Shown one piece after another: positions 1 to 64,000 of a stretch of DNA of 64,000 bases. The position numbers were made by a program, and so were the translations under genes. The notes below the pieces were generated by a model. The model had not been told where the DNA came from. It searched no databases and saw only the letters and a program-made list of their open reading frames with translations. The stretch is taken from positions 1 to 64,000 of the forward strand of contig JAFOFB010000001.1 in NCBI GenBank assembly GCA_017387505.1. The letters run 5' to 3'. Positions within the stretch are counted from its first letter, which is position 1. Each line of letters starts with the position of its first letter. This DNA comes from Methanocorpusculum sp. GTDB taxonomy: Archaea > Halobacteriota > Methanomicrobia > Methanomicrobiales > Methanocorpusculaceae.

Positions 1-138
1 CAATTTCTTAAATATATCGTTCAATGGATTATTTTGCTAAATATAATCCCGTTCTTCAAAATTATGTCACATTCACAAAATAAAATACTATTGCAAATTT
101 TTGCTTCATAAAGCATTTTTTTGAAATAGGAAAAATAG

Positions 139-1578
139 TTAGAAGAAGTCCAGAGTTGCCTGGGTTGCCGCCGGTTTCTTTTCGACCGGCTTTTCCTCTT
201 CAACAACCGGATCTACAACAGGTTCTTTGACAGCCTCTTTTGCTGCCTCCTCCTCTGCTTTTCTTAAAGCCTCTTCAAGGTCTGCCTTCTTTCTTGCCTC
301 GGCTTTCTTTGCTGCAGCAGCCTTTTTGACCTTAATCTCCTTCTCCTTTGCGGCCTTCTGAACTGCCTTTAATGCAGCTGCTGCCCTTGTCTTATCATGG
401 AGGAGAACTGTCAGCTGGTCAGCATCGAGGTTATGACGCTCGCAGAAAGCCTCAGGGTCGGCTTCTGCAACCCATGAGAGAAGATCGATGTACTCTGACT
501 GAACCTGAATATCAGGAATCGAGTAACCTTCTGCAAGGGCTGCAGATAAAGTACGCCGGACAGTCTTCTGCTTCTTTGCGGTTGCCATTCTCTTCCATCT
601 GGATGGCGGCATAACACGCGGTCTGAAACCTGCTGACTCCTCTTCTGATGCAACACCAATCGTCATTAGAGCTGTTGCATAACGCCAGAGAGTATAGTAC
701 TGACGAGTCATTGTACGTCCAAGATACACATCAGCCTTGCTTACTCTGCGGTATGCACGAATCTTTCTCTTGCGGTCAGGAATCTGCGATACAGCCTCTT
801 CAACCCACTGAACAACATAATCAGGCTTCTCCTCGCACTCGCGGGAAAGCTTCATTAAACGCTCATCAGAAGTACCTGTTGCAACGGCTGCCACTAAATC
901 AAAAATTGTTGCACGCTCATCCTTCTGAGCGGTAGATACGCCGTCTGCCGACAAAGAATCAAGTCCGGCGGCAGAGCCGAACAGCATATTTACAGCACTT
1001 CGCATATCGCCTGCAGCACTTCCGGCGATTTCGGACAAAGCATCCTCACTGCATGAAACATGCTCTAAGACACAAATCTCCTTCATGCGCTTTGCAAGAG
1101 TGGATGAAGTAATTGACCTGAACTGCACAGTCTCACAGATTCTTCTAATCGAATCTGAAACACCGTAGGCATCATTTGCGATTAAGAGAACCGGCTGTTT
1201 TGCTGTCTTTAACAAATCAGCAATTGCCCGCGCGCCTCCTCTGTCTGCATTTCCTTCGAGATTGTCTGCCTCATCGATGATAACCATCTTGCGGGAAGCA
1301 CCGAAAAGACTTGCAGTGGATGCTGAGTTTCCGGCAATTCTCTCGATAACAGCCTTTGTTCTGGCATCTGAAGCATTCAGTTCCAGAACTTCCCAGTTCA
1401 TATCACGGGCGAGAGCTAAAGCCGCGGAAGTCTTTCCTATTCCAGGTTTTCCGATTAAAAGAAGCGGGGCTGAATCTGCAGTCCAGGTCTGCGCCCAGAG
1501 AGCCATCTGCTTCACTGCTGCGGCATTACCCAGAATCTCATCGAGATGCTGAGGCCGATACTTCTCTGCCCAATCCAT
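139..1578 (-). CDS. rfcL: Replication factor C large subunit (clamp loader)
   Basis: ATPase subunit of the archaeal clamp loader that opens PCNA and places it on primed DNA. Seen: the N-terminal WAEKYRP motif of RFC proteins, Walker A GKPGIGKT near residues 43-50, Walker B VIIDEADN near 99-106, then a long Lys/Ala/Glu-rich linker from about residue 405. The protein ends in QATLDFF, a PCNA-interacting (PIP) box. The start at 1578 is chosen because family members begin just before WAEKYRP; an in-frame ATG nine codons upstream (1605) would add MPDLQYMCN. About 479 aa, normal for archaeal RfcL. The small subunit is not in the window. Confidence 0.95.
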   Translation of the reverse strand: MDWAEKYRPQHLDEILGNAAAVKQMALWAQTWTADSAPLLLIGKPGIGKTSAALALARDMNWEVLELNASDARTKAVIERIAGNSASTASLFGASRKMVIIDEADNLEGNADRGGARAIADLLKTAKQPVLLIANDAYGVSDSIRRICETVQFRSITSSTLAKRMKEICVLEHVSCSEDALSEIAGSAAGDMRSAVNMLFGSAAGLDSLSADGVSTAQKDERATIFDLVAAVATGTSDERLMKLSRECEEKPDYVVQWVEEAVSQIPDRKRKIRAYRRVSKADVYLGRTMTRQYYTLWRYATALMTIGVASEEESAGFRPRVMPPSRWKRMATAKKQKTVRRTLSAALAEGYSIPDIQVQSEYIDLLSWVAEADPEAFCERHNLDADQLTVLLHDKTRAAAALKAVQKAAKEKEIKVKKAAAAKKAEARKKADLEEALRKAEEEAAKEAVKEPVVDPVVEEEKPVEKKPAATQATLDFF

Positions 1579-1724
1579 ATTACACATATATTGGAGGTCA
1601 GGCATTATAAATGGCAGGAATCATGACAGTCAAACAGTACAACATATTATCCCTTTGTAAGGGAAATATATAACCACAAGTTAGAGGGAACTCTCCTGTG
1701 GGATTTTCCTTTGGTGAATTCACA

Positions 1725-2711
1725 ATGCAGTCAGATAACTATACTCCGGCGTCTGTCGCGGCAGAAGTCAAAAAATATGACGGTGTACGCAGAAAGCAGG
1801 CAATAGGCTCACTGGTAAAAACTCTCCATATCGACAATCTGGATGTTATCGCATCCTATGGAGAGGATGCCGCAGTTATTCAAAACGGAAGAACTGCTCT
1901 TCTCCTTGCCGCAGACGGAATCTGGAACAAACTCATGGAGATTGACCCGTACTGGGCAGGATACTGTGCGATTCTTGTCAATGTCCACGATATCGCAGCA
2001 ATGGGTGGAAGGCCGGTTGCTATGGTAGACATTCTCTCAGCTTCTGATGATGAGGTTATGGCTCAGGTTACAAACGGTATGCGTGATGCCGCAAACGCAT
2101 TCAATGTACCAGTCGTCGGAGGACATCTTCACCCAGATGCACCATACAATGTAATCAATGTCTCGATTTTAGGCGTTGCAGACCTTGAAAATGTCATCTA
2201 CAGCAGTACTGCACAGGTCGGCGATTCGATTATCATGGCAATCGATTTAAACGGCAGAATTCACCCGAGCGCACGCATGAACTGGGATTCTGTAACCCAG
2301 AAGACTCCTGAAGTTTTACAAAAACAGCTTGGTGTCATGAAGGAGCTTGGAGAACACCATCTCTTAACTGCCGGAAAGGATATCTCAAACCCGGGAGTTA
2401 TAGGAACTCTTGGTATGCTTCTTGAGTCATCAGGTGTTGGAGGTATTGTTGACCTTCCGTCAATTCCAACACCCGACCTCGACCTTCTTGGAATCACCTT
2501 TGAGGAATGGGTTAGAATGTATCCAGGAATGGGCTTTATCATGACGGCAAACAAAGACTCTGTAATGCAGGTCTGCCGTGCATTCCGCGAGGCCGGAATG
2601 GCAGCACAGGTCATTGGAACTGTTGTAAAGGAGAGAAGCCTTACTCTTACCAAGGGCGAGGACAAAGCAACCATCTTTAACTTCTGTTCCGAAGGCATCA
2701 CCAATATATGA
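1725..2711 (+). CDS. Methanogenesis marker protein 2 (AIR synthase-like)
   Basis: Member of the PurM/SelD (AIR synthase-related) ATP-binding fold and, by family, one of the marker proteins found across methanogens; biochemical role unknown. Seen: an N-terminal half with YGEDAAVI and the [13 protein letters not shown] stretch typical of PurM-like nucleotide sites, and a GGHLHPD segment, followed by the AIR-synthase C-terminal domain. The ATG at 1725 is preferred because GGTGA lies 7 nt upstream; a GTG at 1698 is an alternative that would add nine residues. The stop overlaps the next start by 4 nt (ATGA), so the two genes are probably translationally coupled. Confidence 0.85.
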
Positions 2712-3466
2712 AAATTGGAATCGGCTGCGGTGTAAATCCGGAAAAGGTGATACAGAGCGCGGGAAAATCTGCTTCACCTGATGTTGAAATTATCTGTTAT
2801 GTAAAGGAAGGAACGGAGTTTTCCGTTCCTGAATTTGTTTCTATTAATTATTCGGAATGTCCGGAAAAATCTCTTGTTGATGATTTGTATTCGAAGAAAA
2901 TCGATGCGGCAGTGAGAGGGTCTCTTCCGGCAAATGATACTTTGAAGTATCTGAAAAAAGTCTATGATGTTTCCCGTCTTGAACGGATTGCTCTTCTCGA
3001 AACTTCTGCCGGACAGAAATTTTTCTTTGCACCTGTCGGAGTTGATGAGGGGTGGACTGTTTCAGAGAAGGTGTCTTTTGTAGAGGATGGAAGACGTCTT
3101 GCACGTGCATTCGGACTGCCGGATAAGGCTGTGATTCTTTCAGGGGGAAGGCTTGGAGATATCGGACGCCATGAGATGGTAGATAGAACTATCTATGAGG
3201 CAGAGGAAGCGGCAGAGATTTCAGGGGCTGTTCATGGCGAGATTTTAATCGAGGATGCAGTATCTGATGCGGGTGTGATTATTGCTCCGGATGGAATTTC
3301 CGGCAACCTGATTTTCAGAACTCTGGTGTTTCTTGGAGGCGGAATTGGACACGGAGCTTTGATTGTAAACATCAAAGACCTGTTTATCGACAGTTCGCGC
3401 GCATCTGCATCTTACGAAGGCATACTCTCTATGGCAAAATGTATCATAGATGGGCAAATACATTAA
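2708..3466 (+). CDS. mtxX: Methanogenesis marker protein 4 (MtxX family)
   Basis: Conserved methanogen protein of the MtxX/marker 4 family, distantly related to phosphate acetyl/butyryltransferases; its reaction is not established. Seen: 252 aa, a central [14 protein letters not shown] segment, and a C-terminal part ([16 protein letters not shown]) like that of Pta-fold enzymes. It starts inside the stop codon of the marker 2 gene, so the two form a bicistron. No co-transcribed gene follows; the next gene (histone) has its own box A promoter. Confidence 0.8.
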
Positions 3467-3596
3467 TTTTGGGTTCTTTTTGACAACAGAACATTCTGTG
3501 AGGTTTAAATCCAAATAAACCAATATTTTCCGCGCAATTCCTCTGTACCCTCATATTTTTGTCCTAATACTGAAAACAGCCAATATTTTGAGATAC

Positions 3597-3605
3597 TTTT
3601 ATATA
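3597..3605 (+). promoter_or_regulatory. Box A (TATA) promoter of the histone gene
   Basis: TTTTATATA about 35-40 nt upstream of the histone ATG. With the usual archaeal spacing of about 25 nt from box A to the transcription start, the 5' leader would be only about 10 nt. Confidence 0.6.
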
Positions 3606-3637
3606 TTTACCAAACCCATTTTTGATTGGTAATAACT

Positions 3638-3844
3638 ATGGCAGACTTACCGAAAGCAGCAGTCGTCAGACTTGCAAAGAAAGCAGGCGCAGAGCGCGTC
3701 GGCGAAGATGCTGCAGATGCTCTTGTTATCAAGGCAGAAGCATACATCGAGAACCTTGCAAAAGAAGCCAACGAACTCGCCAAGCACGCAGGTCGTAAGA
3801 CCATCAAGGCTGAGGACGTTGAGCTCGCAGCCAAGAAAGAGTAA
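3638..3844 (+). CDS. Archaeal histone (HMf type)
   Basis: DNA-wrapping protein with one histone fold, packaging chromosomal DNA as dimers or longer hypernucleosomes. Seen: 68 aa beginning MADLPKAAVVRLAKKAGAERV, the usual archaeal histone N-terminus, with helix alpha-2 (DALVIKAEAYIENLAKEANELAKHAGRK) and the C-terminal KAEDVELA helix. The ATG at 3638 fits the family start; an upstream TTG at 3626 has no support. Monocistronic, with its own promoter and a short T-run (TTTTT) just after the stop. Confidence 0.95.
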   Translation: MADLPKAAVVRLAKKAGAERVGEDAADALVIKAEAYIENLAKEANELAKHAGRKTIKAEDVELAAKKE

Positions 3845-3922
3845 ATATAATACCTTTTTCCGGATTAATGACGAATGCCGGCAGCCAATGAGGCTGCCTA
3901 TTTGCATTCATTGATTCTATTT

Positions 3923-4606
3923 TCAGCAGTTATCTTTTCCAGTCATTCTGCAGTATAGAAGGGCCGCACATACAGCTCCAAGGACAGGTCCTATTATGTA
4001 AATCGGAAATGTAGTCCATAATGCATCAGAGCCTGAGAGGATGAGTGCCATTAAGTCCGGCCCAAATGTTCTGGCAGGATTAATCGAGCCTCCGGATATT
4101 TTTCCAATGACAAGGATTACAGCAAGTACTGAGGCACCGATAGCAAGCCCTGCAAATCCGGGCGCTGCACGGCGGTCAACAGCCACCCCCATAATCACCA
4201 TCATTAGGATAAATGTTCCAATAAACTCAGCAAGTACTGCCTGGAACACTGAGATTTCAGCCACTGGAGCTGTCATTCCAAGTCCGCCTGTTGTTAAGGC
4301 ATCCATTCCCATTACGAGAATAATTAATCCGGCACCAAGTGCCGCTCCGATAAGCTGTGCGATACAGTAGGCTGCTGTATCTTTTAACGGGAATTTTTTC
4401 GCGGCACAAAGAGCGATTGATACAGCAGGGTTGATGTGGCATCCGGAAACTGCTCCTATTGTGTAAATCAGAACGGTTACTGCAAGACCAAAGGCTGCGG
4501 CAATTCCAAGCAGATCTCCACCAAGCATGCAGACAGTTCCGCATCCGACAAAGACCAGAATCAGTGTTCCGATGCATTCCGCAATCGAACGCTTCAGTAA
4601 ATCCAT
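3923..4606 (-). CDS. aqpM: Aquaporin / glycerol-channel family protein (AqpM-like)
   Basis: Membrane channel of the MIP family for water and small neutral solutes. Seen: six hydrophobic segments in about 227 aa and the two half-helix signatures HINPAVS and SINPARTF that form the pore. The ATG at 4606 is chosen because GGAGGCAGGTG lies directly upstream; an in-frame start nine codons earlier lies inside the preceding gene. Its ATG overlaps the stop of the DUF2180 gene (TGATG), so it is the last gene of a coupled three-gene operon. Whether the physiological substrate is water, glycerol or a gas cannot be read from the sequence. Confidence 0.92.
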   Translation of the reverse strand: MDLLKRSIAECIGTLILVFVGCGTVCMLGGDLLGIAAAFGLAVTVLIYTIGAVSGCHINPAVSIALCAAKKFPLKDTAAYCIAQLIGAALGAGLIILVMGMDALTTGGLGMTAPVAEISVFQAVLAEFIGTFILMMVIMGVAVDRRAAPGFAGLAIGASVLAVILVIGKISGGSINPARTFGPDLMALILSGSDALWTTFPIYIIGPVLGAVCAALLYCRMTGKDNC

Positions 4607-4815
4607 CACCTGCCTCCGTAAGCGGCCGCACACTCAGGGCATAAGATACGCGGGATTGGTTTTTTGAGCTTTCGAGACGGGAAAGGATATCCTCCTTCCC
4701 AGTTTTCGACGTCGGATCTTACCATGTGTTCGCTGCAAAGTCCCATTCCGCAGACGATGCAGATGCCGGAGGCTTCGCGGTCGATTCCCATCTTTTCGCA
4801 GACATAACACTTCAT
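4606..4815 (-). CDS. Small zinc-binding protein, DUF2180-like
   Basis: 69-aa protein with CYVC, CIVC, C..H and CPEC pairs at both ends, as expected of a small two-zinc or zinc-ribbon/B-box-like domain; it matches what I recall of the archaeal DUF2180 family. Function unknown. It starts in the stop of the DUF2193 gene (TAATG, GGAAGGTG ribosome site) and ends in the start of aqpM, so it sits between the two in one translationally coupled unit. No membrane segment or signal peptide, so probably cytoplasmic. Confidence 0.75.
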   Translation of the reverse strand: MKCYVCEKMGIDREASGICIVCGMGLCSEHMVRSDVENWEGGYPFPSRKLKKPIPRILCPECAAAYGGR

Positions 4816-6314
4816 TATACACCTTCCCTGTACTGGCAGTACTGGTGGCGTGAGCCGATTAAGCAGGCTGTAGCACAGCTCTTACATCCGCGAACAGGAG
4901 CCGCCGGGTTTCCTTTGTCGAGTGCGATGATATTGGTCATCATGGTGGCTGTAACCGGTTCACTTGTCATGAGACACGGGTAGTCTGCAAGGCGGAGAAG
5001 AGCGGATGTTCGAACAGTAATCGAGCATGCCGGATATGCATAACGCTGAGGGTTCATGAGGACTTCATTTTCATGAATCGGCGATAAGTCAACTTCGATT
5101 CCGTCAACTATCGGCCGAACCGGTTCTCCGCTTCCGTTTTTGATTCGTCCTGCCCTATCCATGATTTTCCATCCGCGGTAAATCATGTCCATGAAGTCAC
5201 AGTTGTGAAGTTCTGCGGCAGAGCCTCTGGTTGGATTTATCATGACTAAGTTGTGATAGCGTTTGGTTAGAAGGTCGACTATCATCGGGGCATTGAATCC
5301 ATCAAGTTCGAGGAGATATTCTGCGGCGGCGGCGGTTGATCCTGTTGCGATGTTTAAGAGTTGATATGGTGATTTTACCTTCGGGATTGCGGTTTCGAGA
5401 GTATTTTTCATAACTCCTGTTACTGCATTAATCGTTTCAAAAATCACGTCGTCTTTGCACATGTTAAATGTGGACTGCGATATGTGGTGGGATATGTCTC
5501 CAACACAGTATGCTGGAACTGTTACGATGTTGCCGTAATGTACTTCGTCTTCGATTGCGTCTTTGACATATGGAAGCATTTTCTGTCTGTATTCCTGCAT
5601 GTATCGTTTTGCAGAAAATGATGTCATGTGGACTTTTCGCATGAGTGCTGCCTGTGCTTCCATCGGGTTTTTGTAGATGTCGTGGAGCTGTTTTACTTCT
5701 TTTCTGGATGCTTCGGCAAGTGTGTCTCCTGCTTCGACGGATTTTGCAAAGACGTCTCCTATTCCATATGAGGTGTTCATTCCCCAGGATTTGGCGGCAA
5801 GGATTGTTTTTTTGTGAGTTTCGGGGATGTCGGTTTTTTCTAATATGCGGTTTACGACATTGCTTGTTGAACCAGGCATTAATGCGAAGTCAACGGAACA
5901 CACCGGACCATAGAATCCTGCATAACAGCGGGCTGCCTCGCGTCCTATGAGTGCTTCATGTTCGCGGATTGTGTCTGCGAACTTTTCCATACTTCCTGCG
6001 AATGCTTCGTCTTCAGAACAGATGATATCTAAAACAACAGGGGTCTGGTAGTGTTCGACAAACGGGTCATCTTCTTCGCGGACGTGGGTCGTAAGGGTGG
6101 AGAGGACTTCGAAGTGGTTTTTTACTGATTCTTTGTGGAGATTGATTACGGCTTTGCTCTGGTTTGGAAGCACTGTCATTTTTTCGACTGCATCCACGTA
6201 TGGTTTTGTGTCCTTCATGTGGAAACGCATTCCGCGTCTTCTGCGAATGACATCAATGTCTGCATACTGTGCGGCAAGGGCTTCTTCGACCATTTTCCTA
6301 TAGAGATTTTTCAT
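4815..6314 (-). CDS. DUF2193-like conserved protein
   Basis: About 499-aa soluble protein of unknown function that I assign to DUF2193, a family found mainly in methanogens. Seen: no membrane segments, and a conserved-looking C-terminal cysteine cluster GCKSCATACLIGSRHQYC that could bind a metal or iron-sulfur cluster. Three clustered ATGs (6326, 6320, 6314) precede the protein; the last is chosen because GGTGAT lies 5 nt upstream of it. First gene of the operon with DUF2180 and aqpM. The family assignment is from memory of length and context, so moderate confidence. Confidence 0.65.
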   Translation of the reverse strand: MKNLYRKMVEEALAAQYADIDVIRRRRGMRFHMKDTKPYVDAVEKMTVLPNQSKAVINLHKESVKNHFEVLSTLTTHVREEDDPFVEHYQTPVVLDIICSEDEAFAGSMEKFADTIREHEALIGREAARCYAGFYGPVCSVDFALMPGSTSNVVNRILEKTDIPETHKKTILAAKSWGMNTSYGIGDVFAKSVEAGDTLAEASRKEVKQLHDIYKNPMEAQAALMRKVHMTSFSAKRYMQEYRQKMLPYVKDAIEDEVHYGNIVTVPAYCVGDISHHISQSTFNMCKDDVIFETINAVTGVMKNTLETAIPKVKSPYQLLNIATGSTAAAAEYLLELDGFNAPMIVDLLTKRYHNLVMINPTRGSAAELHNCDFMDMIYRGWKIMDRAGRIKNGSGEPVRPIVDGIEVDLSPIHENEVLMNPQRYAYPACSITVRTSALLRLADYPCLMTSEPVTATMMTNIIALDKGNPAAPVRGCKSCATACLIGSRHQYCQYREGV

Positions 6315-6412
6315 ATTCATCACCATTTTTGGTCAAATGAATAGTTCTCCTGTAAAGGTCAAAAGGTTTCAGATGAGGGTAATTATTTAAAAATAGAAAT
6401 TAGGATATTACA

Positions 6413-7792
6413 TCACGCAAGGAAAGTGTCCTTCGCAAATTTGGATGTAATATACGAAAGAACCGCACAAACAGCTCCAAAGATACATGCGGCTGCAATT
6501 CCCCATGTTGTAAACACATCAGGGCTTCCTGAAGCAAGAGAGGCAGCAACAGAATAGGCGGCGATTCCAACAACGCTTCCAATATTCATTACAGTATAGG
6601 TAAGACTTCCAGCAGACCCTTGAGTATCTTCTGTACAGTGGATTGTAATTCTCCTGATTGTCGGACCCTCGTTAATTCCAAGAGTTGCTCCAAGAAGCAG
6701 AAGACCTGCGAAGAGCAGGATTGCATTCTGCATCAGAACAGCACCCGCAAGGAACAGAGATGCCGCAGTTCCAACAATAGCTGAGATATTGCAGAGCTTT
6801 TTGCATCCGAAAGAGTTTGTAAGATTTCCTGCCGGAACTCCCATAATCATCATCGTAACCGGCGGAATAAGCATTATAATTCCAGCCAGAGCACTTCCAA
6901 GACCAAGAGGTCCTGTTAAGTAGAATGGAAGAATGTAGATACTTCCAAGATACACAATCGTGATGAAAAGACACGAAACAGACGCCCAGATTACTATTTT
7001 ATTCTTTAGAATATTTGCCGGAAGAACAGGATCTGCATGCTTCATTTCACATCTCAGGAAGATAAACCCAAGAACAGGAGTTATCGCAATCAGAATAATT
7101 ACCGGAAGAGACCAGCCTTCGGTGTTGGCAATCTCAAGACCTGCAAGAAACACAAGAAGCGTTGCCGCAAGAAGGAAAGCACCTTTGATATCAAACGGCT
7201 TTTTCTCACGCGGAAGGTGTTCTACTTTTGGAATCACAAAAAGTGCTCCAAGGATTCCAATGATTCCGATTGGAATGTTGATGAAGAAAATCCAGTGCCA
7301 TGAAAGATACTCGGCAATTACTCCTCCAAGTCCAGGACCAAAGGCGAGTGCTGCCCCTCCAAGAGTTGCAAGCATCCCTGCCGCCATCCCTTTCTTTTCT
7401 TCCGGAAGATGAAGCATCACAAGCATGGTTGCTGTTCCAACCATCATCGCTGCTGACGCTCCCTGGAACACACGGCAGAGAATAAGCATGATAATCGAAG
7501 ATGAGATTCCGCAGAGGAAAGATGCTATTGTAAAGAGCACAAAACCGGTGATAAAAATCTCACGGTATCGGCCTGTTCTGTCTGCAAGTTTTCCAAACAC
7601 CAGAAGCATAGAGGCTAGAGCTAAAAGATATCCCGTCATAACCCATGCGGAAACAGCACTGCCGACGCCTAAGTCAGCTGTAATTGACGGAAGAGCGATT
7701 GATACAATACTTGTATCAAGATAATCCATAAAGACAGCTGACGCTGCAACAACCATTAAAATATACTGAAGGGATTTCTTTTCCAGAATCAT
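6413..7792 (-). CDS. MFS drug/proton antiporter, DHA2 (14-TM) type
   Basis: Major facilitator superfamily exporter. Seen: 459 aa of alternating hydrophobic helices, the MFS motif A-like loop GKLADRTGRYREIF after TM2, and motif C-like LGGAALAFGPGLGGVIAEYLSWHWIFFINIPIG in TM5-6, characteristic of the EmrB/QacA branch. An expected role is export of hydrophobic or cationic compounds; the substrate cannot be inferred. Monocistronic between the DUF2193 operon and a 49-aa gene transcribed in the same direction. Confidence 0.9.
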   Translation of the reverse strand: MILEKKSLQYILMVVAASAVFMDYLDTSIVSIALPSITADLGVGSAVSAWVMTGYLLALASMLLVFGKLADRTGRYREIFITGFVLFTIASFLCGISSSIIMLILCRVFQGASAAMMVGTATMLVMLHLPEEKKGMAAGMLATLGGAALAFGPGLGGVIAEYLSWHWIFFINIPIGIIGILGALFVIPKVEHLPREKKPFDIKGAFLLAATLLVFLAGLEIANTEGWSLPVIILIAITPVLGFIFLRCEMKHADPVLPANILKNKIVIWASVSCLFITIVYLGSIYILPFYLTGPLGLGSALAGIIMLIPPVTMMIMGVPAGNLTNSFGCKKLCNISAIVGTAASLFLAGAVLMQNAILLFAGLLLLGATLGINEGPTIRRITIHCTEDTQGSAGSLTYTVMNIGSVVGIAAYSVAASLASGSPDVFTTWGIAAACIFGAVCAVLSYITSKFAKDTFLA

Positions 7793-7964
7793 AGTATCAC
7801 AAAAAAGGCGAATCTTCCCTCGGGCGGAAAATCCGCCCAGATATTTTTAGCGGACCTGACAGTACAAAGAGACACGCTTTAAGCCCTTTTTAATACGTAC
7901 TGCAGTCATTTGCAGAATATAATCTGGGGCTGATTCGATATAAAGATTTAGGGTTATTTTCAAA

Positions 7965-8114
7965 TCACATATGACACGAACTACAGCTTCCGCGAAGGCT
8001 CCTCTCAGTCAGGATTCCAATCTGGAGTTCGAGCTCGCGAACACGCTCTTCAAGCTCTTCGTTATCCTTTTCCAGCCTGGCAACTCTTGATGCTAACTCT
8101 TCTAATGAGACCAT
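7965..8114 (-). CDS. 49-aa coiled-coil protein with C-terminal CxxCH
   Basis: Short gene found by reading the intergenic region. The 49-aa product begins MVSLEELASRVARLEKDNEE and is a nearly continuous heptad repeat (residues 3-38), then ends in a cysteine motif SCSSCHM. A TATA element (CTATATAA, 8136-8143) lies about 25 nt upstream of the ATG, so the transcript is probably leaderless, which supports a real gene. It could be a small dimeric scaffold or metal-binding adaptor; I do not recognise a family. Confidence 0.5.
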   Translation of the reverse strand: MVSLEELASRVARLEKDNEELEERVRELELQIGILTERSLRGSCSSCHM

Positions 8115-8424
8115 ACACAAATCTTTGTCACTAATCTATATAACAGCACAGGTTAAGACATCCATGTCCCTGAAATGAAATCCTTTATTCCAGAACGCCC
8201 AACTATCTATCAGGGAAGAGAACTGAAAACCAATCAGCCTTCCTTGGAATTAAGTGAACCATTCACATGCCAACCCACAAAAAAGAAGATAAGATGGCAA
8301 AGCAGGCCGCAAAGAAAGAAGCAGCAGCCCAGCCGTCAACATCAGCGAAAAAACCTGCACACAAATAAAATTGTGGAAATAAACCAGCTCATTGAGCCAA
8401 AAAACCTGGTTGAGGGAAACACCC
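8115..8424. other. Intergenic region with weak small ORF and hairpin
   Basis: 310-bp gap. It contains the promoter of the 49-aa gene, a 24-codon Lys/Ala-rich frame on + (8294-8368, MAKQAAKKEAAAQ...) without a ribosome site, and ends in a stem-loop (TTGAGGG, AAACA, CCCTCAA; 8410-8428) that reaches the 3' end of the DUF116 gene. The hairpin may act as its terminator. I see nothing else convincing. Confidence 0.35.
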
Positions 8425-9144
8425 TCAATCCTTCTTTTCCGGAAGTCTGAGAGGTTTATCCAGACCGATAGATGCAGCCTTCATCAGCTCATCATAATTC
8501 ATCGTTGTCTCAACACATCCGTCAGTCATGGTCACAACACCAATAGTTGTCATCGAAATCCTGCGTCCAAGCTCCAGACCCTCTTTTACCTCCATAAGAC
8601 ATCCGACACCAATCATAGCCTCTGGTCTGTACTTTTTTACGAGACGCTTGATAAATGTAGAGCCTGGGATAATAAAAGTCATGTACCCGGCTTCCTTTAA
8701 CACAGGAATTGCATCGCCAAGCTGACACTTCCCGCAGGAAACACAGGAAATACCAACATCAGGAGAAAGCCGTGCCGGACACTTGGCAGAGCGAAGACAG
8801 AGAGGAATAAATACTGCCCTCTTCTCAACCGGGACTTTTGCGAATGCCGAGTAGTTCATCTGATTATCAATCTTAATCAGAAACTCCATAAGCTCCGTCG
8901 GGTCAACGCGAAACATCATGCAGACAAGCTTCACTGTACCTTCCATGAGCGTCAGAACAGGCCTGAGAAGCATCGGGAAGTACATCTTCTTCTTTCTAAT
9001 CGACAGCGCGATTAAAATTCCAATCAGGAAAGACAGAAGGATCCAGAGAACCAGAACTGCAATTACCAGTTCTCCTAAGATGTACACTGCTGAGTTCCAG
9101 ACAGGATTGTTGAAGAAGGCAACAGGAAGATAATCTGTAATCAT
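8425..9144 (-). CDS. DUF116 family membrane-anchored cysteine protein
   Basis: 239 aa. Seen: an N-terminal hydrophobic hairpin (about residues 15-50), then a cytoplasmic domain with CLRSAKC and CVSCGKC motifs near residues 115-140 and further Cys at GVGCLMEV and TDGCVET, which suits the DUF116 family. Function unknown; the CxxC set suggests a metal or redox site. The start overlaps the mtnA stop by 4 nt (ATGA), making it the last gene of the gamma-CA/HdrA-like/mtnA/DUF116 operon. Confidence 0.8.
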   Translation of the reverse strand: MITDYLPVAFFNNPVWNSAVYILGELVIAVLVLWILLSFLIGILIALSIRKKKMYFPMLLRPVLTLMEGTVKLVCMMFRVDPTELMEFLIKIDNQMNYSAFAKVPVEKRAVFIPLCLRSAKCPARLSPDVGISCVSCGKCQLGDAIPVLKEAGYMTFIIPGSTFIKRLVKKYRPEAMIGVGCLMEVKEGLELGRRISMTTIGVVTMTDGCVETTMNYDELMKAASIGLDKPLRLPEKKD

Positions 9145-10193
9145 TTCAGCTCACTAAAATCAAATGGAGGATACAGAACACCTTTTTCTGTAATAATTCC
9201 GCTTACAAGCTCGAGAGGAGTTGCATCGAATGCGTAGTTAATCACAGGAACATTATCCGGGACAGTGGTCTTTCCAAAGAGATTTGCAACCTCGGCTCTT
9301 CCGCGTTCTTCTACTACAACATCCTTCATCTCTGCCTCGAAGTCGAAGGTGGAAACAGGTGCTGCTACATAGAATGGAATGTTGTGATGCTTTGCGCATA
9401 TTGCGTGCATGTAAGTTCCAATCTTGTTAAAGACTCCGTCTTTTGTGATTCTGTCAGCGCCAACTACAACTGCATCGATTTTTCCCTGCTGCATCAAGTA
9501 TGCGGCTTCTGAATCAATAATGGTCGTTACCGGAATCTTGTCGCGGGCAAGTTCGAAAGCTGTAAGTCTTGAGCCCTGAAGAAGAGGTCTTGTCTCACAG
9601 GAGATAACAGAGATGTTCTTTCCCATCTTCCATGCCGAGCGGACAACTCCTAAAGCTGTACCCCAGGAAGAGCAGGCGAGAGCTCCTGCGTTGCAGTGGG
9701 TTAAGACAGTTCCAATCTGCGGAAGAAGTTTGGCTCCGTTTCTTCCAAGCTCCTGGCAGATTTTAGTGTCGTCCTCTGCAATCTTCTTTGCCGCAAAGAG
9801 ACCCATAATCTTTGCCATCTCAGGCGGAAGATTTTCCATGCTCATCAGGACTTTTTTAACGCCCCAGGAAAGATTCACAGCAGTTGGTCTGGTGCCGATT
9901 AATTCCGCCGCATCTGCTGCAACAGTTTCTTCGAATTCAACATCTGATTCGCAGGAACGGGCAGAAAGAGCAATACCGAAAGCTCCGGCAACTCCAAGAG
10001 CAGGTGCTCCGCGGATTGCAAGTCTCTTAATTGCATCAGCTAATGCATTGATGGTTCTGATTTCGAGGACTTTATACTCGGTCGGCAGAAGGGTCTGATC
10101 AACAGCCATGATGCAGCTCTGCTCATCATCCCACCAGATGGTCTTTTCTTCAGAGATTACAGGCTTTTTGCCGTTGGTTCTTTTTTGTACCAT
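9141..10193 (-). CDS. mtnA: S-methyl-5-thioribose-1-phosphate isomerase
   Basis: Aldose-ketose isomerase converting 5-methylthioribose 1-phosphate (or the 5-deoxyribose analogue) to the ribulose form in methionine/deoxyribose salvage. Seen: 350 aa, IRGAPALGVAGAFG near the N-terminus, the catalytic cysteine in THCNAGALA, the catalytic aspartate in VVGADRI, and the eIF2B-type C-terminus YAFDATPLELV...GVLYPP. The start shares TAATG with the HdrA-like stop and has GGTGA 8 nt upstream. The deaminase and phosphorylase that feed it are at 24.3-26.3 kb. It is distinguished from eIF2B-type relatives by the Cys/Asp pair. Confidence 0.9.
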   Translation of the reverse strand: MVQKRTNGKKPVISEEKTIWWDDEQSCIMAVDQTLLPTEYKVLEIRTINALADAIKRLAIRGAPALGVAGAFGIALSARSCESDVEFEETVAADAAELIGTRPTAVNLSWGVKKVLMSMENLPPEMAKIMGLFAAKKIAEDDTKICQELGRNGAKLLPQIGTVLTHCNAGALACSSWGTALGVVRSAWKMGKNISVISCETRPLLQGSRLTAFELARDKIPVTTIIDSEAAYLMQQGKIDAVVVGADRITKDGVFNKIGTYMHAICAKHHNIPFYVAAPVSTFDFEAEMKDVVVEERGRAEVANLFGKTTVPDNVPVINYAFDATPLELVSGIITEKGVLYPPFDFSELK

Positions 10194-11473
10194 TATTCAC
10201 CACGCTCCACAGTACAGAGGAATGCCTTTGCGGCAGCAGAACCGCCGGAAACAACAGAGTCCGGGATGTCCTTTGGTGCAAGGGCAGTTCCTGCGATGAA
10301 GATTCCAGGAACTCCGCTTACAGCCGGTGAGAACGGGTCGTCAGCTTTGATGAATGAACTTTCGTCCATCTTAATTCCAAGAGAGGTTGCAAGACGTACT
10401 GTGTCAGGCTCTGGAGACATTCCAACAGATAATACAACTAAGTCTGCTTCGAGGTTTACAAACTCGCCGGTCTCGGTGTTTTCGATAGGGATGATAAGAC
10501 TGTCCCTGGATTTCTGAACCTCTCCTGCGAATGCTCTGATGAAAGTAACACCCATGTTTTTGGCACGCTCGAAGTACTCTTCGTATCCTTTTCCGTATGC
10601 TCTTACGTCATTGTAGAGGATTGACACTTCACAGTCCGGGTAGTGTTCCTTAATCAGCATTGCATTTTTCATCGCATACATGCAGCAGACACAGGAACAG
10701 TGGTTTCTCTTGAGGACTGCATCACGGGATCCTACACACTGGACAAAGACAACGCTCTTCGGGCTCTCACCGTTGGAGAGTTTTCTAAGCTCTCCTTTAG
10801 TCGGTCCTCCTGCGTTAATCATTCTCTCGAACTCAAGGCTGGTTATGACATCAGCGTACCGAAGGTATCCGAACTGTGACTTTTTCTGTGCATCGAATAG
10901 TGTGTATCCTGTTGCAATAATAACCGAGGCGGCTTCGATTTCGATGCTTTGGACTTTGTCTTCGGTTACTTTGAGGACTGCATTTTTACCGCATTCGTCA
11001 AAGCAGAGACCGCAGTCAATGCAGTGGAATGCATCGCGGACAACCAGGTTCGGGACTGCCTGTGCGTGCGGTTTGTAGATGGCTTTTCTGACACCAAGAC
11101 CTGCATCGAATTTGTTATAGACTTCAACGGGACAAACTTCGATACAGACACCGCATCCGGTACAGTCTGCTTCGTTTACATATCTCGGGTATTTAGTGAC
11201 TGTGACGGTGAAATTCCCGGCAGTTCCTTCAATCTTTTCGACTTCGGCCAAGGTCAGGATTGTAATATTTGGATGGCGGGAGACCTCTGCCATTTTAGGC
11301 GATAAGATACACATGGAACAGTCGTTTGTCGGGAAAGTTTTGTCGAGCATTGCCATGTGTCCCCCAATCGACGGCTCACGCTCTATGATGTATGCATGTA
11401 CTCCGTGATTTGCAAGGTCCATTGCAGCCTGGATTCCGGCAACGCCTCCTCCAATGATTACGGCATTACTCAT
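10193..11473 (-). CDS. HdrA-like FAD/iron-sulfur protein (short form)
   Basis: Flavoprotein related to heterodisulfide reductase subunit A. Seen: FAD-binding IIGGGVAGIQAAMDLA at the N-terminus, the HdrA segment PTNDCSMCILSPKM, a full 4Fe-4S motif CTGCGVCIEVCP, a second site CIDCGLCFDECG, the HdrA cysteine block CVGSRD...CSCVCCMYAMKNAM, and an FAD-type C-terminus GIFIAGTALAPKDI. At 426 aa it lacks the extra N-terminal and C-terminal ferredoxin domains of canonical HdrA (about 650 aa), and no HdrB, HdrC or MvhD is adjacent. The start at 11473 (AGGTATCTCC ahead) overlaps the upstream gene by 8 nt. Role unknown; probably electron transfer. Confidence 0.8.
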   Translation of the reverse strand: MSNAVIIGGGVAGIQAAMDLANHGVHAYIIEREPSIGGHMAMLDKTFPTNDCSMCILSPKMAEVSRHPNITILTLAEVEKIEGTAGNFTVTVTKYPRYVNEADCTGCGVCIEVCPVEVYNKFDAGLGVRKAIYKPHAQAVPNLVVRDAFHCIDCGLCFDECGKNAVLKVTEDKVQSIEIEAASVIIATGYTLFDAQKKSQFGYLRYADVITSLEFERMINAGGPTKGELRKLSNGESPKSVVFVQCVGSRDAVLKRNHCSCVCCMYAMKNAMLIKEHYPDCEVSILYNDVRAYGKGYEEYFERAKNMGVTFIRAFAGEVQKSRDSLIIPIENTETGEFVNLEADLVVLSVGMSPEPDTVRLATSLGIKMDESSFIKADDPFSPAVSGVPGIFIAGTALAPKDIPDSVVSGGSAAAKAFLCTVERGE

Positions 11474-11960
11474 GGAGATACCTCTGACCGACTCCAACAT
11501 AGGTCTCTGCATTTATGATGTTTGCCTGGACTTCTTCTTCGGTCAGTTCGCGGACAACTTTTCCTGGAACTCCCATGACAAGTGAACGCGGAGGTATTTC
11601 TTTTCTCTCTGAGACAAGAGCACCTGCTGCGATTAAAGAGCCCTCACCGATTTTTGCATCGTTTAAGACGATTGCTCCCATTCCAATTAAGCAGTTGTCT
11701 TCGATTTTTGCTCCGTGGATGATTGCCCCGTGTCCGATGGAGACGTTTTTGCCGATGACTACAGGTTTTCCAACGCTTTCGTGGATTACTGCGTTATCCT
11801 GTACGTTTGAACCGTCTCCAATGGTAATTGAGTCCATGTCTGCACGAAGTACTGCACCAAAGAGGATTGTTACGTTGTTTCCAAGGTTTACATCTCCTGC
11901 GAGGGTTGCATTTGGTGCAACATAGGTCTCACTTCCAATTGTTCTTCCGCCAAAGTCCAT
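11466..11960 (-). CDS. Gamma-carbonic anhydrase family protein
   Basis: Left-handed beta-helix protein of the Cam/CamH family, which hydrates CO2 to bicarbonate as a trimer with a metal held by three histidines. Seen: 164 aa of hexapeptide repeats and the three expected His ligands in AVIHESVG and GHGAIIHG. It lacks the acidic loop of Methanosarcina Cam, so it is CamH-like; some relatives are acyltransferase-like instead. First gene of a four-gene operon. A box A-like ATATATTA lies unusually close to the ATG, and a perfect ACTGATATCAGT palindrome follows (11983-11994). Confidence 0.8.
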   Translation of the reverse strand: MDFGGRTIGSETYVAPNATLAGDVNLGNNVTILFGAVLRADMDSITIGDGSNVQDNAVIHESVGKPVVIGKNVSIGHGAIIHGAKIEDNCLIGMGAIVLNDAKIGEGSLIAAGALVSERKEIPPRSLVMGVPGKVVRELTEEEVQANIINAETYVGVGQRYLHE

Positions 11961-11982
11961 ATTAATAATATATTTGAACTAT

Positions 11983-11994
11983 ACTGATATCAGT
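11983..11994. promoter_or_regulatory. Perfect 12-bp palindrome in the gamma-CA promoter region
   Basis: ACTGATATCAGT, about 25-35 nt upstream of the gamma-carbonic anhydrase ATG, at or just upstream of where box A is expected. It could be an operator for the four-gene operon; only one copy is seen here. Confidence 0.3.
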
Positions 11995-12005
11995 GTTTCC
12001 TGAGG

Positions 12006-12707
12006 TCAGTGGGTGTGGAGGGGAAAATACGGACACTCTGTTTTCAGGCACTCGGTATTTTCCATGTAATGCCTGCATGATATCCTATCCGAAACGTACA
12101 GAGGTTTTCCAAGTTCTCTTCCGCAAAAATCAGCTGCAGTAATAATCGATGTGTACGAATCACGCTTACAGCATCTTGGACCGCCAAGCCTTGATACTGC
12201 ATCGAGACAGCATGAAGTCATACGGTTTGAAAGAGCCCATGATTCCTTTGACATCGGAGTTGCTTTCAGAACAACGGATAAGAAAATGCCTGCCGAAACA
12301 GCAGCCCCGCAGCATCCGGCCATGCCGCAGAAACCTCCAGGTACTTTCTTTCCTCTGGAAATTACAGCATTCAAAGCATTTTCCAAATCAAGTCAGCCAT
12401 ATGTATTGCTGTATGCACAAAGAAGAGATGCTCCTACTATGAAATGATGCTCGGGACCGTGCATGTGGACAAATGAAGAAGCCATTATCTGTTCTGCGAT
12501 TTCGAGAGGGTTCTTCGAAGTGGATGCAAGAACCACAGAACGTACAACACCTTCAGCCGGGGATGCATGACACTCGTCACAGACATAATGCCCGTTTTCG
12601 CAAACCGCATGTCCCTCAAAACTCCGGCCGCAAATCTCACAGCGCATCATCTTTGGAGATTCCAGATATTTAAGCGGAGCCTGGCAGAGAATACAGGAAT
12701 CACTCAC
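12006..12707 (-). pseudogene. DUF5714-like protein gene, interrupted by in-frame TGA
   Basis: One reading frame of 234 codons carries a single stop, TGA at 12393-12395, between GASLLCAYSNTYG and LDLENALNAVIS. Both sides look like one conserved protein: an N-terminal zinc pair CILC...CEIC, then CENGHYVCDECH, a HHF segment, and after the stop VPGGFCGMAGCCGAAVSAGI and GGPRCCKRDSY, which I recall from the DUF5714 family. The GTG at 12707 is chosen as start since GAGGG precedes it and it overlaps the upstream stop (GTGAGTGA). Either a recent nonsense mutation, a sequencing error, or readthrough; the 3' half could restart at TTG 12386 but has no clear ribosome site. Confidence 0.65.
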
Positions 12708-13026
12708 AGCCGCATCCCTCGATACAACAGCATCCGCAGTGTTTGGGTTCAATGATTCCGTCAGGGACTGACAAAATCTGCTTTATCTCATCGTTTAACG
12801 GATATCGTCCTGTAATCATCGGGAAATTATTGACCAGAGTAATTGGCAGAATCATCTCTCCTTTCTGCTCCACAAGGTGAAGAACTGACGAAGCGCAACA
12901 CTCTGAAATTTTCATCCGTGAAACATCAAAACCCGCATCCTTCAGTTTCAAAAGAACTGAAGATACACGTATCTCATCAGGGGAACTTATCGGATTTTTG
13001 TGGTCAACAATTAACAGGCTCTTCAT
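12700..13026 (-). CDS. ArsD-like thioredoxin-fold protein with Cys-rich tail
   Basis: 108-aa protein. Seen: a second half (LVEQKGEMILPITLVNNFPMITGRYPLNDEIKQIL) that follows the ArsD/thioredoxin-fold pattern of 'LP-x-LV...GRYP...EI', a CC pair in SECCASS, and a cysteine tail CGCCCIEGCGC. It lacks the N-terminal CC-TGVCGP of true arsenic chaperone ArsD, so metalloid binding is only a possibility. It overlaps the start of the DUF5714 gene by 8 nt, so the two cysteine-rich proteins are made together. Confidence 0.55.
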   Translation of the reverse strand: MKSLLIVDHKNPISSPDEIRVSSVLLKLKDAGFDVSRMKISECCASSVLHLVEQKGEMILPITLVNNFPMITGRYPLNDEIKQILSVPDGIIEPKHCGCCCIEGCGCE

Positions 13027-13107
13027 AGAGAAGTGTTTCGTTCACTAGTAAATAGCACTTTCCTTCCGCTCAATTCATCTCTTAATAGAACCTATATGTA
13101 TAGCATA

Positions 13108-13674
13108 ATGCACCTCTTAACCGAAGAAGAAGGAAAGCTTGCCCTGCAGGCAGCTCGTGCATTCGCTGAATCTGCAGTAAAACACGAAGAAGTAAAAGAC
13201 ATTGAACTCCCAAAAATCTTTAACGAAGAACGCGGAGTCTTTGTAACACTCACAGACGGAGGCGAACTTCGCGGATGTATCGGATTCCCGTATCCTACAG
13301 CACCGCTTGGAGAAGTTCTGCGTGAAGCAGCTGTTGCCGCAGCTCTCCGCGACCCCAGATTCTACCCGGTACGAGAAGAAGAACTTGAAAGCATCCGCTT
13401 TGAAGTAACCGTTCTCACTGAACCTGAAATTCTCGAATGCCCGGCAGAAGAACGTCCTAAGCACATCGAAATCGGACGCCACGGACTGATAGCTTCCCTT
13501 GGAAGCCGTTCCGGACTTCTTCTTCCTCAGGTTGCAGAGGAATACAACTGGGACGCTGAAGAGTTCCTTAGTCAGACCTGCGTAAAAGCCGGTCTCTACC
13601 ACAAATCCTGGATGGAAGATGATGACTGCATCATCAAAACTTTCGAAGGACAGATATTTACCGAGACGATATAA
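13108..13674 (+). CDS. AMMECR1 domain protein
   Basis: 188-aa member of the AMMECR1 family, conserved from archaea to humans; molecular function not established. Seen: the invariant LRGCIG motif (GGELRGCIGFP) near residue 55-60, followed by FPVREEELESIRFEVTVLTEPE and GLLLPQVAEEYNWDAEEFL, the usual family blocks. The ATG at 13108 matches the family N-terminus; the longer frame from 13033 reads through promoter sequence. It ends immediately before tgtA, so it is co-transcribed with the archaeosine genes. Confidence 0.9.
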   Translation: MHLLTEEEGKLALQAARAFAESAVKHEEVKDIELPKIFNEERGVFVTLTDGGELRGCIGFPYPTAPLGEVLREAAVAAALRDPRFYPVREEELESIRFEVTVLTEPEILECPAEERPKHIEIGRHGLIASLGSRSGLLLPQVAEEYNWDAEEFLSQTCVKAGLYHKSWMEDDDCIIKTFEGQIFTETI

Positions 13675-15123
13675 ATGGCAGTAACATTTGAAGTAATCCA
13701 CAAAGACATTGCAGGAAGAGTTGGAAAACTCAAAGCCGGAGACAAGATGATGAGAACTCCGGGACTTCTCCCTGTCGTAAACCCGCACCTTCAGATTATC
13801 CCGCCTTCTGAAATGAAAAAGATGGGTGTTGAAGGAATCATCACCAATGCCTACATCTTCTCGAAGAGCAAGGAGTTTAGAGAGCAGGCGGAAACACGCG
13901 GTCTCCATGATGTTTTAGACTTCGACGGTCTCATTATGACAGATTCCGGCTCTTTCCAGATGTCTGTTTACGGAAGCGTTGACATCACAAACGAGCAGAC
14001 CTTAGCTTTCCAGAAACAGATTGGAAGCAACATCTGGGTTCCGTTAGATATCCCAACCCACCCGGATACCGAGCGCGAAGAGGTTATCCGCCAGATGGAG
14101 ATTACCTTCGAACGCATGAAGGAGGCAAAGGAAATCTTCGGAGACGATGCACCAATCTCAGGACCTGTTCAGGGTGCAGTCTTTGGGGACTTAAGAGAAC
14201 AGGCAGGCAGAAGAGTTTCTGAGATGGGCTTTACCTACTGCCCGGTTGGAGCGGTCGTTCCTTTAATGGAAGCATACAGATACCGCGAGCTCGTTGATGT
14301 CATCATCGATGCCAAAAAAGGTCTGTCCCCGGGAGCCTGTGTTCACTTATTCGGAGCAGGACACCCGTCCATGTTTGCTTTAGCTGTTGCCTGCGGTTGT
14401 GATATCTTCGACTCTGCGGCATACGCACTCTACGCAAAGGAAGGACGCTACATTACCCCGTCTGGAACACTCAAACTCGATGAGATGAGTGAACTTCCAT
14501 GTGCATGTCCGGTCTGCCGTTCACACACAGTAGAAGAGCTCAAGAAATCCCCGGATAAGCAGAAGCTCTTAGCATACCACAACTTAGCTGTCACCATGGC
14601 AGAGATTTCCCGCGTCAGAGCTGCTGTACAGGATGGAACTCTCTTCGAGTTAGTCGACGAGCGCTGCCGTTCCCACCCGAGACTTTACGATGGATACAAG
14701 AGACTTCTTGAGAGAATCGATGAGGTTGCAAAGTTCGACAGAGCAAGCAAACGCCGTTTCTTCTGCCGCGGAAATGAATCATGCTTAAGACCTGAGGTCT
14801 CAAACTACCACAAGATGATTGCAAGAATCACTTTAGGCCCTGAGGTCTTAATCTCTGCAGGCGGACCTGAACCGTCCAGATTCGAGGAAGTCATCGACTT
14901 CAAGCCGCCGTTTGGCCCGCTTCCGTACGAACTTGCAGAGACTTTCCCGGCAGGTCAGGCTGAAATTCCGCCGACATGGGATGAGTATATGGTTGAGTAC
15001 GGTATCCGCGGATTAAAGTCTCTTCTCGAAACAAACCCGGAGACCAAGGTTACCATCTCCACAACTCCGAAGTGGGAAGCTGTCTTCCGCGAGGCTTTCC
15101 CGGATGCTGAGGTCATTGTATGA
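13675..15123 (+). CDS. tgtA: tRNA-guanine(15) transglycosylase
   Basis: Replaces guanine 15 in the D-loop of archaeal tRNAs with preQ0, the first tRNA-level step to archaeosine. Seen: 482 aa, the TGT catalytic region DGLIMTDSGSFQMS with the general-acid Asp, the substrate loop DAPISGPVQGAVFGDLRE, the nucleophile segment HLFGAGHPSMFALAVACGCDIFDSAAYALYA, and the zinc site CACPVCRSHT...H. The C-terminal part extends beyond the catalytic domain, but the PUA domain itself is on the next gene. Its stop overlaps the arcS start by 4 nt. Confidence 0.95.
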   Translation: MAVTFEVIHKDIAGRVGKLKAGDKMMRTPGLLPVVNPHLQIIPPSEMKKMGVEGIITNAYIFSKSKEFREQAETRGLHDVLDFDGLIMTDSGSFQMSVYGSVDITNEQTLAFQKQIGSNIWVPLDIPTHPDTEREEVIRQMEITFERMKEAKEIFGDDAPISGPVQGAVFGDLREQAGRRVSEMGFTYCPVGAVVPLMEAYRYRELVDVIIDAKKGLSPGACVHLFGAGHPSMFALAVACGCDIFDSAAYALYAKEGRYITPSGTLKLDEMSELPCACPVCRSHTVEELKKSPDKQKLLAYHNLAVTMAEISRVRAAVQDGTLFELVDERCRSHPRLYDGYKRLLERIDEVAKFDRASKRRFFCRGNESCLRPEVSNYHKMIARITLGPEVLISAGGPEPSRFEEVIDFKPPFGPLPYELAETFPAGQAEIPPTWDEYMVEYGIRGLKSLLETNPETKVTISTTPKWEAVFREAFPDAEVIV

Positions 15124-16742
15124 GTGTGTTTGATGTCAGAAAGCGTGACGGATTAGCACGTATTGGTATGCTTAAAAATGGAGAGACCGTTCTCTCCACT
15201 CCTGCGGTATGCGATATGCAGGAGCTTTTCCCGTCCCTTGGTGAACGCGGGTTTACCAACCTTCCGCTTTCTGCAGGTGTTTCCGATGCAGAAGCATTCT
15301 TTGAGGCAGGAGTCGAGCCGTCTGCTGTTCACCCGAACGCGGAGGCCGCAGATGATGCAGGAGTGTATCTTTTCGCTAACTGGAACAACACCTTAACTGA
15401 TTCCAGAAGATACATTGAGTATTTAGAAAAGCTCTACGCAAAAATCAGACCGGATGCCGCACGCTATGCTCCGGCTTCTGCTCTTCCGTCCAATGTTGCA
15501 TCTCTTATCTACTGCGGTTTCGATCTCTTTGATTACACAGCAGTTGACCTCTGCACTATTCAGGGTAAGTTCTGTACAACCGAGGGCGAGTTTGAAGCAG
15601 ACTACATGGAGAAGGGAATCTGCGGGTGCGAAGGATGCAGAGCAGGGGATTTAAAGCTTCACAATCGCTTAGCGTTAGAGCGCGAAATCGCAAATGCACG
15701 CCTCTGGATTGAGAGAGGACAGATTCGCGAGTACATGGAAATGAGATGCAGAATGCAGCCTGAACAGGTCGAAATCTTAAGACGCCTTGACAGAACCAAT
15801 GCATTCGATGGTCTCTATCCGGCTGTTCGAAGCTCCCGCTTCCGTGCAAATGCCGGAGAATCTATGTTCCGCCGCGAGATTGCTCTCTTCGAGGAGAGAC
15901 TTGTCTCACGCTATGTTCCGCCAAGATCTGATATCTGTGTTCTCTTACCATGTGCGTCAAGAAAACCGTACTCGCTTTCCCGCTCTCACCAGATGTTTAT
16001 GAGAGTTGTTGATTCCCGTGCACACGAGGTAATCGTGACCTCTCCCTTAGGAGTTGTTCCGCGTGAGTTAGAGCTTGTGTATCCTGCAGGACACTATGAT
16101 GTTCCGGTTACCGGATACTGGGACTTAGAAGAGCAGGAGCTCTTAACCGGATTCCTTACAGCATATCTCGAGAAGCACAAGTACGAGAGAATCCTCTGCC
16201 ACCTGGAAGGAGGAGCAAAGGCTGTTGCTTTAGAGGCGGCAAAGAGAGCGGGTGTTACTTTAGAGATTACCTGTAATGACGACCGCCCGCTTTCACAGGA
16301 ATCTCTTCGTGCATTGAATGCGGCACTCGAAGGCTCCCGTAAGGTCAAGAATGATTTCATCCACGGAACTATGCTTTTCCAGTTCGGAGAGGATGTCGAT
16401 ACCAAAGGCCTTGTTGTTAAAGGACGCTATCCGCAGGTGAAGGCTCTCTTAAAGAAGACCCAGCTCTTTACAACCGACCCGACAACCGGATTCATTCGCC
16501 CGACACATGAAGGATGGGCACGCATCAAAGGATACCGCGTAAAAATCAGTGAGGGATTCATTCCTCAGGGTGATGTATTAGCTCCGGGTGTTGCAGACTG
16601 TGATCCAAGAATCCGTGAAGGAGATGAGGTATTAGTCGAAGGAGACGGATATCTCGCAACAGGAAAAGCAGCCATGGGCGCTCAGGAGATGCTTTCTTCG
16701 AAAAGAGGCGTTGCTGTGAAGGTTCGAAAGACGAGGAAGTAA
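15120..16742 (+). CDS. arcS: Archaeosine synthase (ArcS)
   Basis: Converts preQ0 at tRNA position 15 toward archaeosine. Seen: 540 aa with a degenerate TGT-like N-terminal half (zinc ligands CGCEGC), the ArcS signature PC-x3-KPY-x2-S-x2-H, present here as PCASRKPYSLSRSH near residue 277, and a C-terminal PUA RNA-binding domain (about residues 460-540, IRPTHEGWARI...VLAPGVADCDPRIREGDEVLV). Overlap with tgtA means the two successive pathway enzymes are coupled. A short T-run follows the stop. Confidence 0.93.
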   Translation: MSVFDVRKRDGLARIGMLKNGETVLSTPAVCDMQELFPSLGERGFTNLPLSAGVSDAEAFFEAGVEPSAVHPNAEAADDAGVYLFANWNNTLTDSRRYIEYLEKLYAKIRPDAARYAPASALPSNVASLIYCGFDLFDYTAVDLCTIQGKFCTTEGEFEADYMEKGICGCEGCRAGDLKLHNRLALEREIANARLWIERGQIREYMEMRCRMQPEQVEILRRLDRTNAFDGLYPAVRSSRFRANAGESMFRREIALFEERLVSRYVPPRSDICVLLPCASRKPYSLSRSHQMFMRVVDSRAHEVIVTSPLGVVPRELELVYPAGHYDVPVTGYWDLEEQELLTGFLTAYLEKHKYERILCHLEGGAKAVALEAAKRAGVTLEITCNDDRPLSQESLRALNAALEGSRKVKNDFIHGTMLFQFGEDVDTKGLVVKGRYPQVKALLKKTQLFTTDPTTGFIRPTHEGWARIKGYRVKISEGFIPQGDVLAPGVADCDPRIREGDEVLVEGDGYLATGKAAMGAQEMLSSKRGVAVKVRKTRK

Positions 16743-16795
16743 TTCCTCTCTTTTTGACAACGCTCTTATACTTATAACTCACATTTATAAACACT

Positions 16796-16869
16796 GCACC
16801 TGTAGGGTAGTCAGGATATCCTAAGGGCCTCCGGAGCCTTTGACTCGGGTTCAAATCCCGACAGGTGCG
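16796..16869 (+). tRNA. tRNA-Arg (anticodon CCG)
   Basis: 74-nt cloverleaf without intron. Acceptor stem GCACCTG/CAGGTGC pairs perfectly; anticodon stem AGGGC/GCCTT (one G-T) closes the 7-nt loop CTCCGGA with anticodon CCG, reading CGG; T arm TCGGG-TTCAAAT-CCCGA; discriminator G; no encoded CCA. A TATA-like stretch (TCTTATACTTATAA) lies about 25 nt upstream. The 3' end is overlapped by the antisense HAD gene. Confidence 0.93.
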
Positions 16870-17510
16870 TTGAGCTTTTTTCCAAAAACGATTTCCAGAA
16901 TATCTTCTGGTGATTCTGCAAAGCACTCGCGGTCTTTATCCTCCCATGAGCCGTACCATGCATGAACTGCCTTAATTCCGCAGGCGCGAGGTGCTCTTAC
17001 ATCATTTTTCAGACTGTCCCCAACCATCAAAACCTCGTCTGCATTCATTCCAAGGAAATCCAAAACATGCTGGAATGCTTCAGGCGCAGGTTTAATTTCC
17101 GGGAAAGACTCACGGACAAAAACAGCATCGAAGAAGTTATCAAGACCCATTAATGAAAGTCTTGGATAGACCGAGTGTCCATCCGAGTTTGAGAGAATTA
17201 CAAGACGAATGCCTGCATCCTTTAATTTCTGCAGTACTTCCTTTATCCCGTCAAACTCACGAAGGCATAATAGTTCAAGTTTATAGTACAGATAAAATGC
17301 CTCAGCGGCAATTTTTTCATCACCGAAATATTCTCTGAACTCAGCAGGCATACTTGGCCTGTCACGGTTTAGAGGAGTAAAATGCAGGTTGTACTCTGTT
17401 CCAAAGAAAAGAGATACTGCATCCGCCGCCGCTTGTGCTGCCGCGTGAAGGCTGTGCAGTGTATTATCCATATCGAATATAACAGCACCTGGGACGGATG
17501 AGTGTGTCAT
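16851..17510 (-). CDS. HAD-superfamily phosphatase
   Basis: Hydrolase with the four HAD motifs visible: nucleophile DMDNT (residues about 11-15), SNSDG with the phosphate-binding Ser, the Lys in EIKPAPEAF, and the acidic GDSLKNDV. 219 aa with a helical cap between motifs I and II. Substrate unknown; phosphoglycolate-type phosphatases and pyrimidine nucleotidases have this layout. Its last codons (APVGI) are read from the complement of the tRNA-Arg 3' end, a 19-nt antisense overlap. Confidence 0.85.
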   Translation of the reverse strand: MTHSSVPGAVIFDMDNTLHSLHAAAQAAADAVSLFFGTEYNLHFTPLNRDRPSMPAEFREYFGDEKIAAEAFYLYYKLELLCLREFDGIKEVLQKLKDAGIRLVILSNSDGHSVYPRLSLMGLDNFFDAVFVRESFPEIKPAPEAFQHVLDFLGMNADEVLMVGDSLKNDVRAPRACGIKAVHAWYGSWEDKDRECFAESPEDILEIVFGKKLNAPVGI

Positions 17511-17542
17511 TATATGTTATTTGAACAGACTGGAATATGATT

Positions 17543-18703
17543 TTATCTTCTGCGGAGGATAACTGCTGCAGAAAGACCTGCCAGAACTCCAAGGATTGGA
17601 ACAGGACTAGATGCAGTCTGCTCGGCGTTTCCTGTCGAGTACTTCATCATCTCGGAGATTTCGGTGTTTGAGAGTTCATAGTTGTAGAATACCTTGTAGA
17701 ACTCCTTTACCTCTTCCTCTAAATCATAGTCAAAGACATCAGGGTAGAACACATTTCCAAGCCAGAGGATGGAAACTAAGCGGTGAGCTGCCGGCGGGTT
17801 GCCCATCCAGGACCACGGAGATTCAGCAGGTACTTCAATTACTCTTCCCTCTTTTACTGCATCGAGCACAGCCCACATACTGCTTGACATAATTTCTTCA
17901 TAGTAGTCATGCTCAAAAAGACCTGAGCCTGCAACAATGATGTAGTCAGGATTCATCTGGTAGATGTCTTCCATTGTGAACTGGTCTCCAAGACCTGAAC
18001 CTGCAACAGCTTCGGGTGCGATGTTGTCTGCGATTCCATCTAAGATTTCAGCATGATACGAGTTGTGACCGAGAAGGTTTACCGCGTTTCCATCAAGTTT
18101 TGTGACATAGATTGCAGAGACTTTGTTGTCACCGATTTTTTCCATGTTCTCTTCATACATGGAAACGATTCCGCCGAAGTACTCGGCAAGCTCTTCTCCT
18201 TTCTCTTCCTGTCCGAGCATCTCGCCTAAGGTGATGTAAGACTGTGCGATGCTGTCAAGTGTGCTCTGGGTGATGAAGACAAACGGCACTCCGGATTTTC
18301 CCTGAACATCGTCCATCTGTTCTTTCATGTTGCCCTTCGGCTCTCCAACATCGATGATTACATCAATGCCGATTTTCTTGTCGAGAGCAATAATCTCTTC
18401 AGGGTTCATTGTGGCCTTTGAACCGAACATGCTTCCGGTGATTGGAAGATTGTCAAGTCTGTCAGAGAGGAAGTGGCGTTCTCCTTCCTTTAATGCACTG
18501 GAGATTGAAACATAGTACTCTTCACCGAACGGATAAAGAGAGATTTGTGCAAGTGAGCCTGACGGAGCAACGTTTGTTACTTCTGCCGGAAGCAAAACCT
18601 CGCGGCCTATGCTGTCAACAAATACTCTGTCTTCTGCGGAAACCGCTCCGCAGAGCAGTGCTGCTGTAAGCAGGAGACAGCAGATTAAAGCTGTTTTTCT
18701 CAT
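17543..18703 (-). CDS. Iron/corrinoid ABC transporter substrate-binding protein
   Basis: Extracellular receptor of the FecB/BtuF class. Seen: 386 aa, signal peptide of about 23 residues (MRKTALICCLLLTAALLCG), the class N-terminal pattern DRVFVDSIGREVLLPAEV, and EPK/DYIIVAG elements of the two-lobed metal-chelate binding fold. The C-terminus is unusual: after a Ser/Thr linker it ends PVPILGVLAGLSAAVILRRR, a hydrophobic anchor with a basic tail like archaeal PGF-CTERM-type sorting signals. It follows the permease and ATPase genes but is separated by 81 nt with a T-run and its own TATA-like sequence. Ligand could be heme, siderophore or cobamide. Confidence 0.85.
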   Translation of the reverse strand: MRKTALICCLLLTAALLCGAVSAEDRVFVDSIGREVLLPAEVTNVAPSGSLAQISLYPFGEEYYVSISSALKEGERHFLSDRLDNLPITGSMFGSKATMNPEEIIALDKKIGIDVIIDVGEPKGNMKEQMDDVQGKSGVPFVFITQSTLDSIAQSYITLGEMLGQEEKGEELAEYFGGIVSMYEENMEKIGDNKVSAIYVTKLDGNAVNLLGHNSYHAEILDGIADNIAPEAVAGSGLGDQFTMEDIYQMNPDYIIVAGSGLFEHDYYEEIMSSSMWAVLDAVKEGRVIEVPAESPWSWMGNPPAAHRLVSILWLGNVFYPDVFDYDLEEEVKEFYKVFYNYELSNTEISEMMKYSTGNAEQTASSPVPILGVLAGLSAAVILRRR

Positions 18704-18776
18704 ACTATATTGTTTGATTGAATATATTAAATAAATTTGGCAAGAATGTTAATTTAATTTAATTAATGTTGTTGAC

Positions 18777-18783
18777 AAAAAAA
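18777..18783 (-). terminator. T-run terminator after the ABC ATPase gene
   Basis: Seven T on the minus strand immediately after the ATPase stop, followed by an A/T-rich promoter-like region for the binding-protein gene. This suggests the receptor is partly transcribed on its own. Confidence 0.4.
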
Positions 18784-18784
18784 G

Positions 18785-19579
18785 TTAGAATTCTGTATCC
18801 TTCGGGACACAGAGTTTGTGGGTTCTGCATGTATTCTCGAAGTTGTTCACCATAACTTCTACCCCATACACTTTCCGAATCAGCTCGGCATCTAACACCT
18901 CATCAGGTGTTCCGTCAGCAATTACTTTTCCGCCGTACATCATAACAACACGGTTCGCATAGATAAATGCGTGGTCCGGGTTGTGTGTTGAGAGAATAAT
19001 TGTGTATCCGTTCTTTGCAAGACCTGCAACTCTCTGCATCACGCGGAACTGGTTTCCGTAATCCAGATTTGCTGTCGGTTCGTCCATTATTAAAATCTTA
19101 GACTTCTGAACAAGAGCACGGGCGATTAAAACAAGTTGACGTTCTCCGCCTGAGATTTCTCCATATCCTGCATGCTCTAAGTGAGCGATTCCAAGACTTG
19201 CAAGAGCTTCTCTGGCTTCATCAATGTGCTCCTGTTTTGGAGATGACATAACGCTTAACTGACTTGTTAAGCCCATCATCACAACATCCAGGACCTCGAA
19301 GTTGAAAACCGGATGAGTGGACTGAGGGATGTATGCAATTCTTTTTGCAATCTGTTTATGGCTCATCCCTGAGATATCATCTCCGTTTAAGAGAATCCTT
19401 CCCTCGTACTTTTTCATGAAGCCGAGCATGCATTTGAAAAGAGTACTCTTTCCAACACCGTTCGGGCCTAAAATTGCAATAAGGTCTCCTTCATCTGTTG
19501 AGAATGAAACATCCTTTAACACCTGAGGTCCTTTTTTACTGTAGGCAAAGCTCACGTTCTGGATATCTAAAGTTTTCAT
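18785..19579 (-). CDS. ABC transporter ATPase (FecE/BtuD type)
   Basis: Energises the iron/corrinoid importer. Seen: Walker A GPNGVGKST (residues about 39-47), Q-loop AYIPQS, ABC signature SGGERQLVLIA, Walker B ILIMDEPTANLD, and the switch His in STHNPDH. 264 aa, normal for the class. It overlaps the permease stop by 4 nt. A short Cys-containing C-terminal extension (NTCRTHKLC) is present. Confidence 0.93.
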   Translation of the reverse strand: MKTLDIQNVSFAYSKKGPQVLKDVSFSTDEGDLIAILGPNGVGKSTLFKCMLGFMKKYEGRILLNGDDISGMSHKQIAKRIAYIPQSTHPVFNFEVLDVVMMGLTSQLSVMSSPKQEHIDEAREALASLGIAHLEHAGYGEISGGERQLVLIARALVQKSKILIMDEPTANLDYGNQFRVMQRVAGLAKNGYTIILSTHNPDHAFIYANRVVMMYGGKVIADGTPDEVLDAELIRKVYGVEVMVNNFENTCRTHKLCVPKDTEF

Positions 19580-20604
19580 GAACGCTTACCTCCTGCCATC
19601 AGAAGATATGCAAAGATTGGAGCTCCGACGAAGGCTGTTAAGATTCCAATCGGTACTTCGGTTGTGGCCATACAGCGTGCTATGTCATCCACCACAAGAA
19701 GGAAAGCCCCTCCCATGATAATAGCCGCAGGGATGATTCTTCTGTAGTCGCATCCGAAAATCATCCGGCAGAAGTGCGGGATTACAAGACCAATCCATCC
19801 GATGATTCCGGAAATTGAAACAGCGGCCGCTGTAATCAGTGTTGCGCAGGCTACAACCACGAGGCGAAGGCGGTGGGGATTTAGACCCATACTTTTTGCT
19901 TCGTCTTCTCCTAATGTCAGCACATTCATTCTCCAGCGGAGAAGGAAGATTGGAATAATTCCGGCAGTGATTAACACACCTGCGAAGATGACATCAGACA
20001 TGTCAGCCCCGGCAAGGCTTCCCATAAGCCAGTATGTGATTTCCGGAAGCTGGTCTTCGGTGTCAGCTACTGTCTTCAAAAATGAGGTCATCGCAGTAAA
20101 TAGACTGCTGACCAGAATACCTGCCAGAACCATAGAAAGCGTGGCACTTCCTTTTGTTAAGCGGCTTACAACATAAGCAGCTCCAACACAGATAACAGCT
20201 CCGGCAAATGCAAAGGCAGTAATCCAGACAGGGCCTAAGTTCATGAAGATAGCAAGAGCTGCCCCGAATCCTGCACCTGATGATGCTCCAAGAATGTCAG
20301 GAGATACAAGCGGGTTCTGGAACATTCCCTGGTATGCTGCTCCAGCCGTTGCAAGAGCTGCCCCGACAAAGAATGCGGCAAGGATTCTTGGAAGACGGAT
20401 GTTAATTACCGTGCTCCATGTTGCAAAGTCCCATGTGATATCGAGTTTGAAAATCTCAGTTGCAAAAACCATGATGACGTCTGAAAGAGATACCGGGAAT
20501 CTGCCGACGGCAAAGGAGAACAGGACACAAAGCAGTGCTGCTGCTATAAGCAGGATGAAACGGAGTTTGTAATTTGGCACATGCCTTGTCTTCTGTTCAG
20601 TCAT
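19576..20604 (-). CDS. ABC transporter permease (FecCD/BtuC type)
   Basis: Membrane channel of the importer. Seen: 342 aa, about ten hydrophobic helices, the RLPRILAAFFVGAALATAGAAYQGMFQNPLVSPDILGASSGAGFGAA block characteristic of FecCD permeases, and GIIGWIGLVIPHFCRMIFG before the last helices, which docks the ATPase. First gene of the operon; an A/T-rich near-palindrome lies at 20658-20677 in the region shared with the divergent NTPase gene. Confidence 0.93.
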   Translation of the reverse strand: MTEQKTRHVPNYKLRFILLIAAALLCVLFSFAVGRFPVSLSDVIMVFATEIFKLDITWDFATWSTVINIRLPRILAAFFVGAALATAGAAYQGMFQNPLVSPDILGASSGAGFGAALAIFMNLGPVWITAFAFAGAVICVGAAYVVSRLTKGSATLSMVLAGILVSSLFTAMTSFLKTVADTEDQLPEITYWLMGSLAGADMSDVIFAGVLITAGIIPIFLLRWRMNVLTLGEDEAKSMGLNPHRLRLVVVACATLITAAAVSISGIIGWIGLVIPHFCRMIFGCDYRRIIPAAIIMGGAFLLVVDDIARCMATTEVPIGILTAFVGAPIFAYLLMAGGKRS

Positions 20605-20657
20605 TTCTTATCTGTTTGCCGCAGAATCATAAGTACTTATTTCTTTTTTCAGAAAAA

Positions 20658-20677
20658 GTAAATTTAATTTATTTTAC
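20658..20677. promoter_or_regulatory. A/T near-palindrome upstream of the ABC importer operon
   Basis: Twenty bases with GTAAA and TTTAC ends around an AATTTAATTTA core. A related AATTTAATTTA core sits at 18751-18761, upstream of the binding-protein gene of the same transporter. It may be a shared operator, possibly metal-responsive; this is inference. Confidence 0.3.
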
Positions 20678-20731
20678 CTGATAAAACCCGCAGACGAAGG
20701 GTTATCTTCTATCAAAGCAAATCTGTCTGGT

Positions 20732-21247
20732 ATGGCAGAAGAAAAAATACATATTTTCCTAACAGGAGACCGCCGTGTCGGGAAAAGTTTTCTTTTGCAG
20801 AGGGTACTCTCAGAGATTGATGTTCCTCTTTCAGGGTTTACAACTTCATGGGGTGAAGCAGACCTTGATGGTACAACACCTCTTATTCTCTCAAATGCTT
20901 CCGGGACAAAAAAAGCCGTTGCCGCATATCGTTATACTGATGACAGGCCTCGTAAAGTTTTCGAGGATGTCTTCGAGACGCTTGGCATCGAATGCTTAAG
21001 AGAGCTTGAAGGTCTTGTAATTATGGATGAGCTTGGACGCTTTGAGGCATCAACTGAGGCATTCCGCACACGCGTGTTTGAGGTTCTCGAGTCTGACCTT
21101 CCTGTGTTTGGTGTTGTCCGAGATATGGAACTTCCGTTTTTGGATGCAGTACGCAATCATCCAAAGACAGAGGTTATCCGCATAACTGAAGAGAACAGGG
21201 AAGAGATGTATCATACGGTTCTTGAAAAAATAAAGGAGATTCTCTAA
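20732..21247 (+). CDS. THEP1-type nucleoside-triphosphatase
   Basis: Small P-loop NTPase of the THEP1/NTPase_1 family, which hydrolyses several NTPs; cellular role unknown. Seen: 171 aa, Walker A GDRRVGKSF (about residues 12-20, Ser in place of the usual Thr), Walker B LVIMDELGRFE, matching the family's DE-x-G-x-x-E. The stop overlaps the next start by 1 nt (TAATG). First gene of a three-gene operon with a flavoprotein and a TatD-like hydrolase. Confidence 0.8.
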   Translation: MAEEKIHIFLTGDRRVGKSFLLQRVLSEIDVPLSGFTTSWGEADLDGTTPLILSNASGTKKAVAAYRYTDDRPRKVFEDVFETLGIECLRELEGLVIMDELGRFEASTEAFRTRVFEVLESDLPVFGVVRDMELPFLDAVRNHPKTEVIRITEENREEMYHTVLEKIKEIL

Positions 21248-21798
21248 TGAAGAAAACTATAATTATCAATGGTTCACCTCGTGTGAATGGAAATACCGCA
21301 TATCTTATCGCCGAACTTAAGAAACATCTTGAAGGTGAGGTCATTGAGATTTCCGCGTTCCGCTCGGGAATTGCTCCGTGCGTTGACTGCCGTGCATGCT
21401 GGACTACTGCGAAGTGTGTTGTAGAAGATGATATGCAGATTATCTACGATGATGATTTCGACAATATTGTAATCGCTTCTCCTGTTTACTACAGTACCCT
21501 TCCAGGTTCGGTCTTAAGTCTGATGAGCAGACTTCAGCCATGGCATGCGGCAACTTTCTTCATTAAAGATCCTCTGAACCAGAGGCCTAAGAAGTCTGCG
21601 GCTATTCTTACTGCAGGCGGTAAAGGAAATGAAGCAAACGCACAGCACCACTTAAGTGCTTTCTTTAAGCAGGTGAACGCAACAGGTTTTAGAGACCATA
21701 TTGTATGCTCCGGAAAGACTGATACGATTCCTTCATGGGAAGATAAAGAAGCCATCGCTAAAGTTGCCGAGCTTGCCAAGTGGCTTAATGAGGACTGA
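21247..21798 (+). CDS. NADPH-dependent FMN reductase-like flavoprotein
   Basis: Flavodoxin-fold oxidoreductase. Seen: 183 aa, FMN phosphate loop IINGSPRVNGNTA at the N-terminus, a cysteine cluster PCVDCRACWTTAKC near residues 41-54 as in iron-sulfur flavoproteins and related reductases, and ASPVYYSTLPGSVLSLMSRL for FMN binding and dimer contact. The Cys spacing is not the full 4Fe-4S Isf motif, so a cluster is uncertain. Redox partner unknown. Confidence 0.83.
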   Translation: MKKTIIINGSPRVNGNTAYLIAELKKHLEGEVIEISAFRSGIAPCVDCRACWTTAKCVVEDDMQIIYDDDFDNIVIASPVYYSTLPGSVLSLMSRLQPWHAATFFIKDPLNQRPKKSAAILTAGGKGNEANAQHHLSAFFKQVNATGFRDHIVCSGKTDTIPSWEDKEAIAKVAELAKWLNED

Positions 21799-22623
21799 AT
21801 GGCACAGGAATTTCCAATTCTTGATGATCACTTCCACTTAAACCGAAGAACCGGTAAGGGTCCTGAGGTGATTAAGGAGTTTATGAGGTCAGGAGGTACA
21901 CATATTGTTCTGGTTACTCTTCCATCCTGGTCGTGCGGTGTTACTGCAAGTAAGCCTGAGGATTTCCGTGAGGTGTTTGATTCAACTCTTGCAGATGCAG
22001 AAGCAGTTCGCGCCCTTGGATGTACATGTTACTGTATGGCAGGTGTTCATCCGGCTGAGGTTGGAAGACTTCTTGAACGTATGAGCCTTGACGAGGCAGA
22101 GAGCCTTATGAAAGGAGGGCTGGACTTAGCGGCGGAGTATGTGGCTGATGGGAAGTGCATCGGGATTAAGTCCGGCCGCCCGCACTATCCTGTGTCTCCC
22201 GAGGTCTGGGAGATGTCAAACCGTGTTCTTTCACATGCTTTGACTCTTGCCGGAGAGCTTGACTGTCCGCTTCAGATTCATGCGGAAAGCGGTCCGTGTG
22301 ATGATGTAATCGATATGGCAAAAAAAGCAGGCATGGATTCAACCCGTGTCATTAAGCATTTTGCAACATGTGATACTCCGCTTCACCCGTCAGTTACTGC
22401 CCGCGAGCCTTTCCTTGCAGACTGGTTCCGCGATGGTAAAGTGTTTACGATGGAGAGTGATTTTATGGACGATAATTCAAGACCCGGGGCTGTGAATGGT
22501 CCAAGGTCTGTTCCAAGAACTATGCAGAGGATGCTTCAGAAAGGGGATATTACGGTTGATGATGTGTTCCGGATTCACTCGGATGTTCCAGGGAAGCTGT
22601 ATAGGGTGTCGTTTGAGGTATAA
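21799..22623 (+). CDS. TatD-like metal-dependent hydrolase
   Basis: TIM-barrel amidohydrolase-fold protein. Seen: 274 aa with the metal-ligand motifs in TatD order: DDHFHL at the N-terminus, MAGVHPAEV, a GKCIGIKSGRP glutamate-region variant, QIHAESG, IKHF and MESDFMDD near the C-terminus. The IGIKSG segment has Lys where classical TatD has IGEIGLD, so it belongs to an archaeal side branch; nuclease activity should not be assumed. Follows the flavoprotein gene directly. Confidence 0.75.
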   Translation: MAQEFPILDDHFHLNRRTGKGPEVIKEFMRSGGTHIVLVTLPSWSCGVTASKPEDFREVFDSTLADAEAVRALGCTCYCMAGVHPAEVGRLLERMSLDEAESLMKGGLDLAAEYVADGKCIGIKSGRPHYPVSPEVWEMSNRVLSHALTLAGELDCPLQIHAESGPCDDVIDMAKKAGMDSTRVIKHFATCDTPLHPSVTAREPFLADWFRDGKVFTMESDFMDDNSRPGAVNGPRSVPRTMQRMLQKGDITVDDVFRIHSDVPGKLYRVSFEV

Positions 22624-22652
22624 TTCCAAAAAACCACGAACCCAATCAATGA

Positions 22653-22763
22653 GTAACAAAATGTAACAGCCAGTTGGACATACAGTTACAAATTGTAACA
22701 GCACAAATATCATATTGTTACAAATTGTAACAACACCCGCCCCATACTGTTACAATCTGTTAC
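22653..22763. repeat. Four 15-bp palindromic operators at 32-bp period
   Basis: GTTACAAATTGTAAC occurs perfectly at 22685-22699 and 22717-22731, with variants GTAACAAAATGTAAC at 22653-22667 and GTTACAATCTGTTAC at 22749-22763. Each start is exactly 32 bp after the previous one, three helical turns, so all sites lie on one face of the DNA. The 17-bp spacers are unrelated to each other. The last site abuts the TATA box of the following gene, so occupancy should block transcription. Confidence 0.85.
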
Positions 22764-22771
22764 TTATAAAT
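22763..22771 (+). promoter_or_regulatory. Box A promoter of the RHH-like gene
   Basis: CTTATAAAT beginning at the last base of the fourth operator copy, about 25-33 nt upstream of the ATG at 22796. No ribosome site precedes the ATG, which suggests a leaderless or nearly leaderless mRNA. Confidence 0.55.
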
Positions 22772-22795
22772 ACAATCACCTCCTATCTATTTTTC

Positions 22796-22996
22796 ATGGC
22801 TTCAAAAGTTGTCCGTGTAAGTGAAGAAGCTCTATCTGTTGCATCAAAATATTCTACTGACCTGAGCACAGCAATTCTTCTCATGCAGGCAAAACTCGAA
22901 GAAAGAGAAAGGCAGGCTTTCGACATGAAAGCCTTGGAAAAATTAGTCAGGAACACAGTAAACGACTGCCTCTCTGACCTGAACAGGGGATTCTGA
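22796..22996 (+). CDS. Small RHH-like protein, candidate autoregulator
   Basis: 66 aa beginning MASKVVRVSEEALSVASKYS. The start VVRVSEEAL followed by two predicted helices (to about residue 40) resembles a ribbon-helix-helix regulator or antitoxin, then a charged C-terminal helix. The match is by pattern only; I do not recognise the family. The ATG at 22796 follows the TATA box correctly, whereas the longer frame from 22715 runs through the operators. The stop overlaps the next start (TGATG). The four operators just upstream make an autorepressor role likely. Confidence 0.6.
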   Translation: MASKVVRVSEEALSVASKYSTDLSTAILLMQAKLEERERQAFDMKALEKLVRNTVNDCLSDLNRGF

Positions 22997-23973
22997 TGCT
23001 TTACGGATGGATAGAAAAATACGGAAGAATACTTTCACCCGCAAAAGCTGAAGAGCTTACAGCAGAAGAAGTACAGTTCTGCGGAGGAGAGTTTATCTTA
23101 GAGACTGATACAATTACAGCACGCGACTGTTATGGAATCATGCCCTCGGCTTACCCCCCAGGTATTGTATCATCCAAAGACGGAATAAAAAATATCAGAC
23201 CTGATGTCCCGAACCTCGGACTCGAAGAAGCCATTGTAGAAGCAGTACGTTTACGCTGTACAGATAATGCAGTAGTTACTCTTTCCGGAGGAGTTGACTC
23301 AACACTTATTGCAGCTCTCTCAAACCTTCCGTCAATCGCTGTGGGTGCTGAAGGCTCACATGACGCTGAGGCTGCAGAAAAAGCAGCAGACGCACTTGGA
23401 GCTGACCTTACCATACACACAATCACCTTCGACGAAGTAGAAGCAGCACTTCCTGAAGTACTAAGCTTTTTGCCAATCAAAAATCCGATGGATATCGAGC
23501 TTGCTGTTACAGGATACTTCATCTGCCGCCTTGCCAAAAAATGCGGAGCTGAAAGAATCCTAACAGGACAGGCGGCTGACGAACTCTTTGCCGGATATGC
23601 AAGATATGGAAGAACAAACACCTTAAGAGCAGATCTTGATTCGGACTTCAAAGACCTTGCACGTCAGAGAGCACGCGACTCAGCACCTGCAAGTCACTTT
23701 GGCGTGTGGTACTCGCTTCCATACATGGATGAGCGTGTAGTGCGCTGTGCTAAATCGCTTTCAGCAGACGAACTTGTATCAGGAGAGCTTCGAAAAGTAG
23801 CTCTTCGAAAAGTTGCTGAAAAGTACATCCCGGAAGAGTTTGCATGGAAACCGAAAAAGGCAATGCAGTATGGAAGCGGAGTTTCCAAAATGCTTTCACG
23901 CCTTGCAAAAAAGGAAGGATGCAGAAATACTGCAGAACTTATCGAGAAGATTATCTCTTATCAGGAGGAATAA
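22996..23973 (+). CDS. Asparagine synthase-like PP-loop ATPase
   Basis: 325-aa protein with the C-terminal half of asparagine synthetase only. Seen: ATP-pyrophosphatase loop VVTLSGGVDSTLIAAL near residue 95, substrate region ERILTGQAADELFAGYARYG, and SLPYMDERVV with GELRKVALRKVA near the end. The N-terminal part (about 75 residues) is not a glutamine amidotransferase (no catalytic Cys2), so it would use ammonia or activate a different carboxylate. Coupled to the RHH-like gene upstream and followed by a membrane peptide gene after 6 nt. Confidence 0.8.
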   Translation: MLYGWIEKYGRILSPAKAEELTAEEVQFCGGEFILETDTITARDCYGIMPSAYPPGIVSSKDGIKNIRPDVPNLGLEEAIVEAVRLRCTDNAVVTLSGGVDSTLIAALSNLPSIAVGAEGSHDAEAAEKAADALGADLTIHTITFDEVEAALPEVLSFLPIKNPMDIELAVTGYFICRLAKKCGAERILTGQAADELFAGYARYGRTNTLRADLDSDFKDLARQRARDSAPASHFGVWYSLPYMDERVVRCAKSLSADELVSGELRKVALRKVAEKYIPEEFAWKPKKAMQYGSGVSKMLSRLAKKEGCRNTAELIEKIISYQEE

Positions 23974-23979
23974 AATAAC

Positions 23980-24213
23980 ATGGATACTCTAACTCTTTGT
24001 ATTCTGCTTGTTGCAGTCTGATTCGCGGTTGTTGTAATTACCGGGGCTCTTGAAATACTGCTGAAAAAGAAAAAGGAAGCAAAGACTGTTCAGGTAAATA
24101 CTGAACCTGCAGAACCCAAGCCTGAGTTTACCGTAGGGCGTATTTATCAGATGGAAGATGGATCATTTGCAAAATCTGCAGGAAACGGAAAGTTCCTGAA
24201 GGTTAGAAAATAA
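23980..24213 (+). pseudogene. Small membrane protein gene with in-frame TGA
   Basis: A 77-codon frame begins at ATG 23980 with AGGAGG upstream and reads MDTLTLCILLVAV, then TGA at 24019-24021, then FAVVVITGALEILLKKKKEAK and a soluble tail ending GKFLKVRK. The stop falls in the middle of the only membrane segment, and the frame stays open and protein-like on both sides. A single base change (TGG or GGA to TGA) would explain it. Third gene of the RHH/PP-loop operon. No good restart codon exists soon after the stop. Confidence 0.55.
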
Positions 24214-24278
24214 ATCTCTTTTTTCAATTCACATATTCGTTCATATTAATACTCTAACGAACCAAACATTATAGCATC

Positions 24279-24950
24279 ATGCTTGGAATTATCGGAGGAA
24301 CAGCCCTGCTTCAGGCTGAACTTCCGCCTCTTGAACGGAAAATAATTGCAACTCCGTTTGGAAGTGCTGAAGTCTACCTCAGAAAAATTGCTGTAATCAA
24401 ACGGCATCAGTTCAATACACCGCCTGCACAGATAAACCACAGAGCCAACATTGCAGCTCTCAAAATCGCAGGCGTTGACCGCATGATTTCCATTGGTTCA
24501 ACCGGAAGCATGAAAGAAGAACTGCCTCCTGGAAGTCTCGTTGTCGCATCAGGATACTTTTCACCATGGAACATCCAAACATTCCATGAGCATGACATCT
24601 TCCATGTCCCGCCTTCAGTAGACGAAGAACTCTCTGCAGGACTTATGGAACTCGCACCAGATGCAAAACGCGGAGTCTACTTCCAGGCACTCGGCCCTCG
24701 TTTTGAGACCGCGTCAGAAATCGCACACTTCGCAGAACACACGGATGTTGTCGGAATGACCGCTGCCTCGGAACTCACTTTAGCAAATGAGCTTGGCATT
24801 CGATGTGCCGCTCTTTGTACAGTGGATAACTATGCAAACGGAATCGGCGGCGAAGGAGCACCAGACTACGAAGAGATTATCAAAATCGCAAGACAGAACG
24901 GAGACAAAGTAACATCACTCATCAAAGGAATCGTGGAGAAATTCGCATGA
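24279..24950 (+). CDS. S-methyl-5'-thioinosine / MTA phosphorylase
   Basis: Phosphorolytic enzyme of the PNP/MTAP family acting on 5'-modified nucleosides. Seen: MLGIIGGTAL at the N-terminus with the phosphate-binding GG-T, a short RHQFNTPPAQINHRANI segment, the family block GVYFQALGPRFETASEI, and GMTAASELTLANELG with the purine-site residues. 223 aa, shorter than typical MTAP (about 260). Because it overlaps a deaminase gene by 4 nt, it most likely acts on the deaminated (inosine) nucleosides, as in Methanocaldococcus MJ0060. Confidence 0.83.
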   Translation: MLGIIGGTALLQAELPPLERKIIATPFGSAEVYLRKIAVIKRHQFNTPPAQINHRANIAALKIAGVDRMISIGSTGSMKEELPPGSLVVASGYFSPWNIQTFHEHDIFHVPPSVDEELSAGLMELAPDAKRGVYFQALGPRFETASEIAHFAEHTDVVGMTAASELTLANELGIRCAALCTVDNYANGIGGEGAPDYEEIIKIARQNGDKVTSLIKGIVEKFA

Positions 24951-26260
24951 CAGAAGAAATCGATATCTACGGACAGCAGGTCCCAATCCTCATTAGAAAC
25001 GCGCGTGTCAATGGAAAAATACAGGAAATCTATCTTGACGGAACGGGAAAGATTGGAGCGGTGGATGAGAAAACCACTGACCACGAAGCAGAACTTGTAA
25101 TCGATGCAAACAGAGCAACAGCACTTCCTTCGATGTGCAACATGCATACCCATGCAGCTATGGAACTGCTTCGCGGATATGCTGACGACATGCAGCTTTT
25201 CCCGTGGCTCTCAACTAAAATCTGGCCGACAGAGGCACATTTAACCGAGTCTGACATTTACGCAGGGGTTAAACTTGCATGTCTTGAGATGATTAGAACC
25301 GGAACTACTGCCTTCAACGACATGTACTTCATGATGGAGGCAGCGGCAGATGCTGTTGAGGAGTCTGGAATTCGTGCATGTCTTTCCTACTGTATGATTG
25401 ACGGAGGAGACGAGGAAAAGCTCGAGTCAGAGAAGCGTGCTATGCAGGCAACTGTTGCAAACCTCAAAGCAAGAAACAATGAAAGAATTCTTCCGGGTGT
25501 CTCTCCGCACGCAGTCTATACTGTTTCCGAGGAAGGTCTTCGCTGGTGTGCAGAGTATGCAAAAGCAGAAAATGTTCCGCTCCATATCCACGTGTCAGAA
25601 ACCGAGCAGGAAGTAATCGATTGTGTTGCGGGTCACGGCATGAGACCACCTGCATGGCTTGACAAATGCGGTGTTCTTTCTCCGTCATGTATTGCAGCAC
25701 ACTCATGCTGGCTTGATGCTGATGATATTGCTCTCTATGCAAAGCGCGGTGTCACTGCAGTTCATAATCCTGTCTCCAACATGAAGCTTGCAGGAAACAG
25801 AGCACTCCCATACTCTGAGATGAAGGCAGCAGGTGTAAATGTGGCTCTTGGAACTGACGGAGCATCATCTAACAATGATTTGGATATGTTTTCCGAGATG
25901 AAGACCGCAGCCATTCTCCAGAAGTTCTTCTGGAACGATCCGACAGCACTTCCGGCATCTGAGGCTTTACAGGTTGCATCAAGAAACGGATTCAAGGCTC
26001 TTGGAATCAATGCAGGTGTAATAGCTCCGGGATACCTTGCAGATATTATCCTCGTTGGAAGAAACCCGATGAATGTTCCATGCTTCAACGCTGATTCCAA
26101 CGCAGTCTATGCAACAAATGGTCTTGCTGTTGAGACCACTATCTGTAACGGAGCAATCCTCATGTACGAAGGTGTGATTCCAGGTGCAGAAGAGATTATG
26201 GAAGAGGCAGAAAAAGCGGCATTCGCACTTGCGGCAAGAGCTGAGGCCGCAAATAATTAA
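24947..26260 (+). CDS. dadD: 5'-deoxyadenosine / MTA / SAH deaminase
   Basis: Zinc amidohydrolase deaminating 5'-deoxyadenosine, methylthioadenosine and S-adenosylhomocysteine. Seen: 437 aa, metal ligands in NMHTHAAMELLRG, HIHVSETEQEV, CIAAHSCWL and the catalytic Asp in ALGTDGASSNNDLDM, which is the MtaD/DadD pattern. It clears products of radical SAM and methyltransferase reactions and feeds the phosphorylase upstream, then MtnA at 9.1-10.2 kb. Ends in an 11-T terminator shared with the convergent dacZ gene. Confidence 0.9.
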   Translation: MTEEIDIYGQQVPILIRNARVNGKIQEIYLDGTGKIGAVDEKTTDHEAELVIDANRATALPSMCNMHTHAAMELLRGYADDMQLFPWLSTKIWPTEAHLTESDIYAGVKLACLEMIRTGTTAFNDMYFMMEAAADAVEESGIRACLSYCMIDGGDEEKLESEKRAMQATVANLKARNNERILPGVSPHAVYTVSEEGLRWCAEYAKAENVPLHIHVSETEQEVIDCVAGHGMRPPAWLDKCGVLSPSCIAAHSCWLDADDIALYAKRGVTAVHNPVSNMKLAGNRALPYSEMKAAGVNVALGTDGASSNNDLDMFSEMKTAAILQKFFWNDPTALPASEALQVASRNGFKALGINAGVIAPGYLADIILVGRNPMNVPCFNADSNAVYATNGLAVETTICNGAILMYEGVIPGAEEIMEEAEKAAFALAARAEAANN

Positions 26261-26280
26261 TTTTTTTTTTTGAAAAAAAA
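26261..26280. terminator. Bidirectional terminator between dadD and dacZ
   Basis: Eleven T followed by one G and eight A on the + strand, so each convergent gene meets a T-run right after its stop. Archaeal RNA polymerase terminates at such runs without a hairpin. Confidence 0.7.
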
Positions 26281-26282
26281 GT

Positions 26283-27089
26283 TTAGAACTCAATCCGGAC
26301 ATCAGTCCTGATATGAGCAACGACTTTTCCTCCGGCAAAGATTCTGATAATTCCGCCGGACTCTGATACAACAATTCCAACCGATGGAGTAACTTTTGTA
26401 ATAGCCGCAGTTGCTAAGTGACGTCCTCCAAGTCCGCTCTGGAGGTTTACATCACGGCTGTCTGCATCAAGATAACGTCCTGCCGCTTCAACGATTCCGT
26501 TTTTATCGATGATGAAAACACCATCGAGCTGAGAGAACTCTTTTACACTTTCCCAGTTGCCCCGCTCTTTAATGTCCCGGACATCTGCAGGGTGTCCTGC
26601 ATATGGATTTAACACACCCTGGTGAGACCAGCGTTTGAGCTCATCAATATCTCCGACGATGAATGCCGTTCCAATAGAGCGTCCTTCGCGTCCGTCGTGA
26701 GCGATTTCAAGAGCGAGCGAGAGAACCGAGTGGATAACTGCCGGTTCTGCAATATGAGAGAGGTTCTCAGCAGTGAACTCGGTATTTGTTGCCTCGAGAT
26801 CGTAAATCAGAATTGCATACGGGAATGCAGCAACAACCATACCGTGATTTTCCCTCGTTAAGATGCGGTACTGTACAATCGCATCAATGATGTGGTTTGA
26901 ACAGTAATCCAGAAGCGCAACCATAGAACCGTCACGAAGGATATCAGGCTGGATATCGATTACGTGAACTGTTGGTGTTTCGAGCCTTAAATCATGCTCC
27001 TTTGGAAGAAAGGAGATGATTGCAAGTGCATCTACGCTTTTTGCAAGAGCGTCTGCGGAGCGAAGCAGGGTACGGTTTTTGGTTGTCAT
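26283..27089 (-). CDS. dacZ: Diadenylate cyclase (DacZ type)
   Basis: Makes the second messenger c-di-AMP from two ATP. Seen: a C-terminal DAC (DisA_N) domain with GTAFIVGD, the catalytic motif LDGVFIIDKNG (DGV where DGA is canonical) and GLGGRHLATAAIT (RHL where RHR is canonical in bacteria), followed by SESGGIIRIFAGGKV. The N-terminal 100 residues form an archaeal extension. 268 aa. It begins inside the sucD stop (TGATG, AAAGGA upstream), so it is the seventh gene of the kor-suc operon, an unexpected place for a signalling enzyme. Confidence 0.85.
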   Translation of the reverse strand: MTTKNRTLLRSADALAKSVDALAIISFLPKEHDLRLETPTVHVIDIQPDILRDGSMVALLDYCSNHIIDAIVQYRILTRENHGMVVAAFPYAILIYDLEATNTEFTAENLSHIAEPAVIHSVLSLALEIAHDGREGRSIGTAFIVGDIDELKRWSHQGVLNPYAGHPADVRDIKERGNWESVKEFSQLDGVFIIDKNGIVEAAGRYLDADSRDVNLQSGLGGRHLATAAITKVTPSVGIVVSESGGIIRIFAGGKVVAHIRTDVRIEF

Positions 27090-27970
27090 CAGAATAATTC
27101 CTTTACAAGACCCGGGATTTCAGATGGTCTGGTTGCGGTCGGGATGCCGAACTCGCGTAAGCGGGCAATCTTGGATGCAGCATCTCCTTCTCCGCCTTCG
27201 ACGATTGCTCCGGCATGTCCCATGCGTTTCTCTTTCGGAGCGGAAACTCCTGCGATGTATGATACAACAGGGATTCCTAAATCCATTGCACGCTTGGCGC
27301 CTTCGAGCTCTAAGTTTCCTCCAACCTCTCCCATTAAGACAATTGCACGGGTTCTTCCATCTGCGTGGAATGTGTCGACAACATCAGCAAAAGTCTGGCC
27401 GATGATTGCATCTCCGCCGATTCCAATAATACCGGACTGTCCAAGTCCTGCTGCGGTCAGTTCAGAGATGACCTGATAGGTGAGAGTTCCGCTTCTGGAT
27501 ACAACACCGATGTCTCCTTTCATGCAGAGGTTTGCCGGGATGATACCGAGTTTGCACTCTTCCGGAATCATCATTCCAGGGCAGTTCGGGCCGATAACCT
27601 TGGAGCCGCACTTATCAGCGTAGGCTACAGCACGCATTACATCATGGACCGGGATGTGCTCAGTGATAGTGACAATAGTTGGAATACCTGCATCTGCGGC
27701 CTCCATAATTGCATCCCCGCATCCTGCACCCGGAACGAAGATTACGGATGCTCCAATGTCGTGCTTGTCAACAGCGTCAGCTACAGTGTTGTAGACTGGA
27801 ACACCGTAAACATCCTGACCGCCCTTTCCAGGGGTCATTCCAGCGGTAACTCCGGCGCCCCCGACTGCTTTTGCATACTCATTCATTAAGTTGATGTGGA
27901 ATCTTCCCTGAGAGCCGGTTGCTCCCTGGACAAGAACCTCGGTTTCCTTGCCTGCGTAAATCATCTGCAA
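27089..27970 (-). CDS. sucD: Succinyl-CoA synthetase subunit alpha
   Basis: Interconverts succinate and succinyl-CoA with NTP. Seen: 293 aa, CoA-binding LVQGATGSQGRFH and VTAGMTPGKGGQDVYGVPV, VIGPNCPGMM, and the phosphohistidine in GHAGAIVEGGEGDA. Overlaps sucC by 10 nt. In Methanomicrobiales the enzyme is expected to run toward succinyl-CoA, supplying KorABCD for reductive 2-oxoglutarate synthesis. Confidence 0.95.
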   Translation of the reverse strand: MQMIYAGKETEVLVQGATGSQGRFHINLMNEYAKAVGGAGVTAGMTPGKGGQDVYGVPVYNTVADAVDKHDIGASVIFVPGAGCGDAIMEAADAGIPTIVTITEHIPVHDVMRAVAYADKCGSKVIGPNCPGMMIPEECKLGIIPANLCMKGDIGVVSRSGTLTYQVISELTAAGLGQSGIIGIGGDAIIGQTFADVVDTFHADGRTRAIVLMGEVGGNLELEGAKRAMDLGIPVVSYIAGVSAPKEKRMGHAGAIVEGGEGDAASKIARLREFGIPTATRPSEIPGLVKELF

Positions 27971-29046
27971 ACCTCCACTGCTGCACGGATAGCTTCATCC
28001 ATTGTTGGAAGCATAAGGTAGTTGTTCTCTTCAAGAAGTCTCTTTCCTTCTGCTTCGTTGGTTCCGGCAATTCTGACGATAATCTTCTGTTCAACTCCTG
28101 CCTCGATGATACCTTTGGCAACTTCATCACAGCGGGTGATTCCGCCAAGGAGGTTTACAACAATGACTTTGACGCCAGGCATGGATGAAACAAGTTTTAC
28201 TGCGTGGCATACACGCTCTGCATCTGCTCCGCCTCCGACATCGAGGAAGTTTGCGGCTTTTCCTTCGTAGTAGGCGATGATATCGAGGGTTGCCATTGTG
28301 AGGCCTGCACCGTTTCCGATAACTCCAATCTCACCGTCGAGCTCGACATAGGAGAAGCCGTGTTTTTCTGCTTCCTTTTCGCGCTCGGTTAAGTCACGGT
28401 TCTCGGAGATTCCCTGGCGTGCTAATGCGTTGTCATCTAAGATGACTTTTCCGTCTGCGGCGATGATTCCCTTCGGGGTTGCAACAAGCGGATTAATCTC
28501 GACAAGGATTGCATCCTTCTTGATGAAGACATCAAAGAGCTTCTTGACGATTGCACCAATCTCTTTTGGAGCGGTTCCGATTACATTGCGGACAACAAAG
28601 TCCGGGAGAGTTGTAAAGGACGGGTCAACGTAGATTCTTCTAAGTGCCTCCGGGCGTTCCTTTGCGAGGGTTTCAATCTCGACACCGCCTTCTTCAGAGA
28701 AGAGAATAACCGGGCGTTTCTTCGAGCGGTCGATTGTGATACTGATGTAGTACTCGTGGCTGATTTCGAGAGCCTCTTCCACTAAGACTTTCTCAACAGG
28801 CAGTCCTTTAATCAGTTTGCCGAAGAGTTCTTTGGCTGTTGCGTCAACTGTTTCTGCGGTTGCCGGAAGAATTCCTCCGGCTTTGCCGCGTCCGCCGACA
28901 TCAACCTGTGCCTTTAAGACAACTTTTTCTGCAACTCTGGAAAGGGCTTCTGCTGCTTCTTCAGCTGATACAATCAGTTCACTGTTCGGAGTCGGGATTC
29001 CTGCATCCCGGAAAATCTGTTTTGCCTCATATTCACGGAACTTCAT
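27961..29046 (-). CDS. sucC: Succinyl-CoA synthetase subunit beta
   Basis: ATP-grasp subunit of succinyl-CoA synthetase. Seen: 361 aa starting MKFREYEAKQIFRDAGIPTP, nucleotide-binding LKAQVDVGGRGKAGG, and GNGAGLTMATLDIIAYYEGKAANFLDVGGGAD with INLLGGITRCDEVAKG-type residues for the phosphate/succinate site. Overlaps korC by 4 nt and sucD by 10 nt. Confidence 0.95.
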   Translation of the reverse strand: MKFREYEAKQIFRDAGIPTPNSELIVSAEEAAEALSRVAEKVVLKAQVDVGGRGKAGGILPATAETVDATAKELFGKLIKGLPVEKVLVEEALEISHEYYISITIDRSKKRPVILFSEEGGVEIETLAKERPEALRRIYVDPSFTTLPDFVVRNVIGTAPKEIGAIVKKLFDVFIKKDAILVEINPLVATPKGIIAADGKVILDDNALARQGISENRDLTEREKEAEKHGFSYVELDGEIGVIGNGAGLTMATLDIIAYYEGKAANFLDVGGGADAERVCHAVKLVSSMPGVKVIVVNLLGGITRCDEVAKGIIEAGVEQKIIVRIAGTNEAEGKRLLEENNYLMLPTMDEAIRAAVEVCR

Positions 29047-29576
29047 AACTGTTTCCTCACAATCTCGCGTCCAATGGCGAGAGCTTTCTTGTTTGCTTCC
29101 TCGGTTCCCTTCGGCACACTGTCGAGGACTGCGTGCTCTAAGGACTCGTAATCGATGACTCCTGTTGCCTCCATTAAGGCTCCGAGCATGATTACATTTG
29201 CAAAGACCGGCTTTCCAAGCTGTGCTTTGGCTTCAGCGGTTGCCGGAACTTCTAAGCAGACACAGCACGGTCTGCTTGTGACATATCCAGGATCAACAAG
29301 CATTAATGCGTTGTTTCCTGCCTTGCATCCGTATTTGTCATATGCCGCCTGGGACATGATGACGAACGTTTCAGGTTCGGTTACCTTCGGATAGTGGATT
29401 GGTTCATCAGAGATAATGACAGCAGAGGCGGAAGCCCCGCCTCTTGCTTCCGGACCATAGCTCTGAGTCTGGACAACGTGTTTGTCTGCGTAAAGGGCAG
29501 CGGCTCTTCCAAGGATAACTGCCGCTGTAATGATACCCTGACCGCCAAGTCCTGAGAATCTGATTTCGTGTCTCAT
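29043..29576 (-). CDS. korC: 2-oxoglutarate:ferredoxin oxidoreductase subunit gamma
   Basis: Gamma subunit of the four-subunit 2-oxoacid oxidoreductase. Seen: 177 aa beginning with the CoA/TPP-enzyme gamma motif RFSGLGGQGIITAAVILG, then SYGPEARGGASASAVIIS. Overlaps korB by 4 nt. Assignment to 2-oxoglutarate rather than another 2-oxoacid rests on the sucCD genes in the same operon. Confidence 0.93.
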   Translation of the reverse strand: MRHEIRFSGLGGQGIITAAVILGRAAALYADKHVVQTQSYGPEARGGASASAVIISDEPIHYPKVTEPETFVIMSQAAYDKYGCKAGNNALMLVDPGYVTSRPCCVCLEVPATAEAKAQLGKPVFANVIMLGALMEATGVIDYESLEHAVLDSVPKGTEEANKKALAIGREIVRKQL

Positions 29577-30364
29577 TCTTTAACAACCCCCAGTGGCGGG
29601 TTTGCACGACGAACGAACTCGCCGACGATGAATTTTCCAGGCTCAAGCGGAATGCCTGCTGCTGCATCGCGGTCTGCTTTTGCTTTCTTTACCGCGTTGT
29701 TTTTGAAGACCTCAATCATCTGAGTCGGCTGTCTGAGCTTGTTTTTGTTTCCGTATGCAGTCGGGCACTGTGCTAAGACTTCAATGAATGCAAGTCCAGG
29801 GGTTTCAAGTCCGGTCTTGATTGCTTCAGAGAGTTCTTTAACGTGGAATGAAGTCCAGCGTGCTACATAGTTTGCTCCTGCGGCTTCTGCGAGTTTGCAG
29901 AGGTCAAACGGCTGTTCCTGCATTCCGTACGGAGTGGTTGTGGTAATCGAGCCCTTCGGAGTACACGGACTTCCCTGTCCTCCGGTCATTCCGTAGATGT
30001 TGTTGTTCATGCAGACAACAGTTAAATCGATGTTTCTTCTGCATGCATGGATGAAGTGGTTTCCGCCGATTGCCGAGCAGTCTCCGTCTCCGGTGAAAAC
30101 GATGACATGCTGTTTGGGCTTGACGAGTTTAACGCCGGTTGCGAAAGCGAGCGCTCTTCCATGGGTTGTGTGAAGAGAGTCTGCAGATGTGTATCCGCCT
30201 GCACGGGAAGAACATCCGATTCCGGAGACGAAGGTTGTCTCGTTGATGTCATATCCAAGTGCGTCAACAGCACGAAGGGTTGCGTTCAGGATTGTTCCGT
30301 TTCCGCATCCTGCACAGTAGATGTGCGGAAGTCTGTCCTGACGGTACCAGTCCTCTAAGGTCAT
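29573..30364 (-). CDS. korB: 2-oxoglutarate:ferredoxin oxidoreductase subunit beta
   Basis: TPP-binding subunit. Seen: 263 aa, CAGCGNGTI near the N-terminus, the TPP/Mg motif GDGDCSAIGGNHFIHA...NNNIYGMTGGQ, and IGCSSRAGGYTSADSLHTTHGRALAFATGVK. Overlaps korA and korC by 4 nt each, which fixes equimolar translation of the complex. Confidence 0.95.
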   Translation of the reverse strand: MTLEDWYRQDRLPHIYCAGCGNGTILNATLRAVDALGYDINETTFVSGIGCSSRAGGYTSADSLHTTHGRALAFATGVKLVKPKQHVIVFTGDGDCSAIGGNHFIHACRRNIDLTVVCMNNNIYGMTGGQGSPCTPKGSITTTTPYGMQEQPFDLCKLAEAAGANYVARWTSFHVKELSEAIKTGLETPGLAFIEVLAQCPTAYGNKNKLRQPTQMIEVFKNNAVKKAKADRDAAAGIPLEPGKFIVGEFVRRANPPLGVVKE

Positions 30365-31494
30365 AATCGAACCTCCGTGACAGGGCGGGTTGCAGTTTCA
30401 GCTGCTTTCGCTGCGGTTTTCAGTTCATTTACTGTGTGCAGTGCTCCGCCGAGTTTTGGTGCTGTGATGATTTTAACGTTGGTGTACTGTCTGACCTCTT
30501 TTGCAATCTGGCCTAAGTTCATCTCAGGAACAACGAATGCTTTTGCGTTTGTGAACTGCTCTAAGCAGTGGTCCGGGAAAGGCCAGACGATTCTGAGGTT
30601 TAAGTGTCCGTATTTTCCAGGTTCGTCTGCTAAGAGCTGACGGACTGTTCTGGTTGGAGCTCCGTAGGAGATGAAGACAATCTCTGCTTCCGGATTTACA
30701 ATGTCAACGTCAGTTAACTCAAGGCGGTGTTTTTCGATTTTGTCTACTTGGCGGCGAACCATTGCCTCATGAAGCTCTGCTGAGTCAGTTGCCGGGTATC
30801 CTTTTTCGTTGTGGGTGAGACCTGTTATATGGATATTGTGACCGTTTCCAAATGTTCCAAATCCAGGGATGCCGTTTTCATCAGGCTCGCACGGAAGTTC
30901 TCCTTCTTTTAATTCACGGCGCGGGATAATTTCGACATTTTCGCGGAGGAGAATCTTTTCTCTCATGTGTCCGATGGTCTCGTCAGCCATTAAGAAGACA
31001 GGAGTTCTGAAGCGGTCTGCTAAGTTGAATGCTTTGACTGTTAAGTCAAACATTTCCTGAACAGATGACGGGGATAGAGCGATGATGCTGTAGTCTCCGT
31101 GACTTCCGTATCTTGCCTGCATCATGTCTCCCTGTGCTGCCATTGTCGGCTGTCCAGTGGATGGTCCTCCTCTCTGGACATTTACAACAACGCACGGTGT
31201 CTCAGTGATTGCGGCATATCCGATATTTTCCATCATAAGAGAAAAACCCGGGCCTGAAGTTGCGGTCATGGAGCGTGCTCCAGCCCAGCTTCCTCCAACA
31301 ATTGCGGCCATGCTGGCAAGTTCATCTTCCATCTGGACGAATGTTCCGCCAATCTTTGGAAGTCTGGATGCCATTCTCTCTGCTATTTCAGTGGACGGGG
31401 TGATTGGGTATCCGGCGAAGAATCTGCATCCGGCAGCAATCGCACCCTCTGCGCATGCAGTGTTTCCATTGTAGAATTCAGTTTTTCCGGTCAA
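30361..31494 (-). CDS. korA: 2-oxoglutarate:ferredoxin oxidoreductase subunit alpha
   Basis: Alpha subunit. Seen: GNTACAEGAIAAGCRFFAGYPITPSTEIAE at the N-terminus, then GATSGPG-like MTATSGPGFSLMMENIGYA and GGPSTGQPT, the family signatures. The start is taken as TTG at 31494, which overlaps the korD stop (TTGA) and has GGAGAT 6 nt upstream; the longer frame to 31542 lies inside korD. That gives 377 aa beginning MTGKTEFYNGNTA. The non-ATG start is notable in a coupled operon. Confidence 0.93.
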   Translation of the reverse strand: MTGKTEFYNGNTACAEGAIAAGCRFFAGYPITPSTEIAERMASRLPKIGGTFVQMEDELASMAAIVGGSWAGARSMTATSGPGFSLMMENIGYAAITETPCVVVNVQRGGPSTGQPTMAAQGDMMQARYGSHGDYSIIALSPSSVQEMFDLTVKAFNLADRFRTPVFLMADETIGHMREKILLRENVEIIPRRELKEGELPCEPDENGIPGFGTFGNGHNIHITGLTHNEKGYPATDSAELHEAMVRRQVDKIEKHRLELTDVDIVNPEAEIVFISYGAPTRTVRQLLADEPGKYGHLNLRIVWPFPDHCLEQFTNAKAFVVPEMNLGQIAKEVRQYTNVKIITAPKLGGALHTVNELKTAAKAAETATRPVTEVRL

Positions 31495-31763
31495 TATTCT
31501 ATCTCCACTTTCTTTGGTTCGAAGGGTTTTTCTTCCACCCATGAGATTGCCTGGTCAGGGCAGATCATCTGGCACATACCGCAGAGCTGTCTGCCGTAAA
31601 CCTTCTGAAGACGGCAGTTGGTGCATCTTTCAGGACGGTCTAAGACCGGAATCACGTAGCCACGGATTCCAGGTTTTGTTCCTTCCTGGAAGATGCGGTA
31701 AGGACATACTTTTGTACAAAGATTACATCCCTTGCAGCGGTGTTCATTGATTACGAGCTTCAT
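31491..31763 (-). CDS. korD: 2-oxoglutarate:ferredoxin oxidoreductase subunit delta (ferredoxin)
   Basis: 90-aa 4Fe-4S subunit passing electrons to or from ferredoxin. Seen: a complete CKGCNLCTKVCP motif near residue 10 and a second, irregular cysteine set C-TNC...CGMCQMICP separated by an insertion. First gene of the korDABC-sucCD-dacZ operon. Its box A lies about 15-25 nt upstream of the ATG, so the mRNA leader is very short. Confidence 0.93.
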   Translation of the reverse strand: MKLVINEHRCKGCNLCTKVCPYRIFQEGTKPGIRGYVIPVLDRPERCTNCRLQKVYGRQLCGMCQMICPDQAISWVEEKPFEPKKVEIEY

Positions 31764-31774
31764 TATTAATACTG

Positions 31775-31785
31775 TTTATATTATG
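31775..31785 (-). promoter_or_regulatory. Box A promoter of the kor-suc-dacZ operon
   Basis: ATAATATAAAC on the minus strand, 12-22 nt upstream of the korD ATG and close enough to predict a leaderless transcript or a start a few bases inside. No other TATA-like element is closer to 25 nt. Confidence 0.4.
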
Positions 31786-31894
31786 TGATGTGATATGCCT
31801 AAAAGTATTCCTTGTTGGATGTGGTTTTTTGCGGGTTGGTTAATGAGAGAGGATGGGATTTTGGATGTGGTGATATATACCGCGCGAAATTGAG

Positions 31895-31903
31895 AAAAAA
31901 AAA
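31895..31903 (-). terminator. T-run terminator of the epimerase gene
   Basis: Nine T on the minus strand about 25 nt after the epimerase stop and before the kor promoter. Confidence 0.5.
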
Positions 31904-31928
31904 GAGAAGAGAAAATTAAACAGAATAT

Positions 31929-32855
31929 TTATTCTTCCAGTGTTGCTCTGATAGCCGCACGCACAGCATCCTCAGAGGTAACACCCGGATTCCATCCGAA
32001 AGACTTCATTTTATCAACCGAGAGCTGCATCTTTGGAACATCTCCAACCCATCCGCGGTCGCCGCCGGTGAACTTGAACTCAACACCAGAAAGACCCATC
32101 TCTTCGACAACGAGTTCTGCAATTCTTTTCACAGTAACCCAGTCTTCGGAACCTATATTGAAGAAGTTAAACGTATCATGAGAAATCTCAGGAGCGAAGA
32201 CAACAGCCTTTACACACTCCTCAACAGAGAGATAAGACTTCGACTGGCTTCCGTCGCCTAAGATTTCAAGCTCCTTCGGGTTGGCTCTGAGTTTCTGAAC
32301 AAAGTCATAGATAACTCCGTGAGTACTGCGGGAACCAATAATATTTGCGAATCTATAAACCCATGCATGCCAGCCGTAGGTTGCAGCATAAGAAGAAATC
32401 ATAGCTTCGCATGCGAGCTTGCTTGCTCCATAGATTGAGATTGGAATCATTGGAGAGTAAGTCTCAGGTGTCGGAATAACTGATGCCTCGCCGTAAACGG
32501 TCGAAGTTGAAGTGAAAACAATCTCACGTACATCATACTCCTTCATTGCCTCAAGCACACGAACAGTTGCAGTTACATTATTCTCGTACACCTCAAAGGA
32601 CTTGCGGGCAGAGCCTCTTACATCCGGGTCTGCTGCGATATGATACACGCGGTCTGCACCCTCGAATGAACTCTGCCATCCGTCATCGAGTAAATCCTTG
32701 TGGATGACAGTGATTAATGGAAGATTCTCCTCAAGGTTTGCCATGCGGCCTGCGACCATCGAATCAATAACCACGACCTCGTGGTTCTGCGAGACTAAAA
32801 GATCAACCAGATGCGAGCCGATAAAACCTGCTCCGCCAGTGACAATGCACTTCAT
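31929..32855 (-). CDS. NAD-dependent sugar-nucleotide epimerase/dehydratase
   Basis: Extended short-chain dehydrogenase of the UDP-glucose 4-epimerase type. Seen: Rossmann TGGAGFIGSHLVDLL at residues about 5-20, DSMV binding loop, HIAADPDVR, catalytic S-T-S and YGASK (Tyr-x-x-x-Lys), and RFANIIG. 308 aa. The ATG at 32855 puts the Rossmann motif at the normal position; the longer frame to 32906 reads through promoter sequence. It probably supplies sugar nucleotides for glycosylation of surface layer or lipids. Divergent from dapA. Confidence 0.87.
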   Translation of the reverse strand: MKCIVTGGAGFIGSHLVDLLVSQNHEVVVIDSMVAGRMANLEENLPLITVIHKDLLDDGWQSSFEGADRVYHIAADPDVRGSARKSFEVYENNVTATVRVLEAMKEYDVREIVFTSTSTVYGEASVIPTPETYSPMIPISIYGASKLACEAMISSYAATYGWHAWVYRFANIIGSRSTHGVIYDFVQKLRANPKELEILGDGSQSKSYLSVEECVKAVVFAPEISHDTFNFFNIGSEDWVTVKRIAELVVEEMGLSGVEFKFTGGDRGWVGDVPKMQLSVDKMKSFGWNPGVTSEDAVRAAIRATLEE

Positions 32856-32933
32856 AATACCATATAGGAAGTACTCACACATCAACCCTTCTAACGGAAA
32901 ATACATGTAATCCCTAATCCAAATAATAGAGAT

Positions 32934-33827
32934 ATGTTTGAAGGAGTAATTCCCGCATTAATTACCCCGTTCAACGATGATGCATCACAGTCTCTTGACC
33001 TCGAAGGTCTTAGAAGCTGTATTGAGCACGTCGTAAACGGCGGAGTTCACGGGCTTCTCGCATGCGGTTCCACTGGTGAATCCGCAACCATGACCCACGC
33101 AGAACACATCCGTGTTATCGAAGAAACCGTTTCTGCCGCATCCAACCGTCTCCCGGTTATCGCAGGAACCGGTTCCAACAACACCGATGAAGCACTCGTC
33201 ATGACTCTTGGAGCAAAGCTCGCAGGATCAGACGCAGTCCTTGTAATCAGCCCATACTACAATAAGCCAAACCGATCCGGTCTCTTAAAACACTATAAGA
33301 AAATCGCCGATGTAGGACTTCCGGTGATTGTCTACAATATCCCGGGAAGAACCGGACAGAACCTGCCGGCAGACTTAATCCTTGAGATGGCACAGACTAT
33401 CCCAAACATTGTCGGAGTCAAAGAGGCAAGCGGAAACATTGACCAGATGATGGCAATCATCGACGGAATCTCAGACCTCGAGCGTGACCTGCCGTTCATC
33501 TTAACCTCCGGTGACGATTCCTTAACTCTTCCTGTCTTATCCGTTGGAGGACAGGGTGTGATTTCTGTTACCGCAAACATCGAACCTGCCCGCATGGTCG
33601 ATATGTACAACCGCTTTAGAAAGTGCGATACTCAGGGTGCTATTCAGATGCACTACGAGTTAATGGAACTCTCCAAAGCAATGTTCATGGACGTAAACCC
33701 GGTTCCTGTAAAGAAAGCCGCAGAACTGCGCGGACTTATCAAATGCGGAAACGTCAGACTTCCGCTTGACTCGTTAAGCCCGGAGATGACCGAAAAGATG
33801 CGCGAGGTGCTTTCACACTATGACTAA
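32934..33827 (+). CDS. dapA: 4-hydroxy-tetrahydrodipicolinate synthase
   Basis: Condenses pyruvate and aspartate semialdehyde in lysine biosynthesis. Seen: 297 aa starting [32 protein letters not shown], catalytic Tyr in [11 protein letters not shown] and the Schiff-base Lys in VGVKEASGN. It overlaps dapB by 8 nt (ATGACTAA). Promoter region shared with the divergent epimerase gene. Confidence 0.96.
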
Positions 33828-34575
33828 AGTAATTATTTGCGGAGCATTTGGAAGAATGGGTACCCCCATCGCACAGATGGTAATGGAAAACCCTGAGTTA
33901 GAATTCGCAGGCGGAGTTGACATCCGCGAGGGTGAACTTCACGGAAAGCCTGTTGTAACCTCTGAGAATCTCGGCAGTTTCATCGACGAAGCAAAGCCGG
34001 ATGTAATGATTGACTTCACCGTTGCTGCAGCAACCATGGTTAATGCAAAAATCGCCGCCGCAAAAGGCGTTGCATTAGTTATCGGAACCACTGGATTCAC
34101 TCCGGAGCAGGACGCAGAACTCTTAGATGCAATCAAGAATGTCCCGGTTGTCAAGACCACCAACTTCAGCGTTGGTGTCAACATTTTCTGGGAACTTGTA
34201 AGAGAAGCTGCAAAGCGCTTAGGCGACTATGATATCGAAGTCATCGAAGCACACCACAGACACAAGAAGGATGCACCAAGCGGAACCGCAAAGACCATTC
34301 TTCGTGTCTTAGAGGAAGAGACCGGAAAGACTGAGGAGATGTACGGCAGATGCGGTATGACCGAGAGAAAGGGCGAGATTGGTGTTCACGTAATCCGCGG
34401 AGGAGATGTTGTTGGAGACCACTCGGTTCAGTTCCACCAGAACTATGAAACAATCGAACTTTCCCACCGTGCATATGACAGAGCAGTCTTCGCACGCGGA
34501 GCAGTACGCGCCGCAGCATGGGCCCCAACTGCAGAGCCTGGCCTTTACACAATGAAGGAAGTATTAGGGTTATAA
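33820..34575 (+). CDS. dapB: 4-hydroxy-tetrahydrodipicolinate reductase
   Basis: NAD(P)H-dependent second step of the diaminopimelate branch. Seen: 251 aa, N-terminal nucleotide loop [40 protein letters not shown] and the catalytic HH in [16 protein letters not shown]. Translationally coupled to dapA. Confidence 0.96.
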
Positions 34576-34629
34576 GGGAAACCTATATCCCACGCGAATG
34601 AAAAATATAGATAATAAGAGGTAAACATA

Positions 34630-34806
34630 ATGCCAGCAGTAATTGATAAAGCAAAGTGTACCGGATGTACCACCTGTGTTGACATCTGCCCAGCAGCAGC
34701 AATTGAACTCGGAGCAGACGACAAGGCTGTCATCGATGCAGGAGCATGCGTTGACTGTGAAACCTGTGTCGACGAGTGTCCGGAAAGCGCAATCAAGATG
34801 GAGTAA
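34630..34806 (+). CDS. Two-cluster 4Fe-4S ferredoxin
   Basis: 58-aa bacterial-type ferredoxin with two complete motifs, CTGCTTCVDICP (residues about 10-21) and CVDCETCVDECP (about 40-51), each binding one 4Fe-4S cluster. GAGGT lies 7 nt upstream of the ATG and a TATA-like AAATATAG about 25 nt upstream, so it is probably transcribed on its own as well as with dapAB. Low-potential electron carrier; possible partner of Kor, Eha or Fwd. Confidence 0.9.
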   Translation: MPAVIDKAKCTGCTTCVDICPAAAIELGADDKAVIDAGACVDCETCVDECPESAIKME

Positions 34807-34834
34807 ATCTCCAACCAATTTTCTTTTGATTATT

Positions 34835-35461
34835 TTATAGAAGAACTAATTTTACGTTTCCTGCCGCAGCTGTTTCTGCTGCCAGGTTTGTTGCCGGATA
34901 TCCTGATGCGATAACTGATATTCCAGCGTTTAAGGCTTTTTTTACCATATCAGCAGTTACCTTTACGGATAACATAAGAGCGGACTTTTTCAAGTCAACA
35001 CCTGAGAGAATAGCAGAACCAACAGCCTTATCAATTGCCGCACTCTGACCCACATCTTCTGCGAGGAAAAATCCCTTCGGAGATACAACAGCGGCCGCAA
35101 ATCCTCCGGCACGAAGCACATCGGAATCCAGGCTTTCTGGAAGTGCCGGCGGTTCGATTGTTTCTTCCAAGACCGGAAGCTTTGCCGCGTCAAGATAGGA
35201 AGCTGTTCCTCCGCATCCTGAAACAACAGTCTTCTTTGGAAGAAGGACCTTGAATGGATTTGCGGTAAGCACTCCGATTTCAGCTCCGTCAAGCATAACA
35301 GACTCAATCTCTTCCGGCTGAATAATGCCTTCGGTCTTCAGATACCCATATGCAAACTCCTTTTCCATTCCGCAAAGCATCAGAGGAGATGTAAGAGATC
35401 TGCCGTTTACCGTAAGCGAGTAGAGCCGTTCATCCAGGAGTCCATTGACGAATCCTTTCAT
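34835..35461 (-). CDS. fdhD: FdhD-like sulfurtransferase for formate dehydrogenase (divergent)
   Basis: Family role: transfers sulfur to the molybdopterin cofactor of formate dehydrogenase. Seen: 208 aa with LMLCGMEKEFAYGYLKTEGII, VSGCGG, FAAAVVSPKGFFLAEDVGQSAAIDKAVG and the C-terminal ADMVKKALNAGISVIAS block, in the FdhD order. It is divergent: the usual CxxC loop has one Cys (GCGG) and the EDVGRHNA motif reads EDVGQSAA. Whether sulfur transfer is kept is uncertain. No fdhA/B is nearby. Confidence 0.75.
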   Translation of the reverse strand: MKGFVNGLLDERLYSLTVNGRSLTSPLMLCGMEKEFAYGYLKTEGIIQPEEIESVMLDGAEIGVLTANPFKVLLPKKTVVSGCGGTASYLDAAKLPVLEETIEPPALPESLDSDVLRAGGFAAAVVSPKGFFLAEDVGQSAAIDKAVGSAILSGVDLKKSALMLSVKVTADMVKKALNAGISVIASGYPATNLAAETAAAGNVKLVLL

Positions 35462-35628
35462 TTCTTCACCATGGGCTGTGATACTATTAATATGTACCTA
35501 TGGTGGTGAGTTGATAAATCATTCAGAGCATTTCTAAGAACCTATTTTCATTCACAATAAAGAGGTTGTTCACTATCAGAACACATGTAGTAAATTTGGA
35601 GCTACTGAAAAGATTTTCCAGATTTCAT

Positions 35629-35694
35629 TTCTTGAAATAGGGGTGCGGAGCCGCGACTTCGGCGCGGAGCGGCTCGCGGTGGGATATCCTATTT
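35629..35694 (+). repeat. Left copy of 66-bp GC-rich inverted repeat
   Basis: GC-rich island in A/T-rich DNA, matching the complement of 41905-41970 with about seven mismatches in 66 bp and a run of 32 identical bases. Internally it can fold, for example GAGCCGC with GCGGCTC. It sits downstream of the surface-protein gene. Confidence 0.85.
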
Positions 35695-35757
35695 TTAGTT
35701 ACAGAGACATGGTAACTTAATTAGATGATAGAGATAGTTTTTGAAAATAAATTTCTG

Positions 35758-35764
35758 AAAAAAA
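35758..35764 (-). terminator. T-run terminator of the surface-protein gene
   Basis: Seven T on the minus strand about 17 nt after the stop, ahead of the GC-rich repeat. Confidence 0.45.
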
Positions 35765-35780
35765 GAGAGAAGATGTTTGT

Positions 35781-38700
35781 TTATTTTCTTCTCATCAGAA
35801 CAGCCGCTCCAAGAGCACCAAGCATCACTCCAAGAACAGGAGCAGGGCTTTCTGCTTCCTGAGATTCTGAGGATGATGGATTCTCTGGAATGTCAGATAC
35901 TGGTTCATCGTTTGGCTGTTCCGGTTCTACCGGAGTTTCAGAGACTACAGCCGATACTGCTCCATCTTTCTCGTACATGATTGCAAACGGACTGAAGTCA
36001 GTTGTTTCTGCTTCATAGAGTGCCTTGTCTCCATCAACTTTGTATGTTGTTGGAAGTTTCGTCCAGACTTCTCCGTCAAAGTGATAGAGGCAGATATCCT
36101 TCTCTGTGAATCCTTTCTTCTGAAGGTCTGCAAGCGGGATGGTGAAGCTGATAACTGCTTTTTCTCCTGTTGGATATTTATCAATATTTATCTCGAAGAT
36201 ACCGTATGCCTCTTTTCCTTTCGGAGCAGGTGTATTGGATTTGGCGATTAAAACCACTTTACTGCTGACACCTTCTGGAAGTGTTACACCTTTTACAACA
36301 GGGCTTGTACCAAAGTCAACATATCCGCCGTTGGTGACACTGCGCAGGTACTCTGCATAGTTTCCAGAGCCGGTGTTTTTGGAACTGCTAATAGAATCAC
36401 TATCTACAGGTGATTCAAACACGATTGCGAATAATGAGAATCCAGTTGTCTCTGCATGGAATGTGTGCATGACTCCTGTTTCACTGGGACCATCATAGTA
36501 TGTTGGGAGTTTTTCCCAGTTTGAATTCACGTAGTGGTACATTGCCACATCTGAATAGCTAACTGAGTCTGGAATTTCAGAATCCAAGAGATAGAAGTAT
36601 ATTTTTGCTTTTTTACCTTTTGGTGGATTTGCTGAACCTGTGATTTCATAGAGTCTTTTTGGAGTTACTTTTGCAGGTATATTCTCAAGTACTACTGTAT
36701 CTATTTCAATATTAATTGGAGTAATCTCCACATACTCTCCAGAACCTGCATCAGGAATCTGTACTCTATAGATTTCCCATTCTGGGATGTCAGCATTTCC
36801 ATCAATTAAATCTTCAATTCTTTTCCAATTTGCATTGAATTTCTTATTTCCCGATGAGCCAGATTTGATAACCACATCTTTCGTTGGATTTGGCTGATAA
36901 GACCAAGTCCAACCAGCAAATACATATCCCTCTTTCGTTGGGTCTTTAAGAATAATATCTGCATCTGAACTGTCGTATGTAACTGGATTGTCAGGGTGAT
37001 TTACACCACCTGCAAGATTGTATGTTATTGAATATCCTGATTGGAACTTTGCTGTGAGGCGCATATCATCTTTCAGTTTAACGGATGTTGTTGCGTCAGT
37101 AGAATATAAATCACCTGCTTCATCATACCACCCAATAAAGGTTGAACCATTCTCCTCAATTGCTCTGATTGTTATATCTATGTTTCTTGGAAGTTTAGAT
37201 GATCCAAGAACTAATCCATCGCCATCAGCCACAAGATCTAACTCCGCCATTCCATTCATAAGCAGGGACAAATCAACATGTTCTGTAGTATATAATGTAT
37301 TTATTGATTTATCGCTGTTTAACCATGCCATGTATAATTCTGGTGAATGTTGTTTCAGAATTGGTGCAAGACTATAATCGTTTTCTGAGAGAGATACTAA
37401 AGAATTAATGAAGAGCACTACTCTTTCAACCTCAGAAATACTTGTTTTGGAATCATATCCATTCATGAATCCAATTGCTAAACATCCTTCAACTAAGCTA
37501 TTGGACACATCAATTTCAATAATATTTTTAATGAGTTGGATTCCTTGATCAATGCATAAATTAATTAATACACGCTCTGGAGATTGAATAGATACATCCT
37601 CGATAAATCTCCAACACCAAGCCATTCATTATATTCAACATCAGCTGCACTAAATGCAGATGTTGCCATACCTAATGATACACGGGCAAGATTATGATTG
37701 TATGATGTGCTTGGATTAGAGAATAGTTGATCACTATAGTCCACATTATAAACAAATGTTCCATCATCAGCATCATTTGATTGGAAGTAAATATCTTTGG
37801 TACCTGATATCAATCCAATATTACTTACATCTTTATAGGTTCTCTTTGTACTGAGTAAATTAAACAAATGATCTGAGAAGCTTCTATCAGATGAACTGCC
37901 ATCTGGTAAGTACTGAATACCATAAACATCATAAGTCTTGAACCGTTCACGTAATGAGGCATCATAAAGATCATAAATTGCTTCCCCATACTTTTTTGAG
38001 GAATGGAAAGGATAACCAGAGAAATATTCATTATCATTAGAAGATGGACCAGCAGTTGGAATACCTGCACCTAAGATAATGAGGCTCTTCTCTGCATTTT
38101 CCGAACCTTCTTTCTCAAATAACATGTCAGCCTTTTGCAATCCAAGATAGAGATTTGATTTTCTGCCATTCCAATTAAGCATTGAAGCAGCTTCATCTAA
38201 TTCCTTAGTATCAGATACGAAACTAGTGTGAATTGTAACCTCCTCATTGTACGAGATGATTGCTACTTTTGTAGGTATTTCTGACTGAGTCAATTTATAC
38301 CATAAAGTAAACACATCATTCTCAATATCTGTTTCAAACTCTGTAGTTTCTTCAGATGTATCAACAAGAATTATAACTTCTCTGCACAGTGTACTTTCTG
38401 TAGATGTTTCACCAAGACTCTCCGACTTAACAAACCTAATCTTTTCCCGTGATGTGCCTGCCACAGAGTATTTAATTAAGCTCCATGAACTATCAGCACC
38501 AAGTCCATGAGCTAAGACAGTTACTTTCTCATCTTTAGAAATACTTCCTCCACGATAGAGAGAATCTGTATCTGGAATAAGATATGTTGTTACATCTTCC
38601 AGAACACACATTATCATGGAATCATCAGGAATGATTGTGTAATAATTACACTCACAAACACCATTCTTAGCTAAGGTGTCTGTGTTATGCTGTGCCATCC

Positions 38701-41113
38701 TCATTACATTCTCCTGCAGAACAGCCTTACAATCATCACAAACTACATTCACATACCAGTAATGTGTACCATCATAGATAACTTCCTGCGGGAAGTCTTT
38801 CGTGATTCCCTCATAGGTAATTGCAACGTCTATCTGATTAGTATGCTGACATTTGCCAAAGACAAACTCTAATTCAACCCATGTTTCTTTGCCCGCGTCA
38901 TTGTATGCACAGACAGCAACGCGGTAGGAGTGCCCTTCAGCAAGATAGGAAGAGATATCATAGTTCGTTGCAGTTCCTACATCCTCGTTGTTTACTATCT
39001 TGCCTGTATCCTCTGTTTCACTAATTGTTCTGTCACGAAGTGAGAACTTGTAGCCTGTTGCTCCTTCAGAAACTGTCCAACTCACAACCCCATTTTCAAG
39101 CGGGTTAATGGTGAAACTTCCCGGGGCTGTTGTGTCTTCTGTAGTCCATACTGCTTTCACTGTTACAGATGCTGTTGGAGTGTAAGGAGTACCTGCATCA
39201 TATTAAGTCGAACCAATCAGCCATGCTTTGAACACTTTTCCTTCTGGTGCGGTAAAGGTACAGTCAGGAAGTATATATGATTCTCCTGCAAAAACAGTTG
39301 CAGAGGTCATAGAACCTGTTCCGCCGTTTGAATCAAAGGTGATGGTGTATTCTTCTACAGGTTCTGAGGTAGAAATCTGCTGAAGAATTGGATATGGAGA
39401 AACTGATGAATCCATCTTCCAGACTGTGTCAAAGTCCCATCCTAAAGTGTCTTCATAGAACGTTTGAGTTACTGCATCAGTAGGAGATAAATCTATTCCA
39501 TCTGTTGCATCACTAATCATAGTTGATAGAGCATATATTCCTGAAGTTGTAATGAGAGAGTCTCCCTCATTATAACTAGTATAATCAATTGTTCTTGCCG
39601 AGGAATACTCACCAGATACTGATGGATTTAAAGCAACACTATTTTTAATGGATATGAGGACATTTGATTCAGAAGTATATGCTGAATCTATCAGACCACT
39701 ACCATCTTCAACCGTTACAGTAGAGTAAGAATTTTTAATTGTGATAGGTACAGACAATCCTCCTCCTTGACTACATATGGAATCAATGAGTCAAGCAGAT
39801 ACAGCATACCCTGTTGAATAACAATCTGAGATAAGAATAGATCCTTTCCCTATAATCATATTGATAAGACCAGAATTGATTTTTGATGTTTGTGATGTTT
39901 TTGATGATGAACTAAGGACAGAAATATCTGGTGCAAATATCTCGCCAATTAAACCTCCATCAACAACACCAGAAATATCAACTGAACAGCCAGATATGTG
40001 GATTGGGGCTAAGTCAGAATATGCTCGCCCAATAAGACCACCATTTCCATTAATCTCTCCTTCTACATGGCAATTTTCAATAATAACAGAATCTGAACCC
40101 AGACCGAAATAACAATATATTCCACCAATCAAACCACCAGTATACCAACCTGCATTGGAGGAGACAGAGACATCTGTTAGTTTAATATTCTGTATTACTG
40201 CTCCAGGGCCCACGACTCCAAAAAGACCGTTAAAATCAAAATTTTGTGCTGAAAGAGCACCTTCTGTTGTTAAATGCGAGATTGTATGTTCTTTTCCATC
40301 AATTTTTCCCTGAAACATACTTGGAATGAAAATATATGCTAATCCCAAATATGGTGATGCATAATCTTTTACTTCTGCATTTACCAAGAAATCTCCAATT
40401 GGTTGCCAGTCAGTATAAGAAGATAGGTCAATATCATTTGTGATTGCAAAATATGTATCTGCAAACGTTTTACCTGATTTAACTTCATCAGAAAGGAGTT
40501 TTAAATCAGCAGAAGATTGAATAAGATACGGACTCTCTTCTGTTCCAAATCCTGAGAGTGCGATTGTTGTTCCAGGCTCTACTAAAGAGAAGGAAACAGT
40601 ATTTGAATAACAAACATTACCGTCACTATTTAGATACTGTAACCTTACTTGATATTCTCCAGCCGGAAAAACATGACCTGAAATTCCATTTGTTTCTACA
40701 TAGAAAGTATTTCCCACAGTTTCCTCAATTAGTATTACTGTATTGGGTTTTTCCCCAACAGCAGATGTGGCGTAAAGAATATCTAATAATACATTCTCTG
40801 CATATCCCCAACTATCAGTCATGATATTTGCATGCGCCGGAATATCTATAGCGAAAATAAGAGGTGAATCTACAGAGCCAGAGCCACCATCAATGGATAC
40901 TAAGTATACATCATCTACAGTTAAAACACGAAGTTTTGGTGATAAATCGTCTTCAGCCGCTACAGGAACAGCAAACAATCCAAACAGCAGAACAAAAAGT
41001 AATCCTGCAAAAAGAATCCTTAATCCAAAACGCTCAGTAACCCTGCGGTAACTTCCACAAGGGGGGAAGATTCGAGTGGAATGTCCCTTAGTAAAACAAG
41101 TAGTACTGCTCAT
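35781..41113 (-). pseudogene. Large surface adhesin-like protein gene, three lesions
   Basis: About 1,777 codons once intact. In order: signal peptide near residues 28-53 (LRILFAGLLFVLLFGLFAVPVAA); GLUG-like repeats (GGLIG...); an InlB-type repeat YTITFDSNGGTGSM; a fibronectin-like segment; a von Willebrand A-like domain (VIILVDTSEET, degenerate MIDAS); a YNHNLARVSLGMA segment; a second InlB-type repeat SITYNLAGG; two repeated 'YHF.. W.KLPT....E.TDFS.FAI' modules; and the tail PAPVLGVMLGALGAAVLMRRK. Lesions: TGA at 39791-39793, TAA at 39203-39205, and a frameshift within 37565-37628. Both stops lie in-frame. It was probably cell-surface anchored; it may be decayed, phase-variable or misassembled. 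Confidence 0.75.
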
Positions 41114-41277
41114 AAAATCAACTCATGAATTGTGTTGATAAATTATGAATAATAATTATCCTCAAATCAGCATAAAGATACCGAGTACTCCTTCATATAT
41201 AGATTATTTTGAGATAATGTCGTCCCTGTGAATAGGTGAGATGTACATAAATAGAAGAGGCACAGTAATTATTACAC

Positions 41278-41805
41278 ATGAACAGACGTTTTGTTATCTT
41301 CTCACTCCTTCTCGTACTTGCTGCAAGCATCTTTAGTGCAGGATGTATCTCACCAGATGTCCCGAATGTCTCAGATAATCCGGATGTACAGGAAAATTAT
41401 GAACAGGCACTGTCATCTCTTACAAATCCGCCAACAGGATATAAACTGTTAGAAGCACCGATATACGTCCATGTCGCAGTAAATGAGGAACCATCACCAA
41501 AATACAACATCGTCTACGTAGATGTGTTTGCTCCTGAGATGGAAGGATGGGTATATGCAATGACATTAGATGGTGCTGTAATGACTCCAATTAAAACTGG
41601 TATGCTGATTCAGGAAACAAATGGACATATCACTCATATCACTATGTCCGAAAATCAGGATTTGGACCAGATTAAGATGTCAATTGATGATGAGATGAAC
41701 ATAGGAGAATTTACAGTTTTAGAACTGAGACCATCTTCCTATAGCATCGTATATCGCTATGTGTCACTGTGTATAGATGCGGAGATAGTTTCACGTTATC
41801 AGTAA
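41278..41805 (+). CDS. Predicted secreted lipoprotein, unknown function
   Basis: 175 aa with a signal peptide ending in a lipobox (IFSAGC, Cys23), so probably a membrane-anchored extracellular protein. The mature part has no family I recognise and no repeats. A TATA-like ACATAAATAG lies about 30 nt upstream. It is divergent from the surface-protein pseudogene and shares its intergenic region; both lie between the inverted repeats. Confidence 0.65.
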   Translation: MNRRFVIFSLLLVLAASIFSAGCISPDVPNVSDNPDVQENYEQALSSLTNPPTGYKLLEAPIYVHVAVNEEPSPKYNIVYVDVFAPEMEGWVYAMTLDGAVMTPIKTGMLIQETNGHITHITMSENQDLDQIKMSIDDEMNIGEFTVLELRPSSYSIVYRYVSLCIDAEIVSRYQ

Positions 41806-41904
41806 TAAAAAGCAGAAAGTATTTCTAACAACCTCCATTTTTAACAAGTCTCTGTATCAATATCAGTATTTAGACATAGTTTTGTCCAGTCTTCTAACCA
41901 TGAT

Positions 41905-41970
41905 AAATAAGATATTCCACCGCGAACCGCTCCGCGCCGAAGTCGCGGCTCCGCACCCTGATTTCAGGAA
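41905..41970 (-). repeat. Right copy of 66-bp GC-rich inverted repeat
   Basis: Complement of the repeat at 35629-35694, 100 nt after the lipoprotein stop. Together the two copies bracket a 6.2-kb segment in inverted orientation, each downstream of the outermost gene. Confidence 0.85.
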
Positions 41971-42028
41971 GTGAATTTTAAGAAAAACCATTGAAACAAT
42001 TAAAGCCTATCCAATCTAATGAATGTAC

Positions 42029-42418
42029 ATGAATCTCACCGGAAGAAGTATCTCCAAAGGCACCGCCTCCGGAGAACTGCTCAAAACCGATACACCAATA
42101 TCATTCCTCGGCGGCGTTGACCCGAGAACAGGAATCATCATTGATGAAAGCCACCCGCTTGCAGGAGAAAAGATTACAGGAAAAGTTCTCGCATTTCCAT
42201 ACGGGAAGGGTTCGACCGTCGGCTCATATGTGCTCTATGCATTATCCAGAAACGGCACAGCACCCGCTGCAGTTATCAACACCGAATGCGAGACAATTAT
42301 CGCCATTGGTACAATTATCGCAGGAATTCCGGCTGTTGACCGCTTAGACGGAGATCTTCCGGAGAATGGAACTGCTGTTACTGTAAACGGCACAGAAGGC
42401 ACTGTTACTTTCGCATGA
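42029..42418 (+). CDS. Aconitase X swivel domain (phosphomevalonate dehydratase small subunit)
   Basis: Small subunit (DUF126) of the archaeal enzyme that dehydrates mevalonate 5-phosphate in the modified mevalonate pathway for isoprenoid lipids. Seen: 129 aa, ISKGTASGELLKTDTPISFLGGVDPRTG and LAFPYGKGSTVGSYVLYAL, the swivel-domain signature with the P-loop-like GKGSTVGSY. The large subunit is elsewhere. The ATG at 42029 is preferred; 42023 would add two residues. The stop overlaps the radical SAM start by 4 nt. Confidence 0.85.
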   Translation: MNLTGRSISKGTASGELLKTDTPISFLGGVDPRTGIIIDESHPLAGEKITGKVLAFPYGKGSTVGSYVLYALSRNGTAPAAVINTECETIIAIGTIIAGIPAVDRLDGDLPENGTAVTVNGTEGTVTFA

Positions 42419-43518
42419 ATATAGTCTGGCGTTATATTTCACACAGCAGAAACACATATGCAGGACTCTACGCTGCCTGTGAAAAGTACGGCTACTCGTT
42501 AGAGCCGGTTGACGGACCTGAAGGAGATATCATCTGTTACAGCTTAAACAGCTTAAACTATAATCTCTACGCAGAAGAGATGAGAGAAGCCGAAGGCATC
42601 GTAATCACCGGAGGCCCTCACCCGTCCGCATGCTGGGATGAAGTTCTGCGGGACGCAGACTATGTTGTTGTGGGCGAAGGTGAGAGGACGCTTCCGCGTC
42701 TTTTGGATGCATTAACCAAAGGCGGCGATCCGGAATCAGTTCCTGGAGTTGCAAGTAAAAACGGTCTGACACCAACAGACCACTCGGTAAGACTTGATGC
42801 ATATCCATGCTTTTCGCGGATGAAAGGATACATTGAGCTCTCAAGAGGATGTCCGTTCAACTGCGGATACTGTCAGACTCCGCGTCTTCACGGAAACAGA
42901 ATGAGACATCGCTCACGCGAAGCAGTGGTCGAACTCGCATCCAAATTCCGTGATGCAAGATTTGTGACACCGAATGCTTTCGCATACGGTTCTTCGGACG
43001 GAGTACATCCTGATGTTGAAAAACTTGAACGCCTTCTCTCATCCCTTACAAAAAACAACATCTACCTTGGAACTTTCCCGTCAGAAGTAAGACCAGAGTT
43101 TGTTCTGCCGGAAACTGCAGAACTTGTTGTGCAGTACTGTTCGAATAAGAATCTGCATTTTGGAGCTCAGGCAGGTTCAGACGATGTCTTAAGGAAACTA
43201 AAGAGAGGACACACAATTGATGATGTGATGAAGGCAATCGATACATGCCTGGATTTCCATCTGCTTCCGGTGGTGGATGTAATCTTTGGATTCCCGTTCG
43301 AGACAGACGAGGATCAGCAGAAAACCTTCGACCTGGTTAAAGAGATTTCAAGATATGGAAAAGTGCACGTCCACTTACTAACACCGCTTCCGGGAACTGA
43401 TCTTGCAGGTACTGTCTGCCGTGATATTCTGCCTGATATCGACAGTAAACTCGGCAAGTTAGCGCAGAACGGGCATGTGACAGGATACTGGCACGAAAAA
43501 ATAGACTGGGCTAAATAA
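42415..43518 (+). CDS. B12-binding-like/radical SAM protein
   Basis: 367-aa radical SAM enzyme of the type annotated in methanogens as the MJ1487 family; product unknown. Seen: an N-terminal Rossmann-like region (about 1-130) ending EGIVITGGPHPSACWDEVL...VVGEGERTL, as in B12-binding domains but without the DxHxxG cobalamin motif, then the cluster motif RGCPFNCGYCQTP near residues 143-155 and the TIM-barrel elements GAQAGSDDVLRKLKRGH and DVIFGFPFETDEDQ. Coupled to the AcnX small subunit gene. Confidence 0.83.
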   Translation: MNIVWRYISHSRNTYAGLYAACEKYGYSLEPVDGPEGDIICYSLNSLNYNLYAEEMREAEGIVITGGPHPSACWDEVLRDADYVVVGEGERTLPRLLDALTKGGDPESVPGVASKNGLTPTDHSVRLDAYPCFSRMKGYIELSRGCPFNCGYCQTPRLHGNRMRHRSREAVVELASKFRDARFVTPNAFAYGSSDGVHPDVEKLERLLSSLTKNNIYLGTFPSEVRPEFVLPETAELVVQYCSNKNLHFGAQAGSDDVLRKLKRGHTIDDVMKAIDTCLDFHLLPVVDVIFGFPFETDEDQQKTFDLVKEISRYGKVHVHLLTPLPGTDLAGTVCRDILPDIDSKLGKLAQNGHVTGYWHEKIDWAK

Positions 43519-43522
43519 GCCC

Positions 43523-44602
43523 TCAGATTTTTTCCACGGTAAGACCGCGGTTATCTGTTTTTGTACCAAGGGCAATTTCAAGACCCAAAGGCTCAATTAT
43601 TTTTTGAACGTCTGATTCACTGCGGTTTGTAATGACACAGACTGACGGTCCAACTGAACTCATTGCAACAAATTCGAGACCGGCATCCCGAAGAGAGTTC
43701 ATGTGCTGGTAGATGATAAATGAGTGGTGCTGAACTTCCGCACGCTTCGAACCTCTAAACTCAAGTTCCCAGATGATGTCTCCCATCTTTTTCAGATTTC
43801 CGCGGGCAAGAGCCGGGATGAAATCCATTAGAATCATGTAAGCTTTCATCTCGCGGTCACGTGTGTCGAGAAGTCTTGCATGATTCATGAGAAGCGAGAA
43901 CTCATCTTCTCCTGAGTTTTTATCGCTGTCATGAGTTTTCGGGATGATGATATAGACATTGTAGTCTTCGGCAAATGGATATGAACATACGGGAGTGAGT
44001 TTGTCTCCTATGATGTTCATCCCACCATTGAGTGATGCAAGAGCTACAAGTCCTGTCTCGAATCCAAAGACAACTTTTCCTTCAGAATCGGTTTCCTCAA
44101 CATAATTGTGACCAAGAAGCATTCGAATTCCATTATTATCAAGTGGACAGCCTACAGCTTCATTCATTCCGCAAAGAACAGCAACGGCTGTTGTACATGT
44201 TGAGCCAAGGCCTATGTGTTCTCTTCCATGATAATGCGTCTTAATGATGAAGCCTCCTTCATATCCTGTTACTTTTTTGAAGGCCGCTTCCAAATGGCGA
44301 ATTAAAAGATGACGGGGCGAGTCAATTATAGTTTTTTCTGCGGCTGTAACTTCTGCTTCGTGATAGAGCTGCAGGGCAAAACCAAGTCCTCCGCCTCCCG
44401 GTGTTCCAGGACAGAAGCGGTTCATGTCAAGAACACTTAAGTGAATCCGTGCAGGAGCTCTTACGTAAAATGTTCCAGGCTGCGGTATGGCTTTTCGTAT
44501 CGGAGAGATATCCGTTGTCCTGATATTTTCTCCGGGACTGAAAGGAGTGAATTCATACTCAACTAAGTCGAGGTCACCACCTCGAATCTGTAATGTGACC
44601 AT
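43523..44602 (-). CDS. mptG: Beta-ribofuranosylaminobenzene 5'-phosphate synthase
   Basis: Joins PRPP and 4-hydroxybenzoate or 4-aminobenzoate in tetrahydromethanopterin biosynthesis. Seen: GHMP fold with RAPARIHLSVLDMN, PGGGGLGFAL, the phosphate loop GLGSTCTTAVAV and a C-terminal SSVGPSVCVIT. 359 aa with about 45 extra N-terminal residues compared with what I expect for the family. A TATA-like element about 26 nt upstream and no ribosome site suggest a leaderless mRNA. Other GHMP enzymes (pantoate kinase) are less likely. Confidence 0.75.
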   Translation of the reverse strand: MVTLQIRGGDLDLVEYEFTPFSPGENIRTTDISPIRKAIPQPGTFYVRAPARIHLSVLDMNRFCPGTPGGGGLGFALQLYHEAEVTAAEKTIIDSPRHLLIRHLEAAFKKVTGYEGGFIIKTHYHGREHIGLGSTCTTAVAVLCGMNEAVGCPLDNNGIRMLLGHNYVEETDSEGKVVFGFETGLVALASLNGGMNIIGDKLTPVCSYPFAEDYNVYIIIPKTHDSDKNSGEDEFSLLMNHARLLDTRDREMKAYMILMDFIPALARGNLKKMGDIIWELEFRGSKRAEVQHHSFIIYQHMNSLRDAGLEFVAMSSVGPSVCVITNRSESDVQKIIEPLGLEIALGTKTDNRGLTVEKI

Positions 44603-44870
44603 GTTGGTATCTTACTATGGTACTGATAAGTATATTGAGTTTTTTCTAAGAACAAAAGGCAGTATAGCATCATATGGTTTATTTCAAAAGAACAACTATG
44701 TGTCGAATAAATACAGAGACGAATTAAGAGATATGATTTCGAAACACCTCACACGAAATAAACATAACAGCCCAAACACATGTCGTATGGATTTATTATT
44801 TGAAAAATCAGAGAGGGTAAAAACCCATAAATTATCACCCCATAACCAGAAGGGATTTTTAAGTACCCAC

Positions 44871-45293
44871 TCAAGTCCCGGAATAAAATTCCGCGTTGTT
44901 TGTTTCAGATATAATCAGAACAGTATTTTGATTCAGAGCTTTGATAACTTCATCTGCAATAATTCTGACAGTTTCTTTGTCTGTTCCAACAAATACACAG
45001 ACAAGTGTGTTTTCAGAAGTAGGATTTCCACTTGCATCTTTCCAGTATCCATCAGCCTGATACATGGTATAGCCATCAACGTACTGCATGCAAATCATAT
45101 GGACTTTTTGTACTGCATCCTCTGTTGATATCAGCTGTGTGTATGTATCCTTATCATTCAATCCAATATAGATGGTGTGTGTGCTGCTTTGACTGCCTGA
45201 AAAAAATCCGATGCAGCTAACAGTCACCAGAATAATAGATAGCAAAAGAACAACAAAAATTAGAATCTGACTTTTCCTGTTTTCCGCACTCAT
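44871..45293 (-). CDS. Small membrane-anchored exported protein
   Basis: 140 aa with one N-terminal hydrophobic segment (ILIFVVLLLSIILVTVSC, residues about 10-27), possibly a lipobox (TVSC). The soluble part has alternating strands and a YVDGYTMYQADGYWKDASGNP...ENTLVC segment reminiscent of DUF3574-type proteins; weak resemblance only. Single gene with 268 bp of noncoding DNA upstream of it on the other side. Confidence 0.5.
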   Translation of the reverse strand: MSAENRKSQILIFVVLLLSIILVTVSCIGFFSGSQSSTHTIYIGLNDKDTYTQLISTEDAVQKVHMICMQYVDGYTMYQADGYWKDASGNPTSENTLVCVFVGTDKETVRIIADEVIKALNQNTVLIISETNNAEFYSGT

Positions 45294-45628
45294 CTTTCTA
45301 CATTATGTGCAGTATTCGTATATGGATTTTTCCTGAATGAAAAAAATCAGACACTTAGACAGCACAGCATTTTTTTTCAAACCTTCGAAAAATCACCCCT
45401 TCACAGAAGGCCGTAAATCCACGAACTAGAAGTGCCCAAGGTATTTCATCGTCCAAAAAATCAGACCCGCTCAAAATCCGTTTATTTGCATCATCCTGTT
45501 TTGGGACAACGAAGAACATATCTGAAATGTGCAAAAATACGCAAAAACGTAAAAACCGCACAATAAGCTTATTTTCCAAAAATAAAGCATATAACAAGCC
45601 AAAACATGACATACAAAACCCCTGTTTT
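45294..45628. other. Intergenic region before the dif site
   Basis: 335 bp of A/T-rich DNA. An 85-codon minus-strand frame (45355-45612) lacks a good ribosome site and protein-like composition, and I do not accept it. No repeats are seen until the dif site. Confidence 0.5.
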
Positions 45629-45656
45629 ATTGCGCATAATACAAATTATGCGCAAT
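45629..45656. other. Candidate chromosomal dif site (XerA target)
   Basis: A 28-bp site with perfect 11-bp inverted arms, ATTGCGCATAA and TTATGCGCAAT, around a 6-bp centre TACAAA. This is the Xer/dif architecture (11+6+11), and the ATT...AAT ends and AT-rich inner ends match the dif sites described for other archaea. It lies 37 bp upstream of the xerA ATG and directly next to its TATA box. Confidence 0.8.
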
Positions 45657-45658
45657 CA

Positions 45659-45668
45659 TTATATTATC
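45659..45668 (+). promoter_or_regulatory. Box A promoter of xerA, next to dif
   Basis: TTATATTATC about 26-35 nt upstream of the xerA ATG and only 2 nt from the dif site, so bound XerA would likely hinder its own transcription. Confidence 0.5.
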
Positions 45669-45693
45669 TGACCGCTAACAACATACTAGAGAG

Positions 45694-46608
45694 ATGGCAA
45701 AGATACGACGAACATTCAACGCCTGGATACCAAGGTACATCAGCAGTCTCCAGACGAAGAACTACTCAGACCACACAATCGAAGCGTACGCAAGAGTTCT
45801 CAAACTTTTCGCACAGTATGAAACATACCTAACCGAACATGACGGAGAACTTCCGGAGACTGTCGCAGAGTTTCGTGAGTATGGAATGGGAGCTGAGATT
45901 GATGTCTCGGCATACGAAATCGTCGATTTCTTTACATTGATTAGAAACGAACGCCACCTCTCTGCTGCCAGCATCCACCAGTATGACTCGGCACTTTCCT
46001 CATTCTACCGGTACTTAATCGTCCAGGATTTGATTGAAGCAAATCCGATGGACAAAGTTGACAGGCCGAAAATCAAAGACCGCGAGCTGAAATACCTAAG
46101 ACACAAAGAGGTCATGAATTTCATCGAATCGCTGGAAAACCCGCGTGATGCTCTTCTTGTCAGAACTATTTACGCCACAGGAATGCGTGTATCAGAAGTC
46201 TGCCAAATGAACGCAGAACACATCGACTTCGATGAAGGAACGATTCGCGTCAGAGGAAAAGGAGGTAAAATCCGCATGGTTTTCTGTGATTCAGATACTC
46301 TTGCAGGAATTAAGGAATTCCTAAACGGACGGACAAACGGCAGTGTATTTGAAGGAAGAAATGGAGCTGCGCTGTCACCTAGAACTGTACAGCACATCTT
46401 CAGCCTTTATGCTCCGCCTGGAATTACTCCGCATAAAATCCGTCACAGTTATGCCAGTGAGCTATATAGAAGATCGCATAACATCCGTGTTGTTCAGGAA
46501 AACTTAGGACACACATCCATCAAGACCACAGAAATCTATGTCCACACTGATCTTGATGAACGCAGAAGAGCATATGAACAGTACTTCCCGCTTGCCGCAG
46601 GTGAGTGA
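45694..46608 (+). CDS. xerA: Tyrosine recombinase XerA
   Basis: Site-specific recombinase that resolves chromosome dimers at dif. Seen: 304 aa, an N-terminal SAM-like core-binding domain (residues 1-110), and the catalytic set R (TGMRVSEV), K (RGKGGK), H-x-x-R (HKIRHSYAS), H (LGHTSIKTT) and Tyr (EIYVHTD). Length and single-copy context suit the archaeal chromosomal Xer rather than an integrase. The adjacent dif site supports this. Confidence 0.92.
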   Translation: MAKIRRTFNAWIPRYISSLQTKNYSDHTIEAYARVLKLFAQYETYLTEHDGELPETVAEFREYGMGAEIDVSAYEIVDFFTLIRNERHLSAASIHQYDSALSSFYRYLIVQDLIEANPMDKVDRPKIKDRELKYLRHKEVMNFIESLENPRDALLVRTIYATGMRVSEVCQMNAEHIDFDEGTIRVRGKGGKIRMVFCDSDTLAGIKEFLNGRTNGSVFEGRNGAALSPRTVQHIFSLYAPPGITPHKIRHSYASELYRRSHNIRVVQENLGHTSIKTTEIYVHTDLDERRRAYEQYFPLAAGE

Positions 46609-46679
46609 GAAGTACAGATATGCATCACCCAAAAGAACTATAAACCATATGATGCTATATTATAATCAGAGTGTGAAAG

Positions 46680-47288
46680 ATGGAAGAAGAGTACCAGAAT
46701 AACGCTGAGCAGTCATTCGAAGAACCGCCGAAACTTGCATACTACAATGAGGCGGAACGTCAGGAAGAGATCAACAAATATCAGAAATTCAAAAAGGTTG
46801 ATGGAGCAGCCTACAGAAAAGTAAACCTCTTCTTAAGGAAAAGAACCTACATCACCGCACGTGAGTGGGCAATCGCACGTCTTTGTGCTGACTTCAAAAC
46901 TCCGTACGGTGCTGAGATGACATTCATTGGCCAGCACTTACCTGAACTTTGTCCATTCATGGAAGAGCCGTACAGCCCGCAGGCTGTAAACCAGGCACGA
47001 AGCTCCTTCAAGCGCAAGGTCAAAAAATCTGCTGCAACATTCTTCTACGGTGCAATGTGCGGATTCTTCACTCTCGATGAACTCGATGACATCTTATTCG
47101 AAGCAAACGAAGTTGCAAAATTCTTCCTCGAAATCGAAGGCACAACATTAGAGATTGATGACGAGATTGAGATTGAAGATAAGATCAGCGAGATTATGAA
47201 AAAGCTCGGCGACTCCGCAAACCAGATGTTAAACAGCAGAAGAAACGCTGCATCAGACGCGGAAGAAGACGAAGATGACGAAGAGTAA
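46680..47288 (+). CDS. DUF5806-like conserved archaeal protein
   Basis: 202 aa, highly conserved-looking core KYQKFKKVDGAAYRKVNLFLRKRTYITAREWAIARLCADF followed by PYSPQAVNQARSSFKRKVKKSAATFFYGAMCGFFT, which I recall from the euryarchaeal DUF5806 family; then a helical acidic C-terminus rich in Asp/Glu. Function unknown; the basic helical core suggests nucleic-acid binding. It overlaps the next small gene by 14 nt. Confidence 0.7.
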   Translation: MEEEYQNNAEQSFEEPPKLAYYNEAERQEEINKYQKFKKVDGAAYRKVNLFLRKRTYITAREWAIARLCADFKTPYGAEMTFIGQHLPELCPFMEEPYSPQAVNQARSSFKRKVKKSAATFFYGAMCGFFTLDELDDILFEANEVAKFFLEIEGTTLEIDDEIEIEDKISEIMKKLGDSANQMLNSRRNAASDAEEDEDDEE

Positions 47289-47490
47289 TTCAGTACATCT
47301 ATCTCTGACACGAGAGGAAGCAGTGATTCTTGCAGACTGGCTGTATCGAAACAGCAGAAAAGAAGAACTATTCTCAGACATCGCAGAGCAGACTGTCTTC
47401 TGGAACATCGAATGCATTCTTGAAAAAGTTCTTGAACCGGCTGACTATTCAGAAGAAACTCTCAGGCAGGCAAAAGAAAGCCTGCATTAA
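47275..47490 (+). CDS. Small helical protein, unknown
   Basis: 71 aa (MTKSNSVHLSLTREEAVILA...), predicted all-helical, no recognised domain. It begins inside the DUF5806 gene, a typical coupled arrangement here, and its codon use looks like that of its neighbours. It probably acts with the upstream protein. Confidence 0.6.
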   Translation: MTKSNSVHLSLTREEAVILADWLYRNSRKEELFSDIAEQTVFWNIECILEKVLEPADYSEETLRQAKESLH

Positions 47491-47544
47491 TCCATCTCTT
47501 TTGTAACATTTATATTTCTGCACTGCTGATATTACACATATACT

Positions 47545-48921
47545 ATGGCACTGGAAAAACTCGAAAAGAAGTTCTTTGGAACCAACGGAGCACGCGGAAT
47601 CACAGGAGAAGACATGACTCCTGCCTTTGCTCTTGGAATTGCCGAAGCCTTTGGAACAATGCTCGGCAAAGGAAAGACTGTAGGTATCGGACAGGACCCG
47701 AGAACCTCAGGACCTGCACTTGATGCTGCTGTCAGAGCAGGTCTTACTGCATGCGGATGCAATGTTGTTGATTTCGGAATCCTCCCAACTCCTGCTCTTC
47801 AGTACCTTGTTCTCCACCACAAACTCGACGGAGGAGTGATGATTACCGCATCTCACAACCCGCCTGAGTATAATGGAATCAAAATCATCGAAGCAGACGG
47901 TACAGAGATGGGTGATGAGAGGACAATCGAGCTTGAGCAGATTTACATTCAGGGCAAAGCTGTTGTTGCCGGATGGGATGAGTTAGGTGAAGCAATTGAA
48001 GAGCCGGAGGCATACAAACTCTATATTGATGCAATCGTCTCCCAGTTCCCTGAAGGAATCGGAAACGGAATTGTGGTGGCTGTTGACCCTGGAAACGGTG
48101 CTGCATGTAAAACAACTCCTGAGATTCTCAGACGCCTTGGCTGTACGGTTCACACAATCAACGCAGAGTTCAATGGTCTGTTCCCGAACCGTCTTCCAGA
48201 ACCATCCGAGGAAGGTCTTGCAAATCTTTCAGCTCTTGTCCAGGCAACCGGTGCCGCCTTTGGTGTAGCTCATGACGGAGATGCAGACCGCGCCATTTTC
48301 GTTGACGAAAAGGGACAGTTCATGGATGGAAATATTACATTCGCTCTTCTTGCATCCTACTTCGCAGAAAAATCCGCAGGCGGAGAGATTGTAACTCCTG
48401 TCAGCACATCAGGAATTGTTGAAGCAGTCGGTAAAGAGTTTGGATGCAGCACTTCGTACACTGTTGTCGGAAGTATTTACGTTGCAAGAACTATGCGCCA
48501 TGAGATTGCAGAAGGAAAGAATGTTGTAATAGGCGGCGAAGGAAACGGCGGGGTGATTTACCCGCATCACCAGTTCTGCCGTGACGGCGGAATGTCTGCA
48601 GCAACAATGCTTGGATTGTCTGCAGTCAGAAAGACTCCAATCTCGGAACTTATCGCAGCTCTTCCAAAGTTTACCATGTATCAGGAGAAGAGAAAGACTT
48701 CCCGTGCCAAAGAGATTGTTGACCATATGCGTGAGTTCTTCTCTGACTGTCCGGTAGATGACAGAGACGGTATCAGGATTACAAAGGGCGGAGCATGGGC
48801 TCTTATCAGACCATCAGGAACCGAGCCTCTTGTCCGCGTGTACACTGAGTCACGCGATGCAGAAGAGGCAAAAGAGATGCTGAACACCATCTTAAATGAG
48901 ATAGCTCCCTATCTCAGCTAA
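47545..48921 (+). CDS. glmM: Phosphoglucosamine mutase / phosphohexomutase
   Basis: Moves the phosphate between C6 and C1 of hexosamine or hexose phosphates, for sugar-nucleotide synthesis. Seen: 458 aa, FGTNGARGI start, the phosphoserine loop TASHNPPEYNGIK, metal-binding DGDADRA, the sugar-binding GGEGNGGVI, and phosphate-binding RPSGTEPLVRVYTES near the C-terminus. Substrate preference (glucosamine, glucose or mannose) is not settled by these motifs. Confidence 0.9.
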   Translation: MALEKLEKKFFGTNGARGITGEDMTPAFALGIAEAFGTMLGKGKTVGIGQDPRTSGPALDAAVRAGLTACGCNVVDFGILPTPALQYLVLHHKLDGGVMITASHNPPEYNGIKIIEADGTEMGDERTIELEQIYIQGKAVVAGWDELGEAIEEPEAYKLYIDAIVSQFPEGIGNGIVVAVDPGNGAACKTTPEILRRLGCTVHTINAEFNGLFPNRLPEPSEEGLANLSALVQATGAAFGVAHDGDADRAIFVDEKGQFMDGNITFALLASYFAEKSAGGEIVTPVSTSGIVEAVGKEFGCSTSYTVVGSIYVARTMRHEIAEGKNVVIGGEGNGGVIYPHHQFCRDGGMSAATMLGLSAVRKTPISELIAALPKFTMYQEKRKTSRAKEIVDHMREFFSDCPVDDRDGIRITKGGAWALIRPSGTEPLVRVYTESRDAEEAKEMLNTILNEIAPYLS

Positions 48922-48969
48922 TTTTTCCCAACGCATAACTATTTAAAAAACCAGTTCTAACTCTATATT

Positions 48970-49227
48970 ATGACGGATATTATAAGTACGGTGATTATGA
49001 TTATCCTTGCCGTTATTATCTGCATTGTATTATATTTCGTCTTCAAAAACGGTCTGAAGCTTTTAATCAATGCATTATGCGGCGTGGCAATTCTGTTTGT
49101 TGTGTCATTCTTCCACTTAGCCCCGATTGGAGCTTTGTCGATTGCTCAGGTGATTGTCTGTGCGGTTGGAGGAGTTATCGGTGCGATTCTGCTGATTGTT
49201 CTGTCATTCTTCGGAATCGTCATCTAA
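48970..49227 (+). CDS. BofA-like small membrane protein
   Basis: 85 aa, three hydrophobic segments with a KNGLKLLINALCGVAILFVVSF stretch and a Gly-rich VGGVIGAILLIVLSFF end, which fits the pro-sigmaK processing inhibitor BofA family that also occurs in archaea. The function in archaea is unknown. An A/T-rich promoter (TATTTAAAAA) lies about 25-35 nt upstream. Confidence 0.65.
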   Translation: MTDIISTVIMIILAVIICIVLYFVFKNGLKLLINALCGVAILFVVSFFHLAPIGALSIAQVIVCAVGGVIGAILLIVLSFFGIVI

Positions 49228-49235
49228 TCTTTTTT

Positions 49236-50096
49236 ATGCATTTTATTTGGGCAAAGTCTCTTCTGTCATCCAAAAACGGGATGAATATTTTCAGAGGATG
49301 TACTCACGGCTGTATTTACTGTGATTCAAGAAGCCTTTGTTATCAGATGCCGCATGATTTTTCAGATGTTGCAGTGAAAGAAAATGCCGCAGAGCTCTTA
49401 GACGATGCTTTGTCACGTAAAAGACGGAAGTGTATGATTGGCTTTGGTTCAATGAGCGACCCGTATATTCCGGCAGAAAAAGAATTAGGCCTTACAAGAA
49501 GATGTCTTGAGATTATTTCAAGACGCGGATTTGGAGTGTCTCTTATTACAAAGTCGGATTTGGTTCTGAGAGACCTTGACCTTTTGAAGGAAATAAATCA
49601 GAAAGCAAAGGCTGTTGTTTCTATGACTCTTACAACAGCAGATGATATTCTTTGCAAGAAGATTGAGCCGAATGTATGTCCAACCTCAAGGCGCGCAGAG
49701 GTTCTCTATGAACTTCGGGATGCCGGCATTCCAACTGTTGTGTGGCTTTGCCCGATTCTTCCATACATAAATGACAGTGTTGAAAATCTGGAAGGAATTT
49801 TATCTATATGCCGCGAAGCCAGGGTGTCTGGAGTTCTTTGTTTCGGGTTTGGAATGACACTTCGAGACGGAAACAGAGAGTATTATTATCAGATGTTAGA
49901 TGAGCTGTTTCCAGGGCTTTCATACCGTTACGTGGCAGAATTCGGGCAGAGTTATGGTGTTTCCAGTCCAAACTCCAGAGAACTTGAGGCAGTGTTTTTC
50001 ATGTTTTGTGAGGATGAGAAAATCGAGTGTGATGCAGATAAGATTTTCTCGTTTATGTCAGAGATGGAGCGGGACAAGCAGACTACGCTGTTTTAG
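49236..50096 (+). CDS. Radical SAM protein, SPL/Rv2578c-like
   Basis: 286-aa radical SAM protein of the spore-photoproduct-lyase-like COG1533 class; function in archaea unknown. Seen: the cluster motif RGCTHGCIYCDSR near residues 21-33, FGSMSDPYIPAEKELGLTRRCLEI, and SMTLTTADDILCKKIEPN. The ATG at 49236 places MHFIWAKSLLSSKNGMNIFRGC at the normal family N-terminus; the longer frame from 49077 is inside the previous gene. Confidence 0.8.
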   Translation: MHFIWAKSLLSSKNGMNIFRGCTHGCIYCDSRSLCYQMPHDFSDVAVKENAAELLDDALSRKRRKCMIGFGSMSDPYIPAEKELGLTRRCLEIISRRGFGVSLITKSDLVLRDLDLLKEINQKAKAVVSMTLTTADDILCKKIEPNVCPTSRRAEVLYELRDAGIPTVVWLCPILPYINDSVENLEGILSICREARVSGVLCFGFGMTLRDGNREYYYQMLDELFPGLSYRYVAEFGQSYGVSSPNSRELEAVFFMFCEDEKIECDADKIFSFMSEMERDKQTTLF

Positions 50097-50130
50097 GAAC
50101 TCTGAATCCGTGGATGAGGCAATATCTGAT

Positions 50131-50260
50131 CGAAGATTGAGCATTTTTCTTTGAATGAACGAAGTGAATGAAAAGAGACATGCGAGGTTCGAGCGGCACG
50201 AAGTGACGCGAAGATCGAGCATTTTTTGAAACGAACGAAGTGAGTGAAAAAAATGCGAGG
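50131..50260. repeat. Direct duplication beside the tRNA-Leu 3' end
   Basis: Two imperfect copies, 50131-50187 and 50209-50260, start 78 bp apart. Both run CGAAGAT-GAGCATTTTT...GAACGAAGTGA-TGAAAA... to ATGCGAGG. In the second copy ATGCGAGG is the 3' end of the tRNA gene, so the first copy carries a 7-nt tRNA end plus flank. A third CGAAGTGA is at 50199-50206. Confidence 0.7.
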
Positions 50261-50335
50261 GGAGGGATTCGAACCCGCGAACGACTTTCGAGCAGATCTT
50301 GAGTCAGCCTCCGTTGGCCACTTGGATACCCTCGC
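50254..50335 (-). tRNA. tRNA-Leu (anticodon CAA), with stem mismatches
   Basis: 82-nt class II tRNA. Acceptor GCGAGGG/CCCTCGC is perfect; D stem TCC/GGA; anticodon loop CTCAAGA gives CAA (reads TTG); 13-nt variable arm; T loop TTCGAAT; discriminator A. The anticodon stem GCTGA/TCTGC has a T-T mismatch at 29:41 and the T stem GCGGG/CCCTC a C-T mismatch at 50:64. A T7 run follows the 3' end. It may be a functional but divergent gene or a decaying copy. Confidence 0.75.
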
Positions 50336-50392
50336 AAAAGTGCTTATACTAATTTGCGTGAATCCATTATGAAGGTTTTGAAGAAATCAGGT

Positions 50393-53300
50393 TTAGAAAA
50401 AGTCTGATAAATCCATCTGGACCTTTTCTTCCTCACCAAAAGTTGATAAGATATTCATCTCAATAACCTTGATTCTCTGGTCTGTGTATCCTGAAAGGTT
50501 ATAGGTTTCACTCATTGTTTTTGCAATCTCAAGATACTTTGTAACATTTCCTTTGTGCATCGTAGCTTTCAGTGGTCCTCCGCACTTCGGGCATTTGCCG
50601 GAAAGCGTCATTCTCCGATGGCTTGTCTTACACTTCGGACACCTGAATGACTGCTTGGAAAACGACCTTAAGTTACCAATCATGTCAGGCATTAAGTGAC
50701 TGTTAATGATACGCTCTGCCAAATCATCGGTATCGACAGCGCGAATCTTGTCTGCTAAGGCAAGCTCTGCCATAATCTTTTCACCCGTACCCTTGAACAT
50801 CGGGTTTGTGTACATCGTATCAAGCGGACCTGCAGAGATGTCGTCTGTATCATGAGTAAACAGGAAGCCTTCGAACTGTTTCTCGGTTCCAACGCGGGCC
50901 TCGACATAATCCACAAACTTTGTGAGATTTTTCGGAGCGGTGTATGTCAAAGCACCTTCATAGACCTCGAGCGGATAACGCGGTATGACATCCACATTGA
51001 GAGTTTCTTTATCGACCTCTTTTGGATTGAGTGTGGTTGTGAGAACCAATGGAGCATCCATTGTTCCGCCGCGGGTGCTTGGAAGGAATGAACGCGAGAA
51101 GTTTACCAGACCATCCATCATCAGCATAACACAGTCTTCATCACCGTCACAGTTTCTGCGTTTTGCTGCATGGTAATACGGGTGTGCGTAGCCTGCTTTG
51201 GCTTTTGTAAATCCGACAAGACGGGCGAGAACTCCGGCAGATGTGTGCGGTGCAAGACCCATGATGAGCTGGCCTACAAGGTCTTCCGGCTTTTCTGCGT
51301 TGTAGAATGACTCAAGACCGTAGAGCCTGACAAGCAGTTCATCGATGTACTTTGAGACACGCACCAGATACTCTCCGCAGTCTTCGGAGACTAAGATATC
51401 CTGCGGCAGGAGTTCTACAATCTGTGTCGGCTCGACAAGTTCATTTCCATAGGTGTCTTTGGTGTATCCGATTGAACGAAGTTTTTCGACCGATACCGCT
51501 ATCTCTTTTGGTTTGAAGTGAGTAAGCGGCAGGTCAATCATATCATAGCGAATCGTTCCGTCACGGAAGACATAGACGTTGTGCTTTGCACGAAGCAGTC
51601 CCTTTTCCAGAGGCTCGACCACACGCTCTTTGGAGATTAATCCCTGAACGCCTTTTACTTCGGGAATGTCTCTTGCGTACTCGATTCCAACGTTGGAAAC
51701 AGCCGCTTCATACTCGGCCTTCATGGATAAGATACTATCCTTCATGCAGACAAGGCCTGCGTTACATACAGGACAGGTGTCCATTCCAGGCTCTCCGAGT
51801 TTTCCACAGTGAGGGCAGCGATATACTGCATCGGTATGTGTTCCGCAGTCCGGGCATTTACTCTTGAAGGTGACCGTTCCGCATTTCGGACATTTGCGTT
51901 CTCCGGTTTCCACATGGATTAAGCCTTCAATCTGTTTTGCGGCAGGCCCTCCGCCGAAGAGAAGAGACTCGTCTACTGCGCATGATTTAGCTGCCGCGTC
52001 AACAGAGCGTCTTGCTCCTCCGCTTTTTCCAACCGGGAATAAGACATGTACCGGAGGCTTCATCTTACGCGGGGCTGATTTGCCCGGACGTCCCATACGT
52101 CCTCCGACACGTGTTCCGGCCTTTGACCGCATTTTGATTCCGGAAAGATGCGAGGCCATTACAAGTCCATTGGTGAATGCGGGCCTGGTCTCCCATGTCG
52201 GGAGTTTTTTAAGCTCAGGAGATAGTCCAAGGCCTGCGATTAATGAGAGCGGGATTCTTACAACATACTCGCCGTTTTCGACTGTGTGCGGGACTAAGAG
52301 TTCTTCAAGTACTGCTTTTACCTCTTTGTCCTCTGTGATGTATAAAATTCCGCCTTCGAACCGTCCGGTGTTTTCAACTGCGTTTGCGAGGGTTATTATC
52401 TGTTCTTCTGTGCAGTCGTCCCAGAACCATGTGTAGTCCGGGTGAAGGTATGCTCCTTCTGCAACGAATCTGAGGGCTTCGGTTTCGTTTTCGGGATGGC
52501 GCGTGCCTCCTTCCTGAATCCACCATTCTTCGCAGTAGGAAGGCGGGGCTAATACGTGGTTGTTTTCGAGGAATTCACCAAACGAGATTAATATTTCTCC
52601 GACATCAAAGATGTACTCTACTTCATCTGCCGCAAGAAGGGCTTTTGCCTCTTCCATGTCGTCAATACGCCTGACTTCGCCTGATGTGAGACGAACTGTA
52701 GGACCTTCGATTGTGCTTACAGGCACAACACCGCAGGCTTTTCCAGGACGTTCGACTTTCATCTGTGTTCCAACAGCAAGATAGTCTCCTAAGATGTGAA
52801 GTGTTGCCGGGTTGAATCCGCAGGTTGCAAATCCTGTGTTTCTGCCTCTGCCGAGGCGAAGACGAAATCCTCCCTTTCGCATCGGATACGAGAATGCAGG
52901 ACGTCCCGCAAGCATATCACGCATGTATTTGTCTTTTGGATGGATGCCTGGTTCTTCCTCTTCTTCAGGGGCAGGGGATGCTGGGGTTGTTCCGTTGATT
53001 AAATCCTCAAGCCACTCCCAGCCGTCAAGCTCCATTTTTGCCACGTTCTTTTGAATTTTTGGAGCTTTTAAGCCGATACCTTCTGCCACTACAAGGCACA
53101 TTCCGCCGCGGACTGTGTTTGTCTCAACTCTTTCAAGGTTGCGGTATCCTGATACTTCTTCCTGTTCGGTCGGTTCTCCGTCAATGCAGACCGGGCAGTT
53201 TTTGATAATCATTCGGATGTCATCATCCTTTGGGAGATACTGCATACTCTGGATGTTGTTGTACTGCTTGATCTCCTCGACGTAACGCTCGATTTCCTCA

Positions 53301-53833
53301 ACGCGAGGTTTGTAGCGTTCCATCTTTAAGAGACGGCGGATGTAGTCTCCGACTAATACAGATAGTGCCTGAGCAGTTCCTCCGGCAGAACGGATAGGAC
53401 CTGCGTAGGCAATCGAGAGATACTCTGAGCCGTCATCGTTTTTGCGGATTGTAATCTGTCCTACACCTTCGGTTGGTGCGGCAACGACACCTTCGGTCAA
53501 TATTGCCATTGAGGTTCTGATTGCATGGTCGACAATGTCTTCTCTTTTTGTTTCGCCAAACTTTCCTTCGACAAAGGCGGCGCAGATTTTTAAGGAGGCG
53601 AGTTCTCTAGACATCTCTTCTTCAAGGCGTCTGATTTCTGCGGCTACTCCTTTGTATCCTAAGAGTGCTTCCACACGTCCCGCTAAGTCCGATGCGATTG
53701 GAACCTCTACCTCGGTTCTCGGGTCAAAACCCTGAGATTTGGCTTTGGATGCTATTTCCATGATGCGGGAAAGCTCCGCTGTTAGTGAGTCAAGGTATGC
53801 ACGGTAGCGTGGTGAGGTTGCAAGTTCTGCCAT
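50393..53833 (-). CDS. polC: DNA polymerase D large subunit (DP2)
   Basis: Catalytic subunit of the archaeal replicative polymerase PolD. Seen: 1,146 aa, no intein; N-terminal domain, a zinc-finger region (CPKCGT...CPDCGT...CPHCGK...CPVCNAG) near residues 650-690, the catalytic NCDGDED near residue 890 with the two metal-binding Asp, a second zinc module FRCPKCKT...CPKCGG near 1065-1085, and a C-terminal PIP-like box QMDLSDFF for PCNA. DP1 is not in the window. The next gene starts 1 nt from its own start region (overlap at 53833). Confidence 0.96.
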   Translation of the reverse strand: MAELATSPRYRAYLDSLTAELSRIMEIASKAKSQGFDPRTEVEVPIASDLAGRVEALLGYKGVAAEIRRLEEEMSRELASLKICAAFVEGKFGETKREDIVDHAIRTSMAILTEGVVAAPTEGVGQITIRKNDDGSEYLSIAYAGPIRSAGGTAQALSVLVGDYIRRLLKMERYKPRVEEIERYVEEIKQYNNIQSMQYLPKDDDIRMIIKNCPVCIDGEPTEQEEVSGYRNLERVETNTVRGGMCLVVAEGIGLKAPKIQKNVAKMELDGWEWLEDLINGTTPASPAPEEEEEPGIHPKDKYMRDMLAGRPAFSYPMRKGGFRLRLGRGRNTGFATCGFNPATLHILGDYLAVGTQMKVERPGKACGVVPVSTIEGPTVRLTSGEVRRIDDMEEAKALLAADEVEYIFDVGEILISFGEFLENNHVLAPPSYCEEWWIQEGGTRHPENETEALRFVAEGAYLHPDYTWFWDDCTEEQIITLANAVENTGRFEGGILYITEDKEVKAVLEELLVPHTVENGEYVVRIPLSLIAGLGLSPELKKLPTWETRPAFTNGLVMASHLSGIKMRSKAGTRVGGRMGRPGKSAPRKMKPPVHVLFPVGKSGGARRSVDAAAKSCAVDESLLFGGGPAAKQIEGLIHVETGERKCPKCGTVTFKSKCPDCGTHTDAVYRCPHCGKLGEPGMDTCPVCNAGLVCMKDSILSMKAEYEAAVSNVGIEYARDIPEVKGVQGLISKERVVEPLEKGLLRAKHNVYVFRDGTIRYDMIDLPLTHFKPKEIAVSVEKLRSIGYTKDTYGNELVEPTQIVELLPQDILVSEDCGEYLVRVSKYIDELLVRLYGLESFYNAEKPEDLVGQLIMGLAPHTSAGVLARLVGFTKAKAGYAHPYYHAAKRRNCDGDEDCVMLMMDGLVNFSRSFLPSTRGGTMDAPLVLTTTLNPKEVDKETLNVDVIPRYPLEVYEGALTYTAPKNLTKFVDYVEARVGTEKQFEGFLFTHDTDDISAGPLDTMYTNPMFKGTGEKIMAELALADKIRAVDTDDLAERIINSHLMPDMIGNLRSFSKQSFRCPKCKTSHRRMTLSGKCPKCGGPLKATMHKGNVTKYLEIAKTMSETYNLSGYTDQRIKVIEMNILSTFGEEEKVQMDLSDFF

Positions 53834-54300
53834 TAGTAACTGTATACTCCAAGTTTCATGAGGACGATGCCTGCACAGATTTTGACGGTCTGGTTGTCAG
53901 ACTTTGCAGCTTCAAGGAGAGGGGCGAGGGCAGGTTCTCCGATTTTTTCGAGAGCTGCTCCTGCCATGCCGCGGGCTGCGGCATTTTCTGAGCTGAAGAG
54001 TCCGACCAGCGGGGCTACGGATTCTTTTCCGAAGGAGGCGAGTACTGCTCCATAGTATCTTAAGACGTCAGCCTGCGGTTCAGTTTCTGCTTCTTTGATT
54101 AAGGCAGGGATGACAGCAGGTCCTGTTTTTAAGAGGGCGCGTCCAAGGTACCATTTTCCGTTCATGTCAGCTTCGCGAAGGGCTGAGATTATCTGTGCTG
54201 CAGCCTCTTCGCTTCCTCTGGCACGCTCTGCCATTTTTTCGACTGCGGCATGTCTTTCGTCAAGGTTTTCTGATTTGATTGCTTTTAGTAGTTCTTCCAT
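53833..54300 (-). CDS. HEAT-repeat protein
   Basis: 155 aa made of about four HEAT/PBS-lyase-like helical repeats (for example AVIPALIKEAETEPQADVLRYYGAVLASFG and PLVGLFSSENAAARGMAGAALEKIG). Such proteins act as scaffolds; partner unknown. Coupled by 1-nt overlaps to mscS upstream and polC downstream. Confidence 0.75.
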   Translation of the reverse strand: MEELLKAIKSENLDERHAAVEKMAERARGSEEAAAQIISALREADMNGKWYLGRALLKTGPAVIPALIKEAETEPQADVLRYYGAVLASFGKESVAPLVGLFSSENAAARGMAGAALEKIGEPALAPLLEAAKSDNQTVKICAGIVLMKLGVYSY

Positions 54301-55220
54301 TATACTCTTCCTGAGTTTGCGTTCTCCGGGGCTTTTTCGCTTTTGCCAAGGATTTCTTCGACTGTCATGTCAGTTCCTTCTTCAAGGCTGCTCTGTAATT
54401 TTGCGGCATCTTCTTCGCCGAACCATACGGTGAGCTGGTCAAACGGTACGTCGATGTCTTCCTGACGGAGTGCTTTGAAGATGGTCCAGAGGAGTTCTGT
54501 TCTTGCGTCCCACCAGAATCCGGATGGTGACCAGATTCGTACTTTGAGTTCGATTCCGTGTGCTCCAAGGTTGTCTACGTAAACAGACGGGGACGGGTTT
54601 TTCAATGCGTACGGGTGTTCTTCGATTACGCGTTTTGTTGCTTTGATTGCTTTTTTAGCGTCATCGGTGTATCTGATGCTGATGTTGTAGTCGAAACGTC
54701 TTGCAACGTTTGAGACCATGTTGGTGATTTCGGATGTGAAGAGTGAGTCGTTTGGGATTCTGACGTAGAGTCCGCTGTAGGTTCTAACGCGTGTTGAGAG
54801 AAGTCCGATGCCTTCGACGTATCCTTCGGTTCCGTTTACAACGATGCTGTCTCCGATGTTTACAGGCCTCTCGAACATGAGAAGGATTCCTGCAACGAGG
54901 TTTGAGAGTGTGTTCTGACTTGCAAATCCGACAGCAACTCCGACAACTCCTCCGGCAACAAGGAGACCTGATAAGTCGATTTTAAGCTGAGTGCATGCTA
55001 CGATGATACCAACTACATAGATGACTGTGCGGATACTTTTGACGGTTAAGTCGATTGTTTTTGCTTCGGTTTTTCCGGCAAGTGTGCGTATTAGAACTCC
55101 GGATACTGCTCGTGCGAGGATGAAGGTTACAACAAGGAGCAGTATGAAGATTACAATGTTTCCAACGGTTACCTGTCCATAGATGAATGAGTCTAAGATG
55201 GTGGTGTTAATTTCTGCCAT
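54300..55220 (-). CDS. Mechanosensitive ion channel, MscS family
   Basis: Pressure-relief channel in the membrane. Seen: 306 aa, N-terminal hydrophobic segments, the pore helix region GGVVGVAVGFASQNTLSNLVAGILLMFERPVNIGD characteristic of MscS, then the soluble beta domain and a C-terminal alpha/beta part with FPQ-like DVPFDQLTVWF. Adjacent to DUF432, a common archaeal pairing. Confidence 0.92.
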   Translation of the reverse strand: MAEINTTILDSFIYGQVTVGNIVIFILLLVVTFILARAVSGVLIRTLAGKTEAKTIDLTVKSIRTVIYVVGIIVACTQLKIDLSGLLVAGGVVGVAVGFASQNTLSNLVAGILLMFERPVNIGDSIVVNGTEGYVEGIGLLSTRVRTYSGLYVRIPNDSLFTSEITNMVSNVARRFDYNISIRYTDDAKKAIKATKRVIEEHPYALKNPSPSVYVDNLGAHGIELKVRIWSPSGFWWDARTELLWTIFKALRQEDIDVPFDQLTVWFGEEDAAKLQSSLEEGTDMTVEEILGKSEKAPENANSGRV

Positions 55221-56051
55221 TTATCTCATCCCCATGTCCATTGTGAATGTGGTGTCTAAGAGTGCTCCTTCGATGTTGCAGAATGGTGTTGTTTTTCTCT
55301 GTTCGAAGACCTGGAGGCATTGTGTCATGCCTTCTCTTATCGGCTGGTCTATTCCGACTACGTCTGCTACATCTCTGGTTCTGATAATCATTTTCGCACA
55401 TGCTGATACGGTTGTTTCGTCGTAGTAGAGGTTTAGTCCTTTCTGGTAGATTACAACACGCCCTACTGCTGCCCATTTGTCTGTATCGTTTTCGATTTCG
55501 AGGCGAAGGAGGCCTTCTTTGTAGTTCTCAACTGAAGGCGGCATTGCGTATACTTCGCTTTTGTGGAAGCGTGTGATGACTCCTCTGGATGCAGCACCGT
55601 AAAGTGAGAATTTGGGATGGCAGAATGTTACGATATCAAGGAGGTTTCTTTCTCCGTTTTTGGCTTCTAAGAATACGCCGATTTCAATGGGGATTGTAAG
55701 GAATACTACTGCTTTTCCGTCAGGCTCAATTGTTATTTCTTTGAATTCTATTTCGATGAAGTCTGTTACGTTGTCCGGGAGGTTTAACGGTTCGATTGGC
55801 TGGAGGTAGAAGGTTCCTGTTTGTGTTGCGATGTTTGATTCGTGTTTCCACCCTACGATGTCTCGTTTGTAGTGGTAAATGCCGTTTTTGTCTTCGAATC
55901 CAAGTTTTAGGCCCTGGAAGTTTATTGAGTAGTCGAAGTTGAATTTGCCGTATGTGAAGGTTGGGCCGAGGTTTGATTCGCCTTTGCTGTAGGAGAGGGC
56001 CTGTTTTTTCCTTGAGGCTGAGGCGGCTGTGTAGATTCTTGATATCGGCAT
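55221..56051 (-). CDS. DUF432 family protein
   Basis: 276-aa beta-rich protein that I assign to DUF432, a family often encoded beside MscS in euryarchaea; function unknown. Seen: no membrane segments; strands with TGTFYLQPIEPLNLPDNVTDFIEIEF and VVFLTIPIEIGVF. It directly precedes mscS (adjacent stop/start), so a role in channel regulation is plausible. A TATA-like ATATAG lies less than 25 nt from the ATG. Confidence 0.7.
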   Translation of the reverse strand: MPISRIYTAASASRKKQALSYSKGESNLGPTFTYGKFNFDYSINFQGLKLGFEDKNGIYHYKRDIVGWKHESNIATQTGTFYLQPIEPLNLPDNVTDFIEIEFKEITIEPDGKAVVFLTIPIEIGVFLEAKNGERNLLDIVTFCHPKFSLYGAASRGVITRFHKSEVYAMPPSVENYKEGLLRLEIENDTDKWAAVGRVVIYQKGLNLYYDETTVSACAKMIIRTRDVADVVGIDQPIREGMTQCLQVFEQRKTTPFCNIEGALLDTTFTMDMGMR

Positions 56052-56276
56052 GAGTAGTCAGTATCTATATTTGTTCTAAGCTAATATCAATGGTTGTAAC
56101 TGTGTCTGACAATACCTGATATCAATGTCAGTAATCAGCTGTTATTTGTTTGAGAGTTAGAGGAAATCTGCTGTAAATATATACATACTGTCTGAAATGC
56201 TGTGGATTCCAGATAATGAATACTACAGTCAGTTTACAAGGATAAAATAGAATAAATATAGAGATAAAGAGAAGGA

Positions 56277-57836
56277 TTACTCCTTCTTCTCATCCTTTGG
56301 GAACATATAGAATCCGGTGAAGGTCTTCTCTAAAGCCTCATCAGAGTTCTTCTTTGTGAGAAGACTTACAACAATCATTGCAATGATTGCGATTACAAAC
56401 GAGTAAATCGAGAAGTGCATCGGAAGAGCCGGGCCGAGATTAAAGTAGCTGTAACATCCAAATCCGAGAGCAGCAATAATACCGCTGGTCATCGAAGCAA
56501 TAGCCCCTGCGGCAGTTGCTCTCTTCCAGTAAAGACCTGCAAGCAACGGGACAGCGAATGCAGAAAGCATCATACCGATACCAAGCCAGATTAAGAATGC
56601 AAGCATCTCCGGCGGATTGATTGCAAGTACAAGCGAAATTGCTGCGGCTAAGAACACACAAATCTGACTGATTCTAACAACCTGTCTCTCGGTTGCCTTG
56701 GGCTTAAGCATCGTCTTGAAGATATTCCAGGAGAAGTCTGTTCCGATTGTAAGCATTAAGCGGTCGGTAGTGGACATAACAGCCGCTAAAACAATCACAG
56801 CAAAGAGAGCCGTAATCATAATTGTCGGACTTGCAGCCTGGATACCATAAAGCAGAGCAACACTTGGATTTGCCATCACAGCAGCAGAAGCCTCGGCCCC
56901 AAGAGCCCCGGTCTCTGCCATCGCACGAACCGCAAAACCGCTGATTTTGACAAGCATCATGATTACAACATAGATACCGAATGCTACAAGCGGAGACCAC
57001 TTGAAGTATGAAGCCTTCTTTGCTGCAAACACATTGGACAATACGTGCGGAGCACAGGCAAGACCAACCATCAGCATAATACCAAACGATACTAAGTATT
57101 CAGGAGTACAGTAGGCGTATGCTGCATAGTTCGTCTCGAACCACGGCATAACAAGATTCGGATCAATAGATGCCAAGACATCATTAATCACAGTCATACC
57201 GCCTGCGTAACTGATAATGAACGGGGCAACAAGAAGTACACCGAAGATTAAAATCAAACCCTGAACAAGACCCGTCCAGGAAACAGCATACAGACCACCG
57301 ATAACAGTGTATACAGTAATGATAACACCTGCGATTAACAAAGCCTGCCAGTGCTCAAGACCAAATGCCCACATCAGAACAACACTGATTGCAGTGTACT
57401 GACCGACTAAGTAAATCAGAGAGACAATAATACTTGCAAATGCGGATAATGCGCGAAGTTCACGGTTATTTTCATATCTAATGGCAAAGTAATCCGCAAC
57501 AGTCATACATCCCTCTTTTCTTCCAATCTTGTTCAGCTTGGAACCAAAGAAGATGATACAAAAAGATGCCGCAAGAGGTACAAAAATCTGTTCCCATACA
57601 CCAGGCCATCCTGACTTAAATCCAAACTCACTGGTTCCAATCAGTGTCATACCACTGCAGATAGAACATACTATAAGAAGCGTAAAGAGCCAGAAACCAA
57701 GATTCCTTCCAGCTAAAATATAATCCTCGGAACTCTTGATCTTCTTTGAAGCCCAGACTCCGATACCTAACAGTACTACAAAGTACACAACCATTAAGAC
57801 CAGAGTAATCAGAGTAGTTCCTTCTCCAAGTGCCAT
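56277..57836 (-). CDS. Sodium:solute symporter (SSS family)
   Basis: Na+-coupled importer. Seen: 519 aa, about 13 hydrophobic helices, the SSS core GWASKKIKSSEDYILAGRNLGFW, TVADYFAIRYENNRELRALSA, and the sodium-site region ALFAVIVLAAVMSTTDRLML. The ATG at 57836 has GGTGGAGG 7 nt upstream; the longer frame to 57872 reads from inside the small upstream gene. Substrate unknown; acetate, pantothenate or an amino acid are possible. Preceded by a 36-aa partner gene. Confidence 0.9.
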   Translation of the reverse strand: MALGEGTTLITLVLMVVYFVVLLGIGVWASKKIKSSEDYILAGRNLGFWLFTLLIVCSICSGMTLIGTSEFGFKSGWPGVWEQIFVPLAASFCIIFFGSKLNKIGRKEGCMTVADYFAIRYENNRELRALSAFASIIVSLIYLVGQYTAISVVLMWAFGLEHWQALLIAGVIITVYTVIGGLYAVSWTGLVQGLILIFGVLLVAPFIISYAGGMTVINDVLASIDPNLVMPWFETNYAAYAYCTPEYLVSFGIMLMVGLACAPHVLSNVFAAKKASYFKWSPLVAFGIYVVIMMLVKISGFAVRAMAETGALGAEASAAVMANPSVALLYGIQAASPTIMITALFAVIVLAAVMSTTDRLMLTIGTDFSWNIFKTMLKPKATERQVVRISQICVFLAAAISLVLAINPPEMLAFLIWLGIGMMLSAFAVPLLAGLYWKRATAAGAIASMTSGIIAALGFGCYSYFNLGPALPMHFSIYSFVIAIIAMIVVSLLTKKNSDEALEKTFTGFYMFPKDEKKE

Positions 57837-57838
57837 AA

Positions 57839-57949
57839 TTAATCCTCCACCTTCGGGTATGCGATACCCCATATTATCAGGAGAACTAGCACCAAAAGGA
57901 TGGTTCCGCCAACAGCAAAGACCGTCAGCTCAGGTAATCCCAATATCAT
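57839..57949 (-). CDS. 36-aa single-helix protein, symporter accessory type
   Basis: Begins MILGLPELTVFAVGGTILLV and consists of one membrane helix followed by a short polar tail (YPKVED). It ends 2 nt before the symporter start, and a box A lies about 25 nt upstream of its ATG. Position, size and LGLP start match the small accessory proteins seen next to SSS transporters in other prokaryotes. It probably stabilises or modulates the symporter. Confidence 0.7.
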   Translation of the reverse strand: MILGLPELTVFAVGGTILLVLVLLIIWGIAYPKVED

Positions 57950-57970
57950 ACATACATATGACACGTGTTG

Positions 57971-57980
57971 ACATATAACA
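57971..57980 (-). promoter_or_regulatory. Box A promoter of the symporter operon
   Basis: TGTTATATGT on the minus strand, 22-31 nt upstream of the 36-aa gene, so the mRNA is probably leaderless. An ACACGTGT palindrome lies between it and the ATG. Confidence 0.5.
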
Positions 57981-58021
57981 TGAGCGGTTCGACTGATAAA
58001 AAAGTCTCAGGAAAACGTCTG

Positions 58022-58029
58022 AAAAAAAA
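58022..58029 (-). terminator. T-run terminator of the eha-fwd operon
   Basis: Eight T on the minus strand about 13 nt after the fwdC stop, with a second T-run 20 nt further on. Confidence 0.6.
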
Positions 58030-58041
58030 GAGGATGCGGGG

Positions 58042-58815
58042 TTAAATACGAATGTATTTACCAACGCGCAGGATTCCCTTGGCATTTCTGTGTGCAAGGT
58101 CACCTTCGAACTCGGTTAAGGTATGTCCCTCAACAGAGACTACTCCCTTCTCACGGAATGTTGCAAGGAAATCAGTGACAGTTCCAAAGATATCCGCCTC
58201 TCCTGCAAACATATCTCCGCACGGCATTACAGCATCACCTTCAATGATTAAGTGACCGCCTTTCATGTTTGCACCTGCATGGATTCCGGCATTTCCTTTA
58301 ACGCGGACAGTACCGCCAAAAAGACACTCGGCACAGTAATCGCCAACACTTCCTTCAACGAGAATTTCTCCGCCTCGCATTCCTTTTCTGCCGCCGCGGT
58401 ATCCTGAACCGCAGTAGTTTGCGGCATTTCCGTGACAGACAATTTTGCCGCCAAGCATTTCACGGCCAAGCCAGTCGCCTGCATGTCCCATGATTTCAAT
58501 CTCTCCGCCGGTCATGAAATCACCGCAGTGCATGCCTATATCACCTTCGATGATAATTTTTCCAGCAGTCATATACTCGCCGACACGCTTGACACGTCTG
58601 CAGTCACCAACTAAGATAATCTCAGTGGTTGCAGGCCCTGCTGCTTCTCCGTCAACTCTGATATCGAAGACTTCTGTAATCTTCTTCTTCTCGTTTCCGA
58701 CAAAAAATGAGAGGTCAATGGTCTTTGACATCGTCTCAGGACAGATTGCTTCTGCTTCGATAGGCAGTTTGCATTCTGCCATCTCTTCCCTCATGATAAG
58801 AGTGATTCGTCTCAT
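58042..58815 (-). CDS. fwdC: Formylmethanofuran dehydrogenase subunit C
   Basis: Structural subunit of the enzyme that reduces and fixes CO2 onto methanofuran. Seen: 257 aa with repeated G-x-x-G-x-x-M/C-G-x-x-M-x-x-G-x-I motifs (GDIGMHCGDFMTGGEIEI, GHAGDWLGREMLGGKI and so on) forming the beta-helix shared with glutamate synthase alpha C-termini. It starts in the fwdA stop (ATGA). Subunits B, D and F/G of the complex are not in the window. Confidence 0.93.
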   Translation of the reverse strand: MRRITLIMREEMAECKLPIEAEAICPETMSKTIDLSFFVGNEKKKITEVFDIRVDGEAAGPATTEIILVGDCRRVKRVGEYMTAGKIIIEGDIGMHCGDFMTGGEIEIMGHAGDWLGREMLGGKIVCHGNAANYCGSGYRGGRKGMRGGEILVEGSVGDYCAECLFGGTVRVKGNAGIHAGANMKGGHLIIEGDAVMPCGDMFAGEADIFGTVTDFLATFREKGVVSVEGHTLTEFEGDLAHRNAKGILRVGKYIRI

Positions 58816-60515
58816 AATGCAGTCTCCGTTTCAATCTTCATACTGCGTTTGATGTAGTACTTCTCGTCAACCGGGTAATTTTCCATTCTGATTGTGTAGT
58901 ACTTCTCAAATACACTGATAAGTTCAGGGTCGCGACTCATCTCATATGCGGCCGGAACCTTCGGGAAACACCAGAAAGTTCTGTTTAAATCATCTGCGAG
59001 GATTACATCATCGCGGGAAACAAGAACTCCGCCTTTCATGGTGAACTTAGTCTGAGCAAATCCGCGGATGATTTCTGCGTACTGCTTGGACGGGTCGATT
59101 CTATCCGGTCTGATTGGATAGACTGCGATATCTGCATCCGCACCAACGCCTAAGTGACCTTTGCCGAACTGGTCAAGACCAAGTGCTCTGGCCTGTCCTG
59201 CACGGGTCATGACTGCAATCTCCTCGAATCCGAGCTCGCGATCGAGTGCGGCTAAGCAGGTGCGCTTTCCAGTACTCTTGTGAACAGTTGCAAACTCTTT
59301 GTCACGGTACTCTTTGCTCATGAGAAGTCCGATAATTTCCGGATACTTTACAAACGGAGCACCGTTTGGATTGTCAGTTGTAAGCAGACACTGCCACGGG
59401 TTTTCGACGAGTAAAGCAAGCTCTAAACCAATCGCCCACATGATACTGTTGACGAGGTTCTTTCTGCGGTACATTACAGGAATGACACCAGATGCAGTCT
59501 CCATCTCGACATCGTGGTTACTCCACTTGTCCTGGTGAAGACGGTAGAGGTTGAACTCCATCGGACCGTCTGCGGTCATGGTGGTGGTTCTTCCAAACAT
59601 GACCTGTCCCATATCGATTGTCACCTGAGGACGTCTGTTTACCATGTTGGCTACAGGTTCACTCTTGGAACAGAAGTCAGACCATCCCGAACCTCCGTAG
59701 GAGTGGAACTGTACGTGGGTTAAGTATGCGGTCTGGCGTTTCTCGTTTAAGTCCGGGACAAGCCCCATCGTTCCGATGGTACAGGTGTAGTTTCCAGGCT
59801 TTCCTAAATTATTGCAGTGGAGGTGAATCGAGTGCGGAAGACCAAGCATCTCGTTTGCTTCAATCATGCCGGTGATAAACTCAACCGGAGATAAATTAAA
59901 GTTCGGGATTGGCTTTCTGATACACTCAACGTTCTTTCCCCAGCTCCACATCTCAGCACCCAACGGGTTGGTGAGTTTTACACCGTATCCTTTGACCGCG
60001 TTAAGTCTCCAGGCAATAAGTCCTGCGGCACGCTTTACGTCTCCGTTGGCAATTGCACGCATGACTTCCCAGTCACCGTCGAAGAGAGTTAATACAAGTC
60101 CGTCCTGAAGCGGAGTGTGTCTGAACTCTTCGTGAGTGTGACGTGCCTCTAACGGAGCCATAGCACCTTCGGTTAAGGTGGTGTATCCCATATGGGCATA
60201 GCGGTAACTGTTTCCGTAAGTGGTCGGGATACTGTATCCGGAGACAGCACGCATTCCATTCTTTCTCGGAGCACGGCCTGCACGCATATCCTCCGGGCTC
60301 ATGTAGCGTCCGAAGTTTACCTTAGTTCCGCAGATGTGAGTGTGAGAATCAATTCCTCCCGGGAGTGTAAGACATCCGCCAGCGTCGATTACTTCTGCGT
60401 TTGCGGACGGCTCTTCTGCGATTTTTCCGTCAACAACAAAGATATCGCGGATTTCTCCGGCAACATTGTTTGCCGGGTCATACACGCAGGCATTTTTGAT
60501 GATATAGTCAGTCAT
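58812..60515 (-). CDS. fwdA: Formylmethanofuran dehydrogenase subunit A
   Basis: Amidohydrolase subunit that condenses formate with methanofuran. Seen: 567 aa, metal ligands GGIDSHTHICGTKVNFG near residue 55-65, IHLHCNNLG, and LTTDNPNGAPF with the catalytic Asp, as in the binuclear-zinc FwdA site. The ATG at 60515 overlaps the upstream ferredoxin-gene stop (ATGA); the frame to 60587 lies in that gene. FwdA and FwdC are placed at the end of the hydrogenase operon. Confidence 0.95.
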   Translation of the reverse strand: MTDYIIKNACVYDPANNVAGEIRDIFVVDGKIAEEPSANAEVIDAGGCLTLPGGIDSHTHICGTKVNFGRYMSPEDMRAGRAPRKNGMRAVSGYSIPTTYGNSYRYAHMGYTTLTEGAMAPLEARHTHEEFRHTPLQDGLVLTLFDGDWEVMRAIANGDVKRAAGLIAWRLNAVKGYGVKLTNPLGAEMWSWGKNVECIRKPIPNFNLSPVEFITGMIEANEMLGLPHSIHLHCNNLGKPGNYTCTIGTMGLVPDLNEKRQTAYLTHVQFHSYGGSGWSDFCSKSEPVANMVNRRPQVTIDMGQVMFGRTTTMTADGPMEFNLYRLHQDKWSNHDVEMETASGVIPVMYRRKNLVNSIMWAIGLELALLVENPWQCLLTTDNPNGAPFVKYPEIIGLLMSKEYRDKEFATVHKSTGKRTCLAALDRELGFEEIAVMTRAGQARALGLDQFGKGHLGVGADADIAVYPIRPDRIDPSKQYAEIIRGFAQTKFTMKGGVLVSRDDVILADDLNRTFWCFPKVPAAYEMSRDPELISVFEKYYTIRMENYPVDEKYYIKRSMKIETETAL

Positions 60516-61111
60516 TTGTATGCCTCCTGTACAGCCTGAACGTTTCGAACAACATGTATTGACTGATTCGGGCAGGTCTCCATACATACCTTACATCCTT
60601 TGCAGAGGTCATTGTGGAGAACCTTGTTCTTTCCCTTCTCAACACGCATTAAAACATCATCAGACATGGCAGTGCCCCCTGCTCCAATGTGCGGGTCGAT
60701 TTCACGGTTTGCAGGACATACCGTACTGCAGTTTCCGCATCCCATACATGTCTCTTCATCAACGATTACTTTGTACTCGTGGATGAACTCAAGTCCTTCG
60801 AGACGCTTTTTGTCGAGGATGTTTCCAGAGGTTAATACCTCTTCAGGGCATGCTTCTACACAGTATCCGCAGCGTACGCAGTGTCCGTAGGTGATGTGCG
60901 GAACCCATACTCCGTTTTCCTGAATTACATCGATTGCACCCTGACACGGGCAGATCATCTTACATGAAAGACAGTTGGTACACTCTTTTCCTGTAATCTG
61001 CGGGAAGTCGCGGAAGTATGGCGGGTTGTTCAGCGGTGCTGTCTTTGCGAAGAAGAACGTCTTAAGCCACGTTGGGCGTAAGAACTCTTTTACGTAAGAG
61101 AGTAAAGACAT
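60512..61111 (-). CDS. Iron-sulfur protein with four 4Fe-4S motifs, Eha-linked
   Basis: 199-aa ferredoxin-like subunit with four motifs: CTNCLSCKMICP, CVRCGYCVEACP, CMGCGNCSTVCP and CKGCKVCMETCP. The N-terminal 40 residues (PPYFRDFPQITG) resemble the EchF/NuoI type, so it probably links the hydrogenase small subunit to ferredoxin or directly to Fwd. It sits 3 nt after the large subunit and overlaps fwdA. EhaP-type polyferredoxins of other methanogens have more clusters. Confidence 0.88.
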   Translation of the reverse strand: MSLLSYVKEFLRPTWLKTFFFAKTAPLNNPPYFRDFPQITGKECTNCLSCKMICPCQGAIDVIQENGVWVPHITYGHCVRCGYCVEACPEEVLTSGNILDKKRLEGLEFIHEYKVIVDEETCMGCGNCSTVCPANREIDPHIGAGGTAMSDDVLMRVEKGKNKVLHNDLCKGCKVCMETCPNQSIHVVRNVQAVQEAYK

Positions 61112-61114
61112 GGT

Positions 61115-62200
61115 TCAGCGCTCCGCACATGCAATACACGGGTCGGCACTGATGAAGACTGATGTTACATCTGCAGCAGATGCCAAATCTTTCATCATTA
61201 TGTGCGATGCGACTTCAACGTTCATAATCGACGGGGTCTGGATGGCGACAGATATAACTTCTCCATTCTCATCGACCGCGATGTCATAGGTTAAGTCTCC
61301 GCGCGGTGCTTCGATTGTGTGTTTCACATGACCTGCGGTAACCTTACCTCCAAGGCGGACCGGTCCTGCCTCGAGTTTTCCGATTGCGTTTCTTACAATC
61401 GTTGAGGACTGGAAGAGCTCGTCGAATCTGAGCATGATACGTGCGAAGTTGTCTCCTTCCAAACGGGTAATCATGTGCCAGCCAAGTTCTACGTAAAGCG
61501 GTTCATTTGCTCTTGCATCGCACTCCATGCCGGATGCTCTTGCAGTAGGTCCTACAACGCCTGACGCCTTTGCATCCTCGACAGAGAGGATTCCGATTCC
61601 TTTTGAACGAAGACCGATGAGTTTTCCGGTCTCAAAGATCTTGACATAGCGTTTAAGCTCGGTCTCAACCTTGTCGAGAGCAGATAAGATGTCAGAAATA
61701 ACTGCATCCGGCACGTCCTCGCGTACCCCTCCCGGGACTACGTATGCAGACATGATACGGGTTCCTGTCATCTTCTCAATAGCATCCATTACAGTCTCAC
61801 GGAGATTTAACAGATACATTGCTAAAGTCTCGTGCTCGATTGTGTAACAGTACGAGTAGTTTGCAAGAAGATGGCTCTGCATCCTGTCGAGTTCGTTTAA
61901 GATGATGCGAAGAAGCTGTGCTCTTCTCGGGACTTTGATTCCGCTGATCTCTTCAAGAGCTCCAACGATTGCTGTGTTGTGGACAACAGAGCAGATACCG
62001 CAGACTCTCTCTGCAAGGAACATGGTCTCCTGCCATGGGCGGCCTACCATAATCTTCTCGATTCCTTTCTTGACGTATCCAAGTTCTACCTCGGTTCTTA
62101 AGATACGCTCGCCTGCGGTTTCGCATTTGATACGAAGCGGTTCTTTAAAGCATGGGTGAACCGGCCCTACCGGAAGCGAGACATCAACTACTTTCTTCAT
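61115..62200 (-). CDS. ehaO: Energy-converting hydrogenase large subunit (EhaO-like)
   Basis: [NiFe]-site subunit. Seen: 361 aa, N-terminal nickel ligands [11 protein letters not shown] near residue 66 and C-terminal DPCIACAER, with both CxxC pairs complete. No His-rich C-terminal cleavage extension is present; the protein ends three residues after CxxC, as in some group 4 enzymes. The gene order (J, membrane, M, N, O) marks it as Eha rather than Ech. Overlaps ehaN by 4 nt. Confidence 0.9.
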
Positions 62201-62658
62201 TTCTTCGCCTCCTTTTCCTCATAGTTTTTGAAGAGAATATCAGCCGCGGAGAGAATTGCGTTGATAATCTCTGTCGGTCTTGGCGGACATCCCGGAACTG
62301 CGGCAGTAACAGGAATGTATTTGCTCACCGGCGGGTCGATGACACATCCTGGTCTGTTGAAGACACAGCCTGAAATCGGGCAGTTTCCAATAGTAACAAC
62401 TGCTTTTGGTTCAGGCACTCTGTCGAAGAGATCGGGAAGTTTGTCAATCCACTGCGGGGACATGCCGCCTGTGACTAAAATGACATCTGCCTCACGCGGA
62501 TTGTTGTGGACGTAAATTCCGTACTGTTCGAGATCGTATCTTGGGGATAAGCATGCAAGAATCTCGATATCACAGCCGTTACAGGAGCCGGTATTTACGT
62601 AACATACATGAATGGAACGTTTGCGGACGCTGTTTTTAATGCTCTGCAGAAGACTCAT
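62197..62658 (-). CDS. ehaN: Energy-converting hydrogenase small subunit (EhaN-like)
   Basis: NuoB-like small subunit carrying the proximal 4Fe-4S cluster. Seen: 153 aa, [19 protein letters not shown] and PGCPPRP, the four cysteine ligands in family order. Overlaps ehaO and ehaM by 4 nt each. Confidence 0.92.
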
Positions 62659-63005
62659 GCGAGTACCTCCATTATTGCTTTTTTCACTGAATCAACACTT
62701 TCTCCTGCTTCAACACGGGAGATGAATGCTTTTCCTTCCTCATCTGAGAGAAGTCCTAAAGCGGTTGTAAGATGCGGGATGGATAATACATCAGAGATTC
62801 CTTCTGCTGCCTTGTCTGCGGCAAGAAGGCGAGGTACGATGTTTTCCAAAGTCATCATATCGCATCCGTTAATCAGGATTTTTCTCATATGCTGCCTTGA
62901 GATTCCGAGGCGTCCTGCAAGGGATAAGACTGCTTCATCCTGGCTTGTTCCCTTGAGGATTAAGAGTTTCATTGAGCGAAGGTCACGTTCATAGACTAAC
63001 TCCAT
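62655..63005 (-). CDS. ehaM: Eha subunit M (DUF1959)
   Basis: 116-aa soluble helical protein with the DUF1959 pattern [30 protein letters not shown]...[16 protein letters not shown]1959 is, to my knowledge, specific to Eha hydrogenases, so it is the best evidence for the Eha type here. Its start shares TAATG with the upstream membrane-subunit stop. Confidence 0.85.
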
Positions 63006-63262
63006 TAGAACACACCTCCGATGAAGAAGAATACAAGACCATATGCTGCAAAGAGCAGAATCATGGTCCAGAGGATGATAACTTCACCAACGTGTACTGT
63101 GTGTTCGTTTTCCCAGATGAAAACGGTTGCAAGAAGTCCGAGAATCACAGCCCCAACGGCTGCAGCAGGCAGGATTGCCGGATGCAGAGCTCCTTCGAGA
63201 ATCATCAGTGCGATGTAGAATACAGCACCGATAAGTACAGCTTTAAAGATAGGGTTCTTCAT
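63005..63262 (-). CDS. Small Eha membrane subunit
   Basis: 85 aa, three hydrophobic segments (MKNPIFKAVLIGAVFYIALM..., ILPAAAVGAVILGLLATVFIW, VGEVIILWTMILLFAAYGLVFFF). The ATG at 63262 overlaps the ehaJ stop (ATGA) with GGTGATGG upstream; the longer frame to 63511 lies inside ehaJ in another frame. By position it corresponds to EhaK/EhaL; I cannot tell which. Confidence 0.75.
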   Translation of the reverse strand: MKNPIFKAVLIGAVFYIALMILEGALHPAILPAAAVGAVILGLLATVFIWENEHTVHVGEVIILWTMILLFAAYGLVFFFIGGVF

Positions 63263-64000
63263 AATCCCATCACCACCCATACGATTACAGCATAGATACA
63301 GACAACTGCAGTCCAGATGGTCTGGATTGTAACTGTCTGATATGGTGTCAGCATCGGAGTTGTTGCACAGACAAAGGAGATTACAACCATTAAGATAATC
63401 ATTACGATTAAGAACAGCCACCACGGGAGAGCTCCAAAGAAGAGCATGACAAATACCGAGAGAAGTACGACTGTCTTTAATGCGTTTGCAATGTTTAAGA
63501 CTGCTCTCCATCCTCCGAAGTGTTCAGTCCAGTATCCGGAGACCAGCTCTTTTGCCTCAATTACCGAGAACGGGCCGTAGTGGGCTTTCGAGAGGATAAT
63601 CAGGAAGAGAGACACAGCGGCAGGGATTGCAATCAAGAAGAGAGGTCCATTTACTGCTTCCCATGCGGTGATTCCAGATAAGGAAAGAGTTCCGGTGAAG
63701 AGATATACAACAACTACTGTGACAAGCAGCGGAAGCTCTGCTGCTGCAGACATTACAGAACGAATTGCTCCAAATTTGGTGTACGGGGAGCCGGATGAAA
63801 GACCGGTTCCATGCTCAACAATTTTGTGGAGCATGTAGCATGCGAAGATGATAAGAAGGCTTCCGCCTGTCCATACAGTAAAGAGTGCTCCAATCCAGAT
63901 TGCAAGGGACAGACAGATTACTGCAACGTAAACGGTCTGACTTGCGGTTTTTGGAATCCAGGTCTGCTTGAAGGCAAATTTGAGAGTGTGTAATATCTCC
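63259..64000 (-). CDS. ehaJ: Eha membrane subunit, NuoH-like (partial)
   Basis: C-terminal part of the NuoH/EchB-type ion-translocating subunit; the frame stays open to the window edge, so the start is outside. The protein visible is about 246 aa, beginning with EILHTLKFAFKQTWIPKTAS and including the NuoH-like AKHYGPFSVIEAKELVSGYWTEHFGG loop (as SKAHYGPFSVIEAKELVSGY). It couples ferredoxin reduction with H2 to ion flow. Confidence 0.85.
   Translation of the reverse strand, partial: EILHTLKFAFKQTWIPKTASQTVYVAVICLSLAIWIGALFTVWTGGSLLIIFACYMLHKIVEHGTGLSSGSPYTKFGAIRSVMSAAAELPLLVTVVVVYLFTGTLSLSGITAWEAVNGPLFLIAIPAAVSLFLIILSKAHYGPFSVIEAKELVSGYWTEHFGGWRAVLNIANALKTVVLLSVFVMLFFGALPWWLFLIVMIILMVVISFVCATTPMLTPYQTVTIQTIWTAVVCIYAVIVWVVMGL

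Follow-up and report, generated by a model that had tools for sequence, protein, structure and literature searches.

Archaeal ribbon-helix-helix (RHH, MetJ/Arc-type) regulators bind to their own promoters and oligomerise towards the BRE and the TATA box (PMC5569661). Among them, the viral repressors SvtR, F55 and E73 are small proteins whose binding motifs, repeated or inverted, cover BRE/TATA or the start site. SvtR and F55 control their own promoters, towards which they have been suggested to spread from more distant sites; E73, a protein of 73 aa, carries a third, C-terminal helix and is described as "RH3" (PMC5569661). The Omega protein (ParB) of pSM19035 binds WATCACW heptads with one RHH dimer per 7-bp box and a low affinity for a single box; its arrays of contiguous heptads (7-bp step) lie over promoters and are autoregulatory, and it functions in partition with ParA (PMC9499535). 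In the Sulfolobales, the archaeal RHH protein SegB has a partner, SegA, and palindromic binding sites upstream of the operon that encodes it; dozens of its 13-bp TCTAGASTCTAGA-type sites occur across the chromosome (PMC12284271).

We analyzed a stretch of 64,000 nucleotides of Methanocorpusculum DNA (the window) in which an array of operators precedes the gene of a 66-aa protein. The cassette of regulator and array is real, conserved and apparently undescribed and represents a new family of an already known type of switch, and we consider it probable (about 0.72) that it is a cooperative autorepressor that occludes the BRE and the TATA box. The sequence-only reading of the window knew of no named system with this layout, and in the literature that we searched we found no matching description of it, nor any of the regulator family or the operator motif. 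To our knowledge, few regulators have been described in Methanocorpusculum and Methanoculleus. Sequence alone defines here a methanogen regulator family without a Pfam or NCBIfam match and a candidate operator code in which pairs of TGTWACA boxes recur at three-turn intervals over BRE/TATA, in a compact, single-copy cassette that is amenable to direct in vitro work.

Operator array and promoter

The locus in the window has the following features.

22653..22667, + strand: operator 4, the most distal, GTAACAAAATGTAAC; a fourth copy, where relatives usually have three
22685..22699, + strand: operator 3, GTTACAAATTGTAAC; a box pair of the TGTWACA-n3-TGTWACA type
22717..22731, + strand: operator 2, GTTACAAATTGTAAC
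22749..22763, + strand: operator 1, TATA-proximal, over the BRE position, GTTACAATCTGTTAC
22764..22772, + strand: archaeal TATA box, TTATAAATA, directly after operator 1
22796..22996, + strand: gene of the 66-aa RHH-like putative autoregulator, the first gene behind the array
22996..23973, + strand: gene of a 325-aa PP-loop enzyme with an asparagine-synthase domain, without the catalytic half of the glutaminase domain
23980..24213, + strand: optional membrane peptide ORF, with an in-frame TGA at 24019-24021

The four operators start at 22653, 22685, 22717 and 22749, 32 bp apart, as the sequence-only reading had claimed. It was also right about the two identical copies (GTTACAAATTGTAAC) and the two variants (GTAACAAAATGTAAC and GTTACAATCTGTTAC), about the dissimilar 17-bp spacers and about the last operator touching the TATA box, GTTACAATCTGTTAC being followed by TTATAAATA without a gap. 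Transcription would be expected to start at about 22792-22796, which would make the regulator mRNA leaderless or nearly so.

The window contains 9 matches to the operator motif where 1.63 are expected (both strands, up to 3 mismatches), a number reached by 0 of 100 shuffled windows. All four exact GTWACANNNTGTWAC sites of the window's own genome (83.5% complete) lie inside the array and none elsewhere, and across this genome and 24 congeners the exact site is almost confined to the array rather than placed at random genome-wide. The reversed paired-operator pattern, used as a control, had no matches in 150 genomes. A wider regulon in Methanocorpusculum was considered and rejected, the extra exact sites being few and mostly non-recurrent; the exceptions are two related places near restriction genes (genomes G002 and G018) and two sites inside a shared BRO-like ORF. 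Copies of GTTACAGAATGTAAC stand near restriction-system genes of G002 and G018, at L033 1973 and 2036 and at L034 1980, two of them 63 bp, or two periods, apart. In two Methanocorpusculum genomes, a virus-like region has a single GTTACANNNTGTAAC site next to a packaging-ATPase-like gene (L032 2072, L036 2043), which may be a chance occurrence.

What is the repeating unit of the array? The operators had been read as palindromes, but each consists of two TGTWACA boxes and not of one strict 15-bp palindrome. The true unit is best read as two TGTWACA boxes, each quasi-palindromic, that stand one helical turn from each other and recur as a pair every three turns. Start-to-start, the boxes follow each other at 10 bp, and mostly at 11 bp in family f5, where both spacings occur inside one promoter. 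The central W of the boxes is free (61 T/A, 26 A/A, 17 T/T and 13 A/T in 117 operators), as is expected if each box is read separately; the flanks show a strong preference for T before the right box (105/117) and for A after the left box (107/117). A 15-bp palindrome for one helix-turn-helix dimer is disfavoured by the largely free orientation of W and by the occurrence of both the 10-bp and the 11-bp box spacing.

Over 91 centre-to-centre intervals from hosts and viruses, the period has a mean of 31.4 bp (SD 0.63, range 30-33), which corresponds to 2.99 turns at 10.5 bp per turn. The 32-bp period originally described is exact in the window but becomes this narrow range across relatives, and it stays at about 31 bp when, in f5, the two boxes lie 4 bp apart instead of 3. 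Two 11-bp microsatellites (G037, G101) that came up in the first search for gap-4 arrays were excluded. All 44 promoters compared (44/44) have an AT-rich, TATA-like element at a distance of 0-2 bp behind one of their operators. Every operator lies upstream of this element in f5 and in f1, the family of Methanocorpusculum and its sister genus g14 (at -47, -79 and -110, and at -143 in the window); promoters of f2, f4 and the viruses have an additional operator downstream of it that abuts the ATG (about -15). This layout implies that binding would be cooperative and on one face of the DNA.

Conservation of the regulator, and the variable genes behind it

The 15 Methanocorpusculum loci with an intact regulator gene share the order operators, TATA, regulator and PP-loop enzyme, with three operators each, four in the window, and array spacers of unrelated sequence. 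The regulator profile detected one copy in 72 of 150 Methanomicrobiales genomes, and with a broader profile, 39 genomes out of 394 surveyed across the phylum had the regulator, every one of them a member of the Methanomicrobiales. Inheritance of the regulator seems to be mainly vertical, since the members of each family group with one another in a tree of 28 regulators. Upstream of nearly every regulator gene there are two or three operators with a period of 30-33 bp; the phased array noticed before the RHH-like gene in the window is kept in relatives. The array is single in nearly every genome. The regulator is encoded in 57 of the 58 genomes with a strict array and 77 of the 150 genomes have neither (Fisher p about 5e-26, with genomes counted as independent despite their relatedness). 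The sole genome with an array and no regulator (G006) is 71% complete, and 15 genomes have a regulator without the strict two-operator pattern, several of them with a weaker or single-site version. In families f3 and f6, neither array nor regulator was found in the genomes surveyed (150 of the order).

Loci without an intact regulator lack the array as well. At L008 the array is absent and an unrelated gene stands upstream of the enzyme; at L014 the array is absent and the regulator is a C-terminal remnant. At L016, in the reduced genome G012 (0.8 Mb, 61% complete), the regulator is a frame-broken pseudogene that is clearly homologous (alignment score of 201 versus a shuffled maximum of 36), the operators are eroded (last operator) and the enzyme ORF is open. 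No other gene is constant beside the array, and we found no different regulator gene that co-occurs with the motif. On this comparison, the conserved unit is the regulator gene with its array, and the passenger enzyme is not part of it. The trio of regulator, enzyme and membrane peptide that had been put forward as a unit dissolves, the latter two varying by lineage.

Two genera have additional sites. Genus g21 has a second two-operator array (L103 about 1991-2037 in G069, L100 1994-2040 in G127, and G111:C7:3620), which in G069 and G127 is flanked by the gene of a small membrane protein and an ORF of 215-230 aa and is a possible extra target. In genus g10, extra operators are found downstream of an aminotransferase gene, where the contigs end (L101 1916-2004, G105; L102, G133).

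In the window, the start codon of the enzyme gene overlaps the stop codon of the regulator gene (TGATG), which points to probable co-transcription and translational coupling. The enzyme has the loop SGGVDS, an SGG-DS motif invariant in 17 sequences, and only about 70 residues precede its synthetase domain, by inspection a glutaminase remnant; an N-terminal glutaminase domain with the catalytic Cys is not present. Its description as an asparagine-synthase-like enzyme that lacks the glutaminase half is borne out by a PF00733 match (E 8e-37) and a TIGR01536 score below the cut-off (112 versus 267 bits). The enzyme occurs order-wide (36/41 genomes) and outside f1 often stands before gatC, without regulator or array. 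Within f1 this AsnB-type PP-loop enzyme follows the regulator, and in one g14 genome gatC and gatA come next. In the G024 variant (L038 957-1972), the regulator has a 20-aa insertion and the enzyme, of 251 aa, is devoid even of the glutaminase remnant.

Other lineages have other genes behind the regulator. In f2 it is followed by a protein of ~420 aa that has an N-terminal domain of its own and a C-terminal metallophosphoesterase domain (L080-L084, L091). In the g18 genomes of this family (L085, L115) the array stands behind the regulator and in front of the metallophosphoesterase gene, a position that points to the latter as a direct target. In f4 and f5 the regulator is monocistronic and the next gene is on the opposite strand. 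Only some Methanocorpusculum have the membrane peptide, and the window does not have the intact copy that had been assumed: codon 14 of the ORF (ATG at 23980) is the in-frame TGA, where the nearest relatives have Cys. This codon may be a nonsense mutation, an assembly error or, what is unlikely, a case of recoding. Downstream of the operon, at 24279-26260 of the window, an MTAP-like phosphorylase gene overlaps the start of a deaminase-type amidohydrolase gene.

Is the regulator an RHH protein, as had been proposed? The residue pattern and the order of secondary structure favor this assignment, but no significant profile or fold match accompanies them. The AlphaFold model (pLDDT 83) has an extended segment at residues 1-9, with no strand assigned in the monomer, followed by helices at 10-17 and 23-39 and an extra helix at 44-65. 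Across 25 diverse homologues the conserved positions are V5, R7, Y19, S24 and M30, of which V5 and R7 of the N-terminal segment (SKVVRV) are invariant. In the model, the order of segments (extended, helix, helix, helix) and the conserved residues agree with a three-helix RHH protein. Profile searches against Pfam, NCBIfam, PHROG and the PDB gave no significant match to known RHH families, the PDB search returning only designed helical proteins and other chance matches, and a small profile-profile comparison (hhalign, hand-made RHH profiles) with five known RHH proteins failed. Foldseek gave four nonsignificant matches with the first model, including AtaR (antitoxin, E 4.6), AtaTR and VapB12, and no RHH match with a better one. 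Because these direct profile and Foldseek tests are weak, we name the regulator only RHH-like, its fold being a prediction.

Viral copies of the cassette

Among 2.9 million IMG/VR contigs, a search for the paired operators yielded 21 stretches. Three viral contigs carry true regulator homologues (profile E about 1e-22 to 1e-23) with three-operator arrays, namely, L142 (4059-4334), L132 (4422-4696) and L147 (8542-8816), and in all three the last operator abuts the ATG. The neighbors of the viral cassettes, identified with PHROGs, encode tail sheath, tape measure, baseplate hub and other tail proteins. The viral regulators form a separate clade in the tree (support 96/92), and among known phages we found no relatives of them or of the L147 tail sheath; for the viral regulator, the search covered 50,697 named phage records. 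A contig listed as viral could also be a provirus. Another viral contig, L143, has a three-site array (12709-12786, 32/31 bp) without a detectable regulator. In a group of A+T-rich phages (L128, L133, L137, L140, L144, L146, L148), direct GTAACAAATTGTAAC pairs occur 32 bp apart with no regulator homologue nearby; this group is probably unrelated to the cassette.

The sharing of the cassette between hosts and viruses is its most interesting part and new beyond the original observation. The cassette could be a device for host-virus cross-regulation, although we regard this as rather unlikely. The chromosomal regulator of Methanomicrobiales would then recognize the identical operators in the tail modules of their tailed viruses and could repress viral late genes, as in a CI-like immunity; alternatively, the host copy would be a target of the viral regulator. 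If it were true, the host cassette would be a domesticated viral switch or a defence element, and the copies in viral tail modules make host-virus cross-regulation in methanogens a concrete question.

Proposed mechanism, competing readings and known systems

We hypothesize that the 66-aa protein is an RHH-type DNA binder with an extra C-terminal helix, one dimer of which would occupy each quasi-palindromic TGTWACA box. Two dimers would fill one operator, its boxes being one turn apart, and further dimer pairs would be added every three turns on the same face of the DNA. The filled TATA-proximal operator would cover the BRE and block the loading of TBP and TFB, and in two families (f2 and f4) and the viruses the further operator would cover the start site. 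The outcome would be repression of the regulator and of whatever gene stands behind it, here the PP-loop enzyme, and the simplest guess for the relief of repression is dilution or titration of a small, concentration-sensing repressor.

Promoter occlusion, as reviewed for archaeal viral RHH proteins (PMC5569661), fits because the array is phased on one face, an operator lies over the BRE, in some lineages another lies over the start site, and the regulator comes first in its own operon. In support of autorepression, the regulator is the sole constant neighbor of the array in four families and three viral contigs, and the 57/58 linkage, the steady period, the free central W, the TATA position in 44 promoters, the joint decay in G012, the invariant V5 and R7 and the AlphaFold model point the same way. 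The g18 array, which is not before the regulator (L085, L115), speaks against it, as do the 15 genomes outside the strict pattern and the profile and fold searches without a significant match. Why would a cell keep a regulator whose only visible targets are its own operators? This monocistronic copy in f4 and f5 is the hardest fact for an autorepressor, since a simple operon repressor does not account for a copy that lacks any other recognisable target. It could be explained by weak sites that escaped the scans, by a partner protein or by an additional role against the arrays of viruses.

Some archaeal regulators activate transcription by recruiting TBP/TFB, and the same protein could do so from the same array if it bound upstream of BRE/TATA, where all operators of f1 and f5 lie relative to the TATA element. 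However, the TATA-proximal operator overlaps the BRE, and the start site would be obstructed by protein on the operator at the ATG (-15), which f2, f4 and the viruses have; activation appears unlikely to us. Binding of the array by the 66-aa protein is itself a prediction, as is the RHH fold, for which the searches gave no significant match, and another cellular regulator might bind the array with the 66-aa protein as a passenger. We consider this highly improbable, as the 66-aa gene is the only companion of the array in every lineage and in the viruses and is lost or decayed together with it.

The protein and the array could also form a centromere-like cassette, comparable to ParB/parS or to SegB and its sites, with promoter control as a secondary role. 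Precedents are the 7-bp repeats over promoters to which the RHH partition protein of pSM19035 binds (PMC9499535) and the SegB palindromes in front of segAB (PMC12284271), and a single array in nearly every genome and the existence of monocistronic copies would suit such a role. Yet no ParA/SegA-type ATPase gene stands beside the cassette in the listed neighborhoods of any family examined, the sites of the array are not scattered over the chromosome as those of SegB are, and the locus is not near the primary orc1, so that partition seems quite improbable. In 13 of 15 complete genomes the regulator locus lies 0.65-0.99 of half a chromosome from the primary orc1, with differing neighbors and in a comparison that has no control set; an origin-proximal centromere is unsupported by a single promoter-bound array at this distance. 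The small first gene, the stop-start overlap and the autoregulatory layout recall a toxin-antitoxin-like pair, in which an RHH antitoxin would regulate itself and the coupled downstream gene would be its partner, and the nonsignificant Foldseek matches of the first model include antitoxin-type structures (AtaR, AtaTR, VapB12). But this partner changes from an AsnS-like enzyme in f1 to a metallophosphoesterase in f2 and to none in f4 and f5, most of the order has the AsnS-like enzyme but no regulator with it, and in G012 the enzyme ORF is open and the regulator broken. We rejected a type II toxin-antitoxin system for want of a constant cognate toxin gene across families, and a pair of this kind is very unlikely.

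In comparison with known systems, the enzyme resembles AsnB and beta-lactam synthetase (PDB 1ct9, 1jgt) in its Asn-synthase domain and SGGVDS PP-loop and differs from them in having only a glutaminase remnant, the N-terminal catalytic part being missing. The regulator is similar to RHH antitoxins of the AtaR and VapB type in size, first-gene position, predicted autoregulation and a weak, nonsignificant fold resemblance, but has no constant toxin partner. Like SegB, it is an archaeal RHH-like protein with palindromic sites upstream of its own gene; unlike SegB, it has no SegA partner and no dispersed sites. With Omega it shares 7-bp boxes arrayed over a promoter and, as predicted here, one dimer per box and autoregulation, whereas its boxes come in pairs with a step of 10-11 bp, the pairs recur at about 31.4 bp and no ParA adjoins them. 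The cassette shares with SvtR, F55 and E73 a small protein with repeated sites over a promoter, and its predicted third helix is as in E73; the 66-aa regulator has no significant sequence or fold match to these proteins. It is set apart from them by the TGTWACA-pair motif, by the strict three-turn lattice and by a regulator that is chromosomal in Methanomicrobiales hosts as well as viral.
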